Assembly: GCA_012735495.1 (NCBI GenBank)
Contig: JAAYHD010000022.1
Location: forward strand, 1-64,000
Source of the DNA: Clostridiales bacterium
Lineage (GTDB): Bacteria > Bacillota > Clostridia > Lachnospirales > Lachnospiraceae
Reading direction: 5' to 3'
DNA: 64,000 nt
In this document: piece by piece, positions 1 to 64,000 of the stretch
Numbering within the stretch: position 1 is the first letter of the stretch
How the letters are laid out: each line of letters starts with the position of its first letter
Program-made: the position numbers and the translations under genes
The notes under the pieces: generated by a model
Seen by the model: only the letters and a program-made list of their open reading frames with translations
Database searches by the model: none
What the model was told of the DNA's origin: nothing

Positions 1-457
1 AGACGAGGCGCAAGTATGGCTTGATTATTATTTTGCCGAAGATATGCCCTGGGATAAAAGCCTGACGCTTGAGCTTCCCGAATTCCCTGATACCGTGTTC
101 GAATGGACCCCTTATAATGTTAAGGCATGCGATTTCATTCCTCAGAAGCTTTTCCATGTAATCGCACAGCTTGTCCACCAGTTCATTTCCCCGTGGGATA
201 TCCAGCATCTTTATGGAGTCGACAGCAAGTTCGGTGGTGGGAAAAACCTGTTTTATTTTAGAGTCCCGGCTATGAAATCTTCCAAACCCGCCGTCGCTGT
301 TCTGGTTTGCCTTAAGAATCTCAACCCACTTGCTGTTATAGAATTCATCGAAAAGCTCCGGTTCAATCTCTTCCCCCATAATTCTTTTAAGCCTGTACCT
401 GACAGCAGCACAGGGATTCATCTTATATATCCGGTCTACAACATCAAATACACTCAT
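1..457 (-). CDS. Conserved hypothetical protein, 3' part cut by the window edge
   Basis: The minus strand is open from an ATG at 457 to base 1, giving at least 152 residues. The ATG is preceded by GGAAGG eight bases upstream, a good ribosome site. The protein starts MSVFDVVDRIYKMNP and has a glycine-rich NSDGGFGRFHSRDSK stretch near residues 54-68, which recalls the repeat motifs of alpha/alpha-barrel terpene-cyclase-like folds. I have no firm family. The C-terminus lies outside the window. The open plus-strand frame opposite it (44-481) is its shadow. It is followed upstream by an HD-domain gene on the same strand, 66 bases away, so they may be loosely co-transcribed. Confidence 0.6.
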   Translation of the reverse strand, partial: MSVFDVVDRIYKMNPCAAVRYRLKRIMGEEIEPELFDEFYNSKWVEILKANQNSDGGFGRFHSRDSKIKQVFPTTELAVDSIKMLDIPRGNELVDKLCDYMEKLLRNEIACLNIIRGPFEHGIREFGKLKRQAFIPGHIFGKIIIKPYLRLV

Positions 458-523
458 AAATCATACCTTCCAGGCCAATAAGCAAAATTCTAAATAATCA
501 GGCAAATTGCTTCCATCCAATCC

Positions 524-1123
524 CTAATCGCCTTCGTTATGAAAGTAATGCTCCTGCCTGGCATGGGAAATAATGCTTCGGACAAACTCCGATATGACCT
601 CAGGCGCCTTATCAAAGACTATCTTGTTGCGCTTAAGTACCTTATCCACAGTAACATGGTGTTCCTTCCACATCTTCCCCTTTGAGCCGGCATTCAAGAT
701 TAACGGCTGAATGCGATCGACAATTGATGCGCATATGGCTTCCTTCGTGTCCATCCCTTCAAATTCCTGCCACAGCCCGGAAAACTCGTCTGCCTGGTCC
801 TGTGGAAGCAGTGAGAACAGCTTTTCGGCCGCTTCTCCTTCCCTGTCTTCCTTTCCAATGTTGGCCTGCTCGTCATAGGCGAATGTATCACCCGCATATA
901 TTTCAACGAGGTCGTGAATCAAGACCATTTTCATCGTCTTAAGTACGTCAATTCCTTCAAAATACTCCGATAAAATCATAACCATCATGGCAAGGTGCCA
1001 TGAATGCTCCGCGTCATTCTCCCTGCGGGATCCGTCGGAAAGATAATTGCGCCGCATGACTTGTTTTATCTTGTCAATCTCCTTTATAAACTGCATTTGC
1101 TTCTGTAAACGTGTAAGCTCCAT
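524..1123 (-). CDS. HD-domain phosphohydrolase (YfbR/HDDC2-like)
   Basis: This 199-residue cytoplasmic protein has the metal-binding HD signature: His40 in AEHSWHLA, His70-Asp71 in LIHDLVEIYAGD, and a further Asp in SIVDRIQPL. That arrangement is typical of the HD_3 family that includes 5'-deoxynucleotidase YfbR and human HDDC2, which hydrolyse nucleoside monophosphates using a divalent metal. The exact substrate here is not shown by sequence. The start has AGGAGG seven bases upstream. It lies 21 bases downstream of the flavoprotein gene (start of that gene at 1867) on the same strand, so the two may form a short operon. Confidence 0.8.
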   Translation of the reverse strand: MELTRLQKQMQFIKEIDKIKQVMRRNYLSDGSRRENDAEHSWHLAMMVMILSEYFEGIDVLKTMKMVLIHDLVEIYAGDTFAYDEQANIGKEDREGEAAEKLFSLLPQDQADEFSGLWQEFEGMDTKEAICASIVDRIQPLILNAGSKGKMWKEHHVTVDKVLKRNKIVFDKAPEVISEFVRSIISHARQEHYFHNEGD

Positions 1124-1144
1124 AATAGTCCTCCTGATTTTATG

Positions 1145-1867
1145 TCAACTCTGCCTGCCTTGTTTTTTCCATGGCCTGTCCTTCTTCAGCCAACCGTTCT
1201 TTTCCCAGTAATCCCTGTCCGTCATGTTCCATGTATTTGATTGCTGTATTTTTCTCATAACATTAAACATTAACCTTGTCTTGAATCCCGGTTTTGCCCT
1301 TCCTATCTTCTTCTTTATAGAATCGGCCGTTTCCTGCGTCCTTTTTATAATCCGCTCCCTTTTCTTCTCCGGTACATCGTCCCAGCAGGACGCATTCACG
1401 TTAAAACTCAGCCGGTAAATCCTTGGCACACCCCACCAGAACATCTGCCTTGCCATGGATTTGGTTACATTCCTTGCCCCGGAGCCTGCGGCCGTGGATA
1501 TTGCGACACCTATTTTGGAGAACATCTCCTTCCTCGGCCTGTGGGGCATCCACATATACCCGTAATGATCGAACAATGTCTTTAGCTGCCCCGTCATCTC
1601 AATGCAGTAAGTTGGAGAATCGAAAATTATAACATCCGACATAAGCATTGAATCCAAGATCTTTAAGGCCTTTTCCGATTGATAGCAGTTTTCCTCACCC
1701 TTTAGGATGCACCGAAAGCACCCTACACAGTACTCAGGCGTATCCTTCGGCATGAAATACTCGTGCACGACGGTTTCGCTGCCTTCAGTCAGCCGTTCTT
1801 TCAGGATTTCCGTGATGTGATATGTACTTCCCTTGTGCTGTTGGCCATGGATAATTGTTATTGTCAT
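1145..1867 (-). CDS. Iron-sulfur flavoprotein-like NAD(P)H/FMN oxidoreductase
   Basis: A 240-residue flavodoxin-fold protein. The N-terminus (TIIHGQQHKGSTYHITE) is the FMN-phosphate loop of the NADPH-dependent FMN reductase family. Cysteines at 47, 50, 53 and 61 form a C-x2-C-x2-C-x7-C cluster, which fits the compact motif CX2CX2CX4-7C that holds a [4Fe-4S] cluster in archaeal iron-sulfur flavoprotein (Isf). The family carries out low-potential electron transfer in anaerobes; the partner is unknown here. The ORF is longer than a typical Isf because of a C-terminal extension rich in Arg, Lys and Trp. The start has AAGGGG upstream with nine-base spacing. It could also be a plain flavodoxin-like reductase without a cluster. 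Confidence 0.72.
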   Translation of the reverse strand: MTITIIHGQQHKGSTYHITEILKERLTEGSETVVHEYFMPKDTPEYCVGCFRCILKGEENCYQSEKALKILDSMLMSDVIIFDSPTYCIEMTGQLKTLFDHYGYMWMPHRPRKEMFSKIGVAISTAAGSGARNVTKSMARQMFWWGVPRIYRLSFNVNASCWDDVPEKKRERIIKRTQETADSIKKKIGRAKPGFKTRLMFNVMRKIQQSNTWNMTDRDYWEKNGWLKKDRPWKKQGRQS

Positions 1868-1960
1868 TACAAATAACCCCTTTTCATTTACTGCACAGCA
1901 TACTTTAACTCTTGCTCAAAAATCTGCGGGCTTTTAAATTACCTGGACCTTGACTAATAA

Positions 1961-2017
1961 TAAAAAAGACATATTCATATTCTTACTAAGATTATATTAG
2001 CAGAATATAAATATGTC
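1961..2017 (-). terminator. Rho-independent terminator of the V-ATPase operon
   Basis: Arms at 1968-1982 and 2003-2017 are inverted repeats of 15 bases with one mismatch and a 20-base loop. On the minus strand the stem is followed by a run of six T and then more T/A. It starts 12 bases after the ntpD stop codon, so it ends the ntp transcript. Confidence 0.75.
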
Positions 2018-2028
2018 CATAGTAACAA

Positions 2029-2700
2029 TTATTGCTGCTCCATCATCCGCTTGCTGTAATTATGGGCCTGCTCCAGCATCATGTCCTTTACCTTCATCAG
2101 GCGGACCTGCGTGCTGCGCTCATTTTCGTCAAGCTTCATCATGATGTACTTTATCTTTTCCTGCATATCCGGAATCATTACATGCTCCAGGGCGTTAACC
2201 CTACGCCTGGTCTTTTCTATTTCTGCGGCCAGCAGCTGGCAGGCCTTCTCGACCTCGGCAAGCTTGAGCATGTCAGGCAGGATGTCTGCCAGGCTTTTGA
2301 CGGCATCATCAAGGTCGCTTGATGTAAAGGCGTAACCGTAAGGATAAATATCGTGCTCGTCCGCGGTCTTTGTCTTATATTCAAACTGCGGTATGTCAAC
2401 ACTCATGACATTCCTGGTGTGAATATCAAGATAAACCTCCTGCCTGGGCGCCATGAGCGACACGTTTATAATCTCGTCGTCCATGACGGACCTTGCCAGG
2501 ACGAAATTCTTGTTGGCACGGTTAATTCCGGCTTCAACCTTTTCACGAAGCGCCTTGTTCTCCCTGACCATATCGAGGAATTTCCTCATAAGCTCGTCCC
2601 TCTTATCCTTAAGGAGCTTATGGCCTCGGATGGCGGTTACAAGCTTCCTCTTCAGCTTTGTCAATTCCATTCGGGTAGGGTTTACTTGTGTGGTAATCAT
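2029..2700 (-). CDS. ntpD: V-type ATPase subunit D (central stalk)
   Basis: This 223-residue protein is the rotor shaft of the V1 sector: two long helices pair as a coiled coil inside the A3B3 ring and join it to subunits F (NtpG) and C/d. The N-terminus (PTRMELTKLKRKLVTAIRG) and the C-terminal helix with RVNALEHVMIP are hallmark subunit D segments. It is the last gene of the nine-gene ntp operon, five bases after ntpB, and is followed directly by a hairpin terminator. The ribosome site includes GGAG and AGGTG just before the ATG. Length is normal for the family. Confidence 0.95.
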   Translation of the reverse strand: MITTQVNPTRMELTKLKRKLVTAIRGHKLLKDKRDELMRKFLDMVRENKALREKVEAGINRANKNFVLARSVMDDEIINVSLMAPRQEVYLDIHTRNVMSVDIPQFEYKTKTADEHDIYPYGYAFTSSDLDDAVKSLADILPDMLKLAEVEKACQLLAAEIEKTRRRVNALEHVMIPDMQEKIKYIMMKLDENERSTQVRLMKVKDMMLEQAHNYSKRMMEQQ

Positions 2701-2705
2701 GTCAC

Positions 2706-4079
2706 CTACTCCTTATCATAATATTCGTCAAGCAGCTCATCCTTGATTCTCTTAAGTTCCGCCCTGGGCAGCATTCTAAGGAGCTTCCATCCTAAATCCA
2801 GGGTTTCCTCTATGCTGCGGTCGGTTTCAAAGCCCTGGGATACATACTCTCTTTCAAATGCGTCCGCAAATTCCGCATACAGCTTGTCTATATCGGTAAG
2901 GGCGGCCTCGCCAAGAACCACCATCAGTTCCTTTGCCTCCTTGCCTCTTGCGTATGCGGCAAATATCTGGTTCATGGTATTGGCATGGTCCTTCCTCGTC
3001 TTTCCTTCACCGATACCCTTGTCTTTAAGACGGGACAGCGAAGGCAGCACGTCTATCGGCGGCTCGATACCCTGGCGGTACAGCTCGCGGCTCAAGATAA
3101 TCTGGCCCTCGGTGATGTATCCGGTAAGGTCCGGTATCGGATGGGTCTTGTCATCCTCCGGCATGGACAGTATCGGGATTAGCGTTATGCTTCCCGGTTT
3201 GCCCTTCTTGCGGCCCGCTCTCTCGTAAAGGGTGGCAAGGTCGGTATACATATAACCGGGATAACCGCGGCGGCCCGGAACCTCCTTGCGGGCCGCGGAA
3301 ACCTCTCTTAATGAATCCGCATAGTTTGTTATATCTGTAAGGATTACAAGCACATGCATGTCCTTGTCAAATGCCAGGTATTCAGCTGCGGTAAGAGCCA
3401 TTCTGGGCGTTGCTATACGCTCAATTGCCGGGTCATTGGCCAGGTTGATGAACATGACCGCCCTGTCAATCGCGCCGGTCTTGCGGAATGATTCTATGAA
3501 GAAATTTGCCTCTTCAAAGGTAATACCCATGGCGGCAAATACAACTGCGAACGGCTCGGAAGTTCCGCGAACCTTGGCTTGTCTTGCGATCTGCGCGGCA
3601 AGCTGTGCATGGGGAAGGCCGCTTGCCGAGAATATCGGAAGCTTCTGTCCGCGTACCAGCGTGTTCAGCCCGTCTATGGCCGATACGCCTGTCTGGATAA
3701 ACTCCTGCGGGTAGTTTCTTGCCGCGGGATTTATGGGCAGGCCGTTTATATCCAGCCTCTCTTCGGGCAGGATCTCGGGCCCGTTGTCAATCGGGCGCCC
3801 CAAGCCGTCGAAAACACGGCTCAGCATATCCTCGGACACGCCAAGCTCCATGCTCCGGCCAAGGAAACGCACCTTGCTGCTTGCCAGGTTTATACCGGCG
3901 GAGCTTTCAAAGAGCTGGACAAGGGCATTGCCCCCGTCTATTTCGAGAACCCTGCAGCGGCGTTTTTCGCCGTTGACAAGCTCGATTTCGCCAAGCTCGT
4001 CATAAGCAACTCCTTCTACTCCCTGTACCAGCATCAGAGGGCCGGCAACCTCGCGAATCGATCTATATTCCTTTGGCAT
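2706..4079 (-). CDS. ntpB: V-type ATPase subunit B (non-catalytic)
   Basis: A 457-residue non-catalytic B subunit that alternates with A in the V1 hexamer. The P-loop position (about 151-160, [10 protein letters not shown]) lacks the GxxxxGKT signature, as expected for subunit B. The beta-barrel N-domain, the [19 protein letters not shown] segment and the [16 protein letters not shown] segment are typical. Its ATG overlaps the ntpA stop as TGATG, which suggests translational coupling and equal A and B synthesis. AAGGAGG lies upstream within the end of ntpA. Confidence 0.96.
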
Positions 4080-5839
4080 CAGGCTCCCTCCTTCTGTACA
4101 AGCTCCTGGATTTCCGTTTTTAGCTGCATAAGGATTTCTTCATATTCCTTCTGCATTTTGTCCTTCGTAACGTATTTGAAACGTCCGATTCTTTCCCTGA
4201 CAGGCAGCTTGACCAAATCATCTATGTTGAGCTTGTTCAAATTCTCAAGTGAAACATCATAAAACTGGAGTACCAAATCCATCATCAAGTACTGCTTATC
4301 CAGGCTTGTATATGTGTCAACCTCATGGAAGGCATCCTGATGCAGGTAGTCTTCACGAATGGACCTTGCGGCCTCTAGCTTTAGGCGGTCAGGCGCGGAC
4401 AGCGCGTCCATGCCAACCAGCTTGACTATCTCATCAAGCTCCGCTTCGTCATTCAGCAGCTTCATCATACGCGCCTTCATGGTGCTCCAATTGCTGTTGA
4501 CATTGGCATTGAACCATTTATTCAGATCATACAATGAATAACTGGTCAGCCAGTTAATGGCCGGGAAATGCCTTCTGTAAGCCAGGTTGGCATCCAGCCC
4601 CCAGAATACCTTGACTATTCGCAGCGTAGCCTGCGATACAGGCTCAGATATATCACCGCCCGGAGGGGAAACCGCACCGATTGCGGATACCGAGCCTTCC
4701 CTTCCTTCCTTGCCAAGGCTTATAACTCTTCCTGCCCGCTCATAAAACTGTGCCAGGCGGCTTGCAAGGTAAGCGGGATATCCCTCTTCACCGGGCATTT
4801 CCTCAAGGCGTCCCGACATCTCACGAAGGGCCTCGGCCCAGCGGGATGTGGAATCCGCCATCAGGGCTACGGAATATCCCATGTCGCGGAAGTATTCCGC
4901 TATCGTTATTCCTACATATATTGAAGCCTCACGGGCTGCAACCGGCATGTCGGAGGTGTTGGCTATAAGCACGGTACGTTCCATAAGGGATTTTCCGGTC
5001 TTTGGATCCTTAAGCTCCGGAAACTCGTTCAATACGTCCGTCATCTCGTTCCCGCGTTCGCCGCATCCGATATATACCACGATATCGGCTTCAGCCCACT
5101 TGGCAAGCTGATGCTGCACAACGGTCTTTCCGCTTCCGAAGGGGCCGGGGATGGCTGCGACTCCGCCCTTGGCTATCGGAAACAGCGTATCTATAATTCT
5201 TTGACCCGTAACCATCGGCTGGTCGGGAGACAGCTTCTGCCTGTATGGTCTTCCCTGGCGGACGGGCCATTTCTGCATTAGCGTAAGATTTTCCGTTGTC
5301 TTATCATCTTTTTCCAGTACGGCAACGGTATCAACAACCGTGTAATCTCCTTCGGCTATTGATATTATCTTTCCCTTCATGCCTACAGGAACCATTATTT
5401 TTTGTGTTACTATCTCTGTTTCCCTAACGGTACCGATAATGTCTCCTCCCTCAACTTCGGTACCGGCCTCAACCGTGGGAACAAAATGCCACTTTTTCTC
5501 CCTGTCCAGGGCGGGTATCTCAATACCACGCTGTAAGTTTGTTCCAGTTGCTTTCATGATTTCAACCAGGGGCCGCTGTATACCGTCAAATATGCTTCCT
5601 ATAAGTCCAGGGCCCAGTTCCGCGCTGAGCGGAGTTCCTGTCGATTCAACAGGCTCACCGGGTCCAAGCCCTGATGTTTCCTCATAAACCTGGATGGACG
5701 CCTGGTCGCCGTGCATTTCGATTATCTCACCAATAAGACGCTGCCTGCTTACACGTACAACGTCGAACATGTTGGCATCATGCATGCCTTCGGCAACTAC
5801 CAGTGGGCCGGACACTTTCTTTATAGTGCCTTTGCTCAT
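4079..5839 (-). CDS. ntpA: V-type ATPase catalytic subunit A
   Basis: The catalytic subunit, 586 residues from the ATG chosen here. An in-frame GTG three codons upstream (5848) is possible, but AGGTG sits six bases before the ATG at 5839 and overlaps that GTG. The Walker A loop GPFGSGKT lies at about 232-239, with the A-type insertion (non-homologous region, roughly residues 115-185) ahead of it that separates V-type A from F-type beta subunits. The [11 protein letters not shown] and [12 protein letters not shown] motifs are intact. In the complex it couples ATP hydrolysis to rotation, or synthesis in reverse. Confidence 0.96.
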
Positions 5840-5880
5840 ATTTTTCACCTGCTTTACGATTGTTTTATCATTAATAATGA

Positions 5881-6201
5881 TTATTCGTTGTTAAATATAA
5901 TATCGGAGCCTACCGCACGCTCCACGGATTTCTTTACATTTCTCATACCCATTCCGGTATTGCCCGATACACCCGGAATCGGTATTATGGCCGGAACCTG
6001 CATGGCCGAATAACGGTCTATCTCCGATTCCAGCATGGCCTGAAGGCTTTCCGTGATGTAAATGACCGCATATCTTCCGTCGGTCAGCTCCTTTAAAAGC
6101 TTTGAAGCCTCCGCGGCATTGTCAACCGGCCAGGTATCCAGTCCGATTGCGGCAAAACCGTATATACTGTCACGTTCACCTAAAACCGCTACCCTATACA
6201 T
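5881..6201 (-). CDS. ntpG: V-type ATPase subunit F (NtpG)
   Basis: This 106-residue protein matches the small stalk subunit F that binds subunit D on the rotor. The N-terminal Rossmann-like half ([20 protein letters not shown]) and the VPAIIPIPG segment are typical. It overlaps the end of ntpC by eight bases, and GAGGGA is its ribosome site. In the E. hirae nomenclature this gene is ntpG, in the same relative place. Confidence 0.92.
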
Positions 6202-7189
6202 ACATTTCCCTCAATCTTTCCCGTATAATATCATCCGAAATGTCATTTCTCTTTCCTGACAGAAGAATTCTTACCGTCTTTATCTCGTTTTCCCTTGCAA
6301 GCAAATATGCTGCCAAAGGTGAAAATGTAAAAGGATTATATTTCTGAGGTTTGATGTATTCAATAATCCTGTTGTCAAACCAGCGCTCAAAGGCCTGTGA
6401 GGATTCCATAAGTGCCGGCACCGCGTCGGCATAATCCGTGGTCAGCAAGTAATTATAAATGGAATCAATGCCTTCAAGCGTGCTTTGAATCAGCCTGTTT
6501 ATATCCAGGCTGTCGCATTCACAAAGCGCTCTCTTAAGAAACGCTTCATCCTTTCCGGTTTTAGCGCTTCTTATGGCAATATTGATATCTGCCGCCGCAA
6601 CCTTTAGCTCCGCATAATGCGCTATAAGCTCGTTTCCCGTGGATTTCCCGAGGGAATACATCTTAGCAAGGGCAGCCTTATCAAGAACAATGTCACAAAG
6701 CTGGCTGTCACCGGTGTGAAGCTGCAATTGGTACGCTTCTTCGGCAACATCCCTCATATCCTCGGGAAGCAGTGAAAAATCATGTTCCTTCACTGCGCGG
6801 ATTATTATCCCGGAATCTATCGTTCCGTTTGATATATATATATTAGGAATTTCATATCCCTTATATACCTGCTTTATGGCAGCCTTCAAATTATGATAGT
6901 CATTGGCAACCAAAAATGTATGAAAATAAGATATATCCTTGACCAATTCCTTCAGAAGCTCCCAGGTTTTTTCCCTTTCCGAAGCCAAAATCTGTTCCGC
7001 TGTCCGGTCGCCGTCTTTGCCCCAGCCCTTATCGGTCAGGTATTTAAGGCATTCTGTTTCGCTCTTGCAGTTCATAAGCTGTTCAATATCCGATTTGCCC
7101 AGCAATGTCATTTCTTTGAACCTGATCCTTGCAACGGCATTGATAAACCGGTCTGAATCGGAATATAAAACCTGCTTTTGGTTCAACAC
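6194..7189 (-). CDS. ntpC: V-type ATPase subunit C/d
   Basis: A 331-residue funnel-shaped subunit that sits on the c-ring and anchors the D-F stalk. The GKSDIEQLMNCKSETECLKY region and the DYHNLKAAIKQVY motif are characteristic. Translation starts at GTG (7189), followed by TTG, with AGGTGA upstream. The 3' end overlaps the ntpG start. Length is usual for the bacterial form. Confidence 0.92.
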   Translation of the reverse strand: MLNQKQVLYSDSDRFINAVARIRFKEMTLLGKSDIEQLMNCKSETECLKYLTDKGWGKDGDRTAEQILASEREKTWELLKELVKDISYFHTFLVANDYHNLKAAIKQVYKGYEIPNIYISNGTIDSGIIIRAVKEHDFSLLPEDMRDVAEEAYQLQLHTGDSQLCDIVLDKAALAKMYSLGKSTGNELIAHYAELKVAAADINIAIRSAKTGKDEAFLKRALCECDSLDINRLIQSTLEGIDSIYNYLLTTDYADAVPALMESSQAFERWFDNRIIEYIKPQKYNPFTFSPLAAYLLARENEIKTVRILLSGKRNDISDDIIRERLREMYV

Positions 7190-7211
7190 TATATCACCTG
7201 CCTTCCGCTCC

Positions 7212-7808
7212 TTATTCGAACAGGAATGCGTTCAGTTTATCCTGAAGCTCATCCTTCGCATCGCTGAACAACGCGTCAAAGGAGCAGTTCTCTTCAATGT
7301 CTCCGTATACGAGTATAAATCCTCCGTCTATCTTCACACTCTCGTCGGATACGATAAGTGAAGCGTTCTCCTTATCCTTCAGAACCAATTCCAGGCTTTT
7401 TTCAAAATCCTTCGGCAGGCGATCAAGATCGGCCTTCGAGAATTTGATGACTCCTGCCTGTGAATATGCATACTTCCTGACCATTTGCAGGATCATATCG
7501 AAGTATTCTTTATCCGATAGACCCGCAAGCTTCCGCTTGGCCTTTTGGATAATATCGTTAATGATTTTCTGCTTCGCGTCCAGGATCATCTGCCGCTTTA
7601 CAAGCCTTGCGCCGGATTCGGCTCTGTCCATAATTACCTTTATTTCAGATGCAGGCTTTTCGGCAATCTTGGCTGCACACTGTTTTGCCTCCTCCTTGGC
7701 CTCGGATATAATCCTGTCTGACTCCTCCCTGGCCTCGGCAAGTATTTTGTCGGCATTTGCCTGTGCATCCGCTTCAATCACCTTGATCATCTTTTCCAAT
7801 CCAGTCAT
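7212..7808 (-). CDS. ntpE: V-type ATPase subunit E (peripheral stalk)
   Basis: A 198-residue protein whose first 100 residues are an Ala/Glu/Lys-rich helix (KVIEADAQANADKILAEA), forming the coiled coil that pairs with NtpF as the stator. The C-terminal half forms the globular head that binds the top of the A3B3 ring (DGGFILVYGDIEENCSFDAL region). GGAGG precedes the ATG. It lies between ntpK and ntpC as in E. hirae. Confidence 0.93.
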   Translation of the reverse strand: MTGLEKMIKVIEADAQANADKILAEAREESDRIISEAKEEAKQCAAKIAEKPASEIKVIMDRAESGARLVKRQMILDAKQKIINDIIQKAKRKLAGLSDKEYFDMILQMVRKYAYSQAGVIKFSKADLDRLPKDFEKSLELVLKDKENASLIVSDESVKIDGGFILVYGDIEENCSFDALFSDAKDELQDKLNAFLFE

Positions 7809-7849
7809 TTAAACCTCCATCTGCCGCACCTGCGGCAAACAATTACGTA

Positions 7850-8344
7850 TTATATATTAATGCCGCTTATTCCGCTTACTGCAAGAATTGAAATAAGAAG
7901 CGCCAGGATGGCATAAGTCTCAACCATTGCGGGGAAAATCATGGACTTACCGAACTGGTCAGGCCTCTTTGCGAGAACACCCATGCTTGCGATTGCAGCA
8001 TTAGCCTGCCTTATGGCGGATGCGTAGCCAACTATTGTCATAGGCATGCATGCTGCCAGGTAAAGCAGCCCCTTGACCAGGGATATGTCGCTGCTGCCGC
8101 CCAAAACACCTATCTGGGCAAAGGTTATGAAAGCAATAATCAAGCCATATATTCCCTGGGTACCGGGAAGAAGCTGCAGGATAAGAGCCTTTGCAAAAAG
8201 GGATGGATCTTCGGTTATAATGCCCGCAGCTGTTATACCACCCTTACTTACTCCTTTTGCCGAAGCAATACCCGGAACCAAAGCTGCCAATGCCGCTCCA
8301 AGAACAGCAAAAAATACGCCACTTTCATTTAAAAATTCCTTCAT
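7850..8344 (-). CDS. ntpK: V-type ATPase subunit K (membrane rotor, c-type, duplicated hairpin)
   Basis: This 164-residue proteolipid has four membrane helices, a fused double hairpin with a single ion-binding carboxylate (Glu142 in AMVETYAIL). The residues that bind sodium in E. hirae NtpK (Leu61, Thr64, Gln65, Gln110, Glu139) align with Leu59, Thr62, Gln63, Gln113 and Glu142 here, including the LPGTQG motif. This predicts a sodium-translocating ring. The start codon overlaps the ntpI stop as TAATG. The alignment is by eye; ion specificity has not been tested. Confidence 0.95.
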   Translation of the reverse strand: MKEFLNESGVFFAVLGAALAALVPGIASAKGVSKGGITAAGIITEDPSLFAKALILQLLPGTQGIYGLIIAFITFAQIGVLGGSSDISLVKGLLYLAACMPMTIVGYASAIRQANAAIASMGVLAKRPDQFGKSMIFPAMVETYAILALLISILAVSGISGINI

Positions 8345-10356
8345 TATGAACTCTCCTTTATCTTGTAATATTTTGTCTTTATGCTGAAGGGCTTAAAGAT
8401 GTTTCCTCCGCCCTCGTAAAACTTACCAAAAAACTCCACATACTGCAAACGGTTTGTATGGACATATGCCCCAAGCAGGTTTATGGCCATGTTCAGTAAA
8501 TGCCCTACCACCACAATGATTATAAAGAATATGGTTCCAACAACGCCTTTTGCCAGCATGGATGCCATCTGGTTTACAACCGTCCCGATTATTCCTGTTG
8601 CAAGACCCAGGGCCAACAGCCTGGAATATGACAACACGTCACTCAGGTAGCCCGACAGGCCGTACAAAGCATACAGGCCTTTAAGGAAACGCTTGAACGG
8701 GTTCCTGGATTCCCTTCCGTTAGTTAGAACGATTCCAAGTGCCGCTGCTACAAAGGCAATCTTGGCGGCATCCACCGCTGTGTCCGGAATATTTGGGCTT
8801 ATACCCAATATATCGGTAACCATCTTCATTGAAAGAAGGAGTATTGCGCTGCTTATCAGTATGGCATACCAAAATACCACGTCATATATAAACCCCTTGA
8901 TATCCTTACGCCTGATAAGCTGATATCCCTTCATGCCCAGGCCGGTCAAAAGGTGTAACAGGCCTACGGCCATTGAGAATGTCAGCATGAGCATGGGTTT
9001 CTCCACGGGATAGAACCAAAGCGGAGGTATGATCGGCAAATCGGTTGCCCCGAAATATATTTTTGCCACGATATCTATTATATCCCCAAAATAGCTGCTG
9101 AACATAATGCCCCAGAATATGGTGGCTATGCCGCAGTACAGGTACATCTTAAGGGTTTTCCTCATGGATTCTTCTATGGTATCCCTGAATTTTATAAGGC
9201 CGACACCGCACGCTATTACCATGAGCAGCCCATATCCGGCATCGGACAACATAAGGCCGAACAATGCATAGTAGAACAATGACATTACCATCGTGGGATC
9301 GACTTCGCCCTTGCCCGGAGGGCTGTACGAGTTAACCACGCTTTCCAAAGGAGCGCTGAAACCGTTGTTTTTATAAAGCACCGGTACATCATCCTTCTTT
9401 TTGGGTTCCTCAAACTCCACGTATGCAGTAAACTTCGCCGTCAGCTCCTCCTGGAGGGATGCCCCGTCCTTTTTCGGGATGAAACCGGTGACTATAAATA
9501 CATTCTTTGATTGAAGAAGCGTTTCAAGCACCTCGTATTTCTCCAGCCGCATGGTGTCGTAATCCCGCAGGAACTTCAGATCGCTGCGGTATTCATCATA
9601 AGAAACCATCTCGTCTATGGAGGCGTCTATCTGAATTTGGATATCTTCCATCTGCTGGTCAAGCTGTATAAGCTTTTCTGCCGGCGGTATATCGATGGAC
9701 AACGACGGAAGGGCAAAATCCATTTCCCTAAGGATTTCGTATACCTTGTCCTTATGGTCTTTTAAGCACAATACAAATATGCAGGTCTGATCCCTGGACG
9801 CGCTGATAATATTGACATCAAGCGGCATATACTGGGCCAGTCTTTCATATATTTCTTCCGCAGTATATGGCCTGGGCAAAGTTCCAATAAATCCTGCTGT
9901 GTATTTTGTTCCTTTAAAGTTTAAGGGTATATCCAGATTCACCCACGGTTTGATAATCTCAACCTGTGTCTGAAGCTTTGACAGCTCAGCCCGGCATTCG
10001 GCAATATATTTTGTCAGCTCGATTATCCTTTTGGCCTTATCTATCGTGGGCATATATTTTTCTTTGAATGAATCGTACGCTTCAACAGGCAGTTCTTTTC
10101 TGCCCTGCAATGAAGCAAGAAGTGAATGATCTTCCTTCACGTAATTATTAAGAACAGCCAGGCTTTCATCCGCTATGGCTATGTTTTTTTCCAGGCTTTG
10201 CCTTACCGTGGAGTAATCGGACCTGCTGAATACCTTGTCCTCCTTCAGCATTTTCCTTACTTCCACCACGCCGCGCCGCTGTAAAAGCTCAAGTATCTGT
10301 TTTCTGTCCTTTTTTAACGCATAAATATAAATACGCTGCATCTGCAGCAGTGCCAT
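8344..10356 (-). CDS. ntpI: V-type ATPase subunit I (a subunit, stator/ion channel)
   Basis: A 670-residue protein with a soluble, partly coiled-coil N-terminal half (to about residue 350) and about seven or eight membrane helices after it. The C-terminal SYSRLLALGLATGII motif carries Arg579 and HTNRLQYVEFF carries Arg636, matching in spacing the two essential arginines of E. hirae NtpI that release the ion from the rotor glutamate. GGAGGTG is the ribosome site. It is coupled to ntpK by overlap. Confidence 0.95.
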   Translation of the reverse strand: MALLQMQRIYIYALKKDRKQILELLQRRGVVEVRKMLKEDKVFSRSDYSTVRQSLEKNIAIADESLAVLNNYVKEDHSLLASLQGRKELPVEAYDSFKEKYMPTIDKAKRIIELTKYIAECRAELSKLQTQVEIIKPWVNLDIPLNFKGTKYTAGFIGTLPRPYTAEEIYERLAQYMPLDVNIISASRDQTCIFVLCLKDHKDKVYEILREMDFALPSLSIDIPPAEKLIQLDQQMEDIQIQIDASIDEMVSYDEYRSDLKFLRDYDTMRLEKYEVLETLLQSKNVFIVTGFIPKKDGASLQEELTAKFTAYVEFEEPKKKDDVPVLYKNNGFSAPLESVVNSYSPPGKGEVDPTMVMSLFYYALFGLMLSDAGYGLLMVIACGVGLIKFRDTIEESMRKTLKMYLYCGIATIFWGIMFSSYFGDIIDIVAKIYFGATDLPIIPPLWFYPVEKPMLMLTFSMAVGLLHLLTGLGMKGYQLIRRKDIKGFIYDVVFWYAILISSAILLLSMKMVTDILGISPNIPDTAVDAAKIAFVAAALGIVLTNGRESRNPFKRFLKGLYALYGLSGYLSDVLSYSRLLALGLATGIIGTVVNQMASMLAKGVVGTIFFIIIVVVGHLLNMAINLLGAYVHTNRLQYVEFFGKFYEGGGNIFKPFSIKTKYYKIKESS

Positions 10357-10382
10357 TTTGAATGCACCTCCGTAACCTCAGG

Positions 10383-10691
10383 TCATACTACGCTGGAAAT
10401 AACCAGGTTTATTGCATCCTCTTCCTTGGTTTTCGCCATTTCAATAAGCTGCCGTACTTCCTTCTCCGCTTCTTTTTTTGCTTCCTCGATTATCAGCTCG
10501 CTGCGCCGTACGGCATCCTTTATGTCATTTTCCGCCTTCTTTTGGGCTTCGTCCGTCATATCGGCCAGAATTTTCCCGGCTTTTTTTCTTGCTTCCGATA
10601 AAATAGCGTCTTTTTTTTCCAGAGCCTCTTTTATCAGCTTTTCGGCGGCAATTTCAGCATCACGGACAGCCTTAACCGTTTCCTTTGCCAT
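10383..10691 (-). CDS. ntpF: V-type ATPase subunit G/H-like (NtpF, peripheral stalk)
   Basis: This 102-residue, highly charged, almost all-helical protein (heptads of Ala, Glu, Lys; for example EARKKAGKILADMTDEAQKK) is the stator partner of NtpE. It is the first gene of the operon, preceded by a strong promoter and by GAGGTG seven bases from the ATG. Sequence similarity between members of this family is low, so the assignment rests on size, coiled-coil character and the first position in an otherwise E. hirae-like order. Confidence 0.88.
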   Translation of the reverse strand: MAKETVKAVRDAEIAAEKLIKEALEKKDAILSEARKKAGKILADMTDEAQKKAENDIKDAVRRSELIIEEAKKEAEKEVRQLIEMAKTKEEDAINLVISSVV

Positions 10692-10736
10692 TGGCCCACC
10701 TCAATATATTGTATTTAAAATTAAACATCTCCAACT

Positions 10737-10765
10737 ATTATATCCTATTTAACCTATTTATTCAA
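10737..10765 (-). promoter_or_regulatory. Promoter of the ntp (V-ATPase) operon
   Basis: On the minus strand TTGAAT (10765-10760) and TATAAT (10742-10737) are separated by exactly 17 bases. It lies 46 bases upstream of ntpF and just downstream of the terminator of the previous gene, so the operon has its own housekeeping promoter. Confidence 0.8.
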
Positions 10766-10774
10766 CCAATACCA

Positions 10775-10811
10775 TCAAAAAAAGCCGCCCATGAATAATC
10801 ACGAACAGCTT
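10775..10811 (-). terminator. Rho-independent terminator after the LacI-family gene
   Basis: Arms 10799-10811 and 10782-10794 pair over 13 positions, several as G-T, around a four-base loop; on the minus strand seven T follow. It separates the regulator transcript from the ntp promoter. Confidence 0.75.
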
Positions 10812-10831
10812 CTTTTTATATCTAAACTCCC

Positions 10832-11845
10832 CTACCCGTTTATATCTTTAACTGTTTCTCCCGGAAGGAGCTTTCCTTCCACAACAATTCTCTCTATAAT
10901 ATTAGCCTTTGGATTGATTATCGCTTCGATCAGCTTCTGCGCCGCGTATTTGCCCAAAGCCTTGGTGTCCTGCATATATGTAGTCAGCTTCGGATCAAGA
11001 ACCTGCGAAAGAAGAATTCCATCGTAACCGACAATTGATATATCATCCGGTATTACCAGCCCTGCTTCCCTGATGGCGTTGATTCCTCCGATGCATGAGA
11101 AATCATCGGGGAATATAATGCATGTGGGCCGGTTCTTGAGCGCCAGCAATTCTTTTGTCAGCTTGTATGTCGTCTCCGTATCATGGTATATGCCGTCCTT
11201 GACATAATCGTCCGGTATGCTGATATTGAGTTCACTCAAGGTTCTGTAGAAGCTTCCTATACGGTTCTGTGTAACGGAAGAATCGGCTCCGTGAATATAT
11301 GCTATTCTCCTGTGCCCCTTATCGTACAGATAATGTATAATCTCCCTCATGCCCTTGATATTGTCCGATACAATGGCAGTTCGGTTATCAAAAACATGGT
11401 CTATTGTAACAACCGGAAGATCACCGTTGATAAGCTCCAGAACATCAGGATCCGAAAAATCAATACATGCGATGACAACACCGTCTACTCCCCTGTATTT
11501 GCTGTGCTCATAATAGGACATCTTTCTAAGGCCCATGTGCTTGTTAATGAATGTTATATCAAAGCCCTGGCTTTCTGCTTCCACCTTGAAGCTGTCCAAC
11601 ACATTGGCAAAGTATTCATGGGTCAGACCGCTCTGGGCCTCATCCACGAACAGGACCCCGATATTATAAGTTCTGTTGGTTTTAAGGGCCCTCGCGAATG
11701 AGTTGGGGTAATATCCCATCTCCCTTGCAACTGCCAGAATATGCTGCTTTGTAGCTTCGGAAATATCACTGTGATTGTTCAAAGCCTTGCTGACGGTAGC
11801 CACCGAAACGCCGCATCTGACTGATATATCCTTGATTGAAACCAT
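10832..11845 (-). CDS. LacI/GalR-family transcriptional regulator
   Basis: This 337-residue repressor has an N-terminal helix-turn-helix (IKDISVRCGVSVATVSKALN, residues 3-22), the hinge helix (SFARALKTNRTY) and a periplasmic-binding-protein-like sugar domain from about residue 60 to the end. AGGGGA is the ribosome site. No sugar gene adjoins it: the V-ATPase operon lies downstream beyond a terminator and an RNA candidate upstream. The effector and targets are therefore unknown. A palindrome 60-78 bases upstream may be its own operator. Confidence 0.9.
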   Translation of the reverse strand: MVSIKDISVRCGVSVATVSKALNNHSDISEATKQHILAVAREMGYYPNSFARALKTNRTYNIGVLFVDEAQSGLTHEYFANVLDSFKVEAESQGFDITFINKHMGLRKMSYYEHSKYRGVDGVVIACIDFSDPDVLELINGDLPVVTIDHVFDNRTAIVSDNIKGMREIIHYLYDKGHRRIAYIHGADSSVTQNRIGSFYRTLSELNISIPDDYVKDGIYHDTETTYKLTKELLALKNRPTCIIFPDDFSCIGGINAIREAGLVIPDDISIVGYDGILLSQVLDPKLTTYMQDTKALGKYAAQKLIEAIINPKANIIERIVVEGKLLPGETVKDING

Positions 11846-11904
11846 TCGTATCCCCTACTTGCTGTTAAATTTATGCAATTACTTAATCGATTTCTAAAAT
11901 ACAT

Positions 11905-11923
11905 CTTGTACATTTTATACAAG
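11905..11923. promoter_or_regulatory. Candidate autoregulatory operator of the LacI-family gene
   Basis: CTTGTA (11905-11910) and TACAAG (11918-11923) form a perfect six-base inverted repeat with a seven-base centre, 60 bases upstream of the regulator start. LacI-type sites usually have a tighter centre, so another regulator is possible. Confidence 0.35.
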
Positions 11924-12131
11924 TGTGTTGATTATTTTAACTCTATTTAAATATTATTGACTAATAATTTGACTTGTTAAATATATATTACCTCTTTTAT
12001 TTGCCATATGCAAGTGTTTTTTTATGCTTTTTGCTTAATCGTTTTCGGTATTTTTAATATTTCTTTATTACTATTTCCGAAAAAATCAAAGAAAATGCCT
12101 TTTGTTTTGAATAATAAACGGAAAAACAAGA
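11924..12131. other. AT-rich intergenic DNA with no gene seen
   Basis: This stretch is strongly AT-rich and holds no plausible coding frame in either direction. Its right end carries the TTGAAT (12107-12112) and TATAAT (12132-12137) elements that could drive the RNA candidate that follows on the plus strand; the 19-base spacer is longer than ideal. Confidence 0.5.
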
Positions 12132-12139
12132 TATAATAA

Positions 12140-12335
12140 TGCACAGATACGGATAAGACTCATCGACACCATTGTGTTACCGGAATTAAACGAGTACATC
12201 CGTATCTGGATAATAGAGAGGAATGTTTGTAATTTGGTCTCAAGAATTACAGACAGCACATCAATGACAACTGAATATTGAGACACGAGACGACAGACAG
12301 CAGGGATGTAAATCCCTGCTTCTGTCATTTATGCT
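12140..12335 (+). ncRNA. Candidate structured non-coding RNA with a loop pseudoknot
   Basis: Three nested elements suggest a folded RNA of about 190 bases. P1 is an 11-bp perfect stem (12144-12154 with 12198-12208) enclosing small hairpins (ACTC/GAGT, ACAC/GTGT). P2 is a 10-bp hairpin (12225-12234 with 12245-12254, one G-U). The P2 loop bases 12237-12243 (GTCTCAA) are perfectly complementary to 12278-12284 (TTGAGAC), a 7-bp pseudoknot. P3 is a terminator-like hairpin (12292-12326). TATAAT lies at 12132-12137. It is not upstream of any plus-strand gene and converges on the channel gene, so it looks like a stand-alone RNA. I could not assign it to a known family; P3 alone could also end the channel transcript. 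Confidence 0.5.
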
Positions 12336-12344
12336 ATTCCATTT

Positions 12345-13583
12345 CTATTCTGCATATTTGCGAAGGTCATAACCCGAAGGAGCCTGGTAAATCCTTAGTC
12401 CGAATTCCTTGGCAACCGCATATATGTGATCGAAAATGTCAGACTGGACCTTCTCGTAATTAACCCATGAAGTGTCTTTGGTAAATGCGTAGATTTCCAA
12501 AGGTATGCCGGTTTCACCCGGCGCCAACTGGCGTACCATCATAATCATGTCACGGTTGATGCCTGGATGATTGCTTATATAATTTTGAAGATAAGCACGG
12601 AATGTTCCCAGATTGGTCATGCGTCTTCCGTTTATTAACTGTCCGGTGTCTATATTATTGCTTAAGTTATACTCTTCAATCTCCTTCTCCTTGTTTATAA
12701 TATAGTCTTTCAGGTAATGCACTTTTTTAAATTTCTCAATCATTTCCCCGGTACAGAACATAACGGAGTTGACGTCTATATATATTGCCCGTTTTATTCT
12801 TCTGCCGCCCGACGCAAACATCCCTCTCCAGTTTTTGAATGAATCGGAAACGAGCGCATACGCGGGTATGGTTACATATGTCTTGTCCCAGTTCTGAACC
12901 TTTACGGTATTCAGGGTTATGTCCACGACATCCCCATCAGCGCCGTACTTCTCCATCTCAATCCAATCGCCGATCCTAAGCATATCGTTTGATGTCAGCA
13001 TTATGCCCGCTATAAATCCCAGTATTGCGTCCTTGAATACAAAGGAGAATACCGCCGCCAGCGCTCCGATGCTGCTTAGGAGCAACAGCGGGCTCTGTCC
13101 GATCAGCGTTGCTATGATTACAATGCCGATCACAAGAAATGCCGCAATCTTTACAATTTGCAGAAGGCCTTTTATCGGCCTGACCTTTGAGACGGGTTTT
13201 TTACGGTATAAATCATCGATTGAATCAAGCAGCGAGCTTATGACAAACATGAGCACAACCAATACATAGGCTGAAGCCAGCCGTTCGACCACTCCGGCAA
13301 AAGCCTTATTCTCATAAATGCCGGACAGGCTGTAGAATATTATCCCCGGTGCAATCATAACCGCCCGGTGGACAAACCTTCTCTCCAACAGGACATCGTC
13401 CCACTCATGCTTGCTTCTCTTTGCTATTTTTGATACTATGCCGATAACTATTTTCTTCAGTATAAGGTTGATAAGTATACAGACAGCAATTATTGCGAGC
13501 GTGATGGCAAGCTCAGCCAACATACCCGCAATTTTATCATCCGCACCCCTATCAATAAAATAGTTGGTCAGCAGATCCTTCAT
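12345..13583 (-). CDS. MscS-family mechanosensitive channel (YbdG-like)
   Basis: A 412-residue membrane protein. About five hydrophobic helices precede the MscS pore and beta domain, with GFIAGIMLTSNDMLRIGDWI at about 205-225 and the segment DVVDITLNTVKVQNWDKTYVTI after it. The long C-terminal extension (SDSFKNWRGM, RRIKRAIYIDV) matches the YbdG/MscM subgroup rather than short MscS. It protects against hypo-osmotic shock by releasing solutes. GGGAGG is the ribosome site. It lies 39 bases downstream of the papain-like gene on the same strand. Confidence 0.88.
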   Translation of the reverse strand: MKDLLTNYFIDRGADDKIAGMLAELAITLAIIAVCILINLILKKIVIGIVSKIAKRSKHEWDDVLLERRFVHRAVMIAPGIIFYSLSGIYENKAFAGVVERLASAYVLVVLMFVISSLLDSIDDLYRKKPVSKVRPIKGLLQIVKIAAFLVIGIVIIATLIGQSPLLLLSSIGALAAVFSFVFKDAILGFIAGIMLTSNDMLRIGDWIEMEKYGADGDVVDITLNTVKVQNWDKTYVTIPAYALVSDSFKNWRGMFASGGRRIKRAIYIDVNSVMFCTGEMIEKFKKVHYLKDYIINKEKEIEEYNLSNNIDTGQLINGRRMTNLGTFRAYLQNYISNHPGINRDMIMMVRQLAPGETGIPLEIYAFTKDTSWVNYEKVQSDIFDHIYAVAKEFGLRIYQAPSGYDLRKYAE

Positions 13584-13622
13584 CTCAAACAGCCTCCCTC
13601 AATTATATCCGCCAGGGAATCC

Positions 13623-14204
13623 TCATGCAAGCAGGATTTTTTGTCTATATAACCGGTACTGTGAAAGCATTCCTTCATAAACAGGAATGAGGTATGGATT
13701 GGTCCTTATATCCCGCGGCTTGACCAGGGCATAGCTCTTGCTGAAAATATTAATGCCGCTTTTCTCCAGCACATAGGCGACAAACTGGGAACAGAAATAC
13801 CTTGATTTTGACCTTACCGGAATATTGAATGCGGCAGCAATAAGCCCGAGGTAATTATATGAATACGAATTCTTATTCCGGACGAATATATCAATTTCTT
13901 TTCTCAGGTTTTGATATTGCCGTTCGGTTATGTACAGGCGGTAGATGCTGCATCGTGTTGATTTAAACCGCCCGAACACCCCACGGTCAATATACTCCCT
14001 TATAAACCCCGCGTTGAACGGGTTGTACTTCCCCCGTCTTGCAAAGCTGTACATTTCCTCCAGGTTCTCGTCAAAAGCTATTGAAGCATGGGCAAAAGGT
14101 TCTTTTGTGTACAGCTTTATAGCCCTGGCCGGATAGGTTTTGGTCTGGGTCAGCACTATATAGATTGTCCTGTTTTTTTGCTCATAAGGTTTATAGCTTA
14201 TCAT
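13623..14204 (-). CDS. Permuted papain-like (NlpC/P60-type) amidase or peptidase, hypothetical
   Basis: This 193-residue protein shows a His early (FAHASIAFDENL, about residue 39) and a Cys late (RYFCSQFVAYVLEKSG, about residue 138), the order found in circularly permuted papain-fold enzymes such as YiiX/YebB-like and LRAT-like proteins. No signal peptide or membrane helix is evident, so it is probably cytoplasmic. The substrate is unknown. It precedes the mechanosensitive-channel gene and may share a transcript with it. Confidence 0.6.
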   Translation of the reverse strand: MISYKPYEQKNRTIYIVLTQTKTYPARAIKLYTKEPFAHASIAFDENLEEMYSFARRGKYNPFNAGFIREYIDRGVFGRFKSTRCSIYRLYITERQYQNLRKEIDIFVRNKNSYSYNYLGLIAAAFNIPVRSKSRYFCSQFVAYVLEKSGINIFSKSYALVKPRDIRTNPYLIPVYEGMLSQYRLYRQKILLA

Positions 14205-14337
14205 ATCATACCTGCTTGTAATAATGTATATTTTTATATAATGTTTCTATTTATAATTCTGTTTTTATAAATTTTATAAATTTTTTATTTATACTAGAGA
14301 CAATTATATAATACAGGTATGATTTTATCAATACATA

Positions 14338-15099
14338 TCAGGCATCCATGCCTGTATATATCATCAGGGCGTCCCTGAAGAACTTTGCCATGCCCGGTTT
14401 TCTTGTGTCGTAAAAGGCTGTAAACCGCTCATCATCCACATACATCTGCGCAAGTCCCGCATGCCTCTGCTTGCTGTAATCCTTCCACACAAACATAAGC
14501 CATTGCTTATGCAGCTCACAGGCCTTTTGGGCCAGATCCCCCGCAGGGTCGCCGGTTTCAAACGCGGCTTCCAGTGTATCGAGCACCTCGCTGCCAAGCC
14601 TTTCAAACTGCTCATACTGCTCCTTTGTCAAATTAAGAAGCTTTTTATTAGAAGAGTCCACCGCTTCCTCACCGTATTTCTCACGGATTTCCTTACCGTA
14701 CCTGCGCTCGTTTTCTTCAACAAGTTCCTTCTTAAGTCCTTCAAATTTCTCGTGATTGCTCATCTTTATTCTCCCTTCCAATGATTTAATTGTTTTTTCA
14801 ACATTGTTAATCAGTATATCCAGCTGTTTTCTTCTCTCCAGGAGCATTTCCCTATGTCCGGCAAGCGCTTTTGCAGCGTCAAAGTCAGGTGCGTCCAGCA
14901 TTTCCTTTATCTTGTCCAGGTTGAAATCCAGTTCCCTGAAAAACAGTATCTGCTGCAGCCGGTCAACCTCTTCCTGTCCATATACCCTGTAGCCGGACGT
15001 ATTTATCCTTGCAGGCTTAAGCAGCTCGATTTCGTCATAATACCTCAGGGTCCTGGTGCTGACACCGGCCATTTTAGCCAGCTTCAATATGGTATACAA
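14338..15099 (-). CDS. MerR-family regulator with TipAS-like antibiotic-recognition domain
   Basis: A 253-residue regulator: an N-terminal MerR winged helix (LKLAKMAGVSTRTLRYYDEI, residues 5-24), a coiled coil near 80-110, and a C-terminal TipAS-type helical domain (residues about 115-253, including WLMFVWKDYSKQRHAG). TipAL-like proteins bind peptide antibiotics and activate export genes, often including their own. Translation starts at TTG (15099), with AAGGAGG nine bases upstream; an ATG at 15103 is out of frame. Its promoter has the 19-bp spacer typical of MerR-controlled promoters, so it is probably autoregulated. No drug exporter adjoins it. Confidence 0.87.
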   Translation of the reverse strand: MYTILKLAKMAGVSTRTLRYYDEIELLKPARINTSGYRVYGQEEVDRLQQILFFRELDFNLDKIKEMLDAPDFDAAKALAGHREMLLERRKQLDILINNVEKTIKSLEGRIKMSNHEKFEGLKKELVEENERRYGKEIREKYGEEAVDSSNKKLLNLTKEQYEQFERLGSEVLDTLEAAFETGDPAGDLAQKACELHKQWLMFVWKDYSKQRHAGLAQMYVDDERFTAFYDTRKPGMAKFFRDALMIYTGMDA

Positions 15100-15124
15100 C
15101 CATTCTTCACCTCCTTACAAGGCC

Positions 15125-15155
15125 ATAATAAACCTTTACGTTACGTTAATGTCAA
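15125..15155 (-). promoter_or_regulatory. MerR-type promoter with 19-bp spacer
   Basis: On the minus strand TTGACA (15155-15150) and TATTAT (15130-15125) are 19 bases apart. The over-long spacer holds a repeated AACGT and is the hallmark of promoters that MerR-family proteins activate by DNA distortion. It lies 26 bases upstream of the regulator's own start. Confidence 0.75.
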
Positions 15156-15189
15156 TAACAAAATAAAAAAACATATAAAATCTAATTAA

Positions 15190-15218
15190 TTGACACCTTG
15201 CTTATTATAGGCTATATT
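15190..15218 (+). promoter_or_regulatory. Promoter of purE
   Basis: TTGACA (15190-15195), a 17-base spacer and TATATT (15213-15218) form a near-consensus housekeeping promoter 57 bases ahead of purE. A further TATACT-like element closer to the gene could be a second start. Confidence 0.7.
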
Positions 15219-15275
15219 AAATAATCATTATAATATCAGCCAATACGCAGATTATGCTATACTGGGGAGGTAAAT

Positions 15276-15767
15276 ATGAGAAAAAAAGCAGCAGTTTTGA
15301 TGGGCAGTGATTCGGACCTGCCCGTTGTCCAGGGTGCTATCCGCACTCTTAAGGATTTTGGTGTTGAAACCGAGGTTCATATCATGAGCGCACACCGCAC
15401 ACCCCACAAGGTTATGGAGTTTGCGTCAGGCGCAAGGGAAAACGGCTTCGGCGTTATCATATGCGCGGCAGGAAAAGCGGCTCATCTTGCCGGAGTGGTT
15501 GCATCCCATACCACCCTGCCTGTAATAGGTATTCCCATGAAATCTTCGGCCCTCGACGGTCTTGACGCCTTACTGTCCACCGTCCAGATGCCGAAGGGAA
15601 TTCCCGTAGCCACGGTAGCCATTGACGGAGCCGACAACGCGGCGCTGCTTGCGGTTCAAATTCTTGCCGTAAATGACGAAGAACTGGCGAAGAAGCTCCA
15701 GGATATGAGAACTAAAATGACCGCCGAAATAGCGGAAAAGGACAAAAAGCTTCAGGAGAAACTGTAA
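15276..15767 (+). CDS. purE: N5-carboxyaminoimidazole ribonucleotide mutase
   Basis: This 163-residue class I PurE converts N5-CAIR to CAIR in purine synthesis. The signature [10 protein letters not shown] (residues 7-16), the SAHRTPHKV segment with the catalytic His (residues 39-47) and the [17 protein letters not shown] loop are intact. GGGAGG is the ribosome site. It stands alone: no purK or other pur gene is in the window, and a hairpin terminator follows, so it is a single-gene transcript with its own promoter. Confidence 0.95.
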
Positions 15768-15836
15768 GCTTGAGATAAGCGATTGAAAGCATGATATTTA
15801 AGACTTAAGATATGCAAAACTAAAGATATTAAAAAT

Positions 15837-15867
15837 GGACTATGCTTCTGTTACCGATGCATAGTCC
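15837..15867. terminator. Bidirectional hairpin terminator between purE and the EAL gene
   Basis: A 9-bp perfect stem (15837-15845 with 15859-15867) is followed by TTT on the plus strand and by ATTTTT on the minus strand, and lies between convergent genes. Confidence 0.75.
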
Positions 15868-15868
15868 T

Positions 15869-17464
15869 TTAATAATAATTGTAATTTTCCATATCCGCCA
15901 GCAGCAGATTCGGAACCCGGTCATCCTGAATCGGTCTGCTCATCAGGAATCCCTGTATGTAATCACAGCCCGACAGCCTTAAGAAATCCAGCTGCTCCTT
16001 GTATTCAACGCCCTCCGCCACCACCTCGATATCCAGTTGGTGGGCCAGGTTTATTATGTACTTGATTATCTGGTTCATCGTTTCGTCCTTGCCGATTTTG
16101 TCTATGAAGGACCTGTCTATCTTTAAGACATTAATCGGGAGCAGCTGCAGGTAATTAATTGATGCGTATCCCGTTCCGAAATCGTCCAGCGCAATCCTGA
16201 TTCCCATACCTCTCAGCTTGTGAATTATTTCACTTATGTGCTCAGGATAAGATATAAGCACGGACTCTGTGATTTCAAGCTCCAGGTATCTTCCGTCAAA
16301 CCCTGTGTCATTCAGAACCTCCTCTATCATTTGCACGAATGAAGGCTCTATCATTTGTATTACCGAAACATTTATGGAAACCACCGTTCTTACCTGGTGC
16401 TTCCTATGTAAATCCACAAATTTTGTAAGCACTTCCTTCATGATCCATTTGCCCAGATCGACAATAACGCCGGTTTCTTCGGCAATCGGTATGAATTGGG
16501 ATGGGCTTACATATCCTATGCCCGGATATTTCCATCTTGCCAATGCTTCGAATCCCCGAAGCTTGAGTGTCGCGCAATTATACATGGGCTGATATTCCAT
16601 GTACAGCTCGTTGTTCTTTAACGAGTACATCAGCCCGTTTTCAATCTGAAGCCTTCTTGCAACCTCCTGCTGCATCTCACTGGTGAAGAATTGGATATGG
16701 TTCTTGCCCATGCTTTTTGCCGCGTTCATTGCTATGAAAGAGCTTCTGACCAGTGTGATAACATCCGTTCCGTCATTGGGATATCCCGCGATTCCAAAGC
16801 TTGCGCTGACATGGTATTCCTTGCCGGCCACGGTTACCTGTTCCTTAAGCGCCAGACGGAAGCTCTCGATATAATCTATCAGGTTGTCATCTTCCATGTA
16901 TTCCGGAATCAGCAGGTAGAATTCATCACCGCTTGAATGTCCGAGTATATCCTGCGGCCTTTTTATCGCGTTCCATCTGCGTGTAACCTGGCATAGAATT
17001 TCGTCGCCCACATTATATCCGGCAACCTCGTTTAATCTCCTGAAATCGTCAAAATCTATGTGAACCAGGTAAAACTTGTCACCATGTTCCCTTTTGATGA
17101 GCTTGTCCATTTCTTCAAATATCATATTCCTGTTCGGGAGTCCCGTAAGGCTGTTGTAGTAGACCAGATGGTGAAGTTTTTTCTCGTTTTCCTTGCATAA
17201 TTTCGTATAGTAATACAAATCTTTAAGACGCCTTCTTACGGCTATGGTATGGATGGTCGCAAATATGATTATTATGATTGAGCTTGCAGGAAATAAAGCC
17301 AGCAGCTTTTGTTCACTGTCGAAGAATAAAAACACCGCAGCAACACCAAAGAATAGAACCGAAATACTCACCGTAAGTCCTATCCTTAGTGCTGTCCTTT
17401 TTTTAAGAATACCTGGTAATTCAAGCTTGTCGTTTTGATTAAGTGCGTCATTTTTCCGCTGCAT
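15869..17464 (-). CDS. Membrane GGDEF-EAL protein, likely c-di-GMP phosphodiesterase
   Basis: A 531-residue protein with two N-terminal membrane helices (about 28-48 and 54-74), a GGDEF domain (about 95-260) and an EAL domain (about 275-525). The GGDEF signature reads SSGDEF, so the first glycine is lost and cyclase activity is doubtful; such domains often bind GTP as regulators. The EAL domain keeps its catalytic set (FEALARW, NVS, LEITES, DDFGTGY, KIDRSFI, VVAEGVE), so hydrolysis of c-di-GMP is expected. It probably antagonises the diguanylate cyclase at 48.4 kb. It follows L25 but a terminator separates them. Confidence 0.9.
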   Translation of the reverse strand: MQRKNDALNQNDKLELPGILKKRTALRIGLTVSISVLFFGVAAVFLFFDSEQKLLALFPASSIIIIIFATIHTIAVRRRLKDLYYYTKLCKENEKKLHHLVYYNSLTGLPNRNMIFEEMDKLIKREHGDKFYLVHIDFDDFRRLNEVAGYNVGDEILCQVTRRWNAIKRPQDILGHSSGDEFYLLIPEYMEDDNLIDYIESFRLALKEQVTVAGKEYHVSASFGIAGYPNDGTDVITLVRSSFIAMNAAKSMGKNHIQFFTSEMQQEVARRLQIENGLMYSLKNNELYMEYQPMYNCATLKLRGFEALARWKYPGIGYVSPSQFIPIAEETGVIVDLGKWIMKEVLTKFVDLHRKHQVRTVVSINVSVIQMIEPSFVQMIEEVLNDTGFDGRYLELEITESVLISYPEHISEIIHKLRGMGIRIALDDFGTGYASINYLQLLPINVLKIDRSFIDKIGKDETMNQIIKYIINLAHQLDIEVVAEGVEYKEQLDFLRLSGCDYIQGFLMSRPIQDDRVPNLLLADMENYNYY

Positions 17465-17478
17465 AATCCGTCCTTTAC

Positions 17479-17525
17479 CAAAAAAAGTAGTATGTTATAA
17501 TTAAGAATAATAACATACTACTTTT
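17479..17525 (-). terminator. Rho-independent terminator of the L25 gene
   Basis: A 16-bp perfect inverted repeat (17483-17498 with 17510-17525), followed on the minus strand by a run of seven T that begins inside the stem. It lies 47 bases after the L25 stop. Confidence 0.85.
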
Positions 17526-17571
17526 ATAAAGTCCATAACTTTTGTTCAATAACTATATTAATTTATGTATA

Positions 17572-18207
17572 TCACTTATCCGTTCCGGCCTTCAGCTCAA
17601 CTTCACTGACTACAACCTCTTCACCGGACTCCTCTGTTTCAGTTTCGACTATCTTGGCAACGGTTATGGATGCAACCTGCTGATCTTCGTCTGCGTCCGT
17701 CTTGAGTCCTTCGCCAAGAACGAGGTCCTTAACATATATGACATCCCCATCTTCCCTATTCGACACGTCTACTTCGATGAATTCCGGTATGTTCTGAGGC
17801 AATCCGATTAGCGGTATTTCATCCATTACCCTGTTAAGCACCAAGCGTTTCGACTCCAGGAATTCTTTCCCGGTAAACCTTATGGCCACATCAACCTTTA
17901 TCTCCTCATTGAGGGAAACCTTTTGAAAGTCGATATGATAATAGTCATATTTGAGAGGAGAATACTCGATTTTCTTTATCATTACATCATAGCTTGAGCT
18001 GTCGGAGGCATGAAGCTTCAGGATAGCGTTTCGCCCATGTTTCCTAATAACCCTCCTGAGTTCATCCTTCCTTACGGCAATCGGCACCGAAGTATCACCC
18101 TTCCTGGTGATTATGCCGATGGCATAGCCGTTGTTTATAAGCCTCCTGTTCTCCCTTTTGCTTATTTCCTTTCTGATGTCGACATTGAGTTCCGCTACTT
18201 TTGACAT
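17572..18207 (-). CDS. rplY: 50S ribosomal protein L25, Ctc form
   Basis: This 211-residue protein has the N-terminal L25 5S rRNA-binding domain (residues 1-95) and the C-terminal TL5/Ctc domain (about 100-190, including HIDFQKVSLNEEIKVDV), ending in an acidic tail. Ctc is a general stress protein in Bacillus; here the visible promoter is of housekeeping type. AAGGAGG is the ribosome site. The gene is monocistronic, with a promoter upstream and a strong terminator downstream. Confidence 0.92.
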   Translation of the reverse strand: MSKVAELNVDIRKEISKRENRRLINNGYAIGIITRKGDTSVPIAVRKDELRRVIRKHGRNAILKLHASDSSSYDVMIKKIEYSPLKYDYYHIDFQKVSLNEEIKVDVAIRFTGKEFLESKRLVLNRVMDEIPLIGLPQNIPEFIEVDVSNREDGDVIYVKDLVLGEGLKTDADEDQQVASITVAKIVETETEESGEEVVVSEVELKAGTDK

Positions 18208-18322
18208 AATACGTTCCTCCTTAATTAATTTATATAAACAGCTTGCTTGTCATTTATAAATAATGTTATTTGTATACACAATTTGCACTATTCAGAACAA
18301 ATAGCAAACCAGTATATACTAT

Positions 18323-18350
18323 ATTCTATATCTTTATATACAAATGTCAA
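18323..18350 (-). promoter_or_regulatory. Promoter of the L25/Ctc gene
   Basis: TTGACA (18350-18345) and TAGAAT (18328-18323) on the minus strand have a 16-base spacer. The start lies about 110 bases from the gene, leaving a long AT-rich leader in which I see no strong structure. Confidence 0.6.
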
Positions 18351-18397
18351 GTTTTAGGCTGATTATATAATCAATTATCTCGGAACCATAATTCTTG

Positions 18398-19297
18398 TCA
18401 GCTTTTTTCGCGTATGGACGATAGTCCGAACAAGCTTCCGAACAGTCCCAGCACAAGGCTTATGCCCGGCAGCCATAATGCCATCATGTCAATCAGTTCT
18501 TTTCTTGGCGGCAGAGGAATAAACAGCAGCGTTCCTCCCATGCTGTCATAAGCGCCGTTTATAAGCCATACCACCGCTGCGGCAGCTATTATTCCGCCAA
18601 GTACGGTTAAAATGACACCGGTAAGGACATACGGGAATCCTATGAATACTCCCGGAGAGCCCAAAAGCTTGAGCGTGTTTATCTGATCCCTGTTATTGTA
18701 TATACCCTGCCGGATCATATGGGATAGGATTATCAGCGTTGTTATACCAACCGCGGCAGTCATAAGGTACCCCAGTATCTTTAGGGCATATGTAATATCC
18801 TTTATCTTTTCAAGCACTTCCCTGTTATCTCTGACATACTCAATGCCTTCGGTATCCTTTACACTGTCAAGCACCGCATCCATGGCTTCTACATCTATTC
18901 TGATCTCGACAAACGCCTCAAACGGGTTATCGGTAAACAGCTCCAGAATTGACGCTTCTTCGCCCAGGATTTCCTCCATCCTTTGCTTTGCTTCTTCCTC
19001 GCCAACTATCCTGGTGCTGCGCACCCCGTCCATTCTGCCGATTTCTTCGGCTATGGACTGCATTTTATCGGTGGTGACATCTTTTGTGAAATACCCGTTT
19101 ATCTCCGCTTCCTCATTGAGCATTGTCACCAGGCGGCTTCCGATATCCGTTCCAGCTATTACGATGCCCAACAGGAACAGGATTAAGCCTGTGCCAATGA
19201 CCGTAAAAATGTTGGACAGAAGGTTAAGCTTTATTATCTTTCCGGATTCCTTAATGAAATAACCGAGATTATAGAAGAATCTCCTCACTCCGTCCAC
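18398..19297 (-). CDS. ftsX: Cell-division ABC transporter permease FtsX
   Basis: A 299-residue protein with the FtsX layout: cytoplasmic N-terminus, one membrane helix (about 25-48), an extracellular loop domain (about 50-165) and three more helices (about 170-290). FtsEX uses ATP binding by FtsE to switch on a cell-wall hydrolase or its activator outside the cell. The GTG start overlaps ftsE by 13 bases. The upstream gene of the operon encodes a secreted coiled-coil protein that is the likely extracellular partner. Confidence 0.93.
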   Translation of the reverse strand: MDGVRRFFYNLGYFIKESGKIIKLNLLSNIFTVIGTGLILFLLGIVIAGTDIGSRLVTMLNEEAEINGYFTKDVTTDKMQSIAEEIGRMDGVRSTRIVGEEEAKQRMEEILGEEASILELFTDNPFEAFVEIRIDVEAMDAVLDSVKDTEGIEYVRDNREVLEKIKDITYALKILGYLMTAAVGITTLIILSHMIRQGIYNNRDQINTLKLLGSPGVFIGFPYVLTGVILTVLGGIIAAAAVVWLINGAYDSMGGTLLFIPLPPRKELIDMMALWLPGISLVLGLFGSLFGLSSIREKS

Positions 19298-19959
19298 CCC
19301 CGTTCTGCCGTTACCCTGCCGTTGTTTATTCTTATGAAGGTGGCATCCTTCTCATCCTTAATCAGGTGTGTTGCATGGGTGGTGATGATTACCGTCGTAT
19401 TGTCATTCCTGAAGGATTTTAACAACTCCAGGATATTTACCGCGTTGTCATAATCCAGGTTACCCGTTGGTTCATCCGCCAGTATAAGAGAAGGCTTTCT
19501 TGCGACCGCTCTAGCTATGGCAACTCTTTGGGCTTCTCCCCATGAAAGATTCTCCACCTTTGAATATTTCTTATGGGCGAGTCCGACCTTTTCCAAGGCT
19601 TCATGGGCCTGAAGCTTCATTTGCTTCGGTGTTATTTTAAGAAATCTCATTCCCATGATGACATTTTCCAGGGATGTCCTGCCCTTTATCAGCTTAAACT
19701 CTTGAAACACCGGTCCGATTTTTCTTCTTATCCTTCTTATGGTCCTGGTGCCGCTGTGCCTTACCTTCTTGTCAAAGACGCTTACGGAGCCGACCGTCGG
19801 TATCTCCATGCCCATTATGAGCTTGAGCATGCTGGTTTTCCCCGCGCCGCTAGGACCCGTTATGTACACCAGCTCACCCTGGCCGATGCATAGATTCACG
19901 TCGTACAGCGCCTGTGTCTTGTCAGGGTATATTAATGACACTTCTTTGAACTCTATCAA
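19285..19959 (-). CDS. ftsE: Cell-division ABC transporter ATPase FtsE
   Basis: A 224-residue ATPase with Walker A GPSGAGKT (35-42) and Walker B ILADEPTGNLD. The ABC signature reads LSWGEAQRVAIARA rather than LSGGEQQRV, an unusual Trp for Gly change at the second-nucleotide contact. Translation starts at TTG with GGAGG upstream. It works with FtsX on the inner face of the membrane and lies 23 bases after the coiled-coil gene. Confidence 0.94.
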   Translation of the reverse strand: MIEFKEVSLIYPDKTQALYDVNLCIGQGELVYITGPSGAGKTSMLKLIMGMEIPTVGSVSVFDKKVRHSGTRTIRRIRRKIGPVFQEFKLIKGRTSLENVIMGMRFLKITPKQMKLQAHEALEKVGLAHKKYSKVENLSWGEAQRVAIARAVARKPSLILADEPTGNLDYDNAVNILELLKSFRNDNTTVIITTHATHLIKDEKDATFIRINNGRVTAERGWTE

Positions 19960-19982
19960 TGCCTTTCCTCCTTCCAGCCGGA

Positions 19983-21122
19983 CTAAAACAGCGAGCCGAA
20001 ATCAATATCTATGCGGAAATTAATGAATCCGTCCTTCGTATTTACTTCCTTAAGCTCAAAACCTATGGTAACCATATCTCCGGCAATCTTCTTCAGATCT
20101 ATTATAAGCTGACCGTTGCTGAACAGCTCGTCTATCGATTCCTTTTCGAGAGCCATGTCATAGAAGGTTCCCGACTCCGGCACAAATACAACGGCACTGT
20201 CACTCATCAGCTCAAAATGCCCGTCAAGCACCAGGCGGTTATCGGGTACCTCAACCCTTACCTTGTCTTCCCCAAAGCTGAGGAAGATATCCGGAAGATT
20301 TGAATTGTCATTAACTATCCGGTTGAAGGTATCCTCATGTATGGAACCTTTTATATTAAAGAAATTAAACACAAGGTTTAGATCTTCCGTTTCAAAATGG
20401 CCTTCGCTTATTATTTTGGCGAATTCGTCCATTAACCTCGCAAACAGTTCCTTAAGGTTATCCCACATGATTTTTAAGCTGTCCAGGTACTCCTGGTACT
20501 GCTGCTTCTTCTCGGCAAGGGATTCCAGGTATTCCTCCTGCTGTTTCACAACCTCATTCTTGGCAGCTATGGTTTCCTCAAGCTCCTGTTTCTTGGCCTC
20601 AAGAATGACCGCCTTGTCGGAAAGCTCCTTTCTGCCGGCTTCAAGCTGCCTCTTGCTTTCTTCAATTGAGGCAAGAAGCTCAGCGGTGTTCTTTGAAATA
20701 TCCTTTATGAGATTTAAGCTTTTTATGAACGATGTCAGGTCCTTTGCATTAAGCAGGATATCCAGATACGATGCGGGACCGCCCCGCTGGTAGCTTATAA
20801 GCACCTTCTCCAATATAGCCAGGTTTTCATCATAATTCACCTGCTCCTTGGCAATGGACTTGTCAAGCTCTTCAATCTCCTCAAGAAGCCTGTCAATTTC
20901 ATCGGATATCCTGGCTTCCTCCTTTTTCAGGCCTTCTATTTCCTGGGTGTAGATAAAAAGCTGCTCCAAGGCCTTCTGCTCTTCCTCGGTAACCTCCTGA
21001 AGCTGCCGGTTTGCTTCTTCAATAGGCTTCACTTCACCGGTTGCCTTATATGGGTTAACCAATAAGCAAACCGCAAGCATAAGGGCTATTATTACCGGGT
21101 ATTTGCCTTTCCTTAAGTCCAT
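19983..21122 (-). CDS. Secreted coiled-coil protein, probable FtsEX partner without a peptidase domain
   Basis: A 379-residue protein: a signal peptide or anchor (residues about 8-28), then two long coiled-coil helices (about 30-110 and 140-235) with an intervening PASYLDILLNAKDLTSFI motif typical of the EnvC/PcsB/CwlO N-domain. The last 130 residues are a beta-rich domain of unknown type; there is no LytM, CHAP or NlpC/P60 catalytic domain. It is the first gene of an operon with ftsE and ftsX, so it is probably the outer component they control. GGGGGTG is the ribosome site. Whether it activates an amidase as EnvC does is inference. Confidence 0.7.
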   Translation of the reverse strand: MDLRKGKYPVIIALMLAVCLLVNPYKATGEVKPIEEANRQLQEVTEEEQKALEQLFIYTQEIEGLKKEEARISDEIDRLLEEIEELDKSIAKEQVNYDENLAILEKVLISYQRGGPASYLDILLNAKDLTSFIKSLNLIKDISKNTAELLASIEESKRQLEAGRKELSDKAVILEAKKQELEETIAAKNEVVKQQEEYLESLAEKKQQYQEYLDSLKIMWDNLKELFARLMDEFAKIISEGHFETEDLNLVFNFFNIKGSIHEDTFNRIVNDNSNLPDIFLSFGEDKVRVEVPDNRLVLDGHFELMSDSAVVFVPESGTFYDMALEKESIDELFSNGQLIIDLKKIAGDMVTIGFELKEVNTKDGFINFRIDIDFGSLF

Positions 21123-21299
21123 CCGTTTTCACCCCCTAGGCAGCGTGGTTTTATACTTAAATTATATCATAGCCGGATAACATATTAATATAATGTTATG
21201 TCAAAAAAATGTTATAAGGCAGTCATAAGCTGTTCTTATGACAAGTATAATAACTATTAGTTTTACTAAAGTTATATATAATGATATAATAACTGAGTG

Positions 21300-21395
21300 A
21301 CAGAGCGGTAAATTGTCTTTAATGCAGCAACACGCGGCAATTTACACGTAAAAACAATATAATGGATAGCGGTGCTGCCGCGGCTGCTATCCGAG
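21300..21395 (+). promoter_or_regulatory. Candidate structured leader of the CofE-like gene
   Basis: An 8-bp perfect inverted repeat (21308-21315 with 21338-21345) and a 7-bp hairpin (21364-21370 with 21386-21392) precede the gene; the second ends next to its Shine-Dalgarno GAGGGAG. The first loop contains GCAGCA and CGCGG, which complement TGCTGC and CCGCG in the second, so the two could kiss. A TATAAT at 21352-21360 lies between them, so the first part may be untranscribed in some messages. Confidence 0.3.
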
Positions 21396-21408
21396 GGAGA
21401 GTGCGTAT

Positions 21409-22629
21409 ATGAACAGATATGTTGGAACCGTATCAAGAGGCATCCGTGCCCCGATTATTCGAAGCGGTGATGATATCGTCGAGGTAGTTGTAAAGAGCGT
21501 TCTTGACGCCGCAAAATACGAGAATTTTGAGATCCGCGACAAGGATGTAGTGGCTGTCACGGAAGCCGTTGTTGCCCGCGCGCAGGGTAATTACGCTACT
21601 GTGGACCAGATAGCTGCCGATATCAGGTCAAAGTTTGGCGGTAATGAAATCGGCGTTATATTCCCCATTCTCAGCCGCAACAGGTTTGCCATCTGCCTTA
21701 AGGGAATAGCCAGGGGCGCAAAGAAAATCACCCTTCTTCTAAGCTATCCTTCTGATGAGGTCGGAAACCACCTGGTTGATCTGGATGATCTGGACGAAAA
21801 GGGTATCAATCCCTGGACGGACGTATTGACCGAAGCCGAATACCGCCGCCTGTTCGGATGCTACAAGCATCCTTTTACCGGCATTGATTATATAGAATAT
21901 TATAAGAGCATAATTACAAATGAAGGCTGTGAAGCCGAAATCATTCTGGCGAATGACTGCCGTGTAATCCTTGATTATACCAGGAATGTGCTCTGCTGCG
22001 ACATTCATTCAAGGGAAAGAACTAAGCGGCTGCTTAAAAAAGCCGGGGCCGAAACCTTGTACAGCCTGGACGAGATTCTTTCTACTCCTGTAGACGGAAG
22101 CGGATATAACGAAAAATACGGCCTTTTGGGATGCAATAAAGCGACCGAAGATACGGTAAAGCTCTTCCCCCGCAACTGCCAGCCCGTTGTTGACGGAATA
22201 AGCAAAAGGATTTACGAGCTGACCGGAAAGCGTGTTGAAGCCATGATATACGGCGACGGAGCGTTCAAGGATCCTATCGGCAAGATATGGGAGCTCGCCG
22301 ATCCGGTTGTATCACCCGCTTACACCGCAGGCCTCGAGGGACAGCCCAATGAAGTTAAGCTGAAATATCTTGCAGATAATGAATTTGCTCATCTTAAGGG
22401 AGATGAGCTTAATGAGGCCATAACCGAATATATCCGCCGCAAGGGAAGCAACCTGGTGGGCGACATGTCGTCCCAGGGAACAACCCCAAGGCGCCTGACA
22501 GACCTGATAGGTTCTTTGTGCGACCTTACGTCGGGAAGCGGCGACAAGGGAACACCGATTGTTTTGGTGCAAGGTTATTTTGATAATTATTCCTCGTCCG
22601 CCGATTCCTCTTCCACTACTTCAAGATAA
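21409..22629 (+). CDS. CofE-like protein (coenzyme F420-0:L-glutamate ligase family)
   Basis: This 406-residue protein belongs to the CofE-like family named for the ligase that adds glutamate to F420-0. It contains CLKGIARGAKKITLLLSYPS and VEAMIYGDGAFKDPIGKIWE. Many Firmicutes that lack F420 carry such a gene, where the substrate is unknown; no other F420 gene is in this window. The last 14 codons overlap the 3' end of the convergent lysozyme gene by 43 bases and read as low-complexity Ser/Asp/Thr, so the natural C-terminus (GYFDNYSS) may have been extended by loss of the original stop codon. A decent ribosome site GAGGGAG precedes the ATG. Confidence 0.8.
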   Translation: MNRYVGTVSRGIRAPIIRSGDDIVEVVVKSVLDAAKYENFEIRDKDVVAVTEAVVARAQGNYATVDQIAADIRSKFGGNEIGVIFPILSRNRFAICLKGIARGAKKITLLLSYPSDEVGNHLVDLDDLDEKGINPWTDVLTEAEYRRLFGCYKHPFTGIDYIEYYKSIITNEGCEAEIILANDCRVILDYTRNVLCCDIHSRERTKRLLKKAGAETLYSLDEILSTPVDGSGYNEKYGLLGCNKATEDTVKLFPRNCQPVVDGISKRIYELTGKRVEAMIYGDGAFKDPIGKIWELADPVVSPAYTAGLEGQPNEVKLKYLADNEFAHLKGDELNEAITEYIRRKGSNLVGDMSSQGTTPRRLTDLIGSLCDLTSGSGDKGTPIVLVQGYFDNYSSSADSSSTTSR

Positions 22630-24128
22630 TTGGTTACGGCATATAATGTTTTGCCTTCATATTCAACCCTGGACCAGCCGTTGCTTCCGATTCCGGTTCT
22701 TATGGCAATCTGGCCGTGCTCCAGGGCTGTTACTATTGTATCGTCACTCTCGGTGCTTGGAACAAGCCTGAGATTAGTTACTATCTTGGCAGTTACCTTC
22801 TGATTGACCTCGACGAATTCTATTCCTGCTTCAGGGTTTTCGAGCGTGGGCTTCAGAAGGTTTTCTTTATAATTAAGGTTCGTGGTAAGGTAACTGGTTA
22901 CGGCATACAGGACCTTTCCGTTATATTCGACCCTGGACCAGCCGTTGTCTCCCAAACCGGTACGAACCGCCGTGTCACCATAATAAAGCACTTCGACTAC
23001 CTCACTGCCCTCCGTGGTGGGAAGATTGCGGAGATTGGTTACTTCCTTGGCGGTAACAATTTCATTTACCTCCTTGAAGTTAATCAAAGCCACCGGGTCT
23101 GCTGATACCTCGTCAACCGGCGTGTTGTCCTTGGCTTCCGCAGCCTTGTCATAGCCGAAATAAGCAATATTTAAGTCCACAGGACCGTTTATGCCCGGTA
23201 CCTTGCCCTTATTGGTATACTGCCACATGTCATGTACTCCGAGATAAGACGATGCGGCGCCCTTTACCATAATGTCAGGATACTGGGCCACCCATATCTT
23301 GTACTTTCTGGTCAGCAGCTCCGTATCCCAGTCAGCGCTGCCCTCCAGTTCATTTTTCGAAGCATAGAACATCGGCACATATCCCTCACCCTTGATATAA
23401 TCAAGGAACACTTCGGCAATCCTTGTCCTTTCTTCCCTGGTCAGGTTATGCTGCCTGTTGTCCGGGTCCGAAAAGCCTTCACAGTTATAAGCCACAGGAT
23501 ATGTAATCCTGTAAGGGGCTATGAAATCCGCCACCCATTTTGCCTCTTCCAGCGCCTCTTCTTCATTTACAGCCGACGAGAAGAAATATACACCCGTCAT
23601 AATCCCGTGCTTTCCAGCCTGCTGCAGGTTGTACTTCGCATAAGGGTCCTCGGTGATTTCACCGCTTACCAGGGTCCTGTAACCGATTCTTATCATGGCA
23701 AAATCAATACCGGCTTCCTTTACTTTGGACCAGTCTATCACTCCCTGCCATTTTGCCACATCTATTCCGTAGGTTATGTCGTCCGTTTCGTTCTCGGATT
23801 TTTCTATTTCCCTTACGTCCAACTCCGGTCCTTCAGGGCTTTCCTCCTGCCGCTCCCCGGACTGCGGATCTTCGGTATCCTCCTTAATGTTATCCGGAAC
23901 CGGAACATCTATGCTATAGTCTATCTTTTGCGTTTCATCCTGTGACCTGTCAAGGTTGTCCGACAAGCCGGCTTCATCCAGGTCCTGTTCGCTTGACGCA
24001 AAATCGCTGCCATCCTTTTGATGGCTGTCCGGCAGGGTCTTAAGCAACCCGACCCCGAATCGAACCACAAATACCAGAAGGGCTATGGCTGCAATTATGG
24101 AAATTATGTATATTATAAGCTTTTTCAT
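22587..24128 (-). CDS. GH25 lysozyme (N-acetylmuramidase) with two SH3-like domains
   Basis: A 513-residue surface protein: one N-terminal membrane helix (about 4-26), an acidic linker (about 35-115), a GH25 domain (about 120-325, starting YGIDVAKWQGVIDW) and two SH3b repeats (about 355-420 and 440-505, each with NGWSRVEY). GH25 enzymes cut the muramic acid-glucosamine bond. The expected D-x-E pair reads NCE in PVAYNCEGF, so the general-acid Glu is kept but the Asp is Asn; activity may be altered. A tandem-repeated SH3b pair suggests peptidoglycan binding. The 3' end overlaps the CofE-like gene. Confidence 0.88.
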   Translation of the reverse strand: MKKLIIYIISIIAAIALLVFVVRFGVGLLKTLPDSHQKDGSDFASSEQDLDEAGLSDNLDRSQDETQKIDYSIDVPVPDNIKEDTEDPQSGERQEESPEGPELDVREIEKSENETDDITYGIDVAKWQGVIDWSKVKEAGIDFAMIRIGYRTLVSGEITEDPYAKYNLQQAGKHGIMTGVYFFSSAVNEEEALEEAKWVADFIAPYRITYPVAYNCEGFSDPDNRQHNLTREERTRIAEVFLDYIKGEGYVPMFYASKNELEGSADWDTELLTRKYKIWVAQYPDIMVKGAASSYLGVHDMWQYTNKGKVPGINGPVDLNIAYFGYDKAAEAKDNTPVDEVSADPVALINFKEVNEIVTAKEVTNLRNLPTTEGSEVVEVLYYGDTAVRTGLGDNGWSRVEYNGKVLYAVTSYLTTNLNYKENLLKPTLENPEAGIEFVEVNQKVTAKIVTNLRLVPSTESDDTIVTALEHGQIAIRTGIGSNGWSRVEYEGKTLYAVTNYLEVVEEESADEE

Positions 24129-24213
24129 ATTTATACTTTACCTCTTTCCTGTATCCTGGGCGCGTTTAACCGGCCGAAACCGGTTTCTTTTGATGCTTTC
24201 ATTATATATTTAT

Positions 24214-24249
24214 ACAAAAAACACGGCAAACAGGCAAGTGTGTTTTTGT
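24214..24249 (-). terminator. Possible terminator of uppP
   Basis: ACAAAAAACAC (24214-24224) pairs with GTGTTTTTGT (24240-24249) with one bulge; on the minus strand the 3' arm itself is T-rich. It lies 23 bases after the uppP stop. Confidence 0.4.
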
Positions 24250-24271
24250 GCCTTGAATACTAATAAGGCAA

Positions 24272-25090
24272 TTATCTGTTAATCAGGTAATATCCTAGCA
24301 CTATTATACCCAGGCCGATCCGGTACCATCCAAAGGCTGTAAAATCATTGCGCTTGATATAGCCCATCAGGAACTTGATGGCGGCTATCGATACGGCAAA
24401 TGCCACGGCCATGCCTGTTATTAGAACCGCAAGCTCCATACCGGTAAAATCGAATCCGAACTTGACAAGCTTAAGGGCACTTGCGCCGAACATTACCGGA
24501 ATAGACAGGAAAAACGAATACTCTGCCGCAATGCTGCGGGAAGCGCCAAGCAGTATCGCTCCCAGTATCGTAACACCCGACCGGGATGTCCCGGGTATAA
24601 GCGACAACACCTGTATACAGCCTATAAGCAAGGCTGTTTTAAAGCTCAGCTCACCGAAGCTTTGTATGGCAGGCTCCTTCCCCCTGTTTCTTCTTTCAAT
24701 CACAATGAACAGGATACCATATAATATTAGCATGATCGCCACGGTCACATAATTATAAAAATTCTCATCAAACCAGTCGTCAAACAGAACCCCCATTACA
24801 CCCGCAGGTATTACTCCTATTATTACCTTGTACCAGATATTAAGGGTATCCTTCTTTTCATGTTTTGACTTCTTTGATGAGAACGGATTCAGCTTGTTAA
24901 AATACAGTATGATGACGGCAAGTATTGCCCCGAGCTGTATGACAACACGAAACATTTCCATGAACTGCCCGGAAGCATCAAATTTCGCGAACTCCTCCAC
25001 CAGGATCATGTGCCCGGTGCTGCTAATGGGAAGCCACTCGGTAATGCCTTCCACGATGCCAAGCAATATGGCTTTAAGAATCTCCAGCAT
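24272..25090 (-). CDS. uppP: Undecaprenyl-diphosphatase UppP (BacA type)
   Basis: This 272-residue enzyme has about eight membrane helices and recycles the undecaprenyl-diphosphate carrier for cell-wall synthesis; it gives bacitracin tolerance. The first signature [19 protein letters not shown] (residues 10-28) with Glu and Ser, and the second, [10 protein letters not shown], are intact. GGAGG is the ribosome site. It is divergent from the ATPase gene at 25252. Confidence 0.96.
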
Positions 25091-25251
25091 GACAACCTCC
25101 GATTACTATTATAAAATACACTTCTGAGCATAGCATTTTTATCTGAGGATTTCAAGAAAATGCATATATATTTTGCTCATGCGGAAAACAATAAGCATAT
25201 ATTAATTTAATGAAGCAAAATTCATCCACACCAAAACCGAGAGGTGAATAT

Positions 25252-26355
25252 ATGTCAAACTCCGCAAAAATCAAATTCTTCCTTGGCAGCAATACAAAAC
25301 GGGGCTTTATATCGCTGTTTGACGAACTTCGGGACCCGGCAAACATAAAGAGGCTTTATATTATCAAGGGGGGTCCCGGAAGCGGCAAAAGCTTCCTTAT
25401 GAAGAAAACAGCAAATGCTCTTGAAGAAAAGAAGCATACTATCGAATACTTTCCCTGTGCAAGCGACCCGGACTCACTGGACGGGTTTTATGACCATGAC
25501 GCCGGCATTGCCATGATGGACGGAACGGCGCCGCATGTTATCGACCCCGTATATTCCGGTGCTTATGAAGTAATAGTCAACATGGCAGGCTGCTGGGACG
25601 ATTCCGCCCTGTTTGAGCACAGGGAGGAAATTATTTCCTTGAGCGATACCATCTCGGACTGCCACTTTATGGCCGCATCATACATCGGTTCCGCCGCTGC
25701 CCTGCTTGACGCGAACATGCGGCTTGCCGCACCGTATGTACGTCATAATATGGTAAATGACATTGTCAGCAATATTTTTATTCCCAACATTGTCTCCAGG
25801 GTAAAGAAAAAGGGCAAATCACCAAATCCGGGAGGTGAGAAAAAGCGGCTTCTCAGTGCCGTATCGGTCGGTGAAACGGTGTTCTGCGATGAAACAATCA
25901 AGGCGCTTTCAGATACCGTATATGTAATCCGCGATAATTGGGGAGCGGCTTCGAACATGCTGCTTATAAAGCTGCGGCAAGCCGCCTCATTAACCGGTAT
26001 CGAGCAGGTGGTCTGCTTCTGTTCCATAAGGACGCCGGATAAAATCGAACACATTATTTTCCCTTCAGCCGGCATAACGGTAACCACCGCTAACTCATTC
26101 CATTCGGTCGGAGATTCTTATGACGGCAATCACATAATTATTGATGGAATAATGGAAGAAATACCGAAAGTCAAGCATATGCAAATGTCCATAAATCTCG
26201 AAAAAGCCGCTGAGCTTGTTTACACCGCCGGTGAGCATGTAAGGCAGGCTAAGCTCCTTCATGACGATCTGGAGGCATATTATATCAAGGCCATGGATTT
26301 CTCCAGGGCCGACACCATATACAGCAGGATTCAAAGTGAGATAACAGATTTATAA
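25252..26355 (+). CDS. P-loop ATPase of unknown function (PRK06851-like)
   Basis: A 367-residue protein with a Walker A motif near the start (IIKGGPGSGKSFLMKK) and a second half that resembles the first in layout, as in a conserved family of clostridial and bacillar ATPases with no known function. The chosen ATG at 25252 has GAGAGGTG upstream; an in-frame ATG at 25210 has none. No membrane helix is seen. It lies between uppP and feoA but shares no evident role with them. Confidence 0.72.
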   Translation: MSNSAKIKFFLGSNTKRGFISLFDELRDPANIKRLYIIKGGPGSGKSFLMKKTANALEEKKHTIEYFPCASDPDSLDGFYDHDAGIAMMDGTAPHVIDPVYSGAYEVIVNMAGCWDDSALFEHREEIISLSDTISDCHFMAASYIGSAAALLDANMRLAAPYVRHNMVNDIVSNIFIPNIVSRVKKKGKSPNPGGEKKRLLSAVSVGETVFCDETIKALSDTVYVIRDNWGAASNMLLIKLRQAASLTGIEQVVCFCSIRTPDKIEHIIFPSAGITVTTANSFHSVGDSYDGNHIIIDGIMEEIPKVKHMQMSINLEKAAELVYTAGEHVRQAKLLHDDLEAYYIKAMDFSRADTIYSRIQSEITDL

Positions 26356-26387
26356 TCGTGCATAAGAATAATAAACCAAGTTAATCA

Positions 26388-26441
26388 AGAACCTCCCATA
26401 CCTTCTGTCATATTATGTTATTAGTTTGGTTGGGAGGTTTT
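26388..26441 (+). promoter_or_regulatory. Inverted repeat that can sequester the feoA ribosome site
   Basis: AACCTCCCA (26390-26398) is perfectly complementary to TGGGAGGTT (26431-26439), which contains the feoA Shine-Dalgarno GGGAGG; two more pairs (one G-T) extend the outer end. The loop is 32 bases. If transcribed as a whole it would block feoA translation. Confidence 0.45.
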
Positions 26442-26444
26442 ATC

Positions 26445-26669
26445 ATGCCTAAGCTTAATGATGCTTCTGTCGGAAGCGTAGTTACTGTACAGAAACTTGA
26501 ATCAACCGGCATACTGAGGGAAAGGATGCTTGCCCTCGGCCTTACCAAGGGTGCCAAGGTTGAAGTCATAAGAAAAGGGCCTTCCGGTGACCCGACGCTG
26601 TTTTGCATCAGGGGCGCTATGATTGCGCTCAGAAATGAAGAATCTTCCCTTATAGCGGTTCAGATATAG
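26445..26669 (+). CDS. feoA: Ferrous iron transport protein A
   Basis: A 74-residue SH3-like FeoA protein (KLNDASVGSVVTVQKL, ALGLTKGAKVEV). It assists the FeoB iron channel at the cytoplasmic side. The ATG at 26445 has GGGAGG upstream; a longer frame from 26415 has no ribosome site. It is 16 bases ahead of feoB, and both form a feoAB operon. The ribosome site sits in a strong inverted repeat, which suggests translational control. Confidence 0.93.
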   Translation: MPKLNDASVGSVVTVQKLESTGILRERMLALGLTKGAKVEVIRKGPSGDPTLFCIRGAMIALRNEESSLIAVQI

Positions 26670-26685
26670 AGTTTAGGAGGCTTTT

Positions 26686-28866
26686 ATGGGGTTAACAGAC
26701 CAATCAATGAAATCCTCTGCGTTAACGGACATTTTTCATATAGATAAAAATGATAATGAATTTGTCATAGCCTTGGCTGGGAATCCGAACACCGGCAAAA
26801 GCACTGTGTTCAATTCCCTTACGGGGCTTCGTCAGCATACCGGAAACTGGCCGGGCAAAACAGTGGTTAACGCAAGAGGAAATTATAGCCACCAAGGCAA
26901 AGATTTCATTCTTGTCGACCTTCCGGGAACATATTCCCTGTTCTCTTCATCGGCAGAGGAAGAGGTGGCCAGGGACTTTATCTGCTTTGGCAACGCCGAT
27001 GCAGTTGTGGTTGTGGCGGATGCGACATGCCTGGAAAGGAACTTAAATCTTGTATACCAGGTAATGGAGCTTACGGATAACGTAATCCTTTGCATCAACC
27101 TTATAGATGAGGCCAGAAAAAAGAAAATTGAAATAGATGCTGTTGGAATTGAGGAAGATCTCGGTATTCCCGTCGTGCTTTGCGCCGCAAGAAACGGCAT
27201 CGGGATTGCGGAGTTAAAGGATATGGTATATAAGGTGGCCATGGGTGAGATAAAGCCCACACCCAGGATAGTCGAATATGATGCCGATTATGAGGAATTA
27301 ATAGGCAGTCTTGTAAGTGTTATTGGCCCTGCTGTTAAGGAACTCTTAAGAAATGTAAATCCAAGATGGGCCGCACTCAGGCTGACCGATGGAGATGAGA
27401 AGTTCATCAACACTTTAACCGGGCATCTTCCTGGTTATTTACAATCCGCAATTGAAGGTATTCTGGCTGAATCATGCTTTTTCAAGGAATGTAAGGCTTG
27501 CGGCATATATAACAGTGTATACGATAAAGACAAGCAGGCCATCAGGGATATGATCGCGGAAAATACCTACCGCCGGATAGAGGAAGTTACAGCAAAATAC
27601 GTTAAAACCGATACCAAAAAACAATACCGGGACAGGATGATTGATAATTATATAACCTCGAAAATATTCGGATTGCCGCTGATGCTTGCCATGCTTGCGC
27701 TGGTATTCTGGATTACCATATCGGGGGCAAACAGCCTTTCCGAACTCTTGTCAGGCTTTCTCTTTTGGGTTGAAGATAAGCTGACCGTTTTTTTTAAACA
27801 CCTGGACGCACCGGATTGGCTGCATGGAGTCCTGGTGCTTGGTATGTACAGGACTGTTGCCTGGGTAGTGTCGGTCATGCTGCCTCCCATGGCAATCTTC
27901 TTTCCTTTGTTTACGATTCTGGAGGACCTCGGATACCTTCCCCGTGTAGCGTTCAATATGGACCATCTGTTCAAGAAGGCCCGGGCCCATGGCAAGCAGT
28001 GCCTCACAATGTGCATGGGCTTCGGATGCAATGCGGCCGGGGTAACCGCCTGCAGGATAATTGAATCCCCCAGGGAAAGGCTTATTGCCATCCTCACTAA
28101 TAATTTTGTCCCCTGCAACGGAAGATTTCCAACTCTTATAGCAATCTCCGCCGTGTTCATAATGTCACTTGGATCTTCCGGGATCGGAAACCGGTTATTG
28201 GCTGTGCTGATGGTCTCGGGGCTGGTGGTTTTTGGGATTGCTGTGACCCTGGCTGTTTCCTGGCTCCTGTCAAAAACCCTTCTTAAGGGTATTCCCTCGG
28301 CATTTACCCTGGAGCTTCCCCCATACAGGGTTCCGCAAATCGGCAGGGTGCTCTATACATCCGTAATAGACAGGACCATATTCGTGCTTCGGAGAGCTGT
28401 AATAGCCGCCGCACCGGCAGGCATAATAATCTGGATACTCGGAAATATTCATATCGGCGATTTGAGCCTGATTGGCCATGCTGCGGGCTTTATGGACCCG
28501 GCCGCAAGACTGATTGGCCTTGACGGGTATATTATTTTGGCTTTTATTCTCGGAATCGCTGCAAATGAAACCGTCATCCCCATACTTCTTATGTCCTACC
28601 TGTCGGCTGGCGCCATGACGGAGCTTAGCAGCATTGAGTCTCTTGGGCATATTTTCCTTGACAATGGCTGGACCTGGCTTACCGCACTGAACACCATGCT
28701 GTTCAGCCTTCTTCACTGGCCCTGCGCCGCAACTTTGCTGACAATAAAAAAAGAGACCGGCTCCATGAAATGGACGGTCCTTTCGGCGTTCATACCAACC
28801 GCTGCCGCGGTATTGGTATGTTTAACAACAACACTAATATATAAAGCAATAAATATATTATTATAA
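26686..28866 (+). CDS. feoB: Ferrous iron transporter B
   Basis: A 726-residue protein with an N-terminal GTPase domain (G1 GNPNTGKST at 32-40, G3 DLPGTYSL, G4-like CINLIDEA) and about eight C-terminal membrane helices including the CMGFGCNAAGV and GRFPTLIAI gate segments. It imports Fe2+ under anaerobic conditions. TAGGAGG is the ribosome site. A 26-residue N-terminal extension precedes the GTPase. No feoC is seen; the next gene is convergent. Confidence 0.96.
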   Translation: MGLTDQSMKSSALTDIFHIDKNDNEFVIALAGNPNTGKSTVFNSLTGLRQHTGNWPGKTVVNARGNYSHQGKDFILVDLPGTYSLFSSSAEEEVARDFICFGNADAVVVVADATCLERNLNLVYQVMELTDNVILCINLIDEARKKKIEIDAVGIEEDLGIPVVLCAARNGIGIAELKDMVYKVAMGEIKPTPRIVEYDADYEELIGSLVSVIGPAVKELLRNVNPRWAALRLTDGDEKFINTLTGHLPGYLQSAIEGILAESCFFKECKACGIYNSVYDKDKQAIRDMIAENTYRRIEEVTAKYVKTDTKKQYRDRMIDNYITSKIFGLPLMLAMLALVFWITISGANSLSELLSGFLFWVEDKLTVFFKHLDAPDWLHGVLVLGMYRTVAWVVSVMLPPMAIFFPLFTILEDLGYLPRVAFNMDHLFKKARAHGKQCLTMCMGFGCNAAGVTACRIIESPRERLIAILTNNFVPCNGRFPTLIAISAVFIMSLGSSGIGNRLLAVLMVSGLVVFGIAVTLAVSWLLSKTLLKGIPSAFTLELPPYRVPQIGRVLYTSVIDRTIFVLRRAVIAAAPAGIIIWILGNIHIGDLSLIGHAAGFMDPAARLIGLDGYIILAFILGIAANETVIPILLMSYLSAGAMTELSSIESLGHIFLDNGWTWLTALNTMLFSLLHWPCAATLLTIKKETGSMKWTVLSAFIPTAAAVLVCLTTTLIYKAINILL

Positions 28867-28922
28867 TTTCTAAATCTGATGCCCAACAGCCATTAACTTG
28901 ACACAGGCGGTTAACTCTCTAT

Positions 28923-30041
28923 TTAGCAGTTTAGCAGCTTCCTGCACAGCGTTTCAAGGGTTTTTGCAGCCTGTTCATGGGCGCGGGCTCCCGGATGAAA
29001 CCTCGATCCGACCGTTTCTTCCGTTATGTCCGGAAGCAACTGGACATATACCTTGCTGTCTTTTGCCTGCTTCTTATACTCATCCACAGCCCGTATTATC
29101 GAAGGCATCATGCCGTCTCCGAGCATTCCGTATGCCCAGATTATATGGGTATTCGGATTATACTTACGGACCTTAAAAATGAAACTTGTCACGGCATTCT
29201 CAAATTTCCTTAAATCCTCCTCGTTATAAGACCCGTCATCATTTTTCCTTTGCTTGTATACCTTGCCTGAAACCTCGTCCACCCACTGAGGGTTGTTGAA
29301 TGCGCCTTCATCATTTGTCCCGAGATTAACTATTACGATATCGGGTTGCCATGAGGAAAAATCATAGGGGTTATGGGCCCCAAGCGCTGCGGCCTTTTCC
29401 CCGCGGATTACCCCGCATACCTTCTCGTAATAGTCTGGGATGTTTTTGTGCGGATTGTTGTCATAGCCCGAATAAACGCCCCATCCGCATTGGGAAATGA
29501 CACGGTAATCGGCATTCAAAGCCTCCGACAGCATGTATGTATAATTCCGTACGGCGGAAAACCACATCATTATCCAGTCCGCTTCCTGTTTGGAACCAAT
29601 AGCCCCTTCTCCGGAGGTGATGCTGTCGCCTATGAATTCTATCTTATATGGCCTTTCAGGAACGGGAAGAAATTCGCCGTCACATTTTACAGCGTGGATT
29701 TGCAGACAGCTCTCCGCATCCTCGCTAATGGGCTGGGTCTCCTTGATTATTTTTACATTCTTTACAACTCCGCCGTTCATTTTTCTGAATACGCATAACC
29801 ATTTCCTGCCCGGCGTTACCATTTGCCTGCTGATATACGCACCGTTTATAACTATGGCAACCCATGGCTCATGATATGCGTGTCCCGCCTCGATTTCAAC
29901 CCACAGCTCCGATGCTCTGACATTCAGCTCAATCCCGCTGCCTGTCCAAAAAAGCGTAAGCGGGGACAGATACCCGGTCGTCCTGCCAAGTATCTTCATA
30001 TTTCCAATATCAGCCAGGTTATAATGATCCAATTTCGCCAT
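28923..30041 (-). CDS. SGNH-type carbohydrate esterase (CE2-like)
   Basis: A 372-residue protein with the two-domain layout of CE2 acetyl-esterases: an N-terminal jelly-roll (residues about 10-125) and a SGNH hydrolase domain with block I FIGDSITSGEG (catalytic Ser), block III GTND, and the late FHPGARAHEQAA His. CE2 enzymes remove acetyl groups from xylan or glucomannan. No signal peptide is visible, so it may act on imported oligosaccharides. The ribosome site is AAGGA. It lies 30 bases downstream of the hemerythrin pair and may be co-transcribed with it. Confidence 0.82.
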   Translation of the reverse strand: MAKLDHYNLADIGNMKILGRTTGYLSPLTLFWTGSGIELNVRASELWVEIEAGHAYHEPWVAIVINGAYISRQMVTPGRKWLCVFRKMNGGVVKNVKIIKETQPISEDAESCLQIHAVKCDGEFLPVPERPYKIEFIGDSITSGEGAIGSKQEADWIMMWFSAVRNYTYMLSEALNADYRVISQCGWGVYSGYDNNPHKNIPDYYEKVCGVIRGEKAAALGAHNPYDFSSWQPDIVIVNLGTNDEGAFNNPQWVDEVSGKVYKQRKNDDGSYNEEDLRKFENAVTSFIFKVRKYNPNTHIIWAYGMLGDGMMPSIIRAVDEYKKQAKDSKVYVQLLPDITEETVGSRFHPGARAHEQAAKTLETLCRKLLNC

Positions 30042-30071
30042 CTGTCAAATTCCTTCTTCCTAAGTCAAATC

Positions 30072-30473
30072 TTAATTTTCTTCCGCAATAAGCTTGTCCT
30101 GCCTGTAGATATGCTCCACCAGCCAGGTCGTCAGAAAATCCAGCAGCTCCAGCAGGGCTTCCCTCTGGTTCTCGTCTATATAATCGGAGCTGTAGCTGTT
30201 TATTTTCTCGATAAAATCATCATGGGCCACCTTCTGGGACAGATACCTCTTGTATTTAATGCTTGTCATATAGGTTTCCTCATGGTCGAAATGATACTTG
30301 GTATAGGCCTTAAGCTCCCTGATGAGTTCCATGATATAGTCGTATTTGTCCGGTATAAACTCGTTCGTCAGAATCTCATAAGCGTCATTTGCAATGTCAA
30401 ACAGCTTCTTATGCTCGTTATCGATGAATTCAATTCCGGTATAGTATTCCGGTTTCATTTCGTACATTGCCAT
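30072..30473 (-). CDS. Bacteriohemerythrin, second of a tandem pair
   Basis: A 133-residue four-helix diiron protein with the hemerythrin ligands: DNEHKKLF, HFDHEETYM, VAHDDFIEKI and VEHIYRQDKLI. It binds oxygen reversibly and is thought to sense or deliver O2 or scavenge it in anaerobes. The start at MAMYEMK (30473) has AAGGGG upstream; the in-frame extension to 30515 overlaps the upstream copy and is unlikely. It is closely similar to the adjacent upstream gene, so the pair arose by tandem duplication. Confidence 0.88.
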   Translation of the reverse strand: MAMYEMKPEYYTGIEFIDNEHKKLFDIANDAYEILTNEFIPDKYDYIMELIRELKAYTKYHFDHEETYMTSIKYKRYLSQKVAHDDFIEKINSYSSDYIDENQREALLELLDFLTTWLVEHIYRQDKLIAEEN

Positions 30474-30495
30474 AGTTTTATCCCCTTTTCTTTTA

Positions 30496-30900
30496 TTATT
30501 CCGCCTTTTCCCCAATCAGCTTGTCTTGCTTTAAAATATGCTCGACGAGCCAGTTTGTCAGGAATTCGAGCAGCTCAAGAAGAGCTTCCTTCTGGTTCTC
30601 ATCTACAATGTTTGAGTCATACTGGTTTACCTTCTCGATAAAATCGTCATGCTCCACCTTGTGCGTGAAAAACCTCTTGAACTTAATTGCGCTCATGTAC
30701 TCTTCTTCATGGGCAAAGTGATACTTCGCGTAGTCCTTAAGCTCATTTATCACTCCCATGATATAATCATACTTGTCCGGTATAAATTCGTCAATCAGCA
30801 AATAATAAACAGTATTCGCAATCTCAAACAGCTTCTTGTGTTCTTCATCAATAAAGTCAATCCCCGTATAGTATTCCGGTTTCATCTCGTACATTGCCAT
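30496..30900 (-). CDS. Bacteriohemerythrin, first of a tandem pair
   Basis: A 134-residue hemerythrin with the same ligands as its neighbour (DEEHKKLF, HFAHEEEYM, VEHDDFIEKV, VEHILKQDKLI). The N-terminus MAMYEMKPEYYTGI is almost identical to that of the other copy, while the middle has diverged. AGAAGGAGAG precedes the ATG. The two genes are separated by 22 bases. It is single-domain, with no linked signalling domain, so it is an oxygen-binding protein rather than a chemoreceptor. Confidence 0.88.
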   Translation of the reverse strand: MAMYEMKPEYYTGIDFIDEEHKKLFEIANTVYYLLIDEFIPDKYDYIMGVINELKDYAKYHFAHEEEYMSAIKFKRFFTHKVEHDDFIEKVNQYDSNIVDENQKEALLELLEFLTNWLVEHILKQDKLIGEKAE

Positions 30901-31000
30901 ATGCCTCTCTCCTTCTCATATGTACATAAACAACTTATACAATATAATTTTATCATACGGGTATTTCAAATACAATATTAATAATAGGAGTTATTTTCAG

Positions 31001-31038
31001 ATGCCAGGTACCATTGCAATGGTGCCAGGTACCGTTAC
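31001..31038. repeat. Two copies of the GCCAGGTACC repeat
   Basis: TGCCAGGTACCATTGC (31002-31017) and GGTGCCAGGTACCGT (31021-31035) are near-identical direct copies. Together the centre GGTACCATTGCAATGGTGCC (31007-31026) is an almost perfect palindrome with one G-T, so the DNA can form a hairpin in both directions. The second copy covers the MBL-gene stop codon. Dispersed repeats with this GGTGCCAGG core are known from many Bacillota. Confidence 0.5.
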
Positions 31039-31784
31039 AGGCTCCAGCTCTGTCCGGGATATTTTACGTCCATGATAATGCTGTCGTACCTTCCGCTTGA
31101 CGCTTTTTTATACCTGGCAATTGTATCGTATTTGCCCCACATGTGCATCGGGAATACATGCTTAACCTCAGCGGTTTCCAGAAGGGCATCCATTCCGAGC
31201 CTGTACCATTCCTCCTGCCTGGGATCAAGGGGCGCAAATGCAATATCTATTGTCAGTCCCTTAAGCCTCAGCATCTCCCTGTCAAATCTGGCCTTCATAT
31301 CGTTATTGTACTGCTTGCTTTCACCCGGCCACATCCAAAGGTTTAAGTCTCCGGCATGATAAACAGTATAGCCGTTATATCTTATGAGAAATGCCACGCC
31401 GCAGTCCGTGGATTTAAGAGTGCTTATACATATCCCTTCTCCATCTCCTTCTCCGTCTCCGACATGAAGCGCAAATTCACCATCAGGCCTCGCAATCGTT
31501 ATATTCCGGTGCATTTCATCGGTTATGCCGTACCTCGTCTTTGACCTTTCATTTATATTTATGTCCGAGGATAGAACATACCATGTATTCGGTCTGTCTC
31601 CGAATATTTTAAAAATATCCGGATTAAAGTGGTCGCCGTGACTATGGCTGACAAACACAACAAGCATTTTATTACCGTCAATACGGGGTATCTGCCCGCT
31701 TGACCAGTCCATTAGCCAACAGCACCTGTCCCATTTCAGCAAAAAGCCGCTGTGACCGATATAGGTTACATTCACGTTCATCAT
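31035..31784 (-). CDS. MBL-fold metallo-hydrolase (UlaG-like)
   Basis: A 249-residue metallo-beta-lactamase-fold protein. The metal motif SHSHGDH (about residues 45-51), YHAGDLNLW and FPMHMWG give the His/Asp ligands. The short family without extra domains resembles UlaG-type lactonases and RNase Z-like hydrolases; the substrate is unknown. The chosen ATG at 31784 has GGGGGA upstream; the frame to 31823 lacks a site. The stop codon lies inside the repeat element. Confidence 0.75.
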   Translation of the reverse strand: MMNVNVTYIGHSGFLLKWDRCCWLMDWSSGQIPRIDGNKMLVVFVSHSHGDHFNPDIFKIFGDRPNTWYVLSSDININERSKTRYGITDEMHRNITIARPDGEFALHVGDGEGDGEGICISTLKSTDCGVAFLIRYNGYTVYHAGDLNLWMWPGESKQYNNDMKARFDREMLRLKGLTIDIAFAPLDPRQEEWYRLGMDALLETAEVKHVFPMHMWGKYDTIARYKKASSGRYDSIIMDVKYPGQSWSL

Positions 31785-31882
31785 AAAATAATCCCCCTGG
31801 CATTGGTTTCGGATTTTCACCATTAAAAAACACGCACATAAGATATTTTATAAGTACATTTTATGAAAGGAACAAGGCTGTC

Positions 31883-32380
31883 ATGTATTTTGGCAATTCG
31901 TCTTATAATAATGATAAAAGGGCATTCTACTCCGGTAGAAAAGACTCCGTCCCGTCATGGTGCCCGAACCGCTATGTAAAAGACTACGGTCCGGAACCAT
32001 ATGTGACGAATATCCGGGATGCCGCCTTATGCAACAACGCTTTCCGGATGGCGCTGTGGACCGGAGAACATCTTCAGCTTACCCTTATGAGCATAAATCC
32101 CGGGGATGAAATCGGCCTTGAAATGCATCCGGACGTGGATCAGTTTCTGCGGATCGAACAGGGCCACGGGCTTGTCATGATGGGATATGACAAAGGCAAT
32201 CTTTCTTACCGGAAAAATGTCTATAAGGACTCCGTTATCTTCATACCGGCAGGTACCTGGCACAACCTCATCAATACCGGCGGTACCCCCATAAAGCTTT
32301 ATTCCATCTATGCCCCGCCCAATCACCCTCACGGTACCCTGCATCCGGCCAAAGAGGATGAAGAGCACATGCAGTACTAA
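31883..32380 (+). CDS. Cupin-domain protein
   Basis: A 165-residue protein with a cupin 2 barrel: motif 1 PGDEIGLEMHPDVDQFLRIE (about 73-92) and motif 2 FIPAGTWHNLINTG (about 117-130), with His and Glu metal ligands. Such proteins appear in many clostridia and are annotated as cupin, sometimes as sugar isomerase-like; no activity can be assigned. AAGGA is the ribosome site. It is divergent from the MBL gene and convergent with the NYN gene. Confidence 0.82.
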   Translation: MYFGNSSYNNDKRAFYSGRKDSVPSWCPNRYVKDYGPEPYVTNIRDAALCNNAFRMALWTGEHLQLTLMSINPGDEIGLEMHPDVDQFLRIEQGHGLVMMGYDKGNLSYRKNVYKDSVIFIPAGTWHNLINTGGTPIKLYSIYAPPNHPHGTLHPAKEDEEHMQY

Positions 32381-32412
32381 ACAAAATGAAGGGCAAATAC
32401 ATCAGCTGTATA

Positions 32413-33402
32413 TCAGGTAAAGAACCTCCTCATTTCCTCATTGGTTTTTAGTATCTCTTCCCTGAAAGCCCTTGCTGACATGCGGGTAGCTCCCTTGCTC
32501 AGTATAATCAGCTGTTCAAGGGCATCGGAGGTCGCTACTGTGACACTATTGCTTTTCGCTATTTCATGGGCGACTTTTTCGATATACTGGTCTGCGGTTT
32601 CGGCTTCCTTGGTGTATACCACGTCAATATTGTGGTATTTTTGAACCGAGCCGACACCGCCCTTGACCTTGTATGCGTCGAACACAAGAATAAGGGTGCA
32701 CTTTTTATAGCCCTGGTAATTGCTTAAAATGTCCATAAGCTTAAGCCTTGCCGCGTCCATATTTGCCTTCGCAAGTTCGTTAAGCTCGTCCCACGAGAAA
32801 ATGATATTATACCCGTCCACTAGGAGATATTCCTTAACCGGTTCCCCGGACCTTGCATCCATACTGTTTTTGCTTGCGTTCTGTCCCGGTTTCCCTCTTA
32901 AGGTGCTGCCTGTATTGCCTGTTTTGCCTGTATTGCCGTTATTAGCGTTTCCACTTTCCGTGGCCTTATTATCCTGCCTGCCGCCTGCATCATGCGCAGG
33001 CGCATCCTCGGGCTTTCTTTCATATCCCAGCCTGCTTGGAGTATATAAGACGCTTTTCTTTATAGGCCCGTAGGTTCGGGTAAATATCTCCTCCAGTTCC
33101 TTGTCCTCCTGCCAGGAATCGGCCTTGTTTTTCGACGGTTTTGATTCCATATCCCTGTCAGGAACGGCATTTTCAGTTTCCCGGGTTTCTTCATTAATGC
33201 CGTATTTATATAATTCTTTTATGTCAACTTCCACATGCTTGTAGTCTTCAACCCGGTCCCAGGGCACAATAAAGCTCGTCCCATGGGAACAGAACACCGA
33301 CCCGGTGGGATTCTCTATATCCGCTTCACTGTCATAACCAATTTTTTCTATAACTTCCTTTTCATTATGGCACGGAAGATACCCTGCCGGGCTGCATGAC
33401 AA
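32413..33402 (-). CDS. NYN-nuclease-domain C-terminal part of a broken TetM-like/NYN fusion
   Basis: Open frame of 329 residues beginning near TTG 33402. Its first 60 residues (GYLPCHNEKEVIEKIGYDSE, NPTGSVFCSHGTSFI) are the C-terminal end of a TetM-like translational GTPase, out of frame with the preceding gene. The last 150 residues are a NYN (YacP-like) domain with Asp in VDGYNII, LVFDAYK and TSDALEQL, a likely RNase. A low-complexity linker with Asn/Gly/Thr repeats lies between. There is no good ribosome site, so it may not be translated on its own. Confidence 0.7.
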   Translation of the reverse strand: MSCSPAGYLPCHNEKEVIEKIGYDSEADIENPTGSVFCSHGTSFIVPWDRVEDYKHVEVDIKELYKYGINEETRETENAVPDRDMESKPSKNKADSWQEDKELEEIFTRTYGPIKKSVLYTPSRLGYERKPEDAPAHDAGGRQDNKATESGNANNGNTGKTGNTGSTLRGKPGQNASKNSMDARSGEPVKEYLLVDGYNIIFSWDELNELAKANMDAARLKLMDILSNYQGYKKCTLILVFDAYKVKGGVGSVQKYHNIDVVYTKEAETADQYIEKVAHEIAKSNSVTVATSDALEQLIILSKGATRMSARAFREEILKTNEEMRRFFT

Positions 33403-35071
33403 TACTCCCCTTCCCCTGGTGTAAGCCTTGACTCCTGCCTACGGCGTCTGCCGGAATCTTCAGCCTGAAATTATAGTACGGCTCAAGCAGAACACTCTCC
33501 GCCTTCTTAAGCCCATGCCGGACCGCACGGTACGTGGCCTGCCTGAAGTCCCCGCCTTCCGTATGCTTGTTATGATATCTTCCCGTCAGGAGCGTTATTT
33601 TCATATCCGTTATAGGTGAACCCGTCAGCACACCGACATGCTCCTTCTCACCCAAATGCGTAAGAATCAGCCTTTGCCAGTTGCGGTCCAGCATATCCTC
33701 GCTGCATACGGATTCAAATTTCAGACCGCTTCCGGGTTTGCCGGGCTCTAAAAGAAGATGAACCTCGGCATAGTGCCTTAAGGGTTCGAAATGCCCCACG
33801 CCCACAACAGGCTTCATAATGGTTTCCTTATATAGAATGTTTCCCGGACCGAACTCAACAGTCACCCCAAAACGCTCTGCTATCAGGTTCTTAAGAATCT
33901 CGACCTGCACCTCGCCCATAAGCTGTATGTGAATCTCCTGGAGCTTCTCGTGCCATACGATATGAAGGGTCGGATCCTCATCCTCCAGCTCCCGAAGCTT
34001 TGAAAGCATCTGGAACGCGCTGCATTGCGGCGGAAGAATCAACTGATATGTAAGAACCGGTTTAAGGACGGGCATGGCCATATCCTCTTCCGTTCCAAGC
34101 CCCTGCCCAGGGAATGTCCTTGTCAGCCCGGTAACGGCGCATACCCTTCCCGCTTCCACCTCGTCAGCGGTTTCATATTTTGATCCGGAATAAATGCGAA
34201 TCTGGTCGGCTTTTTCTTCCCAGGTATCCTGCGGTTCTCCGTAATTATACAAATCATCTGAATTTTTTCTATTGCTTAACGCCGTTTTAACCTTTAAGCT
34301 TCCGCCCGTTATCTTCATAAATGTCAGGCGGCTGCCCCGCTCGTCCCTGGCAATCTTGTAAACCTTGGCTCCGAATGTATCCGGGTAATGCTTAATAAGC
34401 GTGTACTTTTCCAGTCCCGAAAGAAATTCCGCAACCCCCTCCTGGCGAAGGGCCGAGCCGAAGTAGCACGGAAAAACCTTTCTGTCTTGTATAAGCCCGG
34501 CAATATCGGAGTCATCGATCATGCCGTTTTCCATGTAAGCATGAAAAAGCCCGTCATCATACACGGCCAGGTTCTCCATAAGCTGTGCGGGCTCCTGACC
34601 GGCGCTGAAATCCACGCAGCCTTCATCCAGCGCCTTTTTAAGCTCCGCCATGAGCTTTGCCTTGTCTGTTCCCTCCAGATCCATTTTATTGACGAATATA
34701 AAGGTAGGAATTGCATACCTGCAAAGCAGATGCCAGAGTGTCTCCGTATGGCCCTGAATGCCTTCGCTTCCGCTTATAACAAGAATTGCATAATCCAGGA
34801 CATGAAGAGTCCTTTCCATTTCTGCGGAAAAATCCACATGACCCGGTGTGTCAAGCAGGGTAACCAGCATATCATTATATGTAAATACCGCCTGCTTTGA
34901 AAAGATGGTTATTCCCCGTTCCCGTTCCAACTCATGATTGTCCAGGAACGCGTTCTTGTGATCCACCCTGCCAAGCTTTCTTATGCTTCCCGTATGGTAT
35001 AAAAGGCTTTCCGCCAGCGTGGTTTTGCCTGCATCCACATGGGCAAGAATACCGATTACAAGCTTCTTCAT
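33365..35071 (-). CDS. TetM-like translational GTPase, C-terminally broken
   Basis: A protein of 568 residues from the ATG at 35071 (GGGAG upstream), with G1 AHVDAGKT, G2 RGIT, G3 DTPGHVDF and G4 NKMD, then domains II-IV of an elongation-factor-G-like ribosomal protection protein. It ends at LKIPADAVGR followed by a short out-of-frame tail. Compared with TetM-type proteins about 40 residues of domain V are missing, and the rest of domain V resumes in another frame in the next ORF. This points to a deletion plus frameshift in what was one long gene. Whether this group gives tetracycline resistance or is a housekeeping factor is not known. Confidence 0.75.
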   Translation of the reverse strand: MKKLVIGILAHVDAGKTTLAESLLYHTGSIRKLGRVDHKNAFLDNHELERERGITIFSKQAVFTYNDMLVTLLDTPGHVDFSAEMERTLHVLDYAILVISGSEGIQGHTETLWHLLCRYAIPTFIFVNKMDLEGTDKAKLMAELKKALDEGCVDFSAGQEPAQLMENLAVYDDGLFHAYMENGMIDDSDIAGLIQDRKVFPCYFGSALRQEGVAEFLSGLEKYTLIKHYPDTFGAKVYKIARDERGSRLTFMKITGGSLKVKTALSNRKNSDDLYNYGEPQDTWEEKADQIRIYSGSKYETADEVEAGRVCAVTGLTRTFPGQGLGTEEDMAMPVLKPVLTYQLILPPQCSAFQMLSKLRELEDEDPTLHIVWHEKLQEIHIQLMGEVQVEILKNLIAERFGVTVEFGPGNILYKETIMKPVVGVGHFEPLRHYAEVHLLLEPGKPGSGLKFESVCSEDMLDRNWQRLILTHLGEKEHVGVLTGSPITDMKITLLTGRYHNKHTEGGDFRQATYRAVRHGLKKAESVLLEPYYNFRLKIPADAVGRSQGLHQGKGSIVMQPGRVSSVP

Positions 35072-35155
35072 CCATTTCTCCCAATCATTTTTATATTCAC
35101 GGTATATCAATCACCGTATACCCACAGCCGTAAAGCAGCATACACAGTCCAGATA

Positions 35156-36034
35156 TCAGAACCTCATAACCTCATCGTAAACCGGTATGGAAGGAGCGGC
35201 GCCCATCCTCGATACTGCCAGCGCGGCAGCCTTTGAAGCTGTCTCAAGGGCCTTTTCCGGTGTTGACCCTGACGTGATCTCACGGACAAAATATCCTGTA
35301 AACGTGTCTCCGGCAGCCGTGGTATCTACGGCCTTTACCTTGAAAATCCCCTGGCTGCGGCGTTTTTTGCCGTCATCATAAATAGAGCCCCTGCTGCCCA
35401 GGGTAAGTACAAATACACACTCCGGATATTTATTTCTAAGCTCCTTAAGTATCTCCTCCGGTTCGTCCCTTCCTGTAATCTCCTTGCCTTCTATTTCATT
35501 CAGAATCAGGTATGAAACCTTATCCAGCGGCAGAGACTTAATATTTTCCGAAACCGGTGACGGGTTCAGAATTATTTTCAATCCCCTTTGATAAGCCTTG
35601 TCCATTATAATGCCCAGGTTATTTATCTCATTCTGCAGCAGTATATAATCTCCTTCTCCAAAATGGCCAAGTACATTGTCAATGTGCTCCAAGGTAATAC
35701 TGCTGTTGGCGCCGCCGTAAAGGATTATGCAGTTTTCACCGTTTTTGTCCACCTGGATGATGGCATGACCGGTGACCTCATCCACGGTCTCAATGAAGCT
35801 GCAATCCACACCGCTTTCCTTGAGTATGTCAATAAGCATTCCGCCGTCCTTTCCCACACAGCCGGCATGGTATACATTAGCTCCGGCCCTGGCAAGCGCC
35901 ACGGACTGGTTCAAGCCCTTTCCGCCGCAGAATTTCTCCAGCCTGTTTGACGCAAGGGTCTCTCCGCCCCTTACAAAATGATTAACCTCATACACATAAT
36001 CGATGTTTAGCGAACCAAAATTTAGTATCTTCAT
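35156..36034 (-). CDS. Ribokinase-family (PfkB) sugar kinase
   Basis: A 292-residue protein with GRIxGG-like NRLEKFCGGKGLNQSVALAR (about 33-52) and the ATP/anion-hole motif DTTAAGDTFTGYF near residue 237, with Ala for the usual Gly but the catalytic Asp kept. It resembles ribokinase, phosphorylating D-ribose, though other pentoses or nucleosides are possible. The ATG at 36034 has GGAGG upstream; the longer frame begins inside this site. No rbs transport gene adjoins it, but the furanose importers at 53-63 kb could supply a substrate. Confidence 0.82.
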   Translation of the reverse strand: MKILNFGSLNIDYVYEVNHFVRGGETLASNRLEKFCGGKGLNQSVALARAGANVYHAGCVGKDGGMLIDILKESGVDCSFIETVDEVTGHAIIQVDKNGENCIILYGGANSSITLEHIDNVLGHFGEGDYILLQNEINNLGIIMDKAYQRGLKIILNPSPVSENIKSLPLDKVSYLILNEIEGKEITGRDEPEEILKELRNKYPECVFVLTLGSRGSIYDDGKKRRSQGIFKVKAVDTTAAGDTFTGYFVREITSGSTPEKALETASKAAALAVSRMGAAPSIPVYDEVMRF

Positions 36035-36106
36035 GACAACCTCCGGCATAAACTGATATTTTCATATAAATAATATCATTAGCATGTTATAAAAGCAATA
36101 AAGCCG

Positions 36107-36472
36107 TTATTTGCCAAGATTTTCCCAGTGCATATATGCTTCATGAAGCTCCATCAGCGAGCCGGACTTGTCCCTTGCTTCAAGCGCGCCCTTCAGCCTT
36201 GCAATGGATTTGGAAAGCTGGTTGATTTCATCTCTTTCCGAGCCAAACTGTATCCTTTTTAATACCTTGTTCCATGCGCTTTCCAGGCTCCCAAGCTCTT
36301 CTGACGCGTCGTTCCAGGCGCCGTTTTCAACCGCCTCAAGCATATTTTCAATTGCTCCCGGTATATCATCATCACTTCCAAGGGGTTTTTTCAGAATATT
36401 GCCGCTGAGCATAATTAATGAAAAAAATACCAATACGGCAACCGTACCGGCATAAATCAAGAACTTTTTCAC
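36107..36472 (-). CDS. DUF4363-family membrane-anchored protein
   Basis: A 121-residue protein with one N-terminal membrane helix (about 3-22) and an alpha-helical extracellular part (NGAWNDASEELGSLESAWNK). It matches a DUF4363-like family seen in spore-forming Bacillota, where the gene often neighbours a DUF421 gene, as it does here. GTG at 36472 has AAAGGAGG upstream. Function unknown. Confidence 0.6.
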   Translation of the reverse strand: MKKFLIYAGTVAVLVFFSLIMLSGNILKKPLGSDDDIPGAIENMLEAVENGAWNDASEELGSLESAWNKVLKRIQFGSERDEINQLSKSIARLKGALEARDKSGSLMELHEAYMHWENLGK

Positions 36473-36553
36473 GTTTACCTCCTTTAACATGTTTGTCAGG
36501 CATGAACACTGCAAAACAACCGGATTTCATCTATTCAAATGTATCCCGGACCA

Positions 36554-37282
36554 TTAGTACGGTCCCTTGTAATCACCTATGTCTTTTACGTTTTTTATAT
36601 CGTCATCGTACTTGTCAACATACAGGCTTCCCGCATCATTAATCAATACCAGGAAGGCCTCCGAAACATCATTTATTCCGTGTTTTTTCAGCTGGTTCAT
36701 CAGCCATTTTTCGTCCTTGTTCATTTGCCGCAGGTTCTGCTTGATGAGCTTACCGTCGTAGACCAGTTCGGTGCTTATGCCTGTAGGTTTCGCCTTAATT
36801 TTCAAATCCTGCCTTGTAACCGGCAGGTATTCGGGCTTCTTCAAAACGGACAGGCTTCCGTTTGGTTCAAGTATTGCATAATCCACTTCATTCATATCAA
36901 ATATTCCCTGGTTGCGGAGAAGCTCAAGAACATCCGAAACCCTGAACTTCATCTTTTTTAATACATTGTCCAAAATCTTGCCATTCATTATTACAATTAC
37001 AGGCTCACCCTCTATGAGCTTGGCTGCATATCTCCACTTTAGGGAAATATACTGCATAAGGTAAGCCAGCACCGCCCAGGACACCAATCCTATAAAATGC
37101 GGCCACGCCCTGCTTGATAAATCCACGGTGGCCTCAGAGGCTATGGAACCTATGGTAATGCCCAGTATATAATCAAAAAAAGTCAACTGGCTGATTTGCT
37201 CCTTTCCAAGAAGCCTTGCGAGAATCAGCAATGTAAAAAAGCTGATTATTGCCCTGACGACCACAACCAAACCCTCATTCAC
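36554..37282 (-). CDS. DUF421/YetF-like membrane protein
   Basis: A 242-residue protein with three or four N-terminal membrane helices (residues 1-85), followed by the cytoplasmic YetF domain (about 90-150) with KFRVSDVLELLRNQGIF and a C-terminal extension with KKHGINDVSEAFLVLI. The family is common in Bacilli and Clostridia and is of unknown function; some members are needed for germination or spore properties. It precedes the DUF4363 gene by 81 bases and shares its strand, so both may be one operon. Confidence 0.82.
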   Translation of the reverse strand: MNEGLVVVVRAIISFFTLLILARLLGKEQISQLTFFDYILGITIGSIASEATVDLSSRAWPHFIGLVSWAVLAYLMQYISLKWRYAAKLIEGEPVIVIMNGKILDNVLKKMKFRVSDVLELLRNQGIFDMNEVDYAILEPNGSLSVLKKPEYLPVTRQDLKIKAKPTGISTELVYDGKLIKQNLRQMNKDEKWLMNQLKKHGINDVSEAFLVLINDAGSLYVDKYDDDIKNVKDIGDYKGPY

Positions 37283-37330
37283 AATAATACCTCCGCTTGT
37301 GACTCTGTATGATATAGATATATTATTATG

Positions 37331-37368
37331 AAAAAAATGAGGTTTTATCCGTTAAGGAAAAACCTCAT
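37331..37368 (-). terminator. Rho-independent terminator of the DUF2207 gene
   Basis: ATGAGGTTTT pairs with AAAAACCTCAT (37337-37346 with 37358-37368) with a loop of about 11 bases; on the minus strand seven T follow. It begins 47 bases after the DUF2207 stop. Confidence 0.8.
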
Positions 37369-37415
37369 CCCATGCTTCATGCCGAAGCGGTAAATATATA
37401 TTATGTGTTTATTAT

Positions 37416-39224
37416 TTAAAACCCACCTGCTCCGCCGCCACCGGCGCCTCCACCACCGCCGCCGGAAAAGCTTCCGCCCGATCCGGACGAAGGAATTACG
37501 AGCGAACTCCTGATGCTCTTGTTGAACGAATTATCCGAATCAATGCCAAACAGTATATACCAGAACAACCAGCTGTCCGTATTCAAAGTATCCGTCAAAC
37601 CGGTTAAGCCGATCTTTTTTGCCAGTCCCCGGGAAGCTCCCACATTCAAGGCCATTGCGTAAATCAGCGCAGGGTCCGAAGTATCTATACTGTCCGGTGT
37701 CAGGTTCGGATAAATCCTGTTCATGTAATTCTTAAAGCTGATCCATTTTTTACGCTGAACATATCCCTTGTCGGACAGCCTGAAGAACAGGGATATTCCA
37801 TATACCAGCGTAACTGTAAAACTCGCAAATCCTGCTATGGCATACGGGCTGCCAAGCACCGCGGTTATAACTCCCAGCACAAGGTTTACAAACGACAGCA
37901 CTATCAGCATGCCGCCCAAGGATGACTTGCCGTGGTCCAGGTATCCCAGCCTGTCGGCTTCTTTCTTGACCTTCTCCATCCATTTGCCCTGGCTGTTCAG
38001 GAACTGCGTTGATTTATGCCTTATATAATCCCTGATTTCATCGGTGGTCACCTTTATGCCGTTTCCCATTTCAATAAACAGCCAGTCCATGAAATATCTC
38101 TCATGGTCCGTCAAGGGCCCGTCACTGAGCGAACCGTTTATATCGGTCCTTTCAATGACATAATTATCGTTCTCCAGTATGCCTAAAGCCTCATCCGCGC
38201 CCCGGATCCGCAGGTACCCTTTTCTGAACAGGTCAAGTATCGTAGCAAAAATCATGTTGTCCGCGGCACGCATATAGGTTATGTATGCCGTTACGGCGGG
38301 AGTGCAGTCCTCCGGGATATCCCTGTATTCGATACTCAATATGTCCTTGTTAACTTTCCTCCTGCACTCATACATTGCCAGGAAAAATGCCAGAAAGCCG
38401 ATAAGGCCCGCGCCAAGAGAAATATAACCAAATTTCCTTCTTGCGGCTTTGCTCCTTTGCCTGTCCCGTTCAATTTTAGCCTTGTATTCGGCCTCTTCAT
38501 TCAATATGTCCTTGAATTTGTCGATATTCTGAATATTGGTTGATTCCGCTAAATATTCAACAGGAAAGAGCAGTCTTCCCTCTACATATGTCCCGTCTTG
38601 CACATTATCGACCTTAAGCCTGTAATGACCGCCGCCCGCCCTTTCAATTACGCCGTTTGCGGGTCCGTGGGCAAAGGCCTGTACCTCACCGGTCCTATCT
38701 TCATATGGAAGATAAATATCAATAACCAGCCTGTCTATCGGTGTGTCATTTTCCTTACCGATAAACTTGTAATACAGCTCGCCGATATCATTGTACCTGA
38801 CCGCGACATTATTCACCGTATAACCGATTCTGAAGGTCTTGACCTCATCCCTTGACGGAGAATATATCTTAATAGTAAGCTTGTTTTTCTTCTCATTTAC
38901 GGTGTATACGCCCTTGTCACCGTTATCAGCCTTTTTTGCGGGCTTGTATTCAGTTATGCTTCCTGTGTCCACCTCGGCGACCGTAATACCGGTTATGCTT
39001 TCTATATTGTCCAGAACGATTTCCCGGTATACGCCATTGAACTTTTCATTGAACTCGAAGGTTATATCTTCCGATATAACCAGATCCCCGTTTGTCTCAA
39101 GGCTCGCCTCCACCTTCCATTCGTTTATTTCCAGGTTCTCTTCGGCTGAAGCCTGTCTTGGAAAAAAGGTTAATGATAGAGCCATGAACAGGATAACCAA
39201 AAGAGTTTTTAGATGTTTTTTCAT
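37416..39224 (-). CDS. DUF2207-family predicted membrane protein
   Basis: A 602-residue protein with a signal peptide (about 1-27), an extracellular beta-sandwich domain (about 30-240), one membrane helix (about 265-290), a cytoplasmic winged-helix-like segment (about 300-410), two more helices (about 430-480) and a glycine-rich tail (GGSFSGGGGGGAGGGG). This layout is the DUF2207 family, widespread and uncharacterised. GGGAGGG is the ribosome site. The gene stands alone between terminators. Confidence 0.85.
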   Translation of the reverse strand: MKKHLKTLLVILFMALSLTFFPRQASAEENLEINEWKVEASLETNGDLVISEDITFEFNEKFNGVYREIVLDNIESITGITVAEVDTGSITEYKPAKKADNGDKGVYTVNEKKNKLTIKIYSPSRDEVKTFRIGYTVNNVAVRYNDIGELYYKFIGKENDTPIDRLVIDIYLPYEDRTGEVQAFAHGPANGVIERAGGGHYRLKVDNVQDGTYVEGRLLFPVEYLAESTNIQNIDKFKDILNEEAEYKAKIERDRQRSKAARRKFGYISLGAGLIGFLAFFLAMYECRRKVNKDILSIEYRDIPEDCTPAVTAYITYMRAADNMIFATILDLFRKGYLRIRGADEALGILENDNYVIERTDINGSLSDGPLTDHERYFMDWLFIEMGNGIKVTTDEIRDYIRHKSTQFLNSQGKWMEKVKKEADRLGYLDHGKSSLGGMLIVLSFVNLVLGVITAVLGSPYAIAGFASFTVTLVYGISLFFRLSDKGYVQRKKWISFKNYMNRIYPNLTPDSIDTSDPALIYAMALNVGASRGLAKKIGLTGLTDTLNTDSWLFWYILFGIDSDNSFNKSIRSSLVIPSSGSGGSFSGGGGGGAGGGGAGGF

Positions 39225-39325
39225 AACGCCCTCCCGGTGCTGTTATACGCTTAATAATGTATTATTGTAATTCTTATATGATAATTATAAATTATTATGT
39301 TAATGCAGTATATTAAATTTTGGTT

Positions 39326-39361
39326 AAAAAAAGGAGGCCGGTGCACGTCGGCATCAGCCTC
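39326..39361 (-). terminator. Rho-independent terminator of rubrerythrin
   Basis: Arms 39334-39344 and 39351-39361 pair at ten of eleven positions, and seven T follow on the minus strand. It lies 34 bases after the rubrerythrin stop. Confidence 0.8.
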
Positions 39362-39394
39362 ATGTAACTAATAAATAATCCTCGATACCCGTTA

Positions 39395-39943
39395 TTAGTA
39401 ATTCTCTTTTCTTACCTCGAAATATGCCTGCGGGTACCTGCAGACAGGGCAAACCTCGGGAGCCTTCTTACCTATTACCAGGTGTCCGCATATACGGCAT
39501 TCCCATATGGTTTGCTCACTCTTTTCAAATACCTGCTTCATCTCAACATTATTAAGCAGTTTGCGGTAGCGCTCCTCATGGGTCTTTTCTATCTCGGCAA
39601 CCCTGCGGAACTTGGCCGCAAGTGCGGTAAAACCTTCCTCCTCGGCATCCTTTGCGAATCTTGCATACATATCGGTCCATTCGTAGTTCTCACCTTCGGC
39701 GGCATGCAGCAGGTTCTGCGCGGTGTCACCCAGGTTGCCAAGCTCCTCAAACCACAGGCGGGCATGCTCCTGCTCGTTTCTTGCCGTCTGAAGGAATATC
39801 TCGGCAAGCTGCTCATAGCCTTCCTTCTGGGCCACCTGTGCAAAGTATGTATACTTGTTTCTTGCCTGGCTTTCGCCTGCAAATGCCTCCATCAAGTTCT
39901 TTTCTGTCTTGGTACCTGCGTACTTGTTCTTTGAATCGCTCAT
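39395..39943 (-). CDS. rbr: Rubrerythrin
   Basis: A 182-residue NADH-linked peroxide reductase: a ferritin-like diiron domain (about 1-140; [28 protein letters not shown] and [12 protein letters not shown] carry the ligands) and a C-terminal rubredoxin domain with CRICGH and CPVCRYP. It detoxifies hydrogen peroxide in anaerobes. The chosen ATG has AAGGAGG 8 bases upstream; the frame upstream to 39997 includes the promoter. The promoter carries two palindromes that suggest redox control. Confidence 0.95.
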
Positions 39944-39977
39944 CTTCACAACCTCCTTAATAAAATTATCTATATCC

Positions 39978-40015
39978 GTATTATAATACAAATGCAAATA
40001 GTAATCAATACTATT
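39978..40015 (-). promoter_or_regulatory. Rubrerythrin promoter with two palindromes
   Basis: On the minus strand TTGATT (40008-40003) and TATAAT (39985-39980) lie 17 bases apart. The -10 is inside the 12-bp palindrome GTATTATAATAC (39978-39989), and the -35 is inside the inverted repeat AATAGTA-5-TACTATT (39997-40015). Both overlap the promoter, as an oxidative-stress repressor site would. Confidence 0.65.
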
Positions 40016-40045
40016 ATTAATTTTTTATATATTTTCTTTTAATTT

Positions 40046-40100
40046 AAAACCCTCCTGAATGCATGGAACCATACAAATACGGTTTATGCATGCAAGAGGG
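40046..40100 (-). terminator. Rho-independent terminator of the ZIP transporter gene
   Basis: An imperfect stem of about 20 bases (40050-40070 with 40081-40100) is followed by TTTTAA on the minus strand. It begins eight bases after the stop. Confidence 0.75.
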
Positions 40101-40107
40101 CTTAATA

Positions 40108-40917
40108 CTACATGAACAGAAGCAGGCTTAATGCCATTACGGCCATGCCTGAAATCAAACCGTAAATTGAAAGATGGTGTTCACCAAACTCCCTTGCCGA
40201 CGGAAGCAGCTCATCCAGGCTTATATATACCATAATGCCCGCAACGCTGGCAAATACAAAGCCAAGGACGATGTCGTTAAAGAACCGGAACAGCAGCAGG
40301 TATCCTACAAGCGCGCCTATTGGCTCGGCGATACCGGACAAAAACGACATCCGAAACGCCTTTTTCCTGTCGTTCGTCGCATAAAACACCGGAACCGCCA
40401 CCGCTATTCCCTCCGGAATGTTATGTATGGCAATGGCTATGGCAATCGGAATTCCAAGCTGCAGGTCATGCAGAGCCGCCGTAAAGGTTGCCAGACCTTC
40501 GGGGAAGTTGTGAATACCTACGGCAAGAGCTGTAATTACTCCCATTCTCATTAGGTTGGCCTTATGCCATTCGCTTTTGCCGTCCATTTCCTCGACGGTA
40601 TGCATCTCATGAGGGTTCTCCGCTGAAGGAACCACCTTATCGATAAAGCCTATAAGCAGCATTCCGAAGAAGAATCCCCCGGTGGTGAGCCATGTGCCAG
40701 CTTTCGTCCCCATCTCGGCAACCAATATATCCTTTGCATTGAAGAAGATCTCAACAAAGGATACATAGATCATGACTCCCGCCGAAAATCCCAATGCAAC
40801 TGATAGGAATTTGGTGTTTGTCCTGCTGGTAAGTAAGGATAGAGCTCCTCCGATCCCTGTTGCAAGGCCGGCAAATAGTGTTATCACAAATGCTGTCAAA
40901 ACTGTTCTAGGCTCCAT
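40108..40917 (-). CDS. zupT: ZIP-family metal transporter (ZupT-like)
   Basis: A 269-residue protein with eight membrane helices. The metal-binding motifs HNFPEG (about 137-142) and HNIPEG (about 166-171) match ZupT, which imports zinc and also iron and manganese. AAGGAGG is the ribosome site. It stands alone between PPi-PFK and rubrerythrin; no Zur site was looked for in detail. Confidence 0.92.
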   Translation of the reverse strand: MEPRTVLTAFVITLFAGLATGIGGALSLLTSRTNTKFLSVALGFSAGVMIYVSFVEIFFNAKDILVAEMGTKAGTWLTTGGFFFGMLLIGFIDKVVPSAENPHEMHTVEEMDGKSEWHKANLMRMGVITALAVGIHNFPEGLATFTAALHDLQLGIPIAIAIAIHNIPEGIAVAVPVFYATNDRKKAFRMSFLSGIAEPIGALVGYLLLFRFFNDIVLGFVFASVAGIMVYISLDELLPSAREFGEHHLSIYGLISGMAVMALSLLLFM

Positions 40918-40958
40918 TTTTCCTCCTTTTATCCATACAGCAGGTAACTAATCGTATT

Positions 40959-42173
40959 TTATTTATGAAGTATCTTCTCCGCTCTCGGTGCCCTAAGCAG
41001 GCTGGCCTGAGGCATATCGTATCCAAGCAGGGGCTGCAGGTATGTCTTGAATGCCTCGGTTACGTTATTGCCTTCCTCGTTGATAAACTCGTCAGGCATT
41101 AATCTTGTGTTGGCAGCCACATTTTCAAGGGCGGTAAGCTTATACTCCACGGAGTAGTTACCTGTTCTGTTTATTGTTATTGAACCGTCCACGTTGTGCC
41201 ATATAGCGAACTGGGCGGCTTTCTCTCCCACTTCTCTGGCTTCATGCTGGTCAATATGGGAGACGCAGCCGAAGAACGATCTTTGCAGGTATCCTAATGT
41301 ATCCGACCTTACTCTTTGAATGCCAAGCTTGGTCTTTATCTGGTCAGCCAGGATATCTCCAAGCAGGCCCGTACCGGACAGCTGCCTGTTGCCGTGTGCG
41401 TCCACATCTCCTTTCATATACTCGGATATGATGGGCTTTCCGCTTGGTCCCTTGATTCCTTCGGAAACGGCTATAAGGCATCTGCCGTACTTTTCATATA
41501 CTCTCTTAACGTCCATCAGGAACTTGTCAAATGAAAACTCCCTTTCAGGCAGGTAAATCAAATGCGGGCCGTCATCGGGATATTTCTGCGCAATCGATGC
41601 CGCGGCGGTAAGAAATCCTGCATTTCTTCCCATTACAACCCCAATATGAACTCCGGGAAGGGCGCGGTTGTCCAGGTTCAGGCCGATGAATGCCTGGGCA
41701 ACAAACCTTGCGGCCGATGGATAACCTGGTGTATGGTCATTCATCATAAGGTCGTTGTCAATGGTCTTGGGGATATGAATTGCACGGAATTCATAATCCG
41801 ATTCCTCAGCTTGTTTATTAACAATTCTAACCGTGTCGGCAGAGTCGTTGCCGCCGATATAGAAGAAATATCTAACCCCGTGTGCCTTGAATACCTTGAA
41901 TATCTCCTTGCAGTATGCTTCATCCGGCTTATCCCTGGTTGACAGTAATGCCGATGAAGGTGTGACCGCAACGGCTTCCAGGTTGTGGGTGGTTTCCTGT
42001 GTCAGGTCGATGAAATCCTCATTGATGATTCCTGCCACACCGTTGATTGCACCGTACACCTTTGTGATTTGCGGGAACTTTCTTGATTCAAGAACAGCTC
42101 CGACCAAAGACTGGTTGATTACCGCGGTAGGTCCGCCCCCTTGTGCTACAACAACTTTCCCTTCAAGTACCAT
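40959..42173 (-). CDS. pfp: PPi-dependent 6-phosphofructokinase
   Basis: A 404-residue enzyme. The nucleotide loop reads GGND (107-110) instead of the ATP-type GGDGS, and PKTIDND (135-141) has the Lys found in PPi-using enzymes, so it should phosphorylate fructose 6-phosphate with pyrophosphate reversibly, saving ATP in glycolysis. The MGRNAGFLTAAA segment is normal. Start ATG has AGAGGAGAG upstream. It is a single-gene unit. Confidence 0.92.
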   Translation of the reverse strand: MVLEGKVVVAQGGGPTAVINQSLVGAVLESRKFPQITKVYGAINGVAGIINEDFIDLTQETTHNLEAVAVTPSSALLSTRDKPDEAYCKEIFKVFKAHGVRYFFYIGGNDSADTVRIVNKQAEESDYEFRAIHIPKTIDNDLMMNDHTPGYPSAARFVAQAFIGLNLDNRALPGVHIGVVMGRNAGFLTAAASIAQKYPDDGPHLIYLPEREFSFDKFLMDVKRVYEKYGRCLIAVSEGIKGPSGKPIISEYMKGDVDAHGNRQLSGTGLLGDILADQIKTKLGIQRVRSDTLGYLQRSFFGCVSHIDQHEAREVGEKAAQFAIWHNVDGSITINRTGNYSVEYKLTALENVAANTRLMPDEFINEEGNNVTEAFKTYLQPLLGYDMPQASLLRAPRAEKILHK

Positions 42174-42312
42174 AATACTTTACTCTCCTCTCGGTTTATA
42201 AAATTTATGTAAAAACTAATTACATTCCGGCCATTTGAAACGCAATTTTCTTATATTATAATCCTTTTTCATGTTTTTTGCCACAGAAAACTGTTAATTT
42301 ATTCAATGTCTT

Positions 42313-43056
42313 TCACTTTAACAATGCCTTTCGAATTTCACGCCAATTCGGCATGTACCTGTCCATGTACCCCTTAAATACCGCATTGTGACTGTGTTCC
42401 AGGAGATGCACAAGCTCGTGGACAATTACATATTCGAGAAATATAACGGGCTTTTTGGCAAGCTGCAGGTTGATGCATATCTTTTTATCCACGGTTTTGC
42501 ATGATCCCCATCTGCTCTTCATGTTCCTTACCGACACGGCATCCGCATGCACTCCGATTATCCTCTCCCATTTATCAAACAGTCCGGGAAGCATTTCCTT
42601 AAGTTTTATCCGGTACAATTCCAGGATTATCTTCTCAAGGCGCCTTTCATCAGCTTCACCCTTTACCGTGACAATTACCGTATTGCCAAGTATCTCCGCT
42701 TTGTTCCTGTTTCCTTCATTTATCCGAAGCACATAGGGTATTCCCCAAAGGTAAATAATCTCGCCGTCGCCATACCTTTGCTGCATGCTTGCCCGCTCCT
42801 TATACCTGCCAAGCTGTTTTTTTATCCAGTATGCCCTGCTGCGTGCGAACCGGCAGATGTCTTCATCCCTTGTCCTTAAAGGTGCTGAAATCCTTACCCT
42901 GCCGTCATGCCCGGACACCCTAAGGTACATGTTCTTAATCCTCTTTTTGCTTACTTCAATTTCTATCCCGGATACCGTTATTGTATTTTTCGTATTATAT
43001 GGCTTGTTTGCTTTATTTGCTCCATATGCTTTTTTTGCCCTGTTTTCTCTTCTCAT
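42313..43056 (-). CDS. YgjP-like (M48/SprT-related, DUF45) metallopeptidase
   Basis: A 247-residue protein ending in the zinc motif HELVHLLEHSHNAVF (HExxH plus a third His), and containing RNMKSRWGSCKTVDKKI, hallmarks of the DUF45/YgjP family. Cytoplasmic, probably a protease, substrate unknown. The start chosen (43056) has AAGGG seven bases upstream; an ATG five codons earlier lacks one. The first 25 residues are Lys/Asn-rich and low complexity. Confidence 0.8.
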   Translation of the reverse strand: MRRENRAKKAYGANKANKPYNTKNTITVSGIEIEVSKKRIKNMYLRVSGHDGRVRISAPLRTRDEDICRFARSRAYWIKKQLGRYKERASMQQRYGDGEIIYLWGIPYVLRINEGNRNKAEILGNTVIVTVKGEADERRLEKIILELYRIKLKEMLPGLFDKWERIIGVHADAVSVRNMKSRWGSCKTVDKKICINLQLAKKPVIFLEYVIVHELVHLLEHSHNAVFKGYMDRYMPNWREIRKALLK

Positions 43057-43238
43057 GTTTTTTCCCTTCATAATCGTGTGCCCGTATGTTCATGTAAAAC
43101 CCGGCAATTCAATAATACCAGATATACATAAAGAATCAACAACAGATATTTAATTATCCTGTCATATATTGTCACATGGTATAATTTTTTTTCATATTAT
43201 ATAGTATCACAACAATAATGCTAACGGGAGGTAAAATA

Positions 43239-43598
43239 ATGGCGATTTCATGCGGGAATAACAGCAACAGCTGCAATCTGAGCCTTGCACAGCACCTTTC
43301 CGAATTCATCGGTAAAACCGTAACCATATTCACAACCAGCGGCGGAGTATCCGGATGCGGCTTTACCGGATGCATACTTTCTGTAAACTCATGCTTTGTC
43401 AGGCTTCTTACCGAGCTTGGATCCGCCCCGCCAAGCCCTGTCACGGATACCGGCTGCGAATCTGAAACAAGAGCCAAGGGCCTGTTTGACAATCTTGGAG
43501 GCACCGGAGTTGGAAACAGCAAAAACAGCCCAAAACTGGGAACAATATGTGATATACCAATTGACAAGATTGCAGCGTTTTGCCATAATTCGGTCTAG
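43239..43598 (+). CDS. Small Sm-fold-like, cysteine-rich hypothetical protein
   Basis: A 119-residue protein with a short repeat of two beta segments (FIGKTVTIFTTSGG, GCGFTGCILSVNSCFVRLLT) that recalls small Sm/DUF2642-type barrels of spore proteins, a Ser/Gly-rich middle, and IPIDKIAAFCHN at the end. Seven Cys are present. GGGAGG is the ribosome site. Proteins like this occur in clostridia without known function. A link to spores is inference from the DUF2642-like look. Confidence 0.55.
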   Translation: MAISCGNNSNSCNLSLAQHLSEFIGKTVTIFTTSGGVSGCGFTGCILSVNSCFVRLLTELGSAPPSPVTDTGCESETRAKGLFDNLGGTGVGNSKNSPKLGTICDIPIDKIAAFCHNSV

Positions 43599-43630
43599 CC
43601 GGTTAAAGATAAATCATAAGTGCAAGTAAA

Positions 43631-43673
43631 AGGGTCTGTGCAGCCATTATGAGACAGCCGCTTATCAGACCCT
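43631..43673. terminator. Hairpin between the Sm-like gene and tyrS, bidirectional
   Basis: AGGGTCTG (43631-43638) pairs with CAGACCCT (43666-43673); both sides have short T runs (GTTCTTTT on plus, TTTTACTT on minus). It lies between convergent genes. Confidence 0.6.
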
Positions 43674-43681
43674 GTTCTTTT

Positions 43682-43710
43682 AAGCTTTCATATACACAAT
43701 ATGAAAGCTT
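43682..43710. repeat. Perfect 12-bp inverted repeat after tyrS
   Basis: AAGCTTTCATAT and its complement (43682-43693 with 43699-43710) flank a five-base loop. It starts four bases past the tyrS stop. It lacks a T run of its own on either strand, so it may protect the message end rather than terminate. Confidence 0.5.
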
Positions 43711-43713
43711 GGT

Positions 43714-44925
43714 TTACTTGTTTATTCTTACAAATTTCTTTTTCCCGATTTTTATAACATCGGAATTAATGAGCACCATGTTCAAATCATCATCGCCGAT
43801 TATTTCACCATTAATCCGGACCCCGTTCTGCTTCACCAGGCGTATAAACTCGCTTTTGCTGCTTACCATGCCCATAGCAATAAGCCGGGGGATTGCATCG
43901 TATAAAGTATCCCTGTCCTCGTCCACAATCAGGACCGGTATGTCATCGGGAATGGATTTCCTGCTGAAAGCGGCGTCATAATAAGCTATTGCCTTTTCGA
44001 CTTCCTCCGGGGTATGGTACAGTGATGTAATTATTTTAGCCAGCCTGTACTTGACATCCCTCGGATTGGCGCCATCCACCAGCTCTTTTTTTATCTTTCC
44101 GATCTCGTCCGGATGCTCGTCGGTTGCCAGTTCGTAGTATTTTATTATCAGATCATCGGGAACCTCCATGACTTTCTTGAACATTACCTCGGAAGGCTCA
44201 TTTACCCCGATGTAGTTGCCCAGGCTCTTGCTCATCTTCTCCTTGCCGTCCAGCCCTTCCAATATGGGCATGAAAATCGCTGTCTGCTGCTCCTGTCCCC
44301 TGGCCTTCTGCAGAGTCCTGCCCATAAGTATATTGAAGGTCTGGTCCGTTCCGCCAAGCTCTATGTCGGCATTCAGTTCAATTGAGTCCTGCGCTTGCAT
44401 TAACGGGTAAAAGAATTCATGAAGTCCTATAGGCACCTCGTTTTCGTACCTGTTTTTGAAGTCATCCCTCTCCAGCATCCTTGCCACCGTGGTTACCGCC
44501 GCAAGCTTCATAACCTCTTCAAATGTCATCCCGAACAGCCACTCGCTGTTAAACCTGACCACGGTTTTCTCCTTATCCAGTATCTTAAAAATCTGTTCGC
44601 AGTATGTCCTTGCATTTTCCTTCACCTGTTCATCCGAAAGGGCCGCCCTTCCCTTTGTTCTTCCCGTCGGATCGCCAATCCTGCCTGTAAAATCCCCGAT
44701 GACAATGATTATGGTATGCCCCAGGTCCTGGATTTGCTTCAGTTTCCTTAGAACCACCGCATGTCCAAGATGGATATCCGGTGCGGAAGGATCCAATCCA
44801 AGCTTGATATTCAATGGCCTGCCCAGTTTATAAGATCTCTCCAGCTTGAGCAGCAGCTCATCCTCGTTTACACACTGCTGAACTCCCTTTAAAATGATTT
44901 TCAACTGTTCCTTTGGCTCAATCAT
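43714..44925 (-). CDS. tyrS: Tyrosyl-tRNA synthetase
   Basis: A 403-residue class I synthetase with HLGH (52-55), KMSKS (230-234), the tyrosine-binding QAQDS and GGTDQ segments and an S4 RNA-binding tail (about 340-403). It lacks the typical Bacillus TyrS layout in the insertion and looks like the TyrZ subgroup. Transcription is controlled by a T-box leader that reads uncharged tRNA-Tyr. Confidence 0.96.
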   Translation of the reverse strand: MIEPKEQLKIILKGVQQCVNEDELLLKLERSYKLGRPLNIKLGLDPSAPDIHLGHAVVLRKLKQIQDLGHTIIIVIGDFTGRIGDPTGRTKGRAALSDEQVKENARTYCEQIFKILDKEKTVVRFNSEWLFGMTFEEVMKLAAVTTVARMLERDDFKNRYENEVPIGLHEFFYPLMQAQDSIELNADIELGGTDQTFNILMGRTLQKARGQEQQTAIFMPILEGLDGKEKMSKSLGNYIGVNEPSEVMFKKVMEVPDDLIIKYYELATDEHPDEIGKIKKELVDGANPRDVKYRLAKIITSLYHTPEEVEKAIAYYDAAFSRKSIPDDIPVLIVDEDRDTLYDAIPRLIAMGMVSSKSEFIRLVKQNGVRINGEIIGDDDLNMVLINSDVIKIGKKKFVRINK

Positions 44926-44984
44926 GCCTATTCCTCCCCAAAATTTATTTTGTGATTATCATGGCGGCTAATATCAAAAAATGT

Positions 44985-45278
44985 ATTAAAAAACTCCCGT
45001 CCTTATTCAAAAGGACGGGAGTTAATCCCGTGTTACCACCTAATATTCACAGGCAACTCACATTGCCTGCCTCACAGAGTACGGCTTCCGCGATACCCTT
45101 GCACATGTTAACGGTGTGCTCTCCGTCGCAGCCTACTCACCATGCGTTTTCGGTGCGCGACTCCAAGATGTATTCACATTTTCTATTCATGAGCCTCTCA
45201 TCAACCGGCATCTTTCTGTATGAAATCAAAAATGCTACTCTTTCTTTTCACAGTCTTTATACAGTCCTATAATTGTTG
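44985..45278 (-). ncRNA. Tyrosine T-box leader
   Basis: The leader runs from about 45278 to 44985 on the minus strand. The specifier loop reads GAATACA (45174-45168), with UAC at 45172-45170 for tyrosine. The T-box core reads AGGTGGTAACACGGG (45041-45027), a variant of the AGGGTGGNACCGCGG consensus that pairs with the tRNA acceptor end. A terminator (45013-45023 with 44992-45002, 11 bp) is followed by six T. The antiterminator uses part of the terminator arm, so uncharged tRNA-Tyr should raise tyrS expression. Confidence 0.9.
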
Positions 45279-45284
45279 CTGTAT

Positions 45285-45313
45285 ATAGTACCAATATGAC
45301 TGTTAAAAGTCAA
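45285..45313 (-). promoter_or_regulatory. Promoter of tyrS
   Basis: TTGACT (45313-45308) and TACTAT (45290-45285) on the minus strand are 17 bases apart, placing the start near 45278 at the base of the T-box. It lies nine bases after the LCP gene stop. Confidence 0.75.
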
Positions 45314-45322
45314 GGGCAATTT

Positions 45323-46558
45323 TCACTTATTATAGATCTTTCTTCGGATTTCATCTATATTCTTGTCAAAATCAATTTCCAGCACGGACATACCGTTAAT
45401 TTTAACATTGTTATACGAGCCCTCCACAGGAATGCGCAACTCCTGCATATCATACTTTGCATAGGATGGAAGCTTAAGTATCATTGCAAATATTTCCTTT
45501 TTGGTCATGTTGGTGGTTATGCCCGGCAATATGGCATCAGCAAACGATCCCATTTCAAGAAGGCTCATATTCTTAACCCTTTTAAATATTTCCTCCAGGA
45601 CCCTGCGCTGCCTTTTGGTCCTGTCAAAATCCGAATTGCCCGCCTTTCGAAGCCTGACATAGCTTAAAGCCTGTTTGCCGTTCAGCAATTGAAGCCCCGA
45701 CCCTTTAAGCTTGTCCGAATCCTTCTCTTCCCTGTTTAAAATATTCATATACCCGATGCTACCGTTCATCGCCTCCATTTCCTTTTCAGTTAATTCAATC
45801 TCAATACCTCCCAATGTGTCTATGGCACTAATAAATGTATAAAAATCAGCCTTTAAATACTTGTCCACCTCAATCCCAAAGTTATATTTTATTGTATTCA
45901 TAAGAAGTTCCGCGCCGCCGAAGGCATAAGCCGCGTTGATCCTGTTGTTTCCCTTGCCGGGAATATAAAGGTAAATATCCCTCATGATTGATGTAAGGGT
46001 TATCTTTTTGCTTTTTTTGTCAAGCGAAACCAATATCATCGCGTCGGAACGGCCCCTGCTGTTTTTCTCCCTTTCATCACTTCCGATAAGAAGTATATTC
46101 TCTATGTTATCATTTTTTATGACCGAGGCCTGCTTAAATACCGGCTGCGCTTCCTTTGCCTCATCAGGTTTGCCGGCCTGGTCCCGATTCCCCATGGCGG
46201 CTTTGGGAGCACCGCTGATATATTCATCCGGTTCGGTTCCGTCGGCATATTCTCCTTCTTCCGTACCCGCATGTTCACCGGCTCCGGGGGTCCCATCACC
46301 TTCCGTAAAATTAATACCAGCCGTATTGGCCTGTTCTTCCCAATCATTCGTTTCATAATAGCTTTCACCGGCGTATGATATGCCGTCCTGCGAATTGCCG
46401 GGCTCGTCCAAATCGTAATTAATCTTGTTTAAATATGAATTAATAATAAGAAAGCCTGCAAAGCAGAGGCATATGATGCCTGCCGCAATGAAGCCAGGTA
46501 TCAGCAGCAGTATTCTTTTTATTCTTGGTTTCTTTTCCGGCCGCATATTCATATCCAT
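45323..46558 (-). CDS. LytR-CpsA-Psr (LCP) family cell-wall protein
   Basis: A 411-residue protein: short cytoplasmic N-terminus, one membrane helix (about 14-40), an acidic low-complexity linker (about 50-135) and the LCP domain (about 145-400) with the GSDEREKNSRGRSD loop, the SIMRDIYLYIPGKGNNRINA segment and RLRKAGNSDFDRTKRQR. LCP enzymes transfer glycopolymers such as teichoic acids to peptidoglycan. The long acidic linker is unusual. The ribosome site is weak. Confidence 0.9.
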   Translation of the reverse strand: MDMNMRPEKKPRIKRILLLIPGFIAAGIICLCFAGFLIINSYLNKINYDLDEPGNSQDGISYAGESYYETNDWEEQANTAGINFTEGDGTPGAGEHAGTEEGEYADGTEPDEYISGAPKAAMGNRDQAGKPDEAKEAQPVFKQASVIKNDNIENILLIGSDEREKNSRGRSDAMILVSLDKKSKKITLTSIMRDIYLYIPGKGNNRINAAYAFGGAELLMNTIKYNFGIEVDKYLKADFYTFISAIDTLGGIEIELTEKEMEAMNGSIGYMNILNREEKDSDKLKGSGLQLLNGKQALSYVRLRKAGNSDFDRTKRQRRVLEEIFKRVKNMSLLEMGSFADAILPGITTNMTKKEIFAMILKLPSYAKYDMQELRIPVEGSYNNVKINGMSVLEIDFDKNIDEIRRKIYNK

Positions 46559-46826
46559 AATCCGTCTTTATAATGTGCTCACATTTATACGAGCAGGCCA
46601 TCAGGCTTATTGTTATTTATTAAGTATATTCACCCCGGCCGGAGATTATGCCATAACATGGCCATATTTAAAAATATTTGTACTAAATTACAAAAAACCC
46701 CCTAGTTTTCAGCGGCTATAAATGTTATTATAAATAAAGATATAGTTGTCGAATTTTAACGGCAATTATCTTAAGGAATATACACACAGAAAAAAATAGG
46801 ATGGGAGAAACTCGGGAGGTAAAACA
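46559..46826. other. Divergent intergenic region between the LCP and chemoreceptor genes
   Basis: AT-rich DNA with a short GC-rich patch and one imperfect palindrome around 46650-46670 (GCCATAACATGGC). I saw no convincing promoter or RNA structure. A sigma-D-type site for the chemoreceptor was looked for and not found. Confidence 0.4.
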
Positions 46827-48335
46827 ATGAAAAATGATGTATTGCTGCGGTTTAATGTAAACCGGACAAACAAGTTTATTGTTTCGATTACAGCATTGAT
46901 ATCCACTCTGCTGACGATTCAAGCTTTTATTTCTTCAGGTGTTTCATACGGCTTGAATGTGCTGATTGTAACCTTTTCTCCTGTAATTATCGGTTTGATA
47001 GTATCATCCATAAACTTCAAATTCCGCAAGCTTGACAGCGTCTGTCCCGTTATATTGACCATATCCATCAGTGTGTCCGCAGCCATCCTCGGCCTTATAC
47101 AGGACGGAACAAGCCCGCTTGCCATTTTCCTTGTACATATCGGTTCCGTTGTTATGATCTGCATGTACTTCAGGGTCAAGCTCTTCCTGGCCCATGCAGT
47201 ATTGCTTAATGTTGTCCTGATTGTATTTTATTTAATAAATCCCCGCAGCATACTGGGACCCCAGTATTCCGCTTCCATGTTCATCCGGGTAATGGTCTGC
47301 ATGAATCTCATTATGCTGATTTTCCTGTTTTTGACCAAATGGGGCCATGAGTATATCATTACCGGTTATGCCAAGGAGCAGAGCGCCAATGAGCTGCTTA
47401 ACCAGCTTGAGGCGACCTTAAAGGAAATCGACCATAATACCACAATCCTGGATAACAGCATTGACCAGTCGTTTGAGCTTATCAAGCACATCAGGGAAAT
47501 GAGCGACCAGACCAGGAATGCCGTTGATGAAATGACCAAGGGTATAAATGAAAACGCCGCAAGCACCGAAAAAATCGTCAACAGCGCCAACGACGCCACA
47601 ACAATGCTCTCAAAGACCAAGGAGCTGTCCAATGAAACAAAGGAATATTCCATACGCATGCAGTCCGTAATTAAAGAAAACTCCGACGGCATCAGCCTGA
47701 TGGTTAACCAGATGGATACCATAGATAACGCGGTCGGCACGGCCCTGTCCAATATAACGGGGCTCATGGAAGGAATGGAAAAAATCAATTCGTTCCTGGC
47801 AAACATTACTGCCATAGCAAACCAGACAAACTTACTGGCGCTTAATGCATCCATAGAGGCCGCCCGTGCCGGCGAACAGGGAAAAGGATTCACCGTTGTT
47901 GCGTCGGAAATCGGAAAGCTTGCCGAAATGAGCAATAAGACCGTCAAAGATATAAATGTTATTATTGAGGAGATAAATAATGCCACCAACCTGACCCTGG
48001 AAAAGGTCACAAACGGCAAGGATGCCGTCAAGGCCGGCAACAAGATAATAAGCGATGTTAAGGATGCCTTTGATAATCTCGAAAAATCAATTGAGGCAAT
48101 AGCCGACAGAATCGACAAGGAGGACACAATGATAACGCATATTTCGTCCGAATTCGATTCAATTATGGAACAGCTTGAGAACATATCCGCCGTTTCAGAA
48201 GAACATGCCGCTTCCACCGAGGAAGTATTGGCCGCAATCGAGACCCAGTACGACCTGGTTTCAAAGGTCACCAACGAGATGTCCGCCATCAGCAATCAAA
48301 GCAACAGCCTCAGAAGCATGCTGGGTAAAAAATAA
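46827..48335 (+). CDS. Methyl-accepting chemotaxis protein with polytopic membrane domain
   Basis: A 502-residue receptor. The first 180 residues form six membrane helices with almost no extracellular domain, so it probably senses within the membrane or energy state. The rest is a MCP signalling domain, with the hairpin tip [26 protein letters not shown] near 330-355. No HAMP domain is evident. GGGAGG is the ribosome site. It precedes the diguanylate cyclase gene, whose own membrane part has a similar helix layout. Confidence 0.9.
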
Positions 48336-48365
48336 TCCGTGTCTGATTTTGTAAATAATTATTTA

Positions 48366-48393
48366 TTGATAATTTGATAAAACCATGTATAAT
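48366..48393 (+). promoter_or_regulatory. Promoter of the diguanylate cyclase gene
   Basis: TTGATA (48366-48371) and TATAAT (48388-48393) have a 16-base spacer. The transcript would start near 48400 at a small hairpin. Confidence 0.65.
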
Positions 48394-48401
48394 ATTTAAA
48401 A

Positions 48402-48437
48402 TGTAGGATTAATTACCTACAAAATTTGCCTTGTAGG
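48402..48437 (+). promoter_or_regulatory. Small 5' leader switch that can cover the SD
   Basis: CCTACA (48416-48421) is complementary both to TGTAGG at the transcript 5' end (48402-48407) and to TGTAGG (48432-48437), which holds the ribosome site of the cyclase. The two pairings exclude each other. Confidence 0.35.
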
Positions 48438-48446
48438 TGTACATAT

Positions 48447-49562
48447 ATGGACAATTTTCCCGTTATCTATCCGAAATGGCGGCAAAAGCTGTACTATGCG
48501 GCTTTACTGATAGCATGCGTTACGCTGGCGCTTGAATTAATCGTGTCATATCTTATATACACCTATCTTCCGGGGATGATTACCTTGCCTTTTCCAGGTT
48601 ATTTTTTAAGGTACATAGTCATCCCTTCAGCGTTTTGCTTTCTTTTCGTCATTATAGGCAAGGCACTGGATACAAGCAAAAGAATTCCCGATAACGTAAA
48701 AAAGTATATGTCCATCCTTGTCATTACCATGCAGATTTTTACCATTGCTTATATACATAACGCCTTTTCCTTTACAAATATACTGTTCATCATACCCATT
48801 CTTCTTACGCTTATTTACAGCGACAAGCTGCTTACAAATACAATAACCATTGTTTCCATCATGCTGATGCTGATAATATTTGCCGCCAGGTCCGCCGGCA
48901 GCCAGACAAATTATATATTGGATGATATCAAAATATTCATAAGCTTGATTCTAGTTGCCGGGTGCTCCGTTATAACAAATCTCCTGACCGATATTGAAAA
49001 GGATAAAAGCAAAATCATAAAAGACGGCATTTTCAGGCAGCTTCAGCTTGAAGAGCTTATAAAATGCGACCCGTTAACCGGTTTATATAATATCTCCAGT
49101 TTTTACAATACATTGGACAAGGCAATCAAGAAAAATAAAATGCCCTTGTGCATAGCGGTCGTTGATATTGACAATTTCAAGCTGGTAAATGACACCTGGG
49201 GCCATGACAAGGCCAACGAGGTGCTTATATACATTGCCGCACAGCTGCAGTATTGCTGCGGCATATATGGACATGTCTTCAGATATGGCGGTGAAGAATT
49301 CGCCATAGTCTTTTCCAATACTGCTCCTGCGGAAGCCAAGGCCATGCTGGAAACAGCCCAGAGGAATATTTATAATCACGATTTCGGCTGTGAGCCACAG
49401 CTTAAGATCACCTTCAGCTGCGGCATAGCCGCTTATCCGTCCTCCGATTACAATGCCCACGAGTTCTTCCAGTTGGCTGACAAGATCATGTACCAGGCCA
49501 AATTCTCAGGAAAGAACAAGATTCTTATCGGAACTCCCTCCAACTGCGCTTTGGAAAATTAA
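48447..49562 (+). CDS. Membrane diguanylate cyclase (GGDEF)
   Basis: A 371-residue protein with six membrane helices (about residues 15-180) and a C-terminal GGDEF domain (about 200-370). The active-site loop reads RYGGEEFAIVF, so c-di-GMP synthesis is expected. The motif CDPLTGLYN marks the domain start. The ATG at 48447 has GTAGGTG upstream; the frame to 48426 lacks one. It lies 111 bases after the chemoreceptor, so co-expression is likely but it also has its own promoter. Confidence 0.88.
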   Translation: MDNFPVIYPKWRQKLYYAALLIACVTLALELIVSYLIYTYLPGMITLPFPGYFLRYIVIPSAFCFLFVIIGKALDTSKRIPDNVKKYMSILVITMQIFTIAYIHNAFSFTNILFIIPILLTLIYSDKLLTNTITIVSIMLMLIIFAARSAGSQTNYILDDIKIFISLILVAGCSVITNLLTDIEKDKSKIIKDGIFRQLQLEELIKCDPLTGLYNISSFYNTLDKAIKKNKMPLCIAVVDIDNFKLVNDTWGHDKANEVLIYIAAQLQYCCGIYGHVFRYGGEEFAIVFSNTAPAEAKAMLETAQRNIYNHDFGCEPQLKITFSCGIAAYPSSDYNAHEFFQLADKIMYQAKFSGKNKILIGTPSNCALEN

Positions 49563-49614
49563 CGCTGTCATGAATTATATAAATTATCAGTGAAAATATT
49601 GGGTAATTCGCCAC

Positions 49615-49643
49615 TTGTAAAACGTTTAACTGATATGTATAAT
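49615..49643 (+). promoter_or_regulatory. LacI-gene promoter with overlapping operator
   Basis: TTGTAA (49615-49620), a 17-base spacer and TATAAT (49638-49643) form the promoter. The palindrome GTAAAACGTTTAAC (49617-49630, one mismatch from perfect) overlaps the -35 and spacer, so the protein likely represses itself. A related palindrome precedes the GH127 operon. Confidence 0.7.
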
Positions 49644-49682
49644 TAATTATATAGTTAAAAAGTTGGACGAAGGTGAAGCAAT

Positions 49683-50714
49683 ATGGCGAATTTGAAAGAT
49701 ATAGCGGCACGGGCTAATGTATCCGTTGCAACAGTATCCAAGGTACTTAACGGGTTGGGCGGTTCCAGTCCGGAAACAACAGAGCTTATACTATCCATTG
49801 CCAAAGAGCTTAACTACAGGCCCAATCTTATCGCCCGCAACCTAAAAAAGCAAAAAAGCAAATCCATCGGCATTATAACCGAGGATATCACGGTATTTAA
49901 TACTCCGCCTATAGTAGACGGTATCGGTGCATACTGCGATGAAAAAGGATATCATTATTTTCAGGAAAACCTGCGCCTTAACCGACTTGGAATTGATCCC
50001 ATCCTTGACAAGGACGAATATGAAAAGAAGGTTAATGAAGCCGTTGACTTCATGATGTCAATGCAGGTTAACGGTCTTATATATATAGGCAGTCACAGCC
50101 ATAAGGTTCTTTCAATACCGGCGACAAAGGACACTCATTTCGTATGCGCCTATTGCAGCAGCTCCGATTCTTCCGTTATCTCCGTATTATATGACGACAA
50201 GAAGGCCGGCTATGATGTTGCCAAGTACCTGATTGATGCCGGTCACAGGTCCATCGGTGTCATTACCGGCCCGGCCGGCAGCATTCATACCGTAAACCGG
50301 CTGGCGGGCTTCCAGGAGGCATTGTATGATGCAGGAATCCCATATAATCCGAGACTGACCGTACAAGGCGACTGGCAAAGGGATTCAGGCTATGTACTGA
50401 CCGAGCAGCTCCTTAAGCATGACATTACGGCCATCGTATCCCAGAACGATCTTATGGCCATCGGAATCATAGACTACTGCAACAAGAACAACATTGTCAT
50501 CGGCCGTGACCTGGCACTGATCGGATTCGATAACAGGGAAGTCAGTACCGTATGCCGTCCCACCCTTACAACGGTGGCGCTGCCGTTATATGAAATCGGC
50601 CAGACTGCCGCTGAAATCCTTATAAACAAGATAGAAGGTAAACACGTCGATCAATCCGGTGACATATTGCTTAACTGTACCATAATAGAACGGGAGTCTA
50701 CCATGAAGCTGTAA
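49683..50714 (+). CDS. LacI/GalR-family repressor of the adjacent furanoside operon (predicted)
   Basis: A 343-residue repressor: helix-turn-helix LKDIAARANVSVATVSKVLN (residues 4-23), hinge ARNLKKQKSKSIG, and a sugar-binding domain (about 60-340). AAGGTG is the ribosome site. It is convergent with the chemoreceptor gene that ends the GH127 operon. The half-site GTTTAAC occurs in its promoter and in the GH127 operon leader, so it probably controls both and responds to an arabinose- or galactose-type ligand. The ligand is inference. Confidence 0.88.
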   Translation: MANLKDIAARANVSVATVSKVLNGLGGSSPETTELILSIAKELNYRPNLIARNLKKQKSKSIGIITEDITVFNTPPIVDGIGAYCDEKGYHYFQENLRLNRLGIDPILDKDEYEKKVNEAVDFMMSMQVNGLIYIGSHSHKVLSIPATKDTHFVCAYCSSSDSSVISVLYDDKKAGYDVAKYLIDAGHRSIGVITGPAGSIHTVNRLAGFQEALYDAGIPYNPRLTVQGDWQRDSGYVLTEQLLKHDITAIVSQNDLMAIGIIDYCNKNNIVIGRDLALIGFDNREVSTVCRPTLTTVALPLYEIGQTAAEILINKIEGKHVDQSGDILLNCTIIERESTMKL

Positions 50715-50769
50715 GCAGTATCAAAACGGATAAATCATAATTAACCTAATCCGCCTTAAAATGCAATGA

Positions 50770-50793
50770 AACAGCCACCATACGGTGGCTGTT
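50770..50793. terminator. Bidirectional terminator between lacI and the chemoreceptor
   Basis: A 10-bp perfect stem (50770-50779 with 50784-50793) with an ATAC loop, between convergent genes. The minus side continues with GTTTCATTGCATTTT. Confidence 0.65.
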
Positions 50794-50859
50794 CCTGTAA
50801 TCCGCTGCGGGTAACCGTATGCACGCATCCTCTCCTTATAAACACCCCCGGCACAACAT

Positions 50860-52950
50860 TCATATTGTAAATATTTTAATATTGCCTGCCAGGTCTTCCG
50901 CGTTCCTTCCCAGCTCTTCCGCTGATTTCTTAAGCCTGTATGCCATTTCAAGCTGCTTTTCAACCGTCCTTTGCATCTCCGTCGTGGCGGATGCGGTCTC
51001 TTCAAGGGTCGCGGTTATGCTGGCCATGGAGTCCATGGTTATGTTCTTCTTCTTTTCCATTATTCTTACGCTATCGACAATCTGCCCGAACTTCTCCGCA
51101 AGCTCGTCTACGTTCCTGCTGATGCTCTTGTATGCCTTTATGCTCTCGGCCAGCGCATCCTTCTGCCTGAATATGCTTTCCTCGGCGGTTATCGCGTTCT
51201 TTGTCGTTATTACGGTCTGTTTCTGGATATCGGTCGCTATCTTGTTGATTTCATGGGCCGATGTGGAGCTAATATTGGCAAGCTTTCTAATCTCCTGCGC
51301 CACCACTTCAAAGCCCTTTCCGGCACCGCCCGCTCTTGCCGCTTCTATGGAAGCATTAAGAGACAGGAGCTTGGTCTTTTCCGCAATATCATTTATGGTA
51401 TTGACGATTTCAGATATGTAATTCAAATTCTTTTCAAGATTTTGAATATCCCTCACGACAGTCCTGGTCATTTCATTGGTTATATTCGAGGTCTCGCTCA
51501 GAGTATTTATTATATCCATGCTGTAGTTGGCCATTTCCTGGGTATGCTTGACCAGGGCTTCAATCATTTCGGTATTTTTATATGTAATGGTGATCTGCTC
51601 TCCCAACTCGCTCATCTGGATTGAGCAATTGGATGCCTGTTCCGCCTGGTCATTTACGCCTGTATCAATATCCTTTACGGCTTCATTGATTCCCTGGACG
51701 GACTCGACGATATTATCGGACTGTATATTAATATCGCCGGCCGATGCGGCAACCTCGGTGCTTACATTTCCTGCCTTTCGGATCAGCCCGCTCATGCTGT
51801 CAACCATCGAATTGATGGCTTCTCCCAGGTACTTGAACTCATCCTCGCTCTTTATATCGATTTTTTCTGTCAGGTTGCCCTTTGAAACGCTCTGCAGGAC
51901 CCTGTTTACATTGAAAATTGATCCGCTGATTCCCTTTGATATAAACAGCGCGCATATTATTGAAGCTGCAGCGGATACGGCGGCCAAGGTTCCTGTAATC
52001 AGCCTTACAACATTTGCAGTAGACAGGATCTCCGCCTTTGGAATCATGGCAAATACGGTTGACCCGCTCTCCGTAATGCCAGAATATACAAATAGATATT
52101 TTTGCCCCATGTAATCTATATATTCATACCCTTTGATTCTTCCGTTCCCATCCCGTCCGTTTAACCGGACATTAAGATCGGAAAATCTGAATTCATCGGT
52201 ATTGCTTCCAACAATAATCTCATTGCCGTCCGCGGCAACAAATCCGACTATGCTGCCGTCGGGCAGCTCATTCTTTGATATGGTTTCTTCTATAAAGCTT
52301 CTGGAAATATCTATCATTACCAGGCCAAGCTTCTCACCGTTTGTATTATAGAAATAGCTTACATAAGCCAATCCCAGATCCCGCGGAATCTTGAACATGC
52401 TGGTCTCCACCAGGTCGTAAAAATCATCGTGATTTCCAATCCATGCTTCATTCAGGCCGGAATCAATAAATGCCTTAATGGAACCCACATTCCTTATGCC
52501 AGCATAGGAGGTTGTTATCTTCCCCATTGTGGATGTCCATGTTCCCCTGTCCCCGGTGACATACGCCTCGGATATGAATTTGCTGGTAAGCTGAAGCTGC
52601 ACGATGGAATCCGTTATCGTTCTTTCAGCATTTATTCTGTCGGAAACCGAATTGTCATATTTTCCTGCATAGTATTCAATAAGGCTGCGGTCCAGCACGA
52701 AATCCCTTGCGGACGATTTCTGCGTGTTAAATACTATTGATAAATAGTCCCCCATAAAATCCAGGGTATTCATGGTGGATGTTTCACTGCTCTCTATGAG
52801 TGACCTGGAAAAACTGCTGTATGAAACGCTTCCAAGCACCACTATAAGTATGACCGATATGAGGAAGGCACCGATGATTTTAAACCTTATACTCTTATAC
52901 GGCTTAACCCTTTTGTTAATTCCCCCATCATTCCATTTTATTATCTTCAT
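50860..52950 (-). CDS. Methyl-accepting chemotaxis protein with extracellular sensor domain
   Basis: A 696-residue receptor from the ATG at 52950 (GAGGG upstream; earlier ATGs lie in the permease). It has a membrane helix (about 25-47), a dCache-like extracellular domain (about 50-310), a second helix (about 320-342), a HAMP domain and a signalling domain with the tip [23 protein letters not shown] near 545-570. It is 35 bases after the permease gene and is the last gene of the GH127 operon, so the cell may swim towards the sugar it imports, either by direct binding or via the binding protein. Confidence 0.88.
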
Positions 52951-52985
52951 TAGGATATCCCTCATAAGCATTATTGTGGGCATGC

Positions 52986-53855
52986 CTAGTTCTTCATGCC
53001 CGTCATTACGATACCTTCTACGAAATATTTCTGGCCTATAATGTAAAATATTACGCCGGGCGCAAACGACATGCATGTCGCGGCCATTGTCTTCGACCAG
53101 TCAGCTTTAAGAGCGCCCCTGAAATTAGTAAGCCCTATCGCAATCGTGGTCTTTTCCTTCGAGTTGATGTAAACCGTCTGCTGGAGCAGGTCGTTCCACA
53201 GGCCTATGAATATGAGCAGTGCCACAACAATCATTGCCGGCTTGATTGCGGGTATGATAATGTTGGTCAGTATCCTGAATTTTCCTGCGCCGTCTATCGT
53301 GGCGGCTTCGTCCAGTTCACGGGGAATTGTCATTATGAACTGGCGTATCAGGAAAATGCTGAATGCACCGCCGCCGGTAAAATACGGCAGTATGATTGGA
53401 AGATAGCTGTCAACAATCTTAAGCCCGTTGGTCCACATGATATAAAGGGGTATCAGCGTGACCATGTTCGGAAGAAGCATGGAACCTACGCAAAGCGAAA
53501 ATATGAATTTCTTGCCCCTGAAACGCAGCCGCGCAAATGCGTATCCGCATAATGTCGCCGTCATCGTTCCGCCTATTACGGAAGGCACAATAATTGTCAT
53601 GGTATTCTTAAAGTATTTCCAGAATTCAAACACCTTCAATGTCTCGACATAGTTTGAAATTCTGAACTTGTTCGGTATGAATATCGGCGGGTATTTGTAT
53701 ATCTCGGCATTGGACATTAAGGATGTCCTGAAAATCCAGTAAATCGGAAAAACTACCAAAAATGCCATGAAAACAACAACTATAAAGGTTATTACGGATG
53801 CTATTCTTTCCTTGCGCTTGCGGCTCTTAAAAATGCTTTTTTCCCCGCGTTTCAT
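52986..53855 (-). CDS. Carbohydrate ABC transporter permease, MalG/CUT1 type
   Basis: A 289-residue inner-membrane protein with six helices. The EAA loop [17 protein letters not shown] (about 195-211) is clear and contacts the ATPase. GGGAGG is the ribosome site. It overlaps or abuts the MalF-type permease gene (3 bases apart). No ATPase is encoded in the operon, as is common for CUT1 systems in Clostridia that share an MsiK/UgpC-like ATPase. Confidence 0.92.
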
Positions 53856-53857
53856 AT

Positions 53858-54778
53858 TTAGTCGCCTCCCTCATAGAAAATCCAGGCCTTTGATGTGGCA
53901 AACAGAATGCCCGTAAATATCGCAATTATTATAAAGAATATAAATGATATCGCGCAGGCATATCCCATCTGGTTGCTTTTAAACGCATACCGGTACATCA
54001 GGTATGTCATGAACATTGATGAATTGCCGGGACCGCCGTCAGTCAAGGACAATGCAGGCACCACTATCTGCATGTTGGTTATCAGGCTCATCAACAAGTT
54101 ATAGAAAATTATAGGCGTCATGCAGGGTACCGTAATGTGCCTGAAGCGCTGCCATGAGTTAGCCCCGTCAATTTCAGCCGCTTCATGATATATCTGGGGA
54201 ACATTCTGCAGTCCTGCCAGGAAAATAACAATCAGATTCCCGGCCAGCCAAACGGATATGAGAGCCAGCGAGGGTACGACCAGTTTTGAGTTTGCGATAA
54301 ACTGGACCCTTTTTAAGCCCACCTTGGTCAGAAGATAGTTAAACAGTCCGAAGTTGGTTTCATACAGCCATGACCAGCCTATGTAGACCGCTGTTGCAGG
54401 CAGGACGTAGGGTACATAGAATATCGCCCTGAAAAAACCCCTGGCCGGTATTTTCCTGTTAAGGAGCATGGCTATAAAAAGGGAATAAATCATGCTTCCC
54501 GCCACTGCCAGTAATGAAAAATAAATAGTGACTATGATTGAATCCTTAAAGAAATGGTCCCTGGTAAAGAGCTTCACATAGTTATAAAAGCCGACAAATT
54601 TGGGGGAAGATATTCCCTTCCATTCAAAAAAGCTTATAGTAAACACTCCCAATAAAGGCAGGTATGTAATGAAAGTCAATCCCAAGAACGCAGGAATAAG
54701 ATACAGGTATGCGGTTCTTTCTTCCCTGATACTCATACGCGAACGGCGCCGCTTTGTCTTGTTAACCAATCTGCTCAT
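53858..54778 (-). CDS. Carbohydrate ABC transporter permease, MalF/CUT1 type
   Basis: A 306-residue permease with six helices and the EAA loop YHEAAEIDGANSWQRFRHI (about 196-214). GAGGTA precedes the ATG. It forms the channel with the following permease. It is separated from the upstream binding-protein gene by a long stem-loop, which may hold back its expression relative to that gene. Confidence 0.92.
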   Translation of the reverse strand: MSRLVNKTKRRRSRMSIREERTAYLYLIPAFLGLTFITYLPLLGVFTISFFEWKGISSPKFVGFYNYVKLFTRDHFFKDSIIVTIYFSLLAVAGSMIYSLFIAMLLNRKIPARGFFRAIFYVPYVLPATAVYIGWSWLYETNFGLFNYLLTKVGLKRVQFIANSKLVVPSLALISVWLAGNLIVIFLAGLQNVPQIYHEAAEIDGANSWQRFRHITVPCMTPIIFYNLLMSLITNMQIVVPALSLTDGGPGNSSMFMTYLMYRYAFKSNQMGYACAISFIFFIIIAIFTGILFATSKAWIFYEGGD

Positions 54779-54801
54779 AATTATACCTCTAAGTTTTTAT
54801 T

Positions 54802-54849
54802 ATAGGTGGCCACATTTTTCTGCTGGGTGTGAAAAGTGTGACCACCTAT
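54802..54849 (-). promoter_or_regulatory. Intercistronic stem-loop between binding-protein and permease genes
   Basis: An imperfect 18-bp stem (54802-54819 with 54832-54849, two mismatches) with no T run after it on the minus strand. It probably stabilises the 3' end of the binding-protein message so that it is made in excess, as in other sugar operons. Confidence 0.6.
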
Positions 54850-54877
54850 CGGAGCTAAACATCAAGTATCATTACGA

Positions 54878-56281
54878 TTATTTGCCTTCAAATGCATCTC
54901 TCAGTACATCCATGTTGCCCGTAATGGCTTTTTCAACTGTGGTACCTCCGGTCCAAACCTCACCGAGAACAGATCCGAGTACCGCATAGAAATTGTCGAT
55001 ATTGTCTGTGTAGTACCATGAAGCCTGCTTTGTATATCCAAGAGCATAATCAATAACAGCGGATTTATACTCATCATAAGGCGGGAATGCCTCGTTCTCA
55101 ACCCACTTGCGTGTCAGCTCTTCATTTGTGTAGTACTCCTCGAATATCGGCATCCATGTACCGGTTTCAATGAGAGCCCAGGAGTTCTCAATACTGTTGT
55201 ACCATCTTAACCATTCCTTGGCTTCTTCCGGATGCTTGGTCTGGGAGAATACAACCGTAGGTCCTCCTGTACATATTGTAACTTTTTCCTTCATGTAAGG
55301 CAATACGGCAACGCCATAGTTGAGGCCTTCTTTCTTGGCGGTGTTCAAGCATGTACCGATATTCCACTGTCCGTTTGTTGCCATTGCAACCTTGCCGGTT
55401 ATAATTGTACGAGGAATGCCGTCGTCGGTGGTGCCTGTTGACAGGGGGGCAACCTTGTCCACCAGGTACAGGTCGGCAACCTTCTGGATGGCTTCTATGG
55501 TTGCAGGATTATCGATGATCAGTTCTTTTCCGTCTTCGGAGAAGTAGCCGCCGCCATTGCTGAGAGCCCATACCTCAAGCTGCCATGTAAGGTTCTCAAC
55601 GCTGCAGCCATACTGAACAATGTTGTCAGGATCAAATCCGGCCTCGGTGGCGTTCTTTCCGTTGGCATCAAGGGTCAGGAGCTTGGCGGTATGTACGAAT
55701 TCATCCCATGTCCATGCATTGGCAGCATCGGCCGGAGGATAAGGAATGCCTGCTGCGTCAAACATGTCCCTGTTGTAGAACAGGAGAAGAATTTCGTTGG
55801 CTGACGAATAAGCCACCACCTTGCCGTCATATTTGAATGCAAGGCAATCCAGGACTTCCTGTCCTGCAAACATGTCGCTGACATCCAGGAACATGCCTTC
55901 CTTTGCATACGGTATAACTGCCGTCTCCATCATCATTCCGGTATCGGGCAGCTCATTTGCCGTGGCCATGGAGTTGAGCTTTGTCAGGTAGTTTTCCCAA
56001 GGGATGGCTATTACTTCAACTTCGATCCTGTCCTGGGACGCGTTAAACTTGTCAGCCACAGCCTGGGTATTGGCCTGCTCATCCTGACCACCCCAGATTG
56101 AGAATGTAAGCTTTACCTTCTCTCCCGTCTTAGTGTCTCCACTCTTTTTCCCCGAATCCTTATCCTGTTGTGATGTTGTTTTGTCCCCATCAGAAGTCGT
56201 GCTGTCTTTGCTGCATGCCATTGCGCCGAAAACCATGGCAACAACCAGCAGTAAGACCATTACTTTCTTCAATACTTTCAT
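54878..56281 (-). CDS. Extracellular sugar-binding lipoprotein (family 1, CUT1 type)
   Basis: A 467-residue lipoprotein. The signal LLVVAMVFGAMACS has a lipobox-like GAMAC near residue 23, so it is membrane-anchored outside the cell. A Thr/Ser/Lys linker is followed by a solute-binding fold (KLTFSIWGGQDEQANTQAV; RTIITGKVAMATNGQWNIG). It delivers oligosaccharide to the two permeases downstream. AAGGAGAGG is the ribosome site. Confidence 0.92.
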   Translation of the reverse strand: MKVLKKVMVLLLVVAMVFGAMACSKDSTTSDGDKTTSQQDKDSGKKSGDTKTGEKVKLTFSIWGGQDEQANTQAVADKFNASQDRIEVEVIAIPWENYLTKLNSMATANELPDTGMMMETAVIPYAKEGMFLDVSDMFAGQEVLDCLAFKYDGKVVAYSSANEILLLFYNRDMFDAAGIPYPPADAANAWTWDEFVHTAKLLTLDANGKNATEAGFDPDNIVQYGCSVENLTWQLEVWALSNGGGYFSEDGKELIIDNPATIEAIQKVADLYLVDKVAPLSTGTTDDGIPRTIITGKVAMATNGQWNIGTCLNTAKKEGLNYGVAVLPYMKEKVTICTGGPTVVFSQTKHPEEAKEWLRWYNSIENSWALIETGTWMPIFEEYYTNEELTRKWVENEAFPPYDEYKSAVIDYALGYTKQASWYYTDNIDNFYAVLGSVLGEVWTGGTTVEKAITGNMDVLRDAFEGK

Positions 56282-56352
56282 GTTTTTCCCTCTCCTTTTT
56301 TATTATTTTATATTTCATTTACACGGCAACAACCGTTGCGTATAAACAAGAG

Positions 56353-58293
56353 CTACTTAATATATTCCTTAATCCATACCAGCATTTCGCCGTGCTTCCT
56401 GTTCCCCCAATACGGGTATGGAATCAAGGTCAATACTTTATCCTCATGCTTAACATCCATATCCGAGTAGAGCATATCCTCGCTCCAATCGTCCTGTCTT
56501 GCTTTCTTCCCTATACACTTGATTACCGTGGCGCCGCCAAGCAGGTCGTTGTCATAATATTCCACAAGCTCAGATGAAGTATCGATATAATATGCCGGAA
56601 GGTTCGGTTCATTATCGGTTTCCTCCATGCAGTATACAACCGGCCCCTTCATGACCGCCACCTTGCCTATGTCTTCCCTTACCCTGGGATTCGACCTGAC
56701 GATGCGGGGTTTCAAATCAAACTCCAACTCAATAATCTTATCCGACAGGTCCAACTCCAGTACGCAGTATCCCTTATCGGTCTTTATGCTTTCCATCTCC
56801 TCTCCGTCAACATAGAGCCCGTATTTTTTTATATAGTCTGGTATCCTGACATACAGCTTCCCCCTTATAGAAGCCTCACACCTTGTGTCTATCCTCACAT
56901 GCCCGTCATAAGGGAAACTTGTCCGGATGCCGATATTAACCCTTTTACCGTCGATGACAAGATGTGTCCTGTTTGATATGAACAGGTTGATCCAGATACT
57001 GCTGTTCTTGTGCATGTAAATATACTCACCTAATGATGCCAGCGTACGGGCGATATTGGGCGGGCAGCACGCTACTCCGAACCATTTCTGGCGGACCGGC
57101 TTTACATGCTCCTTGGAGGTCTTCGGTATGCAGTTGTCAGGCCAAACCTCCAGCGGATTTACGTAAAAGAAGCTTTTCCCGTCCATTCCCAGACCGGCAA
57201 GAACGTTATTGTACAAGGCCTTCTCCACGATGTCATAATACTTGCTTTCACCGGTAATCTGGGCCATTCTTCTGCCGAATAAGGCCAAACCTATTGACGC
57301 GCAGGTCTCAGAGTAATTGCAGTTGTTGGGCAGGTCATAATCCGTTGTAAATCTCTCAAGAATTCCCGAGCTTCCGATGCCTCCGGTAATATACATTCTC
57401 CTTTGGACCATGTTGTTCCATAGCTTTCTGCATACATCGAGCAGCTCGTTATCATCGTACTCGGCAGCTATATCCGCCATGGCGCTGTACATATAAACCG
57501 CTCTTACCGCATGGCCTTCCGCTGTCACCTGTTCCCTTACGGGAATATGTGACTGCGAATATATCGGGTCATATTCATTAAGTTCATTGAATATCTGCCT
57601 ATACTTCGGTCCCTTCATTTCTTCAATGAAGTAATTAGGCTTCTGCCCTCTTCTGTCTATAAATAGCCTGGCCTGATCAAGATACCGCCTGTCACCGGTT
57701 GCCTCGTAAAGCTTTATCAGCCCTATCTCGACCTCCTGGTGTCCCGGATATCCCCTGCCGTTTTTTTCCTCGGAAAACTCACCACATATAAGATCAGCGA
57801 ACCTTCTGGCTATGTCCAGAAGCTTTCTTTTCCCAGTCGCCTTGTAATATGCCACGGCTGCCTCCATAAGATGTCCCGCGCAGTATAGCTCATGGCCTTC
57901 CCTCAGGTTAGTGAACCTGTATTCCAATCCGTTAATCGTATAATATGTATTCAGGTAACCGTCTTCCTGTTGTGCTTCTCCAATCAGGTCGATTAATTCG
58001 TCAACAGTCTTCTCAAGCTCTTCGTCAGGCTGTGCGGCCAAGGAGAAAGCCACCGCCTCTATCCACTTCATCAAATCAGAATCCTGAAAGACAACCCCGC
58101 TGTATTCGCCTTCCAATCTTCCCGCGGCAATTTTAAAATTCCTGATGCAGTGACTTTTTCTGTCTTCCATCTTGTCATTGAGAATGCTCCATTGATATGG
58201 TATGATGCTTTCCTTCACGAGATCGACATACCTGTTCCAAAAAGCATCCCTGATAATAGTATTCTTCAGTGGTATTAACTCCAATTTATCCAT
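56353..58293 (-). CDS. GH127 beta-L-arabinofuranosidase
   Basis: A 646-residue cytoplasmic enzyme with no signal peptide. The zinc-thiolate site of Bifidobacterium HypBA1 (Glu338, Cys340, Cys417, Cys418) is matched by Glu329 and Cys331 in NYSETCAS and by Cys409 and Cys410 in VACCPPN; the nucleophile Cys is thus present. Arabinofuranose release from beta-L-Araf sugars is expected. The chosen ATG at 58293 has GGAG upstream, while the one at 58311 does not. It is the first gene of the transport operon and is preceded by a LacI-type operator. Confidence 0.9.
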   Translation of the reverse strand: MDKLELIPLKNTIIRDAFWNRYVDLVKESIIPYQWSILNDKMEDRKSHCIRNFKIAAGRLEGEYSGVVFQDSDLMKWIEAVAFSLAAQPDEELEKTVDELIDLIGEAQQEDGYLNTYYTINGLEYRFTNLREGHELYCAGHLMEAAVAYYKATGKRKLLDIARRFADLICGEFSEEKNGRGYPGHQEVEIGLIKLYEATGDRRYLDQARLFIDRRGQKPNYFIEEMKGPKYRQIFNELNEYDPIYSQSHIPVREQVTAEGHAVRAVYMYSAMADIAAEYDDNELLDVCRKLWNNMVQRRMYITGGIGSSGILERFTTDYDLPNNCNYSETCASIGLALFGRRMAQITGESKYYDIVEKALYNNVLAGLGMDGKSFFYVNPLEVWPDNCIPKTSKEHVKPVRQKWFGVACCPPNIARTLASLGEYIYMHKNSSIWINLFISNRTHLVIDGKRVNIGIRTSFPYDGHVRIDTRCEASIRGKLYVRIPDYIKKYGLYVDGEEMESIKTDKGYCVLELDLSDKIIELEFDLKPRIVRSNPRVREDIGKVAVMKGPVVYCMEETDNEPNLPAYYIDTSSELVEYYDNDLLGGATVIKCIGKKARQDDWSEDMLYSDMDVKHEDKVLTLIPYPYWGNRKHGEMLVWIKEYIK

Positions 58294-58336
58294 ACTGTCT
58301 CCATAATCCATTAATATGTTTATAGCACGAATTTAT

Positions 58337-58369
58337 GTTAATCGTTTAACTTGTCGATAACATATTATA
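58337..58369 (-). promoter_or_regulatory. GH127-operon promoter -10 with LacI-type operator
   Basis: TATAAT lies at 58369-58364 on the minus strand. GTTAATCGTTTAAC (58337-58350, one mismatch from a perfect palindrome around CG) lies 13 bases downstream. The right half GTTTAAC is identical to that of the LacI gene operator. An extra GTTTAAC half-site occurs at 58529-58535. Confidence 0.6.
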
Positions 58370-58370
58370 A

Positions 58371-58605
58371 CAGATTTTATTTTTTTGCAATACCTAATTT
58401 ATAAAAATATAAATATTTTTTAGTTTAAAATCATATTTAGTACTATTTGATACTTATATTTATATGTAAATTTCCATTAATTTGCATTTAATTGGTATAT
58501 TTATATAAATTTTATGATATAAAATATCGTTTAACATATGCATTATTACTATTTATGCATGTTTATTTTATAATAATTTTATAAAGTATGGTTTTTTAAA
58601 CAAAA
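58371..58605. other. Very AT-rich spacer upstream of the GH127 operon
   Basis: About 235 bases with almost no G or C and no open frame. It contains a GTTTAAC half-site (58529-58535) and possible promoter-like A/T tracts. No repeat units or RNA structure are seen. Confidence 0.4.
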
Positions 58606-58647
58606 TAAAACTGATGAATTCTATCAATATTGTAGAATTCATCAGTT
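58598..58647 (-). terminator. Terminator of the YtfQ-YjfF-like operon
   Basis: A 15-bp perfect stem (58609-58623 with 58633-58647) with a nine-base loop; on the minus strand TTTTATTTTG follows. It lies 31 bases after the last permease gene. Confidence 0.85.
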
Positions 58648-58677
58648 AAATACATTAAATGGTTGTTTCTTTATGTA

Positions 58678-59691
58678 TTACTTCTTTTTTCTGGCTAATA
58701 TAATGCTCTGAAGCACTATGAAGAAACACAGCATTGCGGCGCGGGTTATCTGCGGCCACCAAGGATCCTGGCTTCCAATGGCTGTTACTATAAACAACGC
58801 GATACCGCTTGCCAGAACACCGAATAAGGTTCCTATGATATTCCCAACACCGCCGGTAAGAAGTGTTCCACCTATTATTGATGAAGCAATGGCGTCCATT
58901 TCAAGTCCCGTGGCTTGCTGAACCGAGCCTGAGCGGGTATGGAACAGGTACAGGAAACCTCCGATGCCTGCCAGCAAACCGCAGATCAGGTGGGCAAGAA
59001 ATCTTGTCTTCTTCACATTTATTCCGAGCATAAGTGCACTCTGGGCATTTCCTCCCACCGCATAAAACTTCCGCCCAAGGCTGGTCTTTTTCAGCAGCCA
59101 ATACATGACAATCACAATAATTATGGCCACCACCACTCCATATTCAAGCTTCGACTGTATAAAAACTCCCCTCTTATTGTAATCCCCCAGGAATGGAATC
59201 TGGATTCTCGATCCTGAAAGCTTTTCAAAGCCCTCGTTATGTACCTGTATCTGGTTTACCTCTATAAGCGCCACCAGTCCTCTTCCAAGGAACATGCCGG
59301 CAAGGGTAACAATGAAGGGCTGCATTTCCATATATGCGATTAAGAAACCCTGGAACGCGCCGAAAACGAGCCCGATAGCCAGGGCAAGCAGAAGCGAACT
59401 GTAAAAGTTGAATCCGTAATTATTGAGGCATACAATACAGGATGTACATATCAGCGCTGTCACACCGCCTACGGATATGTCAATGCTTCCCGTAATCATC
59501 ACAACAGTAAGCCCGCATGCTATGACAATCAGCGCGGCATTTTCATTCAACAGGTTAAAGAACATCTGGATCTTGTTAAATCCCTTATCTCCAAGGAATA
59601 TTATAGCCAGTGCATATATTGCGACAAACATTATTATTGTTATGGCAAGAAGAAATGTAGTATCCGAAGGAGATTCCTTGCGTTTAAACAT
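58678..59691 (-). CDS. Sugar ABC transporter permease, YjfF-like
   Basis: A 337-residue ribose/galactofuranose-type (CUT2) permease with eight to ten helices (CGLTVVMITGSIDISVGGV, GGNAQSALMLGINVKKTRF). It pairs with the YtfT-like permease, as in the E. coli galactofuranose importer. The ATG at 59691 has AAAGGAGA upstream and overlaps the preceding gene by a few bases. It is the last gene of its operon. Confidence 0.88.
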   Translation of the reverse strand: MFKRKESPSDTTFLLAITIIMFVAIYALAIIFLGDKGFNKIQMFFNLLNENAALIVIACGLTVVMITGSIDISVGGVTALICTSCIVCLNNYGFNFYSSLLLALAIGLVFGAFQGFLIAYMEMQPFIVTLAGMFLGRGLVALIEVNQIQVHNEGFEKLSGSRIQIPFLGDYNKRGVFIQSKLEYGVVVAIIIVIVMYWLLKKTSLGRKFYAVGGNAQSALMLGINVKKTRFLAHLICGLLAGIGGFLYLFHTRSGSVQQATGLEMDAIASSIIGGTLLTGGVGNIIGTLFGVLASGIALFIVTAIGSQDPWWPQITRAAMLCFFIVLQSIILARKKK

Positions 59692-59692
59692 C

Positions 59693-60796
59693 TTATGCAC
59701 TCTCCTTTCCGCCGCCTAATGCCGGTTTTGCCGCCTGAGTCTTTCGTCCAAACAGCCTTTTTACGGCCGGAGTCTGGATGGCTACCAGGACGATGATGAT
59801 TACAGCCTTAAAAACCGGTATTGCATTCGTATTTACATTAAGCGTGGTAAGCATGGATGTCAGGGTCTGTATGGTATATGCTCCTACAATGGAACCGGGC
59901 AGGTTCAGGGATCCTCCTCCCAGGGAATTGCCTCCAAGGGCAACCGCAAGAATGGCATCCATTTCAATACCGGGAACAATTGTATACGGATTAACGGTCT
60001 GTACCCGGCTTGCCTGGATAAACCCTGCAATACCGACACAGAGTCCCATAATGACGTAAGACATGAATTTTATCCTGGACGGCTCAATGCCGTTAAGCCT
60101 TGAGGATTTGTCATTAATGCCTACGGCGCGGGTATATAATCCAAGGTTTGTTTTCTTCATGGCAATGCACGTGATTATTATTACGGCTGCGGTGATGAGT
60201 ATTGGCGTTGGTATTGGAAATCCGGGAAAGAAGTTGCCATAGTAGCTGAAGCTTGCCACGGCTTTGGGCTTAAGGCCTCCCATTGCCATGGAGCCTAATG
60301 AGCGCCCTGCCGTAAACAGTATAAGCGTTGCCACCATGGGCTGGATATTAAACCTCGAAACCAATATGCCGTTGAATGCCCCACAGAGCATTCCGGCCAG
60401 GCAGCCTAGTATGAAAGCCACAATAACCGGTGCCTTCAACTCTGTCGGCTGGGTCTCATTTCCGCATAATACCCTCATAACAACTCCGCCGACAATAGCG
60501 ATTGTGGATCCGACACTGATGTCCTGTCCTCTTGAACAGGCAGTTACAAAGGACATGCCTATGGCAAGAATGACAAGCTCCGTCGAATTATTCAGGATAT
60601 TTATTATATTGCCTATAAGGACGGGATTGCCGTTTATGTCCTTTCCAAGCCCGATTTTTAAAAATCCCGGTTTGATGAATATGTTTATCAGAAGCAGGAA
60701 TATAAGAAATACTATGGGAATGAACAGCCTGTGCCTGATAACCGGTTTGATATGCTTCATCAAATCATTTCCGGCTTTCTCATTCTTCTTTGTCAT
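59693..60796 (-). CDS. Sugar ABC transporter permease, YtfT-like
   Basis: A 367-residue CUT2 permease with about ten helices (MSFVTACSRGQDISVGSTIA; GINDKSSRLNGIEPSRIKF). The order binding protein, ATPase, YtfT, YjfF matches E. coli ytfQRT-yjfF. GGGGGTGA precedes the ATG at 60796, which overlaps the end of the ATPase gene by 17 bases. Confidence 0.88.
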   Translation of the reverse strand: MTKKNEKAGNDLMKHIKPVIRHRLFIPIVFLIFLLLINIFIKPGFLKIGLGKDINGNPVLIGNIINILNNSTELVILAIGMSFVTACSRGQDISVGSTIAIVGGVVMRVLCGNETQPTELKAPVIVAFILGCLAGMLCGAFNGILVSRFNIQPMVATLILFTAGRSLGSMAMGGLKPKAVASFSYYGNFFPGFPIPTPILITAAVIIITCIAMKKTNLGLYTRAVGINDKSSRLNGIEPSRIKFMSYVIMGLCVGIAGFIQASRVQTVNPYTIVPGIEMDAILAVALGGNSLGGGSLNLPGSIVGAYTIQTLTSMLTTLNVNTNAIPVFKAVIIIVLVAIQTPAVKRLFGRKTQAAKPALGGGKESA

Positions 60797-62305
60797 TTTG
60801 ATCACTCACCCCCGCTATTGTATACATGATTTTATCCTGTGTCATATCCTCACCCTCCAGCTCGCCTACCACATAAAGGTCCCGCATGACTATCAGCCTT
60901 GAGCAGGTACGAAGCATTTCTTCTATTTCCGAGGAAATGAACGTGATGCTCATGCCTTCTGAAGCCAGCTTCAGAACCAGCTTCTGTATCTCAACCTTTG
61001 TACCGATATCAATTCCGCGGGTGGGTTCGTCAAGAATCAGATATTCAGGGTGAGTGAGCAGCCAGCGCGCAAGTATTACCTTCTGCTGGTTTCCGCCTGA
61101 CAGGGAGTTTACCGGTGTATCAAGCGACGCAGTTTTTATGCCGAGCATTTTAACATATTCATCAGCAAAAGCCTCTGCCTGGGCTTTTGTAAAGGGTCTG
61201 AAAAACCCTCTCATGGCCTGTAAGGCAAGAATGATGTTTTCCCGTACCGACAAATCGCCTATTATGCCGTCTCTTTTCCTGTCCTCGGACAGGTATCCAA
61301 TTCCCTTTTTCATGGCCTTTATCGGTGATGTTACGGCCACTTCCTCCCCTTTTATGCGAAGCTTTCCCTTAGTGACCCTGTCGGCGCCAAAAATAGCCCG
61401 GACACATTCGCTCCTGCCCGAGCCAAGCAACCCGGCAAAGCCTGTAACCTCACCTTTATATGCCTTGAAGTTAAACGGTTTTATTCCGGAGACGCTGGAA
61501 AGGCCTTCAGCTTCTATTACAGGTTCTTTGTTCTCATCCTTTATGCCTTTCGCTTCATTATGTATGGCGGCAAGGTCTCCGAGCTCTTTGCCCATCATTT
61601 TAGCAACCAGTTCAACCCGGGGTATTTCCGACACCTGATACTCTCCTACCAGTTCCCCACCGCGAAGTATTGTTACCTTGTCACATATCTCATACATCTG
61701 GTCGAGGAAATGTGTAACAAATATGATTCCGACCCCTCTCTCTTTCAAGTCCCTCATAAGGCCAAAAAGCCTGGCAACCTCCTGTTCATCCAGGGATGAT
61801 GTCGGCTCGTCAAGGATCAGTATCTTGCATTCCATATCCACCGCCCGGGCTATTGCCACCATCTGCTGGACCGCTATGGAGCAGTTGGACAGCTGCTGCG
61901 TGGGCTTGGCCGGTATCTTCAGGTTCTTCAATATTTCTGCCGCCCTGTTGTTGGTTTCTCTCCAGTTTACAAGGAGCTTATCGGTCCTGCCGATAAACAG
62001 GTTCTCGGCAACCGTAAGGTTCGGGCACAGGTTATCTCCTGGTACACGGTGCTTATTCCCAACTTGTGTGCTTCCTGGGGCGACCGTATATTTACAGGCT
62101 TGCTGTGTCCCTTTATATATATGTTTCCGGAGTCCTTTGCATGCACCCCGGTAAGAACCTTTATCAAGGTTGACTTGCCGGCACCGTTTTCACCCATAAG
62201 GGCATGAATTTCGCCCTCACGCAAGGTAAAATCAACGTTATGCAATGCACGGACCCCGGGGAAATATTTACTTATGCCCTTCATGGTCAGCAATACTTCC
62301 TGCAT
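60780..62305 (-). pseudogene. Sugar ABC transporter ATPase, YtfR-like, interrupted by a one-base frameshift
   Basis: Two frames make one 508-residue CUT2 ATPase. The first (62305 to 61967) has Walker A GENGAGKST and the Q-loop VYQE, then goes out of frame at GAGATAACCTGTGC (about 62037-62024). Inserting one A (GAG ATA AAC CTG TGC) restores reading through LCPNLTVAENLFIGR into the second frame (61931 to 60780), which holds the signature NCSIAVQQMVAIARA, Walker B and the second domain LSGGNQQKVILARWL. The lesion is either a sequencing error or a recent loss; the other genes of the operon look intact. Confidence 0.85.
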
Positions 62306-62437
62306 AGTCTTCCCTAACCCCCATTCCGTAATGATAATGCTCCAGATTTTATCAGAGAATGCGCGGTGCTGGTTTCCTGCGCCGCGCATCCCGATATACC
62401 TTATAACAGAGGCCTTCGAGCCGAAGCAATTATCATA

Positions 62438-63409
62438 CTAATAGCTGCGTGCGTCAATCATTTCTCTTGTAATGGTATCACAATCAAATACTTCTTCTTC
62501 TACATATACGTTCTTTTCAATCTTTTCACCGGCTTCAAGCTGTTTTATCAGCTTTACGATACGCGGTCCGTGAAGAGGATTGCATTCAACATCCAGGTTG
62601 AATTCGCCTGCAAGAACCTTTTCAAGAGCCCATTTATTCGCATCAAATGCTATAACCTTTACATCCCCGTTCTTGCCGTAAGTGATACCTGCCGCGCTCA
62701 TTGCGTCACATGCGCCGCGGGCCATATTGTCGTTCTCCGCATAAATTACGTTAAACTCCGTACCGGATGCTATAAGGTCGGCAACAGCCTGTTTTGCCAG
62801 GTTCTCGTCCCATCCTTTCATGTTCTGGTTAAAGACGATTTCCCATCCGTTGGCTGCGGCGCCTTCCTCGATGGCCTTGGAACGGCCAAGCTGTGCGGAT
62901 GAGCCGGTATCGCCGCCAAGTACTACGATCTTGTAGGAAGGAAGATTCTGTTTCTTAAGCCAATCTACTGCCTTCTTGCCCTCGGCTTCAAAGTCGGAGC
63001 AAACCATTGCGGTATAAAGGTCTTCCGGCAAATCCAGCTTACGGTCGGCCATAATGAAAGGTATTCCTGCTTCCTTTGCCGCCTTGGCTACATCTTCCCA
63101 GCCTGCCGATTGCAGTCCGAGAACAACCAAGTAGTCAACCTCTTCCTGGATAAGCTGCTGTGCCTGTGAAATCTGTTTTGCATGGTCACCTTCACCAAAT
63201 ACCATTTTTGTCTCAAAGCCTGCTTCTTCAAATGCCTTATTGATTGAGTTTGTGTTGGCTGTACGCCAGTCAGATTCGTTAGCGTTAGTCTGTACAACCC
63301 CTACAGTGATTTTCTTGTCCTCTTTGCCGGTAGTTTCGCTTTTTTTGCCGCATGCGGCCAAAGAAAGCACAAGCATCAATACGAGTACTGCAGAAAACAA
63401 CTTCTTCAT
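62438..63409 (-). CDS. Sugar-binding lipoprotein, YtfQ-like
   Basis: A 323-residue lipoprotein (signal with LAAC, residues 16-20) of the ribose/galactofuranose-binding fold. The pair VGVVQTNANESDWRTANTNS and VDYLVVLGLQSAGWEDVAK resembles E. coli YtfQ, which binds galactofuranose. GGGAGG is the ribosome site. It sits between a terminator-like hairpin and the ATPase gene. Confidence 0.9.
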   Translation of the reverse strand: MKKLFSAVLVLMLVLSLAACGKKSETTGKEDKKITVGVVQTNANESDWRTANTNSINKAFEEAGFETKMVFGEGDHAKQISQAQQLIQEEVDYLVVLGLQSAGWEDVAKAAKEAGIPFIMADRKLDLPEDLYTAMVCSDFEAEGKKAVDWLKKQNLPSYKIVVLGGDTGSSAQLGRSKAIEEGAAANGWEIVFNQNMKGWDENLAKQAVADLIASGTEFNVIYAENDNMARGACDAMSAAGITYGKNGDVKVIAFDANKWALEKVLAGEFNLDVECNPLHGPRIVKLIKQLEAGEKIEKNVYVEEEVFDCDTITREMIDARSY

Positions 63410-63428
63410 ACCTTTTTCCTCCCATCAT

Positions 63429-63469
63429 AAAAATTGAATATACTTGTTAACAGTCCAAGTATATTCAAT
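63429..63469 (-). terminator. Hairpin with U run between the two binding-protein genes
   Basis: A 14-bp perfect stem (63433-63446 with 63456-63469) and TTTTT after it on the minus strand. It lies 19 bases before the ytfQ-like start and 118 bases after the upstream gene, so it may be a terminator or an attenuator for the transporter operon. Confidence 0.75.
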
Positions 63470-63586
63470 CATTAGTAACGGGAATACGGAAATTATTACT
63501 AACTTGGTTTTCTTTTTTACCGAATCATTTTATTTATATGGGAAATGTTAAATATTTTACGATTATTGTTTGATTATTTCCGGTTT

Positions 63587-64000
63587 TTAGTAAGTTCGTC
63601 CTATGCGGTCCTTGCTTGCGTTTTCAGCCTCAAAAACCTGCCCTTCGACATAAGTTATCCGCGGAACCTTCTCCCCCCGTTCCAAACGGGTGATTATATC
63701 CGCAATAGGCGGCCCCTGCAGGGGATTGCATTCGATATCCACATTGATGTATCCCGCCTCCATCATGTCAAAGGCTTTTGATACGGCATCAAAGGAGATG
63801 ACGATTATATCCCCGTTGACCCCGCAGGTCCGTCCGGCCTCATGAATGGCCTCGATAGCCCCGAAGGTCATGTCGTCATTCTGGGAAACCAGTACATCAA
63901 TGTCCTCATGCTCCTTAAGGAATTTTTTCATAACCTCCTTGCCTTTGGCTTTTGTAAATTCGCCGCTTTCCTTTGCTATTATTTTCCAGTTTTTGTTGCG
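63587..64000 (-). CDS. Second YtfQ-like sugar-binding protein, 5' end beyond the window
   Basis: The minus strand stays open from 64000 to the stop at 63587. The visible 137 residues match the C-terminal half of the neighbouring binding protein (NGDIIVISFDAVSKAFDMM; VDIECNPLQGPPIADIITRL), so this is a paralogue and the operon has two such genes. The N-terminus and signal peptide are not in the window. Confidence 0.85.
   Translation of the reverse strand, partial: RNKNWKIIAKESGEFTKAKGKEVMKKFLKEHEDIDVLVSQNDDMTFGAIEAIHEAGRTCGVNGDIIVISFDAVSKAFDMMEAGYINVDIECNPLQGPPIADIITRLERGEKVPRITYVEGQVFEAENASKDRIGRTY

Follow-up and report, generated by a model that had tools for sequence, protein, structure and literature searches.

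In the window, as we call the whole 64,000-nucleotide stretch of DNA that was analysed, a divergent LacI-family regulator gene (10832-11845, minus strand; Pfam PF00356 and PF13377) and a convergent mscS-type channel gene (12345-13583, minus strand; PF00924 and PF21082) enclose a plus-strand region with the features of a small structured RNA. Genes named by eye as V-ATPase subunits lie beyond the LacI-type regulator. The next recognised plus-strand gene, purE-like by eye, starts at 15276, and the initial observation that no plus-strand gene lies behind the structure was correct. A riboswitch, T-box or other cis-regulatory leader was rejected, since the convergent mscS gene follows and the next plus-strand gene is so distant; a T-box leader occurs elsewhere in the window (45008-45260, minus strand, 115.3 bits). 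A minus-strand ORF at 12086-12328 matches no Pfam family and was taken as spurious. Inspection by eye of the DNA separating the RNA from the LacI-type gene revealed two LacI-operator-like boxes (acttaatcgatttct at 11881-11895 and gcttaatcgttttcgg at 12033-12048), and several relatives have similar boxes. The LacI-type regulator may control the RNA.

A TATAAT element at 12132-12137 was read from the window sequence ahead of the structure. Only this -10 is visible: none of the seven promoter-like sites scored falls at 12132, and no -35/-10 pair was scored. The 11-bp stem P1, formed by 12144-12154 with 12198-12208 (CAGATACGGAT/ATCCGTATCTG) and identified by folding and covariation, starts at about the expected 5' end of the RNA. 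It is followed by the P2 hairpin (12224-12235 with 12244-12255, loop 12236-12243), whose loop contains the strand GTCTCAA (12237-12243), the exact reverse complement of TTGAGAC at 12278-12284. These two strands would form a pseudoknot. The segment between P2 and the second strand (12256-12277) is the site at which relatives carry a module comprising a further helix (P3), a Shine-Dalgarno (SD)-like stretch, a UUG codon and a short ORF. Alignment with L002-L010 and the inventory described below show that this site is empty in the window copy, and its 3' end, ACTGAATA, is part of a block common to many module-bearing copies. A terminator-like hairpin (12292-12307 with 12312-12326) was found by folding and by a hairpin scan, which listed its core at 12299-12320 (one found, against a shuffle mean of 0.4). 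This hairpin is perhaps bidirectional, serving the convergent mscS gene too. All of these elements lie on the plus strand.

The sequence-only reading had described the TATAAT, the 11-bp closing stem, the perfect loop complementarity and the terminator-like hairpin, all of which are present; its 10-bp hairpin also exists, although with a length of 12 bp when G-U pairs are included. Its further statement that such nested complementarity exceeds chance agrees with the folding energy of 12142-12332 (191 nt): computed without the pseudoknot, it was -60.8 kcal/mol, whereas shuffles averaged -36.67 (z = -6.17; no shuffle of 200 did as well). When the letters of the 44-nt segment 12257-12300 were shuffled, 105 of 20,000 shuffles (about 0.5%) contained a perfect 7-mer partner of the P2 loop. 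We also weighed, by eye, a helix joining the P1-P2 linker to the 3' block, and did not retain it.

Covariance-model searching, which had been proposed with raiA and 6S RNA in mind, was performed with Rfam 15 (cmscan). At gathering thresholds, no family, raiA and 6S included, was found at the RNA, either in the window or across the loci of the 50 copies; the sole match in the relatives' loci was a tRNA in L142, away from the RNA. At relaxed E-values (E ≤ 10) there were five matches near the locus; those at the locus were rejected as chance-level (DUF2800 scored 22 bits where the cut-off is 60.2, and FinP 18.9 where it is 45), and a relaxed-E search of six relatives gave chance-level matches only. 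The self-cleaving ribozyme families of Rfam were matched neither at gathering thresholds nor among the five relaxed matches, so the suggestion of a catalytic RNA is unsupported. A separate 6S RNA scored over its cut-off elsewhere in 10 of 10 genomes tested, including that of the window (RF00013 at G000:C26:160545-160724). Genome searches for raiA gave 0 of 6 and 0 of 79 genomes over the cut-off, in runs in which no control reached the cut-off and the controls of the second run were silent. Weak matches were obtained in 13 phage records (best E 0.7), and two pattern matches in viral contigs were rejected as ordinary coding sequence by eye, without P2 or the pseudoknot. Literature searches on Herbinix small RNA, Anaerocolumna noncoding RNA and general terms returned nothing on this RNA, and the word "Lachno" is absent from the main text of ncRNA surveys of 26 and 50 genomes (the latter PMC11109978).

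The RNA recurs in relatives. A DNA search of 41 genomes (E ≤ 1e-5) gave no matches outside the genus of the window, Herbinix/Mobilitalea. The P2 pattern occurred in 18 contigs: several of Herbinix sp., one of Mobilitalea sibirica DSM 26468, and the rest from Clostridiales/Lachnospiraceae MAGs, one Bacillota and one Anaerolineaceae. We built two covariance models, each of which matches its own building sequences by construction: R1, from P2 and the following conserved segment of 22 own-genus sequences, and R2, from 37 copies, eight of them from a second Lachnospiraceae genus, g41. With R1, matches at E ≤ 0.1 were obtained in 29 of the 34 own-genus genomes, including seven not used in building; five gave no R1 match, and copies without the module score poorly with the models. 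The window copy itself reaches only 31 bits with R1 because the segment after P2 is missing. R1, built without g41, matched five genomes of that genus at E ≤ 3.5e-7, and R2 matched 10 of 15 at E ≤ 1.2e-5; the other five gave weaker matches only, which in two cases (L124/L155 and L125/L154) are related SD-ORF RNAs.

Wider draws with R2 added little. Ten of 295 genomes matched in the order-wide draw, in which G027, the sole representative of another family, was the one further genome with a clear copy (E 8.1e-8); beyond G000 and G027, four of the eight remaining matches were inspected (L143, L144, L145 and L148). In the family draw (E ≤ 0.05), 12 of 397 genomes matched, with clear copies only in G005, G000 and G393, and three of the nine other weak matches were inspected (L133, L135 and L137). 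None of these seven inspected weak matches has P2 plus the pseudoknot by eye; L137 is one of the related SD-ORF RNAs. The class therefore looks narrow, being found in the Lachnospirales and mostly in two genera, as judged with models that see the short forms poorly.

Our inventory comprises 50 copies in 40 genomes: 31 in 29 own-genus genomes, 18 in 10 g41 genomes and one in G027. Forty copies are long, carrying the module, and ten are short, lacking it. Two of the short copies are that of the window and L009 (genome G022); the other eight are in g41, each lying in tandem ahead of a long copy (L120, L121, L122, L123, L092, L126, L152 and L153), so that short and long forms occur together in 8 of 10 g41 genomes. 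In G047 and G049, both own-genus genomes, a pair of long copies lies in tandem. Three further matches were left out: a partial second one in G015 (C41), a second, weak one in G023 and a contig-edge fragment, L159 (G453). When compared with L002 and L003, the window copy shows a gap that opens immediately behind P2 and closes near the conserved block ACTGAATATTGAGAC, much as a clean deletion would leave. One copy, L011 of G007 (about 1590-1710), has a P1 loop grown by about 110 nt through tandem ACATG(C)TTAAACC-like repeats, with the rest of the RNA kept.

The copies appear to be stand-alone genes with their own promoter and 3' end hairpin. A -10-like motif lies just before P1 in all 50 (CATAATA in 32, TATAATA in 11, AATAATA in four and CATACTA in three), as found with a search pattern that admitted only such forms. 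By eye, the RNA of several relatives lies behind the end of a V-ATPase-subunit-like gene and faces mscS with no LacI gene between, while at four g41 loci (L119, L118, L092 and L122) a small heavy-metal-domain-like gene lies upstream instead (by eye); these differences in neighbours between genera argue for a free-standing RNA. Together with the covariation of the 3' hairpin and the tandem copies, these observations point to a stand-alone structured RNA, and with the Rfam result they are consistent with its initial description as one without a known family.

The compensatory changes that had been suggested as a check in homologues were observed in both P2 and P1. Three alignments were used: A5, with 37 of the 40 long copies, A6, with 20, and A7, with nine. 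In P2 (37 long copies), 7 of 11 pairs show two-sided changes; 93.8% of cells are paired, against 88.5% in shuffles and at most 50.1% in slid versions, and there are 26 two-sided cells against 7.5 in shuffles (0 of 500 reached this). P1 was parsed in 44 of 50 copies, the missing ones being six g41 long copies, by taking the best-pairing candidate 3' site, which favours pairing and whose choice looks wrong in L050 at least. Its first pair is A-U in 22, G-C in 12, G-U in two and unpaired in eight of the 44; its seventh pair is G-C in 28, A-U in four, C-G in three and G-U in one; and its ninth is A-U in 15, C-G in 11, U-G in four, and G-U and U-A in one each. The 3' hairpin has two-sided changes at several pairs, for example at columns 311-350 (C-G in eight and U-A in five, n = 13).

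All five core positions of the pseudoknot pair in 46 of 50 copies and the remaining four pair 7/8, although these counts are partly built in, as the strands were found by sequence pattern and, in four copies, by eye for complementarity. The loop core GUCUC is identical in all 40 long copies and in six of the ten short copies. Three short copies of one clade have AUCCY against GGGUU, in which G-C has become A-U and U-A has become C-G, with a U-U mismatch at the second core position; a fourth has UUCUC against GAGAU, with the first pair lost. Elsewhere, U-G replaces U-A in two copies, and in G027 an A-U has become G-C at the sixth position. The two-sided changes perhaps represent only two or three events; with so few independent events, and strands located by sequence, the pseudoknot is conserved but lightly tested by covariation. 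With P2, P3 and the pseudoknot taken together in A6, 12 pairs change on both sides, against 6.3 in shuffles (0 of 500); sliding the structure by -2 gives 11 such pairs, but with 44.2% of cells paired against 85.6%. At the level of sequence, comparison establishes P1, P2, the 3' hairpin, the conservation, and the presence or absence of the module and, less firmly, the pseudoknot and P3.

In the long copies, a spacer comes after P2, then an SD-like stretch of the type of GGAGAUGAU or GAGGUGGUU, and then a UUG that opens a short ORF. With a start-codon pattern that accepted only ATG or TTG followed by GAC, GAT, AAA, GGA or GTT, UUG was found in all 40 long copies, and the next codon is Asp (GAC or GAT, the latter in two of the 40) in 37. 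The invariant UUG may reflect an RNA-level constraint. Pairing of the SD-like stretch with a presumed 16S tail was computed for 41 sites, those of the 40 long copies plus L009; the median was -12.1 kcal/mol, against -10.35 for 70 uncurated window ORFs of at least 150 aa. An unusually strong SD was ruled out, as 21 of these 70 ORFs reach the median of the RNA sites, which makes the sites ordinary. The ORFs span 2-29 codons and share little sequence across groups beyond the first residues, after which no peptide conservation was detected between groups. Counted after the third codon, ORF lengths in frame 0 and the other two frames have medians of 13, 6 and 7 codons and means of 10.8, 10.3 and 8.8. 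The putative start site is conserved, and the peptide, as judged from its coding sequence, is not.

P3 can form from just after P2, often reaching the SD-like stretch, whose GAG then faces a CUC of the 3' block. Its own strands pair better than swapped strands in 35 of 40 copies (mean -13.44 against -10.66 kcal/mol), and their sum of -537.6, against a swapped mean of -429.3, was reached in none of 10,000 permutations, a contrast that relatedness inflates. In the P3 columns, 74.1% of cells are paired against 70.3% in shuffles (0 of 500). Two-sided changes affect eight pairs against 4.7 in shuffles (18 of 500), and a slide of -2 gives 10. Against shuffled versions of the 3' strand, only 15 of 40 copies do better at the 5% level, and in nine own-genus copies RNAalifold favours pairing other than P3. 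These comparisons moderately support P3 as a real helix.

Several related arrangements were seen. In L009 (about 1500-1715, minus strand), a small hairpin, GGUGUAAC/GUUAUACC, is possible after P2 by eye; GAGGUG lies at its base and the loop contains an AUG (MVIPDN*), so that it is perhaps a minimal start-site arm. In L160 of genome G445 (about 1501-1577), the leader of an AraC-like gene (1577-2524, identified by eye from its translation) contains a nearly unchanged version of the SD-UUG-MDWLLS* segment of the g41 RNA from the same genome. L124, L125 and L137 (about 1501-1650) hold other small RNA-like genes, whose SD-UUG-GAC starts are nearly identical (MDYVFSQKM, MDYVISHKM and MDYVSSHMEDVKY) and which carry a terminator-like hairpin, with no P2 or pseudoknot by eye; they possibly form a related class.

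Our preferred explanation, to which we give slightly less than an even chance, is that the locus is a member of a stand-alone, trans-acting RNA class not yet catalogued; ribosome engagement would set the state of the long form, and the window copy would be the short core. The structure and conservation of this class are well supported by the alignments; its expression, translation, switching and trans action are what we infer. The region 12132-12326 (plus strand) would encode one member, each copy having its own promoter and a strong 3' hairpin. P1 would cap the 5' end, and pairing of the P2 loop with the strand just before the 3' hairpin would give one compact closed fold. In the long form, the region closed by the pseudoknot would be the P3 arm with the ribosome-binding site and the UUG; P3 could hide the start site, and entry of a ribosome would unfold P3 and might also perturb the pseudoknot. 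The core of P1, P2, the pseudoknot and the 3' hairpin is thus proposed to be a stable RNA that regulates in trans, with the state of the long form set by ribosome engagement and the peptide itself unimportant. In line with an added demand on the loop core in the long form, where GUCUC could alternatively pair with GAGAU in the SD, the core is altered only in short copies; this alteration is limited to one clade, however, and such pairing to an SD is not specific. The window copy would consist of the core only, with no ribosome module.

A more specific version is rather doubtful: the pseudoknot-closed fold would offer a decoy or gated start, an initiating 30S subunit would be captured at the UUG, engagement rather than the peptide would decide whether P3 and the pseudoknot form, and the tandem short copies would be permanently closed.

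The strongest rival, which we consider unlikely though deserving of weight, accepts the same RNA class and holds that the module is untranslated, the purine-rich GGAGAUGAU...UUGGAC being a protein- or RNA-binding site that resembles a start site. The identity of the UUG in 40 of 40 copies and the loss of peptide conservation after the third codon would be expected of such a site, and blocks such as CUCA..AUCGA, compared by eye in the alignment, are kept regardless of whether the ORF covers them. However, the SD-to-start spacing is like that of a normal ribosome-binding site (by eye), and the anti-SD pairing energy is within the range of the window's ORFs. The synonymous exchange of GAC and GAT (GAT in two of 40) and the near-identical SD-UUG-ORF segment in the AraC-like gene leader of L160 also argue for a start site.

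It is improbable that the window copy is a decaying, functionless remnant of a long RNA that has lost its active module. It is the sole copy reported by the models in its genome, the module is missing, and its 3' flank retains a block common to the long forms; yet every element of the core is intact, from P1 with its 11 bp through P2 and the 7-bp pseudoknot to the 3' hairpin. Moreover, short forms stand beside long ones in 8 of 10 g41 genomes with the pseudoknot kept, in three of them through two-sided changes. Less probable again is a small-protein mRNA, in which the peptide is the product and the structure merely stabilises the message. The RBS-like site with a short ORF in 40 copies, the peptides shared by near relatives (for example MDWLSVTKNYYFR in L118 and L119) and the somewhat higher median ORF length in frame 0 (13 against 6 and 7 codons) are consistent with it, but across groups the ORFs, 2-29 codons long, are largely dissimilar in sequence past the first residues, mean ORF lengths are nearly equal between frames, and ten copies, that of the window included, lack the module. 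A divergent raiA or 6S RNA, which a stand-alone pseudoknotted Clostridia RNA of 190-420 nt might suggest (raiA has two pseudoknots), is highly improbable, as no Rfam model, those of raiA and 6S included, matched at the RNA and a separate 6S RNA exceeds its cut-off in 10 of 10 genomes.

This study adds an uncatalogued structured RNA class backed by compensatory changes. The RNA is present, in its long form (L117/L012), in a cultured relative, Mobilitalea sibirica DSM 26468, in which it could be tested. If ribosomes engage the module, the tandem short and long copies would provide a natural comparison, with and without it, of the coupling of translation to folding in a stand-alone RNA. If the gated-start version is true, the RNA would be a translation-sensing riboregulator acting in trans.

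Known systems share parts of this design. Excerpts of the 50-genome survey (PMC11109978) describe a motif with two stems, an SD-like stretch between them and a putative start codon; the uORFs in these excerpts precede a main gene, whereas no gene follows our RNA. The raiA motif RNA (RF03072), described in excerpts of PMC11706538 as the ModT of C. difficile, where it acts in trans, with a consensus model of two pseudoknots and eight paired regions, is likewise a stand-alone, pseudoknotted Clostridia RNA with a 3' terminator. In contrast, our RNA has one identified pseudoknot, three to four stems and an optional start-site module; its pseudoknot joins the P2 loop to a strand beside the 3' hairpin, and the raiA model gave no match. 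The RNA resembles 6S RNA (RF00013) in its size range and stand-alone nature, but no long bulged rod was seen in it, and 6S is encoded separately in 10 of 10 genomes. Dual-function sRNAs include RNAIII, SgrS and SR1. Like these, the long form would be a structured RNA with a short ORF inside it, here a predicted one; it differs in that the ORF body is not conserved and that an ORF-less form exists in tandem. On this comparative evidence the RNA is a new family of stand-alone structured RNA, without membership in a known family, whose proposed working resembles that of the dual-function RNAs.
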